25,181 nucleotides of DNA, taken from IMG/VR virus record IMGVR_UViG_3300017755_000097, positions 1-25,181 of that record; one strand, given 5' to 3'. Below, one piece after another: positions 1 to 25,181 of this stretch (within the stretch, counting starts at the first letter, position 1; every line of letters begins with the position of its first letter). The position numbers and the translations under genes are program-made. The stretch is from a virus. The notes under the pieces were generated by a model. That model worked only from the letters and a program-made list of their open reading frames with translations. It was not told where the DNA came from and made no database searches.

Positions 1-932
1 CTATGAGTATAGAAACTATCATCAGACCATCCAAGGTCACTCTTGTTAAATCTTTTTATTACATATATAGCATTTGATCCGCTTTCCTTATATAGAAGCT
101 GAACCTCTTTAACTCTTTTAGAACCAGTAGAAAAAGTAACATCAGCCGCATTGAAGCGATTGATCATGCTATCATTATTGTAGTTCTGAAAACTAAACCT
201 AAAATCAGAGGGTTGAAACGCAGGATTAGTAAACAATGATATCGCACTGTAACCTCCATCTAAATATCTATACCGATAAGCAAATGAAATAAAACGATAC
301 TCCATGTAGTTTTCCCGACCTGGCACATCGATTAGATCCACGTAAGGTGTCCCTAATGGATCAGTCGTGGCCGTAGGATCTTCAAATCCAGGGATCTTGA
401 GAATAACACTAATGTCCTCTTCCTCCAATGGATCCGTAGGGTCAGTATCTACATTGTAGTTTCTCTTTACGTTTATATATCGCGGAGGGTTTTTATCGTC
501 TGTGAAGTACAGGTACTCGTCTATCTTATCTACTCCCGTAATTAAAAATGCAGGATCAAAGTTTAGCACGGTCTCACTGATCACATGGTATAGTAAAGTG
601 CTGGTGCTGGTTTCAAAAGAAAGTATTAAGTCAACTTTTCCAGATGCGGAAGACGTGTTCTCCGGGTCATGTACAAACCAATATATAGTCTCTCTCATTC
701 CATCCTGGAACGCACCTATGCATCGAGCAGAAGCGGACAATGGATTGCCCAAGTACTCTACGCTTGGCGTAAGAAGAGTGTTCCCTTTTGAGTTCTCTAC
801 CGCACCTATCTCAGTGGTTTCAGTAGAACCAAGGCGCACGTTTAATGCGTCTACATATTCTCCAAGTGGAACAAGCCGCTCATCAACAGACTTGTTCATG
901 CGACCCTTAATAAAATTAGTTTGTACTATCAT
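1..932 (-). CDS. Large tail/stabilisation-type virion protein, C-terminus beyond window
   Basis: An open frame of about 310 codons runs from ATG at 930-932 to the window edge without a stop, so the C-terminus is missing. The N-terminus begins MIVQTNFIKGRMNKSVDERL and continues with EYVDALNVRLG, which I recognise from proteins called stabilisation or tail-hub proteins in crAss-like and related Bacteroidetes podoviruses. The remainder is beta-rich with many aromatic residues (for example YLYFTDDKNPPRYINVKR), as expected for a large tail or muzzle component. It starts one base after the stop of the ring/adaptor-like gene at 934-1857, which places it last in the visible structural operon. The virion role is inferred from resemblance and position. 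The exact tail part is uncertain. Confidence 0.7.
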   Translation of the reverse strand, partial: MIVQTNFIKGRMNKSVDERLVPLGEYVDALNVRLGSTETTEIGAVENSKGNTLLTPSVEYLGNPLSASARCIGAFQDGMRETIYWFVHDPENTSSASGKVDLILSFETSTSTLLYHVISETVLNFDPAFLITGVDKIDEYLYFTDDKNPPRYINVKRNYNVDTDPTDPLEEEDISVILKIPGFEDPTATTDPLGTPYVDLIDVPGRENYMEYRFISFAYRYRYLDGGYSAISLFTNPAFQPSDFRFSFQNYNNDSMINRFNAADVTFSTGSKRVKEVQLLYKESGSNAIYVIKRFNKSDLGWSDDSFYTH

Positions 933-933
933 A

Positions 934-1857
934 TTACTTTATCCATTTGCCTTGGCCACGCAGATTCATTAGTAGTCTGCCCGGATGCATATTGCTGATT
1001 CTTATCTTCGCGTTACGTAATAAAGATGATTTGTCTTTTTGTGCTCGTCTGACCATGTACTCAGGAGCCGCCAATCGATTGTTTAAAAACGCATACTTAA
1101 TAGCTGCGTAAATATAATCTTCAAAAAGCTTGTTTACGCTTACCTTGGAGTCATCCCCCTTCTCCATGCCATCAGACACATACTCCAATACCACCGACTT
1201 ACCAGACATCCCTGAGCTAAAGTTAATGACGCCGCCTCTTTTATCAATGCCAAACGTAGGGTTGGAATTTGCAGTTTCAGTGTTGAGGCCAAAGCGAGCG
1301 CCTACTGCGTAATCAAAGTACCAGCAATCATCAACGCAATAGCCCAGGGAATTGTTGTAGGGACTGTTGGCGTTCAAGTAAATAGATTTTGATATACCAT
1401 CTATTCTTTCATTTGTAAGCTGAGACTCAGCAGGTGACAAGACATTCCCATCAATATCAAAAAGAATATTGTAGTTGTTGTCTTGTAGGTATGCGTTACT
1501 CCAGTTGGTCTGTATGTTTTCTGTTAATGGGCGTAGGCAACCATTCTCATACAGCGATATACGAACCCAATTTACATAGTCCGGTGGGAATACGTATCTA
1601 AGCTGATCATTAACCTGAAGCTGAAGAATCTTTATCTCCTTCATCGCATCATAGTTTAGCTCCTGTATGGCACGCTTAGCAAAGAACACAACCTGGTATC
1701 TATTGATGTTGTTTATCAGCTCATTGTTGCCTTGGTACATCAACATAAAGTTATTGACGATATCATCCAAAGAAATATATTGATATGACCCCCAGTTGGT
1801 ATCCAAAGGCACTACCTGCCCATTCTCGTAATATTGATAATCATTTATATATGACAT
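934..1857 (-). CDS. Tail tubular/ring (adaptor-like) virion protein
   Basis: This 307-residue protein has an N-terminus with YYENGQVVPLDTNWGSYQYI and later blocks such as KRAIQELNYDAMKEIKILQL, PPDYVNWVRISLY and a C-terminal RRAQKDKSSLLRNAKIRISN...RLLMNLRGQGKWIK. I recall these blocks as highly conserved in ring or tail-tubular proteins of crAss-like and marine Bacteroidetes podoviruses. The role would be building the connector stack between portal and tail nozzle. It starts three bases after the stop of the gene at 1861-2814 and ends one base before the next start, so the three genes are translationally packed. There is no signal peptide or membrane segment. The structural role is fairly sure; which ring it forms is not. 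Confidence 0.75.
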   Translation of the reverse strand: MSYINDYQYYENGQVVPLDTNWGSYQYISLDDIVNNFMLMYQGNNELINNINRYQVVFFAKRAIQELNYDAMKEIKILQLQVNDQLRYVFPPDYVNWVRISLYENGCLRPLTENIQTNWSNAYLQDNNYNILFDIDGNVLSPAESQLTNERIDGISKSIYLNANSPYNNSLGYCVDDCWYFDYAVGARFGLNTETANSNPTFGIDKRGGVINFSSGMSGKSVVLEYVSDGMEKGDDSKVSVNKLFEDYIYAAIKYAFLNNRLAAPEYMVRRAQKDKSSLLRNAKIRISNMHPGRLLMNLRGQGKWIK

Positions 1858-1860
1858 ATG

Positions 1861-2814
1861 TTAGCTTGTTTGTTGTGTATCGAGTGCTTCCTCGGTTTGA
1901 GCAAACTGTACTACCTCAGCCTCTCTAATCTCTACGCCAACATACTGGCATATCTTCATTATAAGCTGTGGCTGATCGGATAGCGGAAGCTCGAAGTCCT
2001 GAAAGTCGGACTGCGATGAATCAAATAATGGCTCACCACCAGACAGAGATACAAAAGTCCATTTAGGATCCTTCGGGTATCTAATGTACTGTGAATGCAC
2101 ATCTCCTGCGTTGAGTATTGTTGATGGGTAGACCGTAACAATATTGCCATCCAATACATAGCAAGGAAACTGTTTGGTCGGATAAGTTAAGTTTGAACTT
2201 GTAAGATTAAATATCTTTCTCTGTGTAACACGCTCCACCTCGGTGATATTGGTATTGCTGTATATACGATAGTTTTCACCTATAGTAAAAATGTTTGCAC
2301 TAAGGCCAAGCGTAGAAGTACTTGGTACCGATGTGACGTAAGCCTGTGTAAAGTCAGTTGTGTTAATTACTATTGATCCGATAGGGGGATTGGGTGCCGA
2401 TGGTGGCTGATCATTAAATGGGTTGGAACCATCAATAAGCTGACTTGCCGATGTTTGAGTTGATGCGCCGCTAAACAATAAGCTTGGGTAGTAGAACACT
2501 TTATTTACAAGGTAGTAGTCTGATGGTAGGTTGTATGTATTGGCGTTGTTTTGAGTCAAAAATACCTGCTCAGAAAAACTATCTATAACCTCCTCTAAGC
2601 CTTTTACAATATCAGCGTATCCGCTACCCGATGCTTTACGCTCCTGTCGATACTTATCGACCATTATCCACTTGTTATACTGATAGAAGTAATCCTCAAA
2701 AATATCAAGCTGCGCCTGCTTGGCATACAGGTTGAAATCCTGAGGTGAGATGTATCCGTAATTGTTTTTGTTGGCGATGGCCAGCACTGTGTTCCTTACG
2801 TCATTTATTAGCAT
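1861..2814 (-). CDS. Head-tail connector/ring-type virion protein
   Basis: This 317-residue protein starts MLINDVRNTVLAIANKNNYG and has SPQDFNLYAKQAQLDIFEDYFYQY, a helical adaptor-like N-terminal segment. A central low-complexity Ser/Pro/Asn region follows (about residues 120-150), then a beta-rich part ending in a Gln-rich tail (EEALDTQQTS). The N-terminal pattern resembles ring/tail-tubular proteins that sit under the portal in podoviruses, and the order after the capsid genes agrees with that. It is the first gene after the terminator at 2841-2875, and a TATCTTTG box (minus strand, 2830-2837) lies 15 bases before its ATG, so it may be transcribed separately from the capsid genes. The function is inferred from resemblance and position. 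Confidence 0.65.
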   Translation of the reverse strand: MLINDVRNTVLAIANKNNYGYISPQDFNLYAKQAQLDIFEDYFYQYNKWIMVDKYRQERKASGSGYADIVKGLEEVIDSFSEQVFLTQNNANTYNLPSDYYLVNKVFYYPSLLFSGASTQTSASQLIDGSNPFNDQPPSAPNPPIGSIVINTTDFTQAYVTSVPSTSTLGLSANIFTIGENYRIYSNTNITEVERVTQRKIFNLTSSNLTYPTKQFPCYVLDGNIVTVYPSTILNAGDVHSQYIRYPKDPKWTFVSLSGGEPLFDSSQSDFQDFELPLSDQPQLIMKICQYVGVEIREAEVVQFAQTEEALDTQQTS

Positions 2815-2829
2815 GACTATATCTTTTCA

Positions 2830-2837
2830 CAAAGATA
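2830..2837 (-). promoter_or_regulatory. TAnnTTTG box (candidate Bacteroidetes -7 element)
   Basis: Read on the minus strand the sequence is TATCTTTG, matching the TAnnTTTG element of Bacteroidetes primary promoters. It sits 15 bases before the ATG of the 1861-2814 gene and just after a terminator, where a new promoter would make sense. I see no convincing -33 TTG partner. Confidence 0.4.
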
Positions 2838-2840
2838 CAC

Positions 2841-2875
2841 AAAAAAAAGAGGCCCCCATTTTTTGAGGACCTCTT
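2841..2875 (-). terminator. Rho-independent terminator after the small head genes
   Basis: On the minus strand an 11-bp stem (AAGAGGTCCTC pairing with GGGGGCCTCTT, two G-T pairs) with a seven-base A-rich loop is followed directly by eight T. It lies 33 bases after the stop of the 2909-3184 gene and before the ring-protein gene, so it divides the structural operon in two. Confidence 0.85.
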
Positions 2876-2908
2876 CATTAATGATTGACAATATATGTCC
2901 GCGTAGCA

Positions 2909-3184
2909 CTATAAAGGAGATACTTCTGTAACATCTTGTGAAAGTGTTACAGAGATAGTAGGCTCTGTATAGGGCTGAGACCAACACGCAGCTAATGCTG
3001 CATTTATTGCATCCACATCGCCTTGAACCATAGCACTCGCTCCAACGACACCAATCCGCTTGCCGGGGTACATTAGAACAACCCTGTCGGGTGTTGATGA
3101 CGTATCAACTACCGCGTAAATAGTGTCAGCAGATACATAAAACTGCTCTCCTGAAGCTCCTGATAGAATAATATACTTTTCCAT
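2909..3184 (-). CDS. Small head/virion-associated protein, unknown
   Basis: This 91-residue protein begins MEKYIILSGASGEQFYVSAD. I chose ATG at 3182-3184 because the longer in-frame opening runs back into the preceding gene, whereas this start lies ten bases after that gene's stop. The sequence has short beta-strand-like segments (DRVVLMYPGKRIGVVG) and an acidic C-terminus (TLSQDVTEVSPL). No family is recognised. Its place two genes after the capsid protein, just before a terminator, suggests a decoration or other abundant virion protein, but that is inference from position only. Confidence 0.65.
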   Translation of the reverse strand: MEKYIILSGASGEQFYVSADTIYAVVDTSSTPDRVVLMYPGKRIGVVGASAMVQGDVDAINAALAACWSQPYTEPTISVTLSQDVTEVSPL

Positions 3185-3194
3185 GATTAAAAAA

Positions 3195-3497
3195 TTAAGG
3201 GGTTGGAGTAACAACCTCCACATTCCCACCGGGAAGAGAAGGTAAATCAAATAAAACTTCTGTCCATTTAGAACCCATTGCATCCTTGAGGACACCCTGA
3301 GCCACAGCAACATCAGCAGCGGTGTATGTGGACGTTCCGGCATCGTTTTCCAATTTTACGGCTGCAGTGTCTTCGTAATCAAACCTAATGCCACCTCTAT
3401 CTATGTAACAACCAATAACGCCACTAAGCTTTACTTGGTCGTTTCTTACAAATGTTCCCCCTGAAGTATACACGGGAACCTTTAAAAACTTGGTCAT
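3195..3497 (-). CDS. Small head/virion-associated protein, unknown
   Basis: This 100-residue protein starts MTKFLKVPVYTSGGTFVRND and ends in VEVVTPTP. Its N-terminus looks like a small beta-barrel or decoration-type fold (alternating hydrophobic strands, Gly-rich turns), and its second half is helical (AADVAVAQGVLKDAMGSKW). I do not recognise the family. It lies 43 bases downstream of the 3541-4296 gene, with a TATCTTTG box in between, and is followed ten bases later by another small gene. Position suggests a head decoration or cement role, with low certainty. An A/T-rich leader precedes the ATG and there is no Shine-Dalgarno sequence. Confidence 0.65.
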   Translation of the reverse strand: MTKFLKVPVYTSGGTFVRNDQVKLSGVIGCYIDRGGIRFDYEDTAAVKLENDAGTSTYTAADVAVAQGVLKDAMGSKWTEVLFDLPSLPGGNVEVVTPTP

Positions 3498-3528
3498 ATA
3501 AAAAAATTATGAGTTAAAAAATACAGTA

Positions 3529-3536
3529 CAAAGATA
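3529..3536 (-). promoter_or_regulatory. TAnnTTTG box (candidate -7 element)
   Basis: The minus-strand sequence is TATCTTTG, about 31 bases before the ATG at 3497 and just after the stop of the 3541-4296 gene. It is the same octamer as at 2830-2837. No clear -33 TTG is visible, so this is a candidate only. Confidence 0.35.
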
Positions 3537-3540
3537 ATCA

Positions 3541-4296
3541 TTATTTACTACCGCCCAGAAGCTTCGTAAGACCCTTGTAAACCTCTACACCATCATTGCT
3601 CTTTAAGAAGGATGATACCACATGGAAGGGATCCTCTCCGAAAGGAACAGTAAGCATTTTCTTTTTGTTACCAGGGATATTGTAGTACACATCCTTGTTC
3701 TTGTTGCGCATCGTTAGAAGTCGCTCCTCGAATAACTGTCTTACCTCGTCCTGGAACCCAAGCTCCGGATCATTGATGACCTCCATAAAGGTTTCGGGTT
3801 CGCGCATAGCAAACACCAATATGTCTCTTTTGAGCTCAGCCGTAGACATCTTAGTTGCAGTGGGTCCAATAAGGATTCGAGAAACAGCGATAAGCCTGTC
3901 CATTGAAAGCTCTTTAGCTGCGATCTGTGCATTAAGCCTTGACTCCATTTCAGAGTATTCGGTCGAAGCATCTCTTTCTTTATTTACCTCTTCAAATACA
4001 TAGTCTCTTGAAGGATGATAGTAAAGAAACTCCTGAAGAACCTGATTGGTTTTAGAAACATGCAACATGCCGTCTTCAAATATAATGGGCTCAAGAATAG
4101 CATTGCCATCCTGCTGATCCACAAAGGGAGACTTTTGGTTGCGAGCGTATCGAAGTTGTTTATTTTCACCCGTCTCTTCATCAAAGTGTAATAAAGGAGA
4201 TCTGCGGGTGTGATGAGAAGCCAGCATATATGTTAAAGGCGCTGCATCTTTTTTTAGTCTGTACACTTTATCAGTGTATATTTTTTTTGTTTTCAT
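3541..4296 (-). CDS. Conserved-type head-associated protein, unknown role
   Basis: This 251-residue, mostly helical and charged protein starts MKTKKIYTDKVYRLKKDAAP. Visible features are an N-terminal basic stretch with a HHTRRSP motif, a middle helical part (about residues 100-190; SRLNAQIAAKELSMDRLIAV) and a C-terminal PFGEDPFHVVSSFLKSNDGVEVYKGLTKLLGG. In crAss-like genomes a protein of similar size follows the capsid gene, and I regard this as its counterpart, probably an auxiliary head protein. That is by position and impression, not by a search. A strong terminator lies between it and the capsid gene, so it would be expressed at a lower level than capsid. Confidence 0.7.
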   Translation of the reverse strand: MKTKKIYTDKVYRLKKDAAPLTYMLASHHTRRSPLLHFDEETGENKQLRYARNQKSPFVDQQDGNAILEPIIFEDGMLHVSKTNQVLQEFLYYHPSRDYVFEEVNKERDASTEYSEMESRLNAQIAAKELSMDRLIAVSRILIGPTATKMSTAELKRDILVFAMREPETFMEVINDPELGFQDEVRQLFEERLLTMRNKNKDVYYNIPGNKKKMLTVPFGEDPFHVVSSFLKSNDGVEVYKGLTKLLGGSK

Positions 4297-4317
4297 TAGA
4301 TTAAAATTAAAATTTTT

Positions 4318-4343
4318 AAAAAAGGGGAGGGTTACCCCTCCCC
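4318..4343 (-). terminator. Rho-independent terminator directly after the capsid gene
   Basis: On the minus strand GGGGAGGG, loop GTAA, CCCTCCCC forms a perfect 8-bp G/C-rich stem followed by six T. It starts 11 bases after the stop of the major capsid gene, in the gap before the next head gene. It should let capsid RNA exceed downstream RNA. Confidence 0.88.
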
Positions 4344-4354
4344 GTAATTAATGG

Positions 4355-5809
4355 TTACGCATTCTGGAATAAGAAGAAGTTGTTTGCACCTAAAGTACAT
4401 ACAGTTCTCTCAGTCAAGAAGTGAACCTCCATCGCGTCTAAAGAAGAAGTTCTTGCTCCACCAGCAGAACCAGTGATCCAAGTTTTGTATCTTCTATCTT
4501 CAGTTTCAGAAGCGCGATATCTTACGTGTAAGAATGGACGCTTGGCGTTCTTACCTAAGATTTGATCGTATACAGTTGTAGAACCTGCAGGGACTAAAAG
4601 TCCGTTGATAGCTCCACCTGTAAGACCACCTCTCATAGTAGGATCGTTCAAGTATTTCCAATCAGTTTTGTAGAAGTCATAACCTCTGCGGAATCCTGTG
4701 AATCCAAGGTTTAATGCCATCTCTTCGTCATTGTCGAATAGACCATAAGAAGTACCACCAGCTCCGTAAGAGTTTTGAGCGGCCAACATATCATCCATGT
4801 CGAATCCAAATTGACGATTTAAGAAGATAACATTTTCTTCGATAGAACCTTGCTTGTCAAGTCTTTGAATGATTGCATCAAAGTCTGCCAAAGCAGTTGG
4901 GTTACCACCACCGTAAACATTACCTCGCTCACCGACAACATAGAATACCCCTTCAGTACCACCCTGTCCGTCAGTACCAGCAGCGTTACCGAAGTAAATT
5001 GCAGCACCAGACGCATTCTCAGCAGGAACAGCCTCTACGAGAGCAGTTTCCATGTAATCCTCAAAGCGCAGACGAGTATCGTGCTCAGACTTTAGGTACC
5101 ATAGGTATCCGTTAGCTCCGTCCTCAGATGTGATTTCAATCCATCCAATTTGAGCCATGTCAGATCCAGATACAGCGTACTTGTCCTTGATGATGATAGG
5201 CTTGTTGTCAAAGATGAAGTCATCAGACTCTAAAGAGTTAGCCATGCCTTCAGTCCCTTTCTTAAATTCAGATCCGTAAATCCAAACAGTACAAGCAACT
5301 GCCGGAGCTACAGCTTGACCAGCAGCCTCATAGTAAGAAACAGTGAATGTTCCTAACGCATAGTCTACTGCTGTTACAACAGCTTTGTTGCTCAAGTTTG
5401 ATGCAGCTGTGTTGTCAGAGATCATTACAGTTTGACCTACACGGATAGCGATTCCACCTTGTCCCGCAGTAGTAGTACCACCTGGGATAGCTGGAGTTAA
5501 GTTATCATTAACCGTCCATACCGCGCCAGCATCTGTTCCAGCAGCTGCTGCAGACGTACAGTTAACATACTTAATGTGTAGTCTACCTTGCTCTGCCCAT
5601 TTAATCATGTCAGAGTTAGTAGGCATTTCGGCACCCACCATTCGTAGGAATGATGAGATTGATCTATTACCATATCTCTCAAACTCTTTTTCATAAGTAT
5701 CAGGTAGATACTGATTCAAAAAGTTGAAATCGGTAATATAGTTTGATTCCAGAGTTACCCGTTCTGCCGAAGGTATTAGGTTAAACCCTGGGGTTGCATT
5801 TACTGCCAT
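4355..5809 (-). CDS. Major capsid protein (HK97-fold type)
   Basis: This 484-residue protein lies directly after the scaffold candidate and two genes after the portal, the usual place for the major capsid protein. It starts MAVNATPGFNLIPSAERV and contains TDFNFLNQYLPDTYEKEFERYGNRSISS, an N-terminal arm typical of crAss-like major capsid proteins. An inserted Ala/Gly/Thr-rich beta domain (about residues 85-180) follows, then helical spine-like segments (HDTRLRFEDYMETALVEAVP, around 243-262) and a C-terminal block with RPFLHVRYRASETEDRRYKTW. The length is in the range of this family (about 480-510). An A/T-rich leader precedes the ATG and a strong terminator follows the stop, as expected for a highly expressed gene. 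Confidence 0.88.
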   Translation of the reverse strand: MAVNATPGFNLIPSAERVTLESNYITDFNFLNQYLPDTYEKEFERYGNRSISSFLRMVGAEMPTNSDMIKWAEQGRLHIKYVNCTSAAAAGTDAGAVWTVNDNLTPAIPGGTTTAGQGGIAIRVGQTVMISDNTAASNLSNKAVVTAVDYALGTFTVSYYEAAGQAVAPAVACTVWIYGSEFKKGTEGMANSLESDDFIFDNKPIIIKDKYAVSGSDMAQIGWIEITSEDGANGYLWYLKSEHDTRLRFEDYMETALVEAVPAENASGAAIYFGNAAGTDGQGGTEGVFYVVGERGNVYGGGNPTALADFDAIIQRLDKQGSIEENVIFLNRQFGFDMDDMLAAQNSYGAGGTSYGLFDNDEEMALNLGFTGFRRGYDFYKTDWKYLNDPTMRGGLTGGAINGLLVPAGSTTVYDQILGKNAKRPFLHVRYRASETEDRRYKTWITGSAGGARTSSLDAMEVHFLTERTVCTLGANNFFLFQNA

Positions 5810-5829
5810 AGTTTCTATTTTTTAAAATT

Positions 5830-6933
5830 TTATAATCGTTTTGCACTCTTAATGCGAAGTCCTCTTCCACTGCTTGTGTCACCCACAGGACGAATACTTA
5901 ATCCGTTCTTGCTTAGCGACTGAGGTGCCTTGCGAACCATATCAATGTTTTTAGATTTCTTAGTAACATTGTCAATGGCCTCCGCCTTGCCTTGCTCATA
6001 AAAAAACTGCGCGAACTTATCGGGATTCATTGCAATAGATATTGCTCTATGATACCCGGCTGCATCCTTCATCATGCCAGTCTCTGAATCCATAAATCCA
6101 TTAATGAAATTACTGATGTCAGATTGCTTGCTTCGAAGTTCAGCAGCATCGCCCGGCTTATAAGTATAACTCTGATCATTCACAGATACCTCAAAACCTT
6201 TGAAGTCCTGTCCAAACACATCCTGTGTTTTTTGAACAAACCAGTCATACCGCTTTTTATTTGCCTCCTCCTGAGTTTTGGATTCCTCCATAAAACTTCT
6301 ATAACGATCAAATTCCTCCTGTTGCTCCGCAGAACGAGCATCCCCACTTGACTCAAGAGGGACCCTGTATTGTTCTTGTTGCTCCTTTAAGAACTTTTTC
6401 GCTTTAGTAAGCTCTCTTTTTTTTGCCAACTTCCGCTTCTTAATATCTTTTTCATCGTCAAAGTCTTCATCGAATCCAAACTTGTCCTCCATGAGGTCAC
6501 GAATATCATCGTTGTCCAACCCATCCTCTGTCGAAGCATAATAGCTCGTTAGCAAAATATCTTCATCAAGGTCATCGTAGTCTCTCTGTAGCTTTACAAA
6601 GTCATCGATTCCCCTGCCAGTTTCCTTTTTATATTTAAAGAACGCTGATACATCTTCTGGTAAGTCTTCGTTTGCTTCTCTCTGAGTAAACAAGTCATCC
6701 ACCGAGCTGATGTCTTTATCGTACCTGCTCTTGATGTAATCAAGAACATCGGTATCTTCTATTTCTTTTTTAACCTCCTGAATATTTTCAGTAGGTTCCA
6801 CCTTAGCAACTTCATCCTGCACTACGTCACCTTGTTCGGCTGCGTGCTTCTCTAAAAGTTGTTGCTCTATTTCCTGAGTAGATTTCTCTTCTACTCCTTC
6901 CACCACTTTTACTGTAAATTTCTCATTTTCCAT
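5830..6933 (-). CDS. Scaffold-like acidic protein (head assembly)
   Basis: This 367-residue protein is strongly acidic and charged in its first two thirds (KVEPTENIQEVKKEIEDTDV, DDLDEDILLTSYYASTEDGL). A Lys-rich coiled-coil stretch (about residues 155-195) follows, and the C-terminus is basic (SSGRGLRIKSAKRL). Acidic helical proteins with a basic C-terminal tail, lying between portal and major capsid protein, are typical scaffolding proteins; the tail binds capsid protein during procapsid assembly. I see no Ser protease motif that would make it a fused maturation protease. It is separated from portal by 41 bases containing a TAACTTTG box and from the capsid gene by 20 bases. Confidence 0.7.
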   Translation of the reverse strand: MENEKFTVKVVEGVEEKSTQEIEQQLLEKHAAEQGDVVQDEVAKVEPTENIQEVKKEIEDTDVLDYIKSRYDKDISSVDDLFTQREANEDLPEDVSAFFKYKKETGRGIDDFVKLQRDYDDLDEDILLTSYYASTEDGLDNDDIRDLMEDKFGFDEDFDDEKDIKKRKLAKKRELTKAKKFLKEQQEQYRVPLESSGDARSAEQQEEFDRYRSFMEESKTQEEANKKRYDWFVQKTQDVFGQDFKGFEVSVNDQSYTYKPGDAAELRSKQSDISNFINGFMDSETGMMKDAAGYHRAISIAMNPDKFAQFFYEQGKAEAIDNVTKKSKNIDMVRKAPQSLSKNGLSIRPVGDTSSGRGLRIKSAKRL

Positions 6934-6949
6934 TTAATTAAATTTTATG

Positions 6950-6957
6950 CAAAGTTA
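6950..6957 (-). promoter_or_regulatory. TAnnTTTG box before the scaffold-capsid pair
   Basis: The minus-strand sequence is TAACTTTG, 16 bases before the scaffold ATG at 6933, in an AT-rich 41-base gap after the portal gene. A promoter here would drive scaffold and capsid together, ending at the 4318-4343 terminator. The TTG upstream is 28 bases away, longer than the usual spacing, so support is moderate. Confidence 0.42.
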
Positions 6958-6974
6958 TATAATATTTTTTCGGA

Positions 6975-9410
6975 TTATCTTGGCTCAAATTCTGACAGAT
7001 CAAATCCATCAAGACTATCCTCATTGGACTCAAAGTTAAAGGCAGGTAGGTTACGTTTACGCTGCTCAATCATTTTGGATTGCTGCGTGTTGGCCATGCT
7101 TATTCTATCTTTCTTACCCTCTTCGCGCATTGCTTCGCGCTCGTCCATCTGAGACTGGTCCATGCCATGAAGCTGCATGTTGAATTGGAACTCAAGACTC
7201 ATTAACTGCTGCTTTAGTTGCGCTTCTGATTGTTTCGTTTCAATATCAAAGGCAGCCTGAGCCTGTGCAATCTGCATCTTAGATTGCGTTTCCATTTCAA
7301 TCTTCTTCATAGCAGTAGCGGCTGCCATCTGTTGAGATTGCATTTGCATTTGAGCGGTCATCTGCTGCTTCTGCATCTCCTGTTGCTGCACCTTAATTTG
7401 TCGCTGTTTCCTCTTTACTTTTAGTAATTGGTTGGCAACCTTCAAGTTTCTCACCTCTCTAATATCAATAGCATCTTCAAGGCTAATGTCTTGCTTAGAT
7501 AGTGCCATCTGTATATTCTGCTCAAGCATTGCTTTCTGCTCCTCGTCAGGTGACATCTCTATGAATATACCGAAGTCGTGTAAGTATAAGTTTCTTACAT
7601 CTTCGAGAATCTTAAGATTATACTTGCCTATTTGCATTGCAAACTCATCTCTAAAGTCTGCATACTCCAATACATCAGCACACCTTAATGACAATGCTTC
7701 TGCTAAAGTTTTAGTTATAAACAAACTTGCTTGAAGTATATGCCTTGTGGCTGTATTTGAATTTAATGCAGCAAGCTTTTGTACGCCCACTAATGCATTT
7801 GGATCAGGAGTAGATCCATCCCTTGCCTCATTAAGACCGGTTACAGATCTAATCATGTTAAGGTAATGATTGTAATTACCTATAAGCATATTCATTTTTG
7901 ACGCACCACTGTTGGATGTTAACTGGGTGATAGGCACTTTTGCGTTATTAAACTCACCATCCTGAGTGTAACTTCGACCCACTACACTACCTGTCTGGAA
8001 ATAAAGCCTTAGTGCGTCCTCCGGATTATAAGCATTGCCCGTACCAAGGTCAACCTCGTTTAATCCATCAGCATCTATAAACACACCATCAGGTACAACA
8101 CGGGAAACCACCTGCTGTAGCTTTAGGTGCGTGATCTGTATAAGATCCGCAAAGGGAATCATTCGTCTCACCAAAGACTCCACAACTCCTTTATACATTC
8201 GAGGCGCACAGGCTATATAATTAGGAAGCGCATATTGATTTGCTGAATTAGGACGAACCATGTTCTTCATCATATCCCACTTGAGGATAATATTTGTTCC
8301 CATAACCATTACGCCCTCATACCAAACATCAATTCTTTTCTCTACTCTTTCAAAGTTTCCCTCCTCCATCATCTCTTCTGGTGGATTAAACTGATCATCT
8401 TTCTCTACAGTCTTAAATGCACCCTCACTTATTTTTTTCTTTTTGTATACAAAGCTGTTAGTGGTCTTGTAATTAAAATATAGGAGTGTGCAGGTGTCTC
8501 TCGCAAACATACTGTTCTCATACATAGCAGCCACGTTATAGTAGTCATACCATGATTGGCTGTATTGAGAAATTTCTTCAAGATCTTCTGTAGTAAGATC
8601 AGGATTTATTTTTAATACCTCTGATATAGGAATAGTTTTTAACTCCCCCCAATAAAAGCAATCTTTAAAGTACGGATCCTCTGTGTAGCTATACACTACA
8701 TGTGCCGGATCAACATATTCAACACGAACACCATCACCATCCTGGAACGTATGCTTACATACACCTAACCCCAAGGTGGCAATATCGTAATCAACTCGCT
8801 TTCTAATATCAGAGTAATGATTTTCATCCATCAATGTATTAATAGCAATCTCATTAGCTATCTCTATCGCTGGCTTATAATTAAGCTGCATGTATAGCTC
8901 AAGTTCCGCATCGCTTTCTGGAAGCTCTTGTGACTCAATCTCAAAAGCATCAACATTGAAGTCCTTCTTAACTTGAGTAAATATATTTTTGGCCAGCATG
9001 TTACGCTGAACCATCTGCTGGTATTCATTTCTCTTCTCTGCTGACAATGCATCCTGCGCATAGCACTTAACATCAAACAATCTGTCTGACATACCGTTAA
9101 CCACAATATCAACAAACTTAGGTATGATAGGAACCGGTGTCCAATCCAGGTTTAGATAACTTAGATCACCGTCAATAGCAAGCTCGTTCTTGTACTTACC
9201 CACCGACTGCTCACCTCGAGCATATAGGCGAAGCCTATGAAACTCCCTAAACTGATTATAAAATCTGCAGGACAATCCGTCCCGTCTGAACCATTCATAC
9301 TGAATAGCCTGTCCTATCTGTAGACCAAACTCCTCTTTCTTTTTGTCTGCATCCGAGACAAATTGATCAGGGAAGGCCGCAGACTTAATGTCGATCTGGA
9401 TTCCTTTCAT
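6975..9410 (-). CDS. Portal protein
   Basis: This 811-residue protein directly follows TerL, overlapping it by four bases (ATGA), and is in the size range of crAss-like portals. The N-terminal part has WFRRDGLSCRFYNQFREFHR and RLRLYARGEQSVGKYKNELA, then LSYLNLDWTPVPIIPKFVDI and VVNGMSDRLFDVK. I recognise these blocks from portals of crAss-like and marine Bacteroidetes phages. The central stem/wing region includes an IRSVTGLNEARDG motif typical of this portal family. Residues about 664-790 form a long Gln/Met-rich helical coiled coil, which would be the barrel or an internal extension. The portal forms the dodecameric ring through which TerL pumps DNA. Confidence 0.9.
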   Translation of the reverse strand: MKGIQIDIKSAAFPDQFVSDADKKKEEFGLQIGQAIQYEWFRRDGLSCRFYNQFREFHRLRLYARGEQSVGKYKNELAIDGDLSYLNLDWTPVPIIPKFVDIVVNGMSDRLFDVKCYAQDALSAEKRNEYQQMVQRNMLAKNIFTQVKKDFNVDAFEIESQELPESDAELELYMQLNYKPAIEIANEIAINTLMDENHYSDIRKRVDYDIATLGLGVCKHTFQDGDGVRVEYVDPAHVVYSYTEDPYFKDCFYWGELKTIPISEVLKINPDLTTEDLEEISQYSQSWYDYYNVAAMYENSMFARDTCTLLYFNYKTTNSFVYKKKKISEGAFKTVEKDDQFNPPEEMMEEGNFERVEKRIDVWYEGVMVMGTNIILKWDMMKNMVRPNSANQYALPNYIACAPRMYKGVVESLVRRMIPFADLIQITHLKLQQVVSRVVPDGVFIDADGLNEVDLGTGNAYNPEDALRLYFQTGSVVGRSYTQDGEFNNAKVPITQLTSNSGASKMNMLIGNYNHYLNMIRSVTGLNEARDGSTPDPNALVGVQKLAALNSNTATRHILQASLFITKTLAEALSLRCADVLEYADFRDEFAMQIGKYNLKILEDVRNLYLHDFGIFIEMSPDEEQKAMLEQNIQMALSKQDISLEDAIDIREVRNLKVANQLLKVKRKQRQIKVQQQEMQKQQMTAQMQMQSQQMAAATAMKKIEMETQSKMQIAQAQAAFDIETKQSEAQLKQQLMSLEFQFNMQLHGMDQSQMDEREAMREEGKKDRISMANTQQSKMIEQRKRNLPAFNFESNEDSLDGFDLSEFEPR

Positions 9411-11653
9411 TTAATAAGTTGGCTTACTGAACTATTATTATTATACCTGGCAAAATTAATACTTATTTTTGATTTCTGTTTGGTGGGCGTATATAGATGC
9501 TTTTGGTTAGCCATTATAGCCAATCCTGAGCTGATAGCTGCATCATACTTAGTCCGGTTGTTAATATCAAACTTTGCCCAATCCTCTAATGTGTTAGTGA
9601 AATACATTGTCCCCATATCATCTGACTCTCTAAAAGATCCTGACATGTCAATTCCTATATGCTTTTCAATGTAAGACTCTATAGCGGCCGCGTGTGCTTG
9701 CTTTACGTCCTCAGATGAGTTAGGTATACCTCCAAGCTCTTTCTCGGTCTTAGAGAGCTTGTTATAGGCCTTGTCGGGCCTGTTTATTGAGAATCCTCTA
9801 TACCCTCTATTCTTTAAATGATATAGCAAGCGAGGCTTATTGTTCTCTGCAAGTATGGGCATTCCATAAAACACACAGGCCATAAGAACCTCCTCAAAGA
9901 ATATCTCTGCCGTCTGTGGTCGCGCGATATATTCAAGAAAAAACTCATTGCTCGGCGCATCATCCATATTAAATTTGGTCAGTCCGTGTAACGCGCCATT
10001 AGACCCCTTGCCTACTACCACGCCGGAGATGTCGTAAGAGTCACAGCCAAAACACCCAAGATGCTCATTGCCTGGATGTCTAACTCCGTTACGGATATCC
10101 ACTCTGTTCTGTAGGTGTGGCGGTGGTGTCCAGCTTACCAGGAAGCGGCCACTCTTGTTTGGGCTCCATACAACCTTACTGTCTTTAATTCCGTTTTGCC
10201 ACGAGAAAGAACCACGGGTTAAGTGGTGCGCCGTGATCAACGAATCATTATAGTCAATCTGCTGATAGATCTTTGTAAGATTAAATATAGATGCTTTACT
10301 TTCATCTCTAAACGCATGCGACTCACTACGAGGGAACTGCCGGTAAAACTCATTAAGGGCATCAGGATCTGATCCAAGAGAATCTACCTCATTGTTCCAG
10401 TAGCTTATTGCCCCATGATATATATCTTCACCATCCACACCCACTACAGCATCGTTAGGTGTATGAAACACCGGCATACCATATCGATCAATATATCCCT
10501 CGAAGTTCCACTCCATAGGTATAAACAATGAGTAAAGCCCGCTCTTGGTTTGCCCGTTAGCGTTTCTTTTTCTTGGGTCCGAATCCATGTATAGCTTCTT
10601 GAAGTTATTACCTCCCTTGTCAAGAGCATTAGACGTAGACCCCATCATACACTTGCCGATAATCTTACTACCCAAACGTAAACAGGTTTTAGTTACGCGC
10701 CAGTTGTTTAGAATGTTCTCGGGCTTCTCCCACTTACCACTCTCGTCATGTAACAGAAGTTTTAGCTTCTCACCATCATAACTGTTATCGGATGTGTTTT
10801 TCCAGTCAATAGTTGTATCAAGACCCTCAAGCCTCTCCTCATCTATGTCATACATGTTCTTCTTTGTGATCTTGGATGCCGGTACTCGATAAGCTAACTC
10901 TGTCTTTGGCTTATCCATACCATCCTGGATAGGCTTGAAGAAGAATGGATAGTTATTGGATATGGGGACCACCTTGTCGGTGAACATCTTCTTTGCATCG
11001 GATCCAGTCTTAGATAGTATACCAACACGAGCATCTTTGGTTATTGTGGCCTGATTGACACCCTCACACGAACTCATGAACGAAAATCCCGAACGCCTGA
11101 TCTTTAGATAGCACATCCCAAAGCTGCGTATATCTGCCTTGCATGCCTCCCAGTATATGTAGAATATTCTATTAGCCTCACGAAAGTCAGGGTGCCCAAC
11201 ATCTATCTTTGTCCACTGCAGGTACATATAGTGTGTGCCTGTAATATAAGTTGGCGTGCCATTATTGTAGAACCAGAAACCTTGCTCCCTACGATCAAAC
11301 TCTTTCTCAATGTAATCAACCCATCGATTCTTAAATTGATCCGGCGCCTCATGCCACTGGAATATAGAAGATATGCGACTTAACTCTTTGGGGTACTCAA
11401 AGCCTTCCCAGTATTGATCTACTTTAGTATCGCTTCGCTTGTAGGTGTTCTTTGGTTTTGCAGGCAGCGCTATCTTAACGCCATTAATCTCATACACCTC
11501 TCCTACCGTTCCATTTTTAGATATGACCACAACATCATACTTCTTGTTGTAACCATACTGCCATGTATGCGCCTTATTCTTATTTGACAAGACGCTCTTT
11601 GGTATGTAGTCCTTGACTACTCGATATATGCTATTTTGATCTTGACTCTGCAA
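9407..11653 (-). CDS. terL: Terminase large subunit (packaging ATPase/nuclease)
   Basis: This 748-residue protein has an ATPase part and a nuclease part. The Walker A region is KIRRSGFSFM (residues 184-193). The usual GK[ST] reads GFS, so the lysine of the standard position is replaced by phenylalanine. Walker B is LLLHDE (299-304, D303 and E304), and a coupling motif GSTS lies at 338-341. The RNase H-like nuclease shows an acidic residue in GCFGCDSYDI (D537), an acidic residue in PILAENN (E603) and a late DINNRTKYDAAISSGLA segment (D697, D704). Its start lies inside the end of the small TerS candidate (23-base overlap) and its stop overlaps the portal start by four bases. It cuts concatemers and powers DNA packaging. 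Confidence 0.9.
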   Translation of the reverse strand: MQSQDQNSIYRVVKDYIPKSVLSNKNKAHTWQYGYNKKYDVVVISKNGTVGEVYEINGVKIALPAKPKNTYKRSDTKVDQYWEGFEYPKELSRISSIFQWHEAPDQFKNRWVDYIEKEFDRREQGFWFYNNGTPTYITGTHYMYLQWTKIDVGHPDFREANRIFYIYWEACKADIRSFGMCYLKIRRSGFSFMSSCEGVNQATITKDARVGILSKTGSDAKKMFTDKVVPISNNYPFFFKPIQDGMDKPKTELAYRVPASKITKKNMYDIDEERLEGLDTTIDWKNTSDNSYDGEKLKLLLHDESGKWEKPENILNNWRVTKTCLRLGSKIIGKCMMGSTSNALDKGGNNFKKLYMDSDPRKRNANGQTKSGLYSLFIPMEWNFEGYIDRYGMPVFHTPNDAVVGVDGEDIYHGAISYWNNEVDSLGSDPDALNEFYRQFPRSESHAFRDESKASIFNLTKIYQQIDYNDSLITAHHLTRGSFSWQNGIKDSKVVWSPNKSGRFLVSWTPPPHLQNRVDIRNGVRHPGNEHLGCFGCDSYDISGVVVGKGSNGALHGLTKFNMDDAPSNEFFLEYIARPQTAEIFFEEVLMACVFYGMPILAENNKPRLLYHLKNRGYRGFSINRPDKAYNKLSKTEKELGGIPNSSEDVKQAHAAAIESYIEKHIGIDMSGSFRESDDMGTMYFTNTLEDWAKFDINNRTKYDAAISSGLAIMANQKHLYTPTKQKSKISINFARYNNNSSVSQLIK

Positions 11654-11918
11654 ATCCTTTTGGTGTATTACTTTTCTTTTCTAACGTGTTGCCATTAAGC
11701 ATGGCGCTTTCGTTTTCTATTCGTGTTAGTATCTCAAAAGCATCAAAGATGGCAAGCTTCTTTGTGGCCGCTGCATTCTTTAACCTGTCAGCAGCCAGCT
11801 CATCATCCTTGTCATACTTAATAATATCCTCTTTGGCTACCTTTACAAGTTGCCTCACTGCCTTGTAGCCGGCCTCAATAATGCTTTTCTTAATTTCTGA
11901 AGTGTCTATTGTATTCAT
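11631..11918 (-). CDS. Terminase small subunit candidate
   Basis: This 95-residue helical protein (MNTIDTSEIKKSIIEAGYKA, then KNAAATKKLAIFDAFEILTR) lies directly upstream of TerL and overlaps it by 23 bases. Position, size, charge and helical content fit a small terminase subunit, which recognises phage DNA and regulates TerL. No helix-turn-helix motif is obvious, and the final 15 residues (KSNTPKGFAESRSK) are polar. The start adjoins the stop of the 11919-12479 gene with no gap. Identification rests mainly on context. Confidence 0.55.
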   Translation of the reverse strand: MNTIDTSEIKKSIIEAGYKAVRQLVKVAKEDIIKYDKDDELAADRLKNAAATKKLAIFDAFEILTRIENESAMLNGNTLEKKSNTPKGFAESRSK

Positions 11919-12479
11919 CTATAGCTTTAGTTTAATGTTTGATGTAAACATGCGATATAGCTTTTCACCGTCAACCTGAAACGCATATTCACTATCAGGC
12001 TCAAACGAAATAGTATCACCTTCTTTTAGCCCTTTGCTTTCCAGCTCCTTATTAATATACTTAATTATTCCGACTAATGGCTCTTCACCAGCCTTGAAGA
12101 TGAAAGACTCCTTAGAGTCAACCGGCTTTATGAAACAATACTTACCGTGGGCCTTCCACTCACTGTCTTTCTTGTACAAGAAGAACTGCTCGTGATCTAT
12201 GAAGAAAAGGTCATCCTTAAAAAAGCTACGACCGCTTTTCTCCCTGCCTTTCATGTCGTAGAAAAACTTAAATACGTTGTGATGGACAAGCAAGGTGTCC
12301 CCAATCCCAATAGGCCCATCATAGTTGATGGGTGTCTCTACTACAGTTGCAAATCTGTTTGATGCCTTATGATCTTCCTGAGATACGCTTGTGACGAAAT
12401 CCATTCCGCCAATGTTTTTAATGTTGTCGTATCTCCGGTTATTGTAAGGTCTTACAATAAAATCCGTTGGTGACTTCAT
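11919..12479 (-). CDS. Phage protein with cpn10 (GroES)-like features
   Basis: This 186-residue protein shows segments that resemble co-chaperonin strands. GIGDTLLVHHNVFKFFYDMK is followed by DDLFFIDHEQFFLYKK, and the last third has GEEPLVGIIKYINKELESKG, LKEGDTISFEPDSEYAFQVD and GEKLYRMFTSNIKLKL. The last third follows the cpn10 order: a turn like RGTVIAVG, then V-GD-V-F, then a strand ending in a residue pattern like SESDILAI. It could therefore be a one- or two-domain GroES-like protein. This is my own reading by eye and is not proven. It lies just before the TerS candidate and after a 72-residue gene whose stop overlaps its start by one base. Its role may be in virion folding or host interaction. 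Confidence 0.6.
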   Translation of the reverse strand: MKSPTDFIVRPYNNRRYDNIKNIGGMDFVTSVSQEDHKASNRFATVVETPINYDGPIGIGDTLLVHHNVFKFFYDMKGREKSGRSFFKDDLFFIDHEQFFLYKKDSEWKAHGKYCFIKPVDSKESFIFKAGEEPLVGIIKYINKELESKGLKEGDTISFEPDSEYAFQVDGEKLYRMFTSNIKLKL

Positions 12480-12697
12480 TAAAAATTGATATTAAACTCT
12501 AAAGATATTGGTAATGTCTTGCGGAACTCCTTCCACATAAAAACTTCTTCATCCTTCTGTATCCATATCTTGTATGAGTCCTCATCGGATTGAATAAGAT
12601 GTATTCTGTGTGAACCACCCAGGACGTCCTGTCCTACAAGGTAGTGCATGGCTCCGGACTTGTAGTCCGCGCCGATTGATATTTTACGAATATCCAT
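12479..12697 (-). CDS. Small conserved-type phage protein, unknown
   Basis: This 72-residue protein starts MDIRKISIGADYKSGAMHYL and continues with GGSHRIHLIQSDEDSYKIWI. I chose ATG at 12695-12697 because it lies five bases after the stop of the fibre gene, whereas the longer reading (12763) would run well into that gene. It looks like a small alpha/beta protein with a SAMHYLVGQ turn and alternating hydrophobic strands. No function is recognised. The position between the fibre gene and the GroES-like gene, with a one-base overlap at its end, makes it part of the same operon. Confidence 0.65.
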   Translation of the reverse strand: MDIRKISIGADYKSGAMHYLVGQDVLGGSHRIHLIQSDEDSYKIWIQKDEEVFMWKEFRKTLPISLEFNINF

Positions 12698-12701
12698 TTC
12701 A

Positions 12702-14324
12702 TTATGATTGAGTAAATTTAATATTAATTCTGCCCTGTAGCTTAGGTGTGATCGATCCAACATCTAAATATCGCAATGTAAAGTATAACCCTAACCCCTT
12801 GTCAACCGTGGTGTTACCGGGAGTAAGTGTTCCTGCTATGCAAACAAGATCGTTTGTGCCCGTGGTTATTATACCCTGAGCCACAAGAACGGCTGCTTGA
12901 TTTATGCAACCACTACTCTTCCATAGCGACATCTCATACTCTGACGATGTATCGCTTATCAAAGAAAAGTCAACCGCGCAAACTGTCGAAGAGTCAATAG
13001 ATGTTGAGCATGATCCCAGCTGCGTATTATGAAATACAAATCCAGAGCTGTAGTCTTGATCGCTATAAGTGTTTGCAGCAGGAGAATCAGTTCCAAGATC
13101 ATTCGTTACAGATGTATCTTTAGAGCTAAAATCTGTATCATCAATACCCAGGAAAGTATAGTATCTGTTTTGCGACATTGAAGCTCCATCGTTGCAGAAC
13201 TTATAAGTCTGACCAAAACTACCTCCGTTACTGGCCCATGTTCCATCTCCCTGAAGGAATGTTCCTGCTGTACCTCCTGCCGGGACATGCCCAACGTTGG
13301 ACCCTCCAGCGTAAGCATTTGATGTTACCTGAACAGCTCCCGATGTAGGACTAATGGTTATAGGTGTGCCTGAAGAAGTGGCTGGTGTTTGAGCAGTTAC
13401 CGAGCTAACACCTGCAGTCGATGCCCATGCAACGCCTGACCCTGTGCTTGTAAGAACCTGACCTGCCGTTCCCACAGATGCTCCATCATATAGTGTGCCC
13501 GTAAGAGCAATGCCTGCCGTTCCGGCTGCTGTTCCTGTTGCAGAGAAAGTGTTGTTTCCGCTCCAAACATTTGTTCCGGCAGATGTAATGTTTGCAGTTG
13601 AATCAAACGTGGTAGCACTTGCGCCCACGAAACTAATTCCAACACCGGTGGCAACATTGCCTGCTGTAAGTACCTGCTGAATAGTGGGTGTAGATTGCGT
13701 TGGTAACGTTCCCCATTCAACACCGGTTCCGGCAGCGTTTACAGTCAATACTTGACCTGCACTACCAGTTGCTCCAGAGTAATCATTAAGAGTAGTTGTT
13801 GCTCCGAAGTTTAATGTTGTGCCAAGGTTGATCGCGTCTGATGATGTAATGCTTGATCCAACAGCCAGCGTCATATCAACTCCATTGCTAAGCTTTAATG
13901 CTGTACCAATGCCGCTCATATCAATGTTACCTGTAATAAGAAGGTCGCGTGCTGTAGTATTGCCTACGGCCATTACGCTATCTAAGTCACAACAGCTTAC
14001 TGAAGGTGAGTTTATCCATTGTAGCCCAGATCCGGTAGATGAAAGAATCTGTCCAGCAGCACCCACACCATTAGATGCGGTTAATGTTGTTGATGTAATA
14101 GTTCCTACTACAGTTATGTTACCCGTAAGAGATAGGTCTTGAGTGGCAGTATTGCCAGTATCTAATACATCTTGTAATCCCTGAGCAACACCACCCGCAC
14201 CTGCAACAGCACTGACAAGAAACGTTACCGTTCTATTGTTATCACTTACATCCGTTGCGATGAGAAGGTCTTCCGCCGCCGGGGTTACCGTAGGGTATAC
14301 TGTAGTATTTTCTATTTTAGCCAT
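12702..14324 (-). CDS. Tail fibre/receptor-facing protein with AGQVL repeats
   Basis: This 540-residue Gly/Ser/Thr/Ala-rich protein has at least three copies of a motif of the form G-AGQ[IV]L-(S/T)STGSG-W: GAAGQILSSTGSGLQW (about 88-103), GSAGQVLTVNAAGTGVEW (187-204) and GTAGQVLTSTGSGVAW (285-300). Such repeats are typical of trimeric phage fibre shafts in marine and Bacteroidetes phages. A short N-terminal region (MAKIENTTVYPTVTPAAEDL) would attach to the virion. The C-terminal about 170 residues (after GSFGQTYKFCNDGASMSQNR) have no repeats and several Cys, and look like a globular receptor-binding head. The ATG overlaps the end of the coiled-coil gene at 14317-14553 by eight bases. Confidence 0.8.
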   Translation of the reverse strand: MAKIENTTVYPTVTPAAEDLLIATDVSDNNRTVTFLVSAVAGAGGVAQGLQDVLDTGNTATQDLSLTGNITVVGTITSTTLTASNGVGAAGQILSSTGSGLQWINSPSVSCCDLDSVMAVGNTTARDLLITGNIDMSGIGTALKLSNGVDMTLAVGSSITSSDAINLGTTLNFGATTTLNDYSGATGSAGQVLTVNAAGTGVEWGTLPTQSTPTIQQVLTAGNVATGVGISFVGASATTFDSTANITSAGTNVWSGNNTFSATGTAAGTAGIALTGTLYDGASVGTAGQVLTSTGSGVAWASTAGVSSVTAQTPATSSGTPITISPTSGAVQVTSNAYAGGSNVGHVPAGGTAGTFLQGDGTWASNGGSFGQTYKFCNDGASMSQNRYYTFLGIDDTDFSSKDTSVTNDLGTDSPAANTYSDQDYSSGFVFHNTQLGSCSTSIDSSTVCAVDFSLISDTSSEYEMSLWKSSGCINQAAVLVAQGIITTGTNDLVCIAGTLTPGNTTVDKGLGLYFTLRYLDVGSITPKLQGRINIKFTQS

Positions 14325-14553
14325 TGTCTTCTTTCTGCTTTACTTCACCTGTCTCCAGGTTGATTATTGCGTTTTCTCCATACTTGTCCATCAAGCCTGT
14401 CTCCAGGTCTTGAAAGCTTTTTCTAATGGCTTCAGTCTTTAGGCACAAAGCATGTTCCTGTAGAGCAATATCTCCAAGCTGGCTTTTAATCTTATTAAAT
14501 TCAGCGTGTAGACCCTGAAGCTCCTGTAATTCGTTTTCTGCGATTTTAGTCAT
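14317..14553 (-). CDS. Small coiled-coil phage protein, unknown
   Basis: This 78-residue protein (MTKIAENELQELQGLHAEFN) shows heptad-like Leu spacing through about residue 55. A short beta hairpin-like tail (NAIINLETGEVKQKEDNG) follows. Small coiled-coil proteins of this kind are common next to fibre genes in marine phages, but I cannot name a function. The end overlaps the fibre start by eight bases, suggesting coupled translation. A TATATTTG box lies 25 bases upstream. Confidence 0.65.
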   Translation of the reverse strand: MTKIAENELQELQGLHAEFNKIKSQLGDIALQEHALCLKTEAIRKSFQDLETGLMDKYGENAIINLETGEVKQKEDNG

Positions 14554-14578
14554 GATGTTAAATTAAATTTCAATAATG

Positions 14579-14586
14579 CAAATATA
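14579..14586 (-). promoter_or_regulatory. TAnnTTTG box before the fibre pair
   Basis: The minus-strand sequence is TATATTTG, 25 bases before the ATG of the 14317-14553 gene, in a 54-base AT-rich gap. It could start a transcript for the coiled-coil and fibre genes. A TTG lies only 12 bases upstream, closer than the usual -33 spacing. Confidence 0.4.
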
Positions 14587-14607
14587 CTAAAAGTTGATCA
14601 AGGCTTT

Positions 14608-14742
14608 TTACTTGCCCTGACCTCTATACTTCTTCACGTAATTTTTGCTTGTCTTAATAGAGCTCGTTTTTGATTTAGCGTGAACCCCAGGACGCCTTTT
14701 CTTTCCTTTGTAATCGTAAAACGATTCTAAATTACGTGGCAT
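14608..14742 (-). CDS. Tiny basic protein, unknown
   Basis: This 44-residue protein starts MPRNLESFYDYKGKKRRPGV and ends NYVKKYRGQGK. It is rich in Lys, Arg and Ser, with no membrane segment. Its ATG (14740-14742) directly adjoins the stop of the holin gene, which supports translation by coupling. It resembles the group of tiny basic proteins at 16810-19936. A nucleic-acid-binding or packaged role is conceivable but unproven. Confidence 0.6.
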   Translation of the reverse strand: MPRNLESFYDYKGKKRRPGVHAKSKTSSIKTSKNYVKKYRGQGK

Positions 14743-15141
14743 TTACTTACGTACCTTTTCTATTGATCGACCTCCGAAGTAAGCGCCAATAACTGTGATA
14801 AGAACTATCTGTAACAGGTCAGTCCATTTTTCTTCTACGTGGAAGTTGAACTTGCCGGCATCAATAAATATCAATAGAACTGTGCTAAGAACTAAAAATA
14901 TAAGAACCAATGGTCTAACATTTTTGCTTAGCCAGGAATCGCTGATCATATCCGCCTTCCATCGCTTAGTAACGTTAAGCTGCATATCAGCCTCCGCTTC
15001 TATGAAAAGACTTTTGAGATTCATTTCGAACTCTTGCTTCTCTTCTTTAGTAAGAACAAATCGATCAACTAAGTTTCCTATTCCGTCTCCAATTTGCTTA
15101 CCTCCCTTTGCTCCAAATATTTTTGATAAAAATGCCCCCAT
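14743..15141 (-). CDS. Holin of three-TM (gene-transfer-agent) type
   Basis: This 132-residue protein resembles the GTA-type 3TM holin family. It has an amphipathic N-terminus (MGAFLSKIFGAKGGKQIGDG), a charged helical part (LTKEEKQEFEMNLKS), then the characteristic RWKADMISDSWLSKNVRPLV block at about 62-80. Hydrophobic segments follow: LVLIFLVLSTVLLIFIDAG (about 78-96) and LLQIVLITVIGAYFGG (about 108-124). It would form lesions in the inner membrane at lysis and give the endolysin access to peptidoglycan. No endolysin is visible in this window. Its start lies six bases after the stop of the 51-residue one-TM gene. Confidence 0.82.
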   Translation of the reverse strand: MGAFLSKIFGAKGGKQIGDGIGNLVDRFVLTKEEKQEFEMNLKSLFIEAEADMQLNVTKRWKADMISDSWLSKNVRPLVLIFLVLSTVLLIFIDAGKFNFHVEEKWTDLLQIVLITVIGAYFGGRSIEKVRK

Positions 15142-15147
15142 GGTGTT

Positions 15148-15303
15148 TTACTTTGAGGATTCTTTGAATTTATATAGTGTAAACCCTATAGCTAAAATTA
15201 AAGAAATCATCTGCAACATCTCATTACAATCTGTCAGCGTCAACCCCAGTGCTCCTCCATTTGCCGTAACAACCTGTACGGAGTCTCTTATTGATTCATT
15301 CAT
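15148..15303 (-). CDS. Small one-TM protein, possible lysis accessory
   Basis: This 51-residue protein (MNESIRDSVQVVTANGGALG, then LTDCNEMLQMISLILAIGFT) has one hydrophobic segment (about 29-46) ending in a short charged tail (YKFKESSK). It lies six bases upstream of the holin gene, so it may be an antiholin, a second pore-forming holin or another membrane accessory. The start at 15301-15303 follows an AT-rich leader. The function is inferred only from the TM and its neighbour. Confidence 0.6.
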   Translation of the reverse strand: MNESIRDSVQVVTANGGALGLTLTDCNEMLQMISLILAIGFTLYKFKESSK

Positions 15304-15336
15304 TTTACGAAAATATAAAATTTATTTTACAAATTT

Positions 15337-15579
15337 TTATTTAGGGTCATCAGGTTGTCCTTTCCACTCGTCACCGTTAACAATCACAAGTATCTCCTCG
15401 TGTGTGTGTATTGTTTTAGTGCTTAACTCATCAATTGTAGGTGGCATATCGCCTTGATACTTGACAATCGCCTTAACCCCTTTTAGGTTGCGTATCGTTG
15501 TTTCCGAACTTGTTGTTAATAGTTGCCCATAGTCAAGCAACTCTAAGTCCGATGTGTTTACTATTACATAGGTTATCAT
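15337..15579 (-). CDS. Small hypothetical phage protein
   Basis: This 80-residue acidic protein starts MITYVIVNTSDLELLDYGQL and ends NGDEWKGQPDDPK. It looks like a compact alpha/beta protein, with strands at MITYVIVN, AIVKYQG and EILVIVNG. Its ATG overlaps the stop of the LamG-like gene by four bases, so the two are probably translated together. Short proteins that follow receptor-binding genes are often fibre accessory or chaperone proteins, but I do not recognise the family here. Confidence 0.6.
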   Translation of the reverse strand: MITYVIVNTSDLELLDYGQLLTTSSETTIRNLKGVKAIVKYQGDMPPTIDELSTKTIHTHEEILVIVNGDEWKGQPDDPK

Positions 15580-16316
15580 AATCCGTATCTGTCTTTTGAT
15601 GCATCAAAGTTTTGTAAGGCTTCTGCTGCACTCAGTACCTTGTCATACATCTTAACCATTGAGATAAACCCATCAAAGTAAAAACCTGCTCTGTTACCAC
15701 CTACAAAAATATTATGTAAGGTGCTGTATGTTGCAGCGGTTGCAGTTCCCTCTTTAAACAGTGAACCGTCTAAGTACATCTTTGCTCCGTTAGTGCTTGT
15801 TGTTCCATCCCATAAGCAAACTAAATGATGCCAATTATTTAATGACGGATAAGTATCCTTTACGTTAACAGGATATCCTGAACCATTACTAACAAACCAA
15901 CCCAAATTCAAACCTGCTCCTGTAATATCCCAATCTCGTAATGAAGTATCGCCTCTTGTTGTTCCTTTGGTAATTAATCCGTCATTGTCTGCATCAGCAT
16001 TAAACCATAGGTCAATGGACATAGGGAAAGATTCAAGGATTGCAGGTTGACCGAAGTCGACTTGGTCATCTACTCCATCAAACTCAAAGTATCCACCTTG
16101 TGCTGAGTTGTAAACTGCACCATTAAGAATTGTGCCGTTGTTGGCGTTTATTACATCGGTCCACGTTGTGCCTGTTCCGGGATAGCTTGCTGAATCTCCC
16201 GCATCAACTCTGAATATTAAGCCATCGGTAACTATATCTTCACCTCCTCCTGATGCTAATCCGGCTCGTGTTTGAAACACATTACCTCCTATCCCTATGC
16301 CAATCCCCGTAGACAT
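15576..16316 (-). CDS. LamG/concanavalin-like virion protein (receptor binding candidate)
   Basis: This 246-residue protein has a Gly-rich N-terminus (residues 1-30). A jelly-roll domain of LamG/concanavalin type follows: DGLIFRVDAGDSASYPGTGT, GGYFEFDGVDDQVDFG, then NNWHHLVCLWDGTT, KMYLDGSLFKEG and the closing DGFISMVKMYDKVLSAAEAL. The order FDGVDD, WHHL, YLDG and a final YDKVLSAAE is a strong LamG_3-like signature. In phages such domains lie on fibres or appendages and bind glycans. It follows a structural gene one base upstream and overlaps the 80-residue gene. Confidence 0.82.
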   Translation of the reverse strand: MSTGIGIGIGGNVFQTRAGLASGGGEDIVTDGLIFRVDAGDSASYPGTGTTWTDVINANNGTILNGAVYNSAQGGYFEFDGVDDQVDFGQPAILESFPMSIDLWFNADADNDGLITKGTTRGDTSLRDWDITGAGLNLGWFVSNGSGYPVNVKDTYPSLNNWHHLVCLWDGTTSTNGAKMYLDGSLFKEGTATAATYSTLHNIFVGGNRAGFYFDGFISMVKMYDKVLSAAEALQNFDASKDRYGL

Positions 16317-16317
16317 A

Positions 16318-16803
16318 CTACCAGAGGGCTATAATGTCAGACGCTGTTGTAAGTGCCTCATCTATCCTGATAGCCTGTACAGGCAGGAAGGATGCGTCAG
16401 GTACGTTTTTGAAGACCAACTCTCCGCTTGGGCTGTCGGCTGGTTCACTAAACTCAACCGCTACATCGCCTCCCGTACCTACATACAACACACATCCATT
16501 AGTCGGCGCGTTATATATGTAGTATTTTGCTGATGCAGATCCTCCCGCGATACTGGTAATAGCTAAGTTCAGGTCATCGGTAACGTCCAAGACAAAATAC
16601 GCCTTTTGATCGGTAGCATTGTATACGATCGCATTCTTCTGAATGCCATCGCTAAGAAATGTAGTGCCTACATCAGTCAGCGTTCCTGCTACTGAAAAAT
16701 CAGCGGTGCCGCTAACAGCTCTCGTTGCTCTATCTGGAATAGGTACCGTATTGCTTGGAATAACATTTAATCCTGATGATGTCTGTAGTTTTTGATATGC
16801 CAT
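16318..16803 (-). CDS. Virion/tail-associated structural protein, unknown
   Basis: This 161-residue protein begins MAYQKLQTSSGLNVIPSNTV and has a central beta-rich part (SVAGTLTDVGTTFLSDG) and GGDVAVEFSEPADSPSGELV. Proteins starting MAYQKLQ...VIPSD and containing a domain with FKNVPDASFLPVQAIRI are common in marine phage tail clusters, where they are usually annotated as structural. Its start is followed upstream by the run of tiny genes. No membrane segment or catalytic motif is visible. The role is inferred from context. Confidence 0.6.
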   Translation of the reverse strand: MAYQKLQTSSGLNVIPSNTVPIPDRATRAVSGTADFSVAGTLTDVGTTFLSDGIQKNAIVYNATDQKAYFVLDVTDDLNLAITSIAGGSASAKYYIYNAPTNGCVLYVGTGGDVAVEFSEPADSPSGELVFKNVPDASFLPVQAIRIDEALTTASDIIALW

Positions 16804-16809
16804 AATTTA

Positions 16810-16980
16810 TTATCGTTGATATGGGAATAATCTGTTTAATGTATCTCTTCTTTGGCCGCATCCGCAGTCCTTGCCAGTAGCCTTTGCCACAGTATCTACG
16901 ACCTTTTTGATTCCGGTAGCCTTGGTAACTTTCTCTATTGAATCACCAAGACCTCTTGATTTGACTGGAGTTCTTTTCAT
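16810..16980 (-). CDS. Small protein with CGCG motif, unknown
   Basis: This 56-residue protein starts MKRTPVKSRGLGDSIEKVTK and has a short repeat (KVTKATGIKKV and TVAKATGKDC). It ends with CGCGQRRDTLNRLFPYQR. The ending C-GC-x-R-x-x-LN-x-FP is a pattern I recall in small proteins of many phages near structural genes. The Cys pair could bind a metal or nucleotide, but that is speculation. Its ATG overlaps the stop of the 70-residue gene upstream by four bases. Confidence 0.65.
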   Translation of the reverse strand: MKRTPVKSRGLGDSIEKVTKATGIKKVVDTVAKATGKDCGCGQRRDTLNRLFPYQR

Positions 16981-17189
16981 TTTTTCATTTTACAACCAAA
17001 GTTGTTAGCATAGTTAGCCATCTTGCGAACACTATCACTATACTTATCATCCTTGGCTTTCATGACTTTTGAAGCAGCTGCACATACGGATGTGCCGGGC
17101 ATGTTCTTCTCTACCCATGCTGTAAACTTACCCTCGTTCTTCTTACTGATCGCAGGAAAAGCTCCTTTCTTTGTTCTGCCCTTAGCCAT
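16977..17189 (-). CDS. Tiny basic protein, unknown
   Basis: This 70-residue protein (MAKGRTKKGAFPAISKKNEG, ending FGCKMKK) has a basic N-terminus shared with the 54-residue protein at 19271-19435 (MAKGRTKK). The C-terminal part has two Cys about 30 residues apart (SVCAAASKV and NNFGCKMKK). The shared MAKGRTKK opening suggests a common basic leader or DNA-binding tail. It is coupled to its neighbours by a one-base TAATG overlap upstream and a four-base overlap downstream. Confidence 0.62.
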   Translation of the reverse strand: MAKGRTKKGAFPAISKKNEGKFTAWVEKNMPGTSVCAAASKVMKAKDDKYSDSVRKMANYANNFGCKMKK

Positions 17190-17401
17190 TAGCTACGGAT
17201 CAATCTACCTAAGTGACCTTTTACACTTGATGGGTAATGCTTCTCATACCCCATAGAATGATCACCACCATAAGCGTGACCGTACTCTTTCTTGGACATT
17301 GCTTTTGATTCGTCTCTTCTGTCTTTCATAGACTGAGACTTAGCACCTTTGTGCTTCATTCCTAAAGACTCATCTAATCTTGCGTTATAACCTTGTTTCA
17401 T
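17189..17401 (-). CDS. Tiny basic protein, unknown
   Basis: This 70-residue protein starts MKQGYNARLDESLGMKHKGA and contains SMKDRRDESKAMSKKEYGHA and a final VKGHLGRLIRS. It is rich in Lys, Arg, His, Gly and Met with no hydrophobic core, so it is likely extended or nucleic-acid associated. I recall similar short proteins (NARLDESLG...KDRRDESK) from marine phages without a known function. The stop overlaps the next start by one base. Confidence 0.65.
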   Translation of the reverse strand: MKQGYNARLDESLGMKHKGAKSQSMKDRRDESKAMSKKEYGHAYGGDHSMGYEKHYPSSVKGHLGRLIRS

Positions 17402-17411
17402 TTTTTTTGGT

Positions 17412-17582
17412 TTAATAGCTTGATCCCATTTTCTTTTCCATTCCGTAGCCTGGGTTATCTACTTTCTTGCCTCCCATAGTTTTTGCAAACTCTGCAGCCT
17501 GCGCTTTTCCTACGGCGTTGTAAGGAAATGTTTGCTTTTTCATTTTGCCCGAATCAGGACATGAATATGTTACAGTTGGCAT
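17412..17582 (-). CDS. Tiny basic protein with SCP motif, unknown
   Basis: This 56-residue protein starts MPTVTYSCPDSGKMKKQTFP and ends with GYGMEKKMGSSY. The opening YSCPDSGK-like pattern is seen in a group of small phage proteins and could be a ribbon fold, but it contains only one Cys here. It has 17 bases of A/T-rich leader that include a TATATTTA sequence and lies 21 bases after the stop of its upstream neighbour, one of the few gaps in this tight block. Confidence 0.6.
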   Translation of the reverse strand: MPTVTYSCPDSGKMKKQTFPYNAVGKAQAAEFAKTMGGKKVDNPGYGMEKKMGSSY

Positions 17583-17603
17583 ATCTTATTTTTTGTAAAT
17601 ATA

Positions 17604-17894
17604 CTAATATTTTCCTTGCTTACTTTTTGGTGATGACTTGGTCGATCCACCTTTACCTGCCCAAAGATTTTTACACGACCAATATCTTGCAGTTAGTTTA
17701 CTCTTGGCGGTGCTGCACTTATGCCGTGCACGAAAGGACTTGCGAGCTGCCGCTGAGTAGTTATGACCATACCCGGTAGCACCAAAGTGGATCAGCTTCT
17801 CCTTTCCGCCTTCGCAACCCTTAACCATCTTCTTCTTTCCAGGGCGATCAGACTTCATGGGTCTATTACAACTCATTTTTGTCTTACTTGCCAT
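17604..17894 (-). CDS. Small basic Cys-containing phage protein, unknown
   Basis: This 96-residue protein begins MASKTKMSCNRPMKSDRPGK and contains KLIHFGATGYGHNYSAAARK and SFRARHKCSTAKSKLTARYW, then SCKNLWAGKGG. The run HFGA-GYGHNYSAAARKSFRARH-C...RYW-CKNLW is a signature I recognise from conserved hypothetical proteins in many marine phages. Four Cys are spaced so that a zinc-binding fold is possible. It is strongly basic. The start overlaps the stop of the 159-residue structural gene by one base (TAATG). Confidence 0.68.
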   Translation of the reverse strand: MASKTKMSCNRPMKSDRPGKKKMVKGCEGGKEKLIHFGATGYGHNYSAAARKSFRARHKCSTAKSKLTARYWSCKNLWAGKGGSTKSSPKSKQGKY

Positions 17895-18373
17895 TATGTT
17901 GCTTTAGCTTGTATTACAATCCACTGTGTTCCATCTGACCAAACAGCACAACCATTAAACGCCTTGTTAATCGTATAGCTTGATGCGCCATCTATAGTCT
18001 CTCCTGCCGGAGCAGTTATCTCAATCTGATTGCTCGCATTTACAGTACTATTATTTACAAATCGAATCTTTCTATAAGGTATAGCCGTTGCGCTTGGTAG
18101 TGTATATACAAACGTCCCTGCACCGCCAACCCAATCAAAGTCAACTATGTTCACATCCTCAGTAAGTGTTGCGCTACCTCCGGGTGTGGCAGTAACGAAA
18201 AGAGGTACAAGTCGTACTATCTCATTGTTCTCAATAAGAATATTAATTGCAGAAGCAAGAGCCTCTATCGTATAAGCATCTCGATTGGCGTTAGCTGTTG
18301 CCGAGCCCTTATTGACCGTATCTACTCCTGTAGCTACTCCATGAAATTTTGTCCCTGAGGGTATGGTTGACAT
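17894..18373 (-). CDS. Structural/fibre-associated protein, unknown
   Basis: This 159-residue protein starts MSTIPSGTKFHGVATGVDTV. The C-terminal part is a beta-rich domain (FDWVGGAGTFVYTLPSATAI, then ITAPAGETIDGASSYTINKA), ending in FNGCAVWSDGTQWIVIQAKAT. This ending resembles domains in phage fibre and tail proteins where an F/Y-TLPSA strand and a C-terminal SDGTQWIV strand recur. It is the only protein of clearly virion-surface character in this block of tiny basic genes. Its role is likely attached to a tail appendage, with moderate certainty. Confidence 0.65.
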   Translation of the reverse strand: MSTIPSGTKFHGVATGVDTVNKGSATANANRDAYTIEALASAINILIENNEIVRLVPLFVTATPGGSATLTEDVNIVDFDWVGGAGTFVYTLPSATAIPYRKIRFVNNSTVNASNQIEITAPAGETIDGASSYTINKAFNGCAVWSDGTQWIVIQAKAT

Positions 18374-18376
18374 GAT

Positions 18377-18586
18377 CTATGATGGTAGGTTTAACTTATT
18401 CTTTTTACGTTGACGGATTCTTTTGCGAGCTTCTCTTGGCGATAAACCGCCATCAACCAATTGCCTTACCTGCTTTCTTTTGCTCTGCTTGCCTTGTCCT
18501 ATAACAAGACCTTGCTGAGCAGTTGACGTAACGGATTCTGTTCCTCCAGTGCCATCGCCTGGACCATTTGTTTTTCTTCGTTTCAT
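18377..18586 (-). CDS. Tiny basic protein, unknown
   Basis: This 69-residue protein (MKRRKTNGPGDGTGGTESVT ... LSPREARKRIRQRKKNKLNLPS) has a Gly/Ser/Thr-rich middle between two strongly basic ends. The C-terminal half (about residues 38-66) looks like a positively charged helix that could bind nucleic acid. It is separated from neighbours by three bases and one base. No family is recognised. Confidence 0.6.
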   Translation of the reverse strand: MKRRKTNGPGDGTGGTESVTSTAQQGLVIGQGKQSKRKQVRQLVDGGLSPREARKRIRQRKKNKLNLPS

Positions 18587-18587
18587 A

Positions 18588-18761
18588 TTACTTAATTTTA
18601 TCGGCGATAGCTGACCATAGCTTTGTAATAGAAACTCCTAACCCAATACCTCCAATAACAGGTAGCCCCTTAGCAAATACAACAACAGCAATAACAGCGG
18701 CATAGCAGGCCACGGCAATATCACTCATTAACATATCTAAAATTCTTAATAGTTTAATCAT
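18588..18761 (-). CDS. Small membrane protein, unknown
   Basis: This 57-residue protein (MIKLLRILDMLMSDIAVACY, then AAVIAVVVFAKGLPVIGGIG) contains one long hydrophobic stretch (about 14-47) interrupted by a Lys-Gly pair, giving one or two TM segments. The C-terminus is charged (SAIADKIK). It could be a second small holin-like or membrane accessory protein, but the sequence alone does not decide that. The start follows AT-rich sequence and the stop lies one base before the next ATG. Confidence 0.58.
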   Translation of the reverse strand: MIKLLRILDMLMSDIAVACYAAVIAVVVFAKGLPVIGGIGLGVSITKLWSAIADKIK

Positions 18762-18764
18762 AGT

Positions 18765-19019
18765 TTATCTTTTTGTAAATTTCTTACTTACCCTTCCTGC
18801 ACGAGTGTTCGCAACAACAGTCTTCCCTCTTGCGCCCGCACGCTTCTTCTTTTTCGCAGTGGCAGCACGTTCCGCTTTGCTCATGCTCTTCGCCTTCGCC
18901 ATCGGAAGACAACGGTCCGGGTTCTTCTTGTCCTTGCTCGTACCACAAGCGCCCAGTATAGAACCATCCGTCCCTATTCGTACCCAATTCTCTTTTCTCC
19001 ATTTCTTAAGCTCTCCCAT
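18765..19019 (-). CDS. Small basic phage protein, unknown
   Basis: This 84-residue protein starts MGELKKWRKENWVRIGTDGS and has ILGACGTSKDKKNPDRCLPM. A long Lys/Arg/Ala tail follows (AKSMSKAERAATAKKKKRAG, then ARGKTVVANTRAGRVSKK). The N-terminal W-R-x-x-NWVRIGTDGSI-G-CG...NPD-RCLP pattern is one I recall as a conserved hypothetical family in marine phages. Two Cys about 12 residues apart and a histone-like basic tail suggest DNA or RNA contact. It overlaps the upstream gene (19006-19146) by 14 bases. Confidence 0.66.
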   Translation of the reverse strand: MGELKKWRKENWVRIGTDGSILGACGTSKDKKNPDRCLPMAKAKSMSKAERAATAKKKKRAGARGKTVVANTRAGRVSKKFTKR

Positions 19020-19146
19020 CTTTTTTCACCTTTGACTTAACTATCTCCTTCTGGAGTCGTGGCGGCAATGTTTGCTGCTTAGTTGTCAGATACCTATCTA
19101 CCTGAGCATCTTTCATGCCCATGTCTCCGTACTTAATATTTTTCAT
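19006..19146 (-). CDS. Tiny basic protein, unknown
   Basis: This 46-residue protein (MKNIKYGDMGMKDAQVDRYL, then TTKQQTLPPRLQKEIVKSKV) is helical and positively charged. Its ATG at 19144-19146 overlaps the stop of the upstream gene by four bases (ATGA). It runs 14 bases into the next gene. No family is recognised. Coupled overlaps on both sides are the main support that it is a real gene. Confidence 0.55.
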   Translation of the reverse strand: MKNIKYGDMGMKDAQVDRYLTTKQQTLPPRLQKEIVKSKVKKDGRA

Positions 19147-19271
19147 TTCTTTTTCTTAGCGGGTGACTTCAATGACTTAAGCATTCGATCAATCTTTGCA
19201 GCCTGACCCTTGTGCATCGCTGATGCTTTCTTTAGTTCAGATGATATCTCTCTTAATTTTTTAGTATCCAT
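19143..19271 (-). CDS. Tiny basic protein, unknown
   Basis: This 42-residue protein (MDTKKLREISSELKKASAMH ... RMLKSLKSPAKKKK) is a probable amphipathic helix with a Lys-rich tail. Its start overlaps the stop of the preceding gene by one base (TAATG) and its stop overlaps the next ATG by four bases. The short length makes prediction weak, but the tiling supports it. Confidence 0.55.
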   Translation of the reverse strand: MDTKKLREISSELKKASAMHKGQAAKIDRMLKSLKSPAKKKK

Positions 19272-19435
19272 TATTTCTTTCCTTTTGAACCCTTGGCATA
19301 GTTAGGGTCTTTGCAATATTTAGAGGCAGCCATGTTAGCATAGGCAGAGGGGTAGGTGTCGAAGGTTCTCTTCGCCCACGCTATACCCGCAGGACAAATC
19401 TTATTAGACTTTTTCTTTGTTCTGCCTTTTGCCAT
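19271..19435 (-). CDS. Tiny basic protein, unknown
   Basis: This 54-residue protein starts MAKGRTKKKSNKICPAGIAW and ends KDPNYAKGSKGKK. The MAKGRTKK opening is identical to that of the 70-residue protein at 16977-17189. Cys residues (KICPAG and SKYCKD) are about 26 apart. It also has AKRTFDTYPSAYANMAASKY, resembling a conserved motif (YPSAYANM-ASK-C-DPNYAK) that I recall from marine phage proteins. Confidence 0.64.
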   Translation of the reverse strand: MAKGRTKKKSNKICPAGIAWAKRTFDTYPSAYANMAASKYCKDPNYAKGSKGKK

Positions 19436-19436
19436 T

Positions 19437-19646
19437 TTACTTGCGTGATGATTTACCTTTTTTTATTCTATCAATTGCAGAGTTTCTAAAAGGCATTCTA
19501 TCGTAATCATCTTTCAATCCACCCTCAGTTTCTATTACATAAGGGTCAGTAAAATCTACGCCAGCACGTCGTTGCCCACCATCGCTGGTGTATACAATTC
19601 GCTTTTTCTTTAGTTTAGGTTTATTTTTCTTTCCTCCGTCTGCCAT
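19437..19646 (-). CDS. Small basic protein, unknown
   Basis: This 69-residue protein has a basic N-terminus (MADGGKKNKPKLKKKRIVYT), a short polar middle (SDGGQRRAGVDFTDPYVIET) and a C-terminal part with DDYDRMPFRNSAIDRIKKGK. The C-terminal pattern MPFRNSAIDRIKKG is echoed by the neighbour at 19652-19936 (STPMRNRDIDRLIGG), so the two may share a small domain at the C-terminus. A one-base gap separates it from the next gene. Confidence 0.6.
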   Translation of the reverse strand: MADGGKKNKPKLKKKRIVYTSDGGQRRAGVDFTDPYVIETEGGLKDDYDRMPFRNSAIDRIKKGKSSRK

Positions 19647-19651
19647 TGTTT

Positions 19652-19936
19652 TTATTTAAATGGCCTTACGATGCCTCCTATTAATCGATCAATATCGCGA
19701 TTTCGCATTGGAGTGCTATCTTTGATTTTTTGAACAGCGTCCATTTTAGGAGTTGTTCCACCTGAACCACTTCTTTTCTTGGTTGTTTTTTTAGTAGTAT
19801 ATAAGGAAGCGTTTTTTCCTTTTGCAGCTTTAACATCAGGATTTACACTTGTTGAAGTTCCTTTGCCTTTACTTTGTTTACCCTTTGGTTTTTTACCCCC
19901 GTAGTTTTTGTTACCTTTTGGTTTTCCGTTTGCCAT
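19652..19936 (-). CDS. Small Lys-rich protein, unknown (first gene of the tiny-gene operon)
   Basis: This 94-residue protein is very rich in Lys, Gly, Thr and Ser (MANGKPKGNKNYGGKKPKGK ... SLYTTKKTTKKRSGSGGTTP), with a short helical end (AVQKIKDSTPMRNRDIDRLI, then GGIVRPFK). The low-complexity basic part resembles histone-like or packaged DNA-binding tails. It is the first gene leftwards from the divergent gap at 19937-19976, with a TATATTTG box upstream, so it probably begins the long minus-strand operon. Confidence 0.6.
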   Translation of the reverse strand: MANGKPKGNKNYGGKKPKGKQSKGKGTSTSVNPDVKAAKGKNASLYTTKKTTKKRSGSGGTTPKMDAVQKIKDSTPMRNRDIDRLIGGIVRPFK

Positions 19937-19956
19937 TGTTTTATATATTTATAATT

Positions 19957-19964
19957 CAAATATA
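19957..19964 (-). promoter_or_regulatory. TAnnTTTG box in the divergent gap, drives the leftward operon
   Basis: The minus-strand sequence is TATATTTG, 20 bases before the ATG at 19936. The 40-base gap (19937-19976) is almost all A/T and also precedes the plus-strand gene at 19977, so it likely holds both promoters. It is the only visible upstream signal for the block from 19936 to about 14600. I could not find a convincing -33 TTG. Confidence 0.45.
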
Positions 19965-19976
19965 CAATTTAATTTA

Positions 19977-20450
19977 ATGGCAGATTTAATTCGTAAGAAC
20001 TACGACAGGGCGCAGCCCACTCACGACTACATGAAATACTGGCGTGTAATACGCTACTGGGCTAAGGCCAAGTACAATATCGGAACACCCGACATTGATA
20101 TGCTGTTCTTCCTCTACAGCGAGCATATATTCAACAAGACCAAGTTCAAGGAGTTCGAGCAGTGTATGTCGTGGGACGAGCCACGGTTCTATAGACTACT
20201 TAACGAAGGATGGATCCACGTATGGAGAAAAAGGCAGGGAAAGGAAACAACCCTATACGAATTATCGTATAAGGGAAAGCGCCTTGTGAATACACTATAC
20301 AAAAAATTAAACGGCGAGGAGATCGGAGAATCTCCGAGCATGAATCCGCTCTTCAGAGCGGACGCTTCCTACATGGATAAGGTATATCGAAATATGATTA
20401 TAGAGATGAACCAGTTTACAAAACAACAACGACATCTCGCTCCTGAATAA
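19977..20450 (+). CDS. Winged-helix-like DNA-binding protein candidate
   Basis: This 157-residue protein is read from ATG at 19977-19979. A longer opening would run into the divergent gene. It has KYWRVIRYWAKAKYNIGTPD, then DMLFFLYSEHIFNKTKFKEF, EQCMSWDEPRFYRLLNEGWI and HVWRKRQGKETTLYELSYKG. The order of a helix-rich segment, a recognition-helix-like part and a beta-wing (WIHVWRKRQ..TLYELSYKGK) is the pattern of MarR-like winged helices, at about residues 36-112. It may regulate late genes, as it sits alone between divergent and convergent neighbours. It overlaps groES by 35 bases on the opposite strand. Function is by fold resemblance only. Confidence 0.65.
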   Translation: MADLIRKNYDRAQPTHDYMKYWRVIRYWAKAKYNIGTPDIDMLFFLYSEHIFNKTKFKEFEQCMSWDEPRFYRLLNEGWIHVWRKRQGKETTLYELSYKGKRLVNTLYKKLNGEEIGESPSMNPLFRADASYMDKVYRNMIIEMNQFTKQQRHLAPE

Positions 20451-20673
20451 TTGTATACGCCTCATCTTTAATAAACAGGGAATGACCTGCTGCCTTGTCG
20501 TAGTAGATAAGGTCATCAGGCTTTATGATCTCAACCTCAGTCCCTGGCTTGACAACCTGAGCTTTGTGGTATCGAAATCCGGAAGCATCCTCCTGAGACA
20601 GGAGGAGCCCGGAAGAGGTTTTGAGTTTCTCCTCAACCTTCTTAATTAATATGTTCTTGCCTATCGGTATCAT
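20416..20673 (-). CDS. groES: Co-chaperonin GroES (cpn10), short phage form
   Basis: This 85-residue protein is cpn10-like: MIPIGKNILIKKVEEKLKTS opens with the first strand, then SGLLLSQEDASGFRYHKAQV forms the mobile-loop region. KTSSGLLLS matches the position of the loop's hydrophobic tripeptide, which binds GroEL (GIVL in E. coli). Later strands include VKPGTEVEIIKPDDLIYYDK and ERDVVVVL. It is about 12 residues shorter than bacterial GroES (near 97), so loops are trimmed. It starts within the end of groEL (four-base ATGA overlap). It caps the phage or host GroEL during folding of phage proteins, probably capsid. Confidence 0.85.
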   Translation of the reverse strand: MIPIGKNILIKKVEEKLKTSSGLLLSQEDASGFRYHKAQVVKPGTEVEIIKPDDLIYYDKAAGHSLFIKDEAYTIIQERDVVVVL

Positions 20674-22262
20674 GACTCTGCTCTTGCGTGTGTGATAATA
20701 GCGTTAGTACTTAAGATAGTTGTCGCGACACTGCTCGCATTGATCAGCGCGTTCTTAGTCACCTTCACCGGATCAATAACACCCATCTTAAACATATCGC
20801 CGTACTTCTCGTTCTTAACGTCAAACCCATTGACGTCATCCACTAAGCCATCCAACATAATCTCGTCAGCGCTCTTGCCAGCGTTCTCCAGGATCTGAGT
20901 TAACGGTGAACGCAGCGCAATACGAAGTACGTCATACGCCACCTCCTGGTTAGGGTCATCGCACTCAACATCGAACAGCTCGGCACATCGCCATAACGCC
21001 AGCCCGCCGCCAGGTAGGATACCCTCCTGCATCGCAGATCGCACAGCACACACCGAATCGTCAACACGGTCGTACTTCTCCTTCTGCTCAATGTCAGAGT
21101 CACCTCCTACATAGATACACCCTATGCCACCCATCAAGCTGGCTATCCGAGAGTTGATAAAGTCACGGTCACCCTTGATCTGTGTTCGCTGCTGCTGCTC
21201 CTTGAGCTCTTCAACCCGTAGCTTAATCTCCTCACTGATCTCATTGCCGGTGATGATCACCGTTGATTCCTTGCCAACCACGATCTTGTCAGCATGCCCC
21301 AGGTCCTTAGGTAGGATAAGGCTCAGGTCATCGCCCGTCTTCTCAGAGAAGTAGGTCGCACCCACAGCCAGTGCAATGTCCTGCATCAGCTCGTGTTGCT
21401 TGTACCCAAAGTTGGGCGGTGTGATGTTACAGAACTTAAGTCCGTTCTTCACCACGTTAGCCGCTAATGTGTTGACCATGTTCCCGCTACACGATCCAAT
21501 GATCAGCAGCTTCTCGTTCTTGGCGATGATCTCCTTGAGCACGTTCTCAATCTGTAGTATGTTACTGATCTCACCGTCATACGCCAGGATGCGCACATCA
21601 TCCATAACGCACTCGTCCTTACGCTGGTTATTAATGAACAGCGGCGATGTGTACCCACGATCAATCTTAATACCATTAGTAATCTCGGCGTAGGTGTCGG
21701 AGGTCTGCGACTTCTCAACCGTCACTATACCGTTCTCACCCACAGCCTTATAAGCCTTCGATATAATATCACCGAGCTCCTTGTCGTTGTTAGCAGAGAT
21801 AGTAGCCACATCAAGCATACGCTTGTCAGTCACCTTACGCGACTTCTTAGAGAGCTCACTCAGCACACGGTCCACACCCTCGCGGATATAGTTAATGATC
21901 TCCGTTCTGTTGCTGTTCTCATCCATGGCATCAATGCCGGCACGAACAATAGCCTCGGTCAACACAATCGCCGTTGTCGTTCCATCACCCGCCACATTAG
22001 CCGTCTTGTATGCAGCCTCCTTCATCATGCGAACCGCAAGGTTCTCAACCGGATCATAGAGATCGACAGACTTAGCAACGGTGACCCCGTCCTTAGTTAC
22101 TGTAATGCCGTGTGTGTGATGTGGTGATTCAATAACAACCGTCTGACCTCTCGGGCCTAACGTGCTCTTGACAGCTTTAGAGATTGCTGTAATACCCTTA
22201 ATAAGTTTCGCCCGTGCATCATTGTCGAAGCACAGGTCTTTAGAAATGTAACCCTGTTCCAT
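20670..22262 (-). CDS. groEL: Chaperonin GroEL (phage-encoded)
   Basis: This 530-residue protein is a full-length group I chaperonin. ATP-site residues are present: GPRG (36-39), TKDG with D58, AGDGTTT with D93 (E. coli D87), RVDD with D402 (E. coli D398) and PGGG (417-420), and GVIDPVKVT with D497. The apical GroES- and substrate-binding region has DRGYTSPLFINN (201-212). The tyrosine at E. coli Y203 is leucine here. The C-terminus ends TILSTNAIITHARAES and lacks the GGM tail of bacterial GroEL. It lies upstream of groES, the reverse of the bacterial order. The gene looks richer in G+C than its neighbours. A TATATTTG box lies 16 bases upstream. It likely folds phage capsid and other virion proteins. 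Confidence 0.95.
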   Translation of the reverse strand: MEQGYISKDLCFDNDARAKLIKGITAISKAVKSTLGPRGQTVVIESPHHTHGITVTKDGVTVAKSVDLYDPVENLAVRMMKEAAYKTANVAGDGTTTAIVLTEAIVRAGIDAMDENSNRTEIINYIREGVDRVLSELSKKSRKVTDKRMLDVATISANNDKELGDIISKAYKAVGENGIVTVEKSQTSDTYAEITNGIKIDRGYTSPLFINNQRKDECVMDDVRILAYDGEISNILQIENVLKEIIAKNEKLLIIGSCSGNMVNTLAANVVKNGLKFCNITPPNFGYKQHELMQDIALAVGATYFSEKTGDDLSLILPKDLGHADKIVVGKESTVIITGNEISEEIKLRVEELKEQQQRTQIKGDRDFINSRIASLMGGIGCIYVGGDSDIEQKEKYDRVDDSVCAVRSAMQEGILPGGGLALWRCAELFDVECDDPNQEVAYDVLRIALRSPLTQILENAGKSADEIMLDGLVDDVNGFDVKNEKYGDMFKMGVIDPVKVTKNALINASSVATTILSTNAIITHARAES

Positions 22263-22278
22263 TAGATTTAATTTTCGT

Positions 22279-22286
22279 CAAATATA
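22279..22286 (-). promoter_or_regulatory. TAnnTTTG box upstream of groEL
   Basis: The minus-strand sequence is TATATTTG, 16 bases before the groEL ATG (22262), in a 34-base AT-rich gap after the 94-residue gene. It is identical to the boxes at 14579-14586 and 19957-19964. It could give groEL-groES its own transcript. Confidence 0.42.
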
Positions 22287-22296
22287 TTAAAATAAA

Positions 22297-22581
22297 TTAT
22301 TCCTCGGTGTCGTACATCTCAAGATGTTCCTCTACCTCATCGCGAGTAAGACCATTGAGATCATCAACATAAAAAGGAGTCCCCTCACCTACATACGCTC
22401 CCCATACATTGTACTCAAGAAACTCAACCGCATCCTCAAATGACATGTCCTCCTCCACTAAGCAATCAATCATCTTAGCCTTCGAATAACATATCCTCAT
22501 AACATCAGTGTCCCAGTTAGGGAGCATACCCAAAATGGCGGCATCAAAGCCGTCCGCAAAAAGTGTTTTTTCAATATTCAT
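22297..22581 (-). CDS. Small acidic phage protein, unknown
   Basis: This 94-residue acidic protein is read from ATG at 22579-22581 (MNIEKTLFADGFDAAILGML). A longer opening to 22605 exists, but the shorter start follows a TTTTATATATTAG leader that also precedes the methyltransferase start. Later motifs are DAVEFLEYNVWGAYVGEGTP and FYVDDLNGLTRDEVEEHLEM. The pattern FDAAILG...YE-AVE-LEYNV-GA-VGE-TP-FV is widespread in phage hypothetical proteins, in my memory, without a known role. It lies 23 bases after the methyltransferase. Confidence 0.66.
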   Translation of the reverse strand: MNIEKTLFADGFDAAILGMLPNWDTDVMRICYSKAKMIDCLVEEDMSFEDAVEFLEYNVWGAYVGEGTPFYVDDLNGLTRDEVEEHLEMYDTEE

Positions 22582-22585
22582 ACCT

Positions 22586-22598
22586 CTAATATATAAAA
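22586..22598 (-). repeat. TTTTATATATTAG leader, copy 1
   Basis: The 13-base sequence TTTTATATATTAG (minus strand) lies four bases before the ATG at 22581. The same 13 bases lie at 23084-23096, five bases before the methyltransferase ATG. It may be an AT-rich translation leader used instead of a Shine-Dalgarno sequence, or a promoter element. Confidence 0.4.
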
Positions 22599-22604
22599 GT
22601 AACA

Positions 22605-23078
22605 CTACTTAATAAAACATATCCAATGAGTTTGCATTCGCTTGCCAGACTTGTGTCCGTACAATGGCTTTTTGTCAGTAAGCTTTAGCACCTCTTTTAC
22701 CGGGAACTGAACCTCGTTCCATTTAAATATCAAAGTGCCATTTGGCTTAAGAACTCTAAAACATTCTTTGAAGCCCTGCCTTATCATATCCTGCCATCCA
22801 TCCTGAAGGTTGCCGTACTTCTTGGTTATCTGGCCGAGCTTGTTTCTTTTAATGTGTGGAGGATCATATACAACGTGATAAAAAGAATTGTCAGGTTGCT
22901 TGATGTCTGTAAAGTCTCCTATTATGTCAGGATCTATTATATTGGTTTTGGTTCCACAAGGGTACTTGTCAATGTGAGTCTCTCTTCTGTTGTCAAGGTA
23001 TAGAGCTCTTTGATCATTCTTATCAAACCACATCCCTTTGGGCCCACAACATACATCTAAAACAGTTTTATCATTCAT
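22605..23078 (-). CDS. SAM-dependent methyltransferase, phage class I
   Basis: This 157-residue class I methyltransferase has motif I LDVCCGPKGMW (residues 7-17) binding S-adenosylmethionine, an acidic residue after YLDNRRE (about 27-33), and motif IV YDPPHIKRN (71-79), an N-type DPP[HYWF] signature. WQDMIRQGFKECFRVLKPNG (95-114) and a closing GHKSGKRMQTHWICFIK follow. The order LD-CCG-K-MWFDK...DPPH...GFKECFRVLKPNG-L-FKW...HKSGKR-THWICF is a family I recall in many phages and prophages. The substrate is unknown: DNA adenine or cytosine N4 is possible, and so is RNA. It is the first gene of the operon leading to groEL. Confidence 0.85.
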   Translation of the reverse strand: MNDKTVLDVCCGPKGMWFDKNDQRALYLDNRRETHIDKYPCGTKTNIIDPDIIGDFTDIKQPDNSFYHVVYDPPHIKRNKLGQITKKYGNLQDGWQDMIRQGFKECFRVLKPNGTLIFKWNEVQFPVKEVLKLTDKKPLYGHKSGKRMQTHWICFIK

Positions 23079-23083
23079 CGATA

Positions 23084-23096
23084 CTAATATATAAAA
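23084..23096 (-). repeat. TTTTATATATTAG leader, copy 2
   Basis: This is the second exact copy of the 13-base sequence at 22586-22598. It lies five bases before the methyltransferase ATG (23078) on the minus strand. Confidence 0.4.
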
Positions 23097-23114
23097 CTAA
23101 ATTGCAATGTCGAA

Positions 23115-23279
23115 ATGTTGATGTTGATCCGCAATACTCTCTATATATATTCCCCTTTCTCTTTATTGTTTTTTATTTATAAAAATTAAGGACCTTTTTT
23201 AACATTTCAACATTAAAGTATATTAAAGTATTAATAACCAATAAGTTATCTCATGTTGAAGTGAAAACAAAGTCAACAT
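23115..23279. repeat. Cluster of five ATGTTGA heptamers
   Basis: ATGTTGA occurs at 23115-23121, 23121-23127 and 23253-23259. Its complement TCAACAT occurs at 23207-23213 and 23273-23279. Five copies in 165 bases is far above chance. The pair at 23253-23279 is an inverted repeat with a 13-base spacer. Candidate binding sites for a phage or host regulator. Confidence 0.5.
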
Positions 23280-23300
23280 TAGTATGTCGATAATTGACAT

Positions 23301-23327
23301 AAAAAAAGGGGACCCGTTAAGATCCCC
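23301..23327 (-). terminator. Rho-independent terminator after the 59-residue gene
   Basis: On the minus strand GGGGATC, loop TTAACG, GGTCCCC forms a 7-bp stem (one G-T pair) followed by seven T. It lies 26 bases after the stop of the 59-residue gene at 23354 and before the methyltransferase operon. Confidence 0.85.
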
Positions 23328-23353
23328 CTCATGAACATGAAAAAAACAAATGA

Positions 23354-23533
23354 TTAGAACATCATGTTCCGTAGTTTCTCTCGCATCTCAGCACGCTCAA
23401 TACCATCAGCAATCATATCAATCTTCTTTTGATCCTTCATGGCTTTCTTAATACGAGCAGCTTGTGCAATTCCTGTTTCTCCGTCCGGACGATCATTAAT
23501 CAATCGACCATTCTTTATATGTAACCCGTCCAT
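23354..23533 (-). CDS. Small charged protein, unknown
   Basis: This 59-residue protein starts MDGLHIKNGRLINDRPDGET and ends ERAEMREKLRNMMF. It is helical and highly charged, with AQAARIKKAMKDQKKIDMIA as a probable helix (about 23-42). It begins at ATG 23531-23533 and ends just before a strong terminator. No family is recognised. It is the first minus-strand gene left of the divergent gap at 23534-24044. A small regulator or host-acting protein is possible, but nothing shows this directly. Confidence 0.6.
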   Translation of the reverse strand: MDGLHIKNGRLINDRPDGETGIAQAARIKKAMKDQKKIDMIADGIERAEMREKLRNMMF

Positions 23534-23648
23534 AGTTGTTAGTGTTTTTGTAAAGATAATAAATTTTGTCAGATACCTGGGGGTTGAGGGTTATAATATA
23601 ATATACGTACAATGTGTGTGTCGCGAAAACGATATTTTTTTCGAGGGT

Positions 23649-23672
23649 GGGGGGTCGTTTTTGACTTCCCCC
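23649..23672 (+). other. Bulged G/C hairpin
   Basis: GGGGG-GTC pairs with GAC-(TT)-CCCCC around a GTTTTT loop (two-base bulge). A T run follows seven bases later, so this could be a weak rightward terminator or only a structural signal. Its position in a gene-free divergent gap is odd. Confidence 0.35.
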
Positions 23673-23711
23673 TTGCGATTTTTTTGCCTTTTTGCCTTGC
23701 CTCCTGCTGGG

Positions 23712-23752
23712 CAGGTAGGGTAGGTTGGTGGTGGTGGTGGTGGTGCTACCTG
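23712..23752. repeat. Inverted repeat enclosing a (TGG)6 microsatellite
   Basis: Arms CAGGTAG (23712-23718) and CTACCTG (23746-23752) enclose a G-rich loop with GGTAGG and (TGG)6 (23726-23743). The loop could form a G-quadruplex in single-stranded DNA or RNA. It is unlike any other sequence in the window. Confidence 0.45.
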
Positions 23753-23790
23753 TTACGTTACACGATGGCACCCCTTCCCTTCCCTTTGCT

Positions 23791-23810
23791 CCCCGCTCCG
23801 CCCCGCTCCG
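23791..23810. repeat. Tandem decamer CCCCGCTCCG x2
   Basis: The decamer CCCCGCTCCG occurs twice without a gap, at the end of a C-rich stretch (about 23771-23817). It is in an otherwise AT-rich gap. It may be an origin, binding-site or terminal feature. Confidence 0.4.
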
Positions 23811-24044
23811 CCCTCCAGTAAAGAGAATATTAAAGAGTAATAGAGAGGAAGACCTTCCCTTTAGAACCCCTTCGATTACCTCACAATCAAAACAAAACAC
23901 AAAATAAATGCATTTCGTAAACCCTTTGTTATCCAGCGTTTGCGAGATAAAATGAAACGGAAGTATACTTTTCTTCGTATCAGATTAGGATGGTAACTAT
24001 ATTTAGACTATCTTCACACAATCGTTAAACATTAAATAAACATT

Positions 24045-24260
24045 ATGAGCAAATTAAAGAATTATCATTTCAACTGGAAAGACCAAGAGGGTATGTATTG
24101 CGGATTCAATGACGTGTGGGCATATTCTAAAAGAGAGGCCATCAAAAAGATTCGTGAAATGGAGTCAAAGAATATGATGTTAGCCATTGAAACAATGGAG
24201 ATTGCAGATGCTGAATACAGACGCAAGATGACTGAACTCGGCAACTTTATGGCATCTTGA
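24045..24260 (+). CDS. Small protein, first gene of the ribozyme-punctuated operon
   Basis: This 71-residue protein starts MSKLKNYHFNWKDQEGMYCG and has FNDVWAYSKREAIKKIREME, with a helical C-terminal half (IETMEIADAEYRRKMTELGN). The pattern of an aromatic strand followed by an A-x-S-x-x-EA-x-x-I helix is common in tiny phage proteins. No function is recognised. The ATG follows an A/T-rich leader (TTAAATAAACATT) without a Shine-Dalgarno sequence. The stop is at 24258-24260, four bases before hammerhead 1. It probably shares a promoter in the divergent gap with the genes that follow. Confidence 0.66.
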   Translation: MSKLKNYHFNWKDQEGMYCGFNDVWAYSKREAIKKIREMESKNMMLAIETMEIADAEYRRKMTELGNFMAS

Positions 24261-24264
24261 TAGA

Positions 24265-24322
24265 GGTTAACTGACGAGTCCTAATTGGACGAAACGCTGG
24301 GTGTATGCCCAGCGTCTTAACC
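24265..24322 (+). ncRNA. Hammerhead ribozyme 1 (type I)
   Basis: Stem I is GGTTAA (24265-24270) with TTAACC (24317-24322), open at the ends, so this is type I. The core is CTGACGA (24271-24277), stem II GTCC-TAATT-GGAC (24278-24290), GAAA (24291-24294), stem III CGCTGGG with CCCAGCG (24295-24301, 24308-24314; loop TGTATG), then TC. A15.1-U16.1 and C15.2-G16.2 are in place. Cleavage is expected after C24316. It lies between the stop at 24260 and the start at 24338, in the sense direction of the operon. It would cut the RNA so the downstream gene begins with a 21-base 5'-OH leader. Confidence 0.92.
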
Positions 24323-24337
24323 ATAAAAATGAATATT

Positions 24338-24595
24338 ATGAATGACAAGGATTTATCACGTTTATACAAGCGCCTTGAGGGTGTCTTGTTTGAGATTTAT
24401 GACGCTCTCGACCATAACCAAGAGAGAGCCAAAGAACTTGGAGATGAGGCGTTAGCAAAAGCCTATCGAGACTTAGTTAATGACTTGGAGTGGAGGCATT
24501 GCAATGGCGATAGTGCTGTTGAGGATGTCTATGGTCGGATTAAGTGGCTCAGAAAGCCGTCAGCTGATGGCGTGGGAAAGGAGGTGGAGTGTTAG
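24338..24595 (+). CDS. Small protein, second gene of the ribozyme operon
   Basis: This 85-residue protein starts MNDKDLSRLYKRLEGVLFEI and has DALDHNQERAKELGDEALAK, a helical acidic and basic mix. The start was set at 24338-24340 because the sister gene at 24668 has its only ATG at the matching place. Upstream ATGs at 24329 and, in the ribozyme loop, 24305 are in frame. The stop TAG (24593-24595) shares its last base with the first base of hammerhead 2. No function is recognised. In cut RNA it would have a 21-base A/T-rich leader (TTAACCATAAAAATGAATATT). Confidence 0.66.
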   Translation: MNDKDLSRLYKRLEGVLFEIYDALDHNQERAKELGDEALAKAYRDLVNDLEWRHCNGDSAVEDVYGRIKWLRKPSADGVGKEVEC

Positions 24596-24652
24596 GTTAA
24601 CTGACGAGGATTCAATATCCGAAACGCTGGGTGTATGCCCAGCGTCTTAACC
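24595..24652 (+). ncRNA. Hammerhead ribozyme 2 (type I)
   Basis: Stem I is GGTTAA (24595-24600) with TTAACC (24647-24652). The core CTGACGA (24601-24607) is followed by stem II GGAT-TCAAT-ATCC (24608-24620), GAAA (24621-24624) and stem III CGCTGGG/CCCAGCG (24625-24631, 24638-24644), then TC. Cleavage is expected after C24646. Compared with ribozyme 1, stem II changes on both sides (GTCC/GGAC to GGAT/ATCC) but stays paired, which shows selection for structure. The first base is the last base of the stop codon of the upstream gene. Confidence 0.92.
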
Positions 24653-24667
24653 ATAAAAATAAATATT

Positions 24668-24877
24668 ATGAATACAATTACAGAAACAAAGGTCTTGAGA
24701 TTTAAGATGGTTCTACCCTTAGAAATATGGGATGAATTTGATGTGGCTATGGATTTGAATGGCGAATGGTCAAAGCGACTATTGAGCCGTGACGTTGAGG
24801 GGGTTCGCCTTACTGACATAGTTCACGACATCAGAGGCATCTTGAAGGGTTGTGAGTTTTTCTTGCCAAGACTCTGA
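24668..24877 (+). CDS. Small protein, third gene of the ribozyme operon
   Basis: This 69-residue protein starts MNTITETKVLRFKMVLPLEI and has WDEFDVAMDLNGEWSKRLLS, then LTDIVHDIRGILKGCEFFLP. The ATG at 24668-24670 follows AAAAATAAATATT. An in-frame ATG at 24635 inside hammerhead 2 would add 11 residues to uncut RNA. It is a mixed alpha/beta protein. The final segment could be a helix ending in Arg-Leu. No function is recognised. Confidence 0.64.
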   Translation: MNTITETKVLRFKMVLPLEIWDEFDVAMDLNGEWSKRLLSRDVEGVRLTDIVHDIRGILKGCEFFLPRL

Positions 24878-24923
24878 AAAAACCGATCGGAAATCCAATC
24901 TGAAAAACTGATCGGAAATCCAA
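24873..24923 (+). repeat. Tandem 26/25-base repeat before hammerhead 3
   Basis: Two adjacent near-identical copies lie at 24873-24898 and 24899-24923, both containing GATCGGAAATCCAA. They start at the stop of the third gene and end at the base before hammerhead 3. The copies differ by one base of length and a CC/CT change. Each has CTGA and GAAA, but no stem II or stem III, so neither is a ribozyme. Confidence 0.6.
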
Positions 24924-24981
24924 GATTATCTGACGAGCCTTGAATAGGCGAAACGCTGAGCATCTGCTCGGCGTCATAATC
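24924..24981 (+). ncRNA. Hammerhead ribozyme 3 (type I)
   Basis: Stem I is GATTAT (24924-24929) with ATAATC (24976-24981). The core CTGACGA (24930-24936) is followed by stem II GCCT-TGAAT-AGGC (24937-24949), GAAA (24950-24953) and stem III CGCTGAGC/GCTCGGCG (24954-24961, 24966-24973; one T-G pair, loop ATCT), then TC. Cleavage is expected after C24975. All three stems differ from ribozymes 1 and 2 and still pair, with changes on both strands. The downstream gene starts at 24989 or 24995, 13 or 19 bases after the cut. Confidence 0.9.
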
Positions 24982-24988
24982 AAATTGA

Positions 24989-25181
24989 ATGAACATGAAG
25001 AGTAGTATTAGAAAAGAGTTAGGTGTATACATCAATGAATGCCTCGAGGATGGCCTCAAGAGCCATAACGAGATGTTCAATGAAGGTCTCTATCTGCACG
25101 GCAATCAACAATGCCTTGACTGGCTAAACCATCACAACCTTGACGTATTGAGTGCTATCAGCATTTGCCGTGAATATCAAA
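24989..25181 (+). CDS. Small protein, fourth gene of the ribozyme operon, runs past the window end
   Basis: The open frame begins MNMKSSIRKELGVYINECLE and continues DGLKSHNEMFNEGLYLHGNQ, then QCLDWLNHHNLDVLSAISIC, ending REYQ at the window edge without a stop. The start may be ATG 24989 or 24995. The middle looks helical and acidic, with several His and Asn. No function is recognised. Another ribozyme after it cannot be checked. Confidence 0.6.
   Translation, partial: MNMKSSIRKELGVYINECLEDGLKSHNEMFNEGLYLHGNQQCLDWLNHHNLDVLSAISICREYQ

Follow-up and report, generated by a model that had tools for sequence, protein, structure and literature searches.

Type I hammerhead ribozymes as probable self-cleaving punctuation of an early operon in an Elemovirus-like phage

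The window analyzed here is the whole 25,181-base stretch of IMG/VR virus record IMGVR_UViG_3300017755_000097, which is a piece of a larger genome. It comes from an Elemovirus-like podovirus of Bacteroidota that has Flavobacterium phages as relatives; its terminase shows 73% identity to MW202828.1 (a circular, 60.8-kb podovirus) and 45% to Flavobacterium elemo phages. Most genes in the window, structural ones included, are carried on the minus strand, and three hammerhead ribozymes (HHR1 to HHR3) lie at its right end, within an operon of small genes that runs divergently on the plus strand (Table 1). The phage GroEL gene is divergent from this operon, and relatives of the GroEL are encoded in over 400 viral stretches. 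The alignment of a related contig, L085, to the window stops near the low-complexity tract that lies between the divergent operons. When the array region was compared with named phages by blastn, there were zero matches.

Table 1. Features of the window and of ribozyme-carrying relatives discussed in the text.
Feature	Position	Strand	Remarks
GroEL, 530 aa	20670..22262	-	Pfam Cpn60_TCP1, E 6e-58
GroEL and following 85-aa ORF	20416-22262		MW202828.1 has an annotated chaperonin 10 kd subunit at the place of the 85-aa ORF
157-aa ORF	22605-23078	-	Weak methyltransferase similarity, under Pfam cut-offs
Low-complexity tract	23620-23830		TGG and CCGCT repeats; separates divergent operons
Promoter-like/leader block	23990..24044	+	TATCTTcA..ACAATcGTTAAAC; by alignment, common to L086
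ORF1, 71 aa	24045..24260	+	First gene past the promoter-like block; stop 24258-24260
HHR1, type I hammerhead	24265..24322	+	Stems I GGTTAA/TTAACC, II GTCC/GGAC, III CGCTGGG/CCCAGCG; predicted cut 24316/24317; sequence, fold, covariance model 63.5 bits
ORF2, about 85 aa	24338..24595	+	In-frame alternative ATG 24329; TAG stop 24593-24595 overlaps HHR2
HHR2, type I hammerhead	24595..24652	+	Stems I and III as in HHR1, II GGAT/ATCC; predicted cut 24646/24647; sequence, fold, covariance model 62.4 bits
ORF3, 69 aa	24668..24877	+	L086 orthologue, 53% identity; stop 24875-24877
Tandem repeat	24873-24923		25-nt unit TCTGAAAAAACCGATCGGAAATCCAA twice, between the ORF3 stop and HHR3
HHR3, type I hammerhead	24924..24981	+	Stems I GATTAT/ATAATC, II GCCT/AGGC, stem III different; predicted cut 24975/24976; sequence, fold, covariance model 54.1 bits
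ORF4	24989..25181	+	Continues past the window end; ATG 24995 as an alternative start
Pistol ribozyme, phi19:3	L281 6382-6449		Above Rfam threshold
Elemo phage hammerhead	L283 2971-3078		A small antisense CDS is annotated across it
Nine-membered array	L286 648-4919		Layout similar to L321
Eight-membered array	L321 534-4571		Contig binned with an Aliivibrio genome

The block ahead of ORF1 would be the single start of the operon, with a putative promoter function. A family search gave no confident family for any of ORF1 to ORF4, and a protein scan of viral contigs for ORF2, ORF3, and ORF4 found no close relatives. As had been claimed, the hammerheads are intergenic and in the sense direction: a stop codon comes before each of them (directly ahead of HHR1, overlapped by HHR2, and 46 nt before the beginning of HHR3), and in-frame ATGs follow 12–21 nt past each predicted cut. 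The gaps at HHR1 and HHR2 are tight, unlike the repeat-containing gap ahead of HHR3. The three elements had been described as a regular array, but their 330/329-nt spacing is a local coincidence; a regular 330-nt spacing as a design was rejected given the irregular spacing of other arrays.

All three segments hold the complete core (CUGACGA, stem II, GAAA, stem III, UC) and pair in stems I, II, and III, and their topology is that of type I, with stem I open and loops closing stems II and III. In these respects, and in the positions of the cuts, our analysis agrees with the original prediction. Wholesale replacement of stem II is the sole difference between HHR1 and HHR2. When each segment is folded in isolation the hammerhead is its minimum-energy structure (z of −4.5, −3.9, and −3.2, respectively). 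By sequence and fold, HHR1 to HHR3 are hammerhead ribozymes of type I, with self-cleavage predicted.

An Rfam scan of the window at gathering scores returned no match, and all three copies fell below the gathering thresholds of RF00163, RF00008, and RF03152. With lax limits, the best scores against the respective gathering scores were 27.7/56.3 for RAGATH-1-hammerhead, 24.7/48.5 for Hammerhead_3, and 17.4/34 for Hammerhead_1. The copies share the core, the three stems, and the open stem I with Hammerhead_1 (RF00163), but their best score reaches just 17.4 of 34 bits and the phage set as a whole is largely sub-gathering. RAGATH-1 (RF03152) gives them their highest raw Rfam scores (27.7 and 27.3 bits), although its gathering score of 56.3 lies well above these and HHR1 aligns to model positions 26–77, without the extra 5′ hairpin (1–25). 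Formally, scores below threshold for all three copies are what the original prediction had named as grounds for its rejection; we do not count them as a refutation, because the same cut-offs overlook nearly all comparable phage hammerheads. Across 44 hammerhead-carrying loci (four scans), only two hammerheads scored at gathering, with 35.9 and 36.2 against 34. The gathering threshold is a database cut-off rather than a feature of the RNA class, and it is insensitive for the present set.

An independent covariance model, trained on 40 hammerheads from other contigs with the window left out, matched HHR1, HHR2, and HHR3 with E-values of 4e-13 or lower; across the entire window it gave no fourth match. 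A structural scanner requiring the exact core and minimum stem lengths of 4, 3, and 4 pairs had zero matches in 5 × 791 kb of shuffled sequence, and a chance origin was rejected on the basis of this empty result in about 4 Mb.

Viral contigs were surveyed with two search patterns. The first fixed only the core and part of stem III and yielded 78 viral stretches, about two thirds of which then had paired stems I to III; the second fixed four stem I bases, and its matches enter the survey as a lower bound. The combined scans comprise at least 167 contigs in at least 132 groups, with at least 216 distinct hammerheads; the groups are not fully independent, since contigs were grouped by shared identical ribozymes only. 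Among the matches listed, 48 of the 132 groups have two or more hammerheads, on a single strand in 48 of 48 cases, and the longest array has nine hammerheads in 4.3 kb (G014/L286).

The geometry seen in the window recurs across this set. For 201 hammerheads, an ATG opening a reading frame lies within 60 nt of the predicted cut in 81% (reversed, 5%; random, 23%), with a median cut-to-ATG distance of 25 nt. For the upstream stop, the share within 60 nt is 77% (reversed, 14%; random, 18%), a figure somewhat raised by stop triplets within the motif, which leave the ATG figure unaffected. Both occur within 60 nt for 64% of the 201 (reversed, 0%; random, 5%), and overlap of the stop with the 5′ strand of stem I, as for ORF2 at HHR2, is frequent.

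Pairing is likewise retained: in a comparative set of 40, two-sided changes were seen in 12 of 14 pairs with no unpaired cell, pairing itself having been a selection criterion. Among 153 members of the type, several unpaired positions that played no part in the search are conserved, namely an A immediately 5′ of stem I (99%) and another immediately 3′ of it (93%), and loop II has the form U-N-A-N-U (99, 87, and 86%), which was not used for detection either. All three window copies have both stem I-flanking As and the loop II motif, and these positions would fit a tertiary contact linking loop II with stem I. A helix extended past stem I was rejected (0.41 vs. 0.41 in shuffled partners).

Stem III varies greatly in length at its apical end and could house a sensor there, as would be expected if a protein, small RNA, or ion regulated the cut and so switched operon genes during infection. 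Such switching could also draw on the wider context of HHR1, where the predicted minimum-energy structure of 24240–24360 swaps stem I for a competing UUUAUGG/CCAUAAA helix. A conserved sensor domain is absent, however, and stem III is often just 4 bp with a tetraloop, so that regulated cutting seems highly improbable.

Related contigs were located with phage GroEL as an anchor. In 82 GroEL-anchored loci the covariance model finds 32 hammerheads, every one of them upstream of groEL and on the other strand; these 32 occupy the same divergent early operon. The contig L086 (GroEL identity 97%) keeps the promoter-like block and the ORF3 and ORF4 orthologues (56% identity for ORF4), but is without the ORF1-HHR1-ORF2-HHR2 block and without HHR3, such that no hammerhead lies between its ORF3 and ORF4 orthologues. 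Two other hammerheads occur further on in L086, one of which has an A-A mismatch at 10.1-11.1, next to the core, and may be a dying copy. In MW202828.1, a close named relative, the covariance model detects no hammerhead. Because MW202828.1 and the ORF3-ORF4 junction of L086 do without them, hammerheads are not essential for the operon. In L052 and L030, ORF4 relatives with 26–34% identity have a hammerhead directly upstream that is very different from that in the window; together with the L086 comparison, this indicates that the location can persist while the sequence changes, and that elements are gained and lost.

Such turnover is what would be expected if gene-ribozyme modules were mobile, the ribozymes being riders that are spread by recombination at the core and mark cassette borders without a selected RNA function here. 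That the ORF1-HHR1-ORF2-HHR2 block and HHR3 come and go while ORF3 and ORF4 stay, and that HHR1 and HHR2 are identical outside a wholly exchanged stem II, are both consistent with this, as are the long arrays of L286 and L321. These two arrays share single hairpins in new combinations, which suggests that stem II and III hairpins have been reshuffled between copies. We nevertheless consider mere riders unlikely: orientation, stop-cut-ATG spacing, pairing, and the likely tertiary-contact positions are kept in over a hundred groups, which indicates selection on the RNA, and the ORF4 relatives of L052 and L030 have their very different ribozymes at the same place.

The repeated stem I sequences bear on another reading, in which the ribozymes make gene-length circles. 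Here the 5′ end of a fragment would pair with stem I of the ribozyme at its own 3′ end, and closure would come from host RtcB or from a reversal of the cleavage, as for viroid-like RNAs and retrozymes. HHR1 and HHR2 have an identical stem I and would cross-pair over 6 bp, and fragment 24317–24646 could close in this way; moreover, in arrays found without stem I in the search pattern, stem I identity is 0.80 within arrays vs. 0.35 between them. In those same arrays, however, cross-pairing of at least 5 bp is possible for just 39% of neighbor pairs, the HHR2-HHR3 fragment of the window cross-pairs over 0 bp, and compensatory pair changes alter stem I inside arrays. Shared descent suffices for the likeness in stem I, because copies of one array resemble each other more in stem II and loop II as well. 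RtcB was absent in a search of 20 array-carrying or related records, a search for the PF09414 RNA ligase matched only Cellulophaga phage phi19:3, and Perreault et al. (2011; PMC3088659), who looked for circles, found none. Retrozymes and viroid-like circular RNAs also have type I hammerheads in tandem, but the window array is not one repeated unit and has different genes between its ribozymes, and neighboring stems I of phage arrays are often unable to cross-pair. Circularization as a general function is thus mostly unsupported by the cross-pairing and RtcB tests, and we regard it as very unlikely.

The covariance model also identified one hammerhead each, with E below 1e-9, in five cultured phages: phi19:3, Pelagibacter phages HTVC019P and Jormungand, and two Flavobacterium sp. 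BAL314 elemo phages. These hammerheads, too, sit in runs of small genes. The small antisense CDS annotated over one of the elemo phage hammerheads is probably an annotation artefact. The phi19:3 hammerhead separates two genes; two later genes of that early operon are separated by a pistol ribozyme (RF02679), which lies between the stop and the next start and, like the hammerheads, leaves a short leader ahead of the ATG. The pistol class is unrelated to the hammerhead and, judged by this placement, serves the same role in phi19:3.

We conclude that the hammerheads are probably self-cleaving punctuation that would split the early phage polycistronic RNA into units in the cell. A single putative promoter upstream of 24045 would drive the polycistronic RNA, and each ribozyme would fold during transcription and cut after the UC of its core. 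Each resulting unit would begin with a 5′-OH leader of about 12–25 nt ahead of the start codon and end with the ribozyme hairpins and a 2′,3′-cyclic phosphate. The likely benefit would be uniform mRNA ends for each small gene, as 5′-OH ends would withstand nucleases that require a 5′ phosphate and hairpin-capped ends would withstand 3′ exonucleases, and the mRNA stability and translation of neighboring genes would thereby be uncoupled. Selection on cutting is indicated because the geometry recurs and an unrelated ribozyme class takes the same role. Speaking against this reading are the competing helix predicted for stem I of HHR1 in its wider context, the absence of hammerheads from MW202828.1 and from the ORF3-ORF4 junction of L086, and the mismatched L086 copy. 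The proposal of processing to single-gene RNAs therefore stands as the best-supported reading, through the stop-ribozyme-leader-ATG geometry on one strand of a conserved operon, while its description of the array as regular and unusual does not.

Hammerheads in phages had been said to occur usually as single copies, which is wrong, as clusters have been known since 2011. Clustered prophage hammerheads that flank single genes or short blocks were described from A. tumefaciens (ardA), Azorhizobium, and C. scindens, with self-cleavage demonstrated in vitro and also, in one case, in E. coli, and the cutting of gene-length mRNAs was proposed (Perreault et al., 2011; PMC3088659). The idea of operon cutting is thus not new, since the same function was proposed there. 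As in those clusters, two or more same-strand hammerheads flank genes of one phage transcript in the window, whose phage, by contrast, is Elemovirus-like and belongs to the Flavobacterium/Cellulophaga phage group, and whose array involves small early genes. Further differences are arrays of up to nine (in relatives), the quantified stop-cut-ATG geometry, and gain and loss between close relatives. Beyond the 2011 work, the present set contributes scale, a fixed geometry, turnover among related phages, the blind spot of Rfam, and systems in culture.

More tentatively, and with somewhat less than even confidence, we suggest that such punctuation may be a general, selected design in many phages of Bacteroidota and other hosts. 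Cassette boundaries would cut themselves and leave a fixed leader of ~25 nt, hammerhead and pistol ribozymes would be interchangeable, hairpins would be reshuffled, gene-ribozyme modules would be gained and lost as units, and most of this would be invisible to Rfam with the cut-offs now in use. Standard Rfam annotation misses most phage ribozymes of the present set. The role of natural hammerheads in phage genomes has been a standing question since 2011, and with cultured phage-host pairs that carry the type, 5′-OH ends and effects on expression become measurable during infection.
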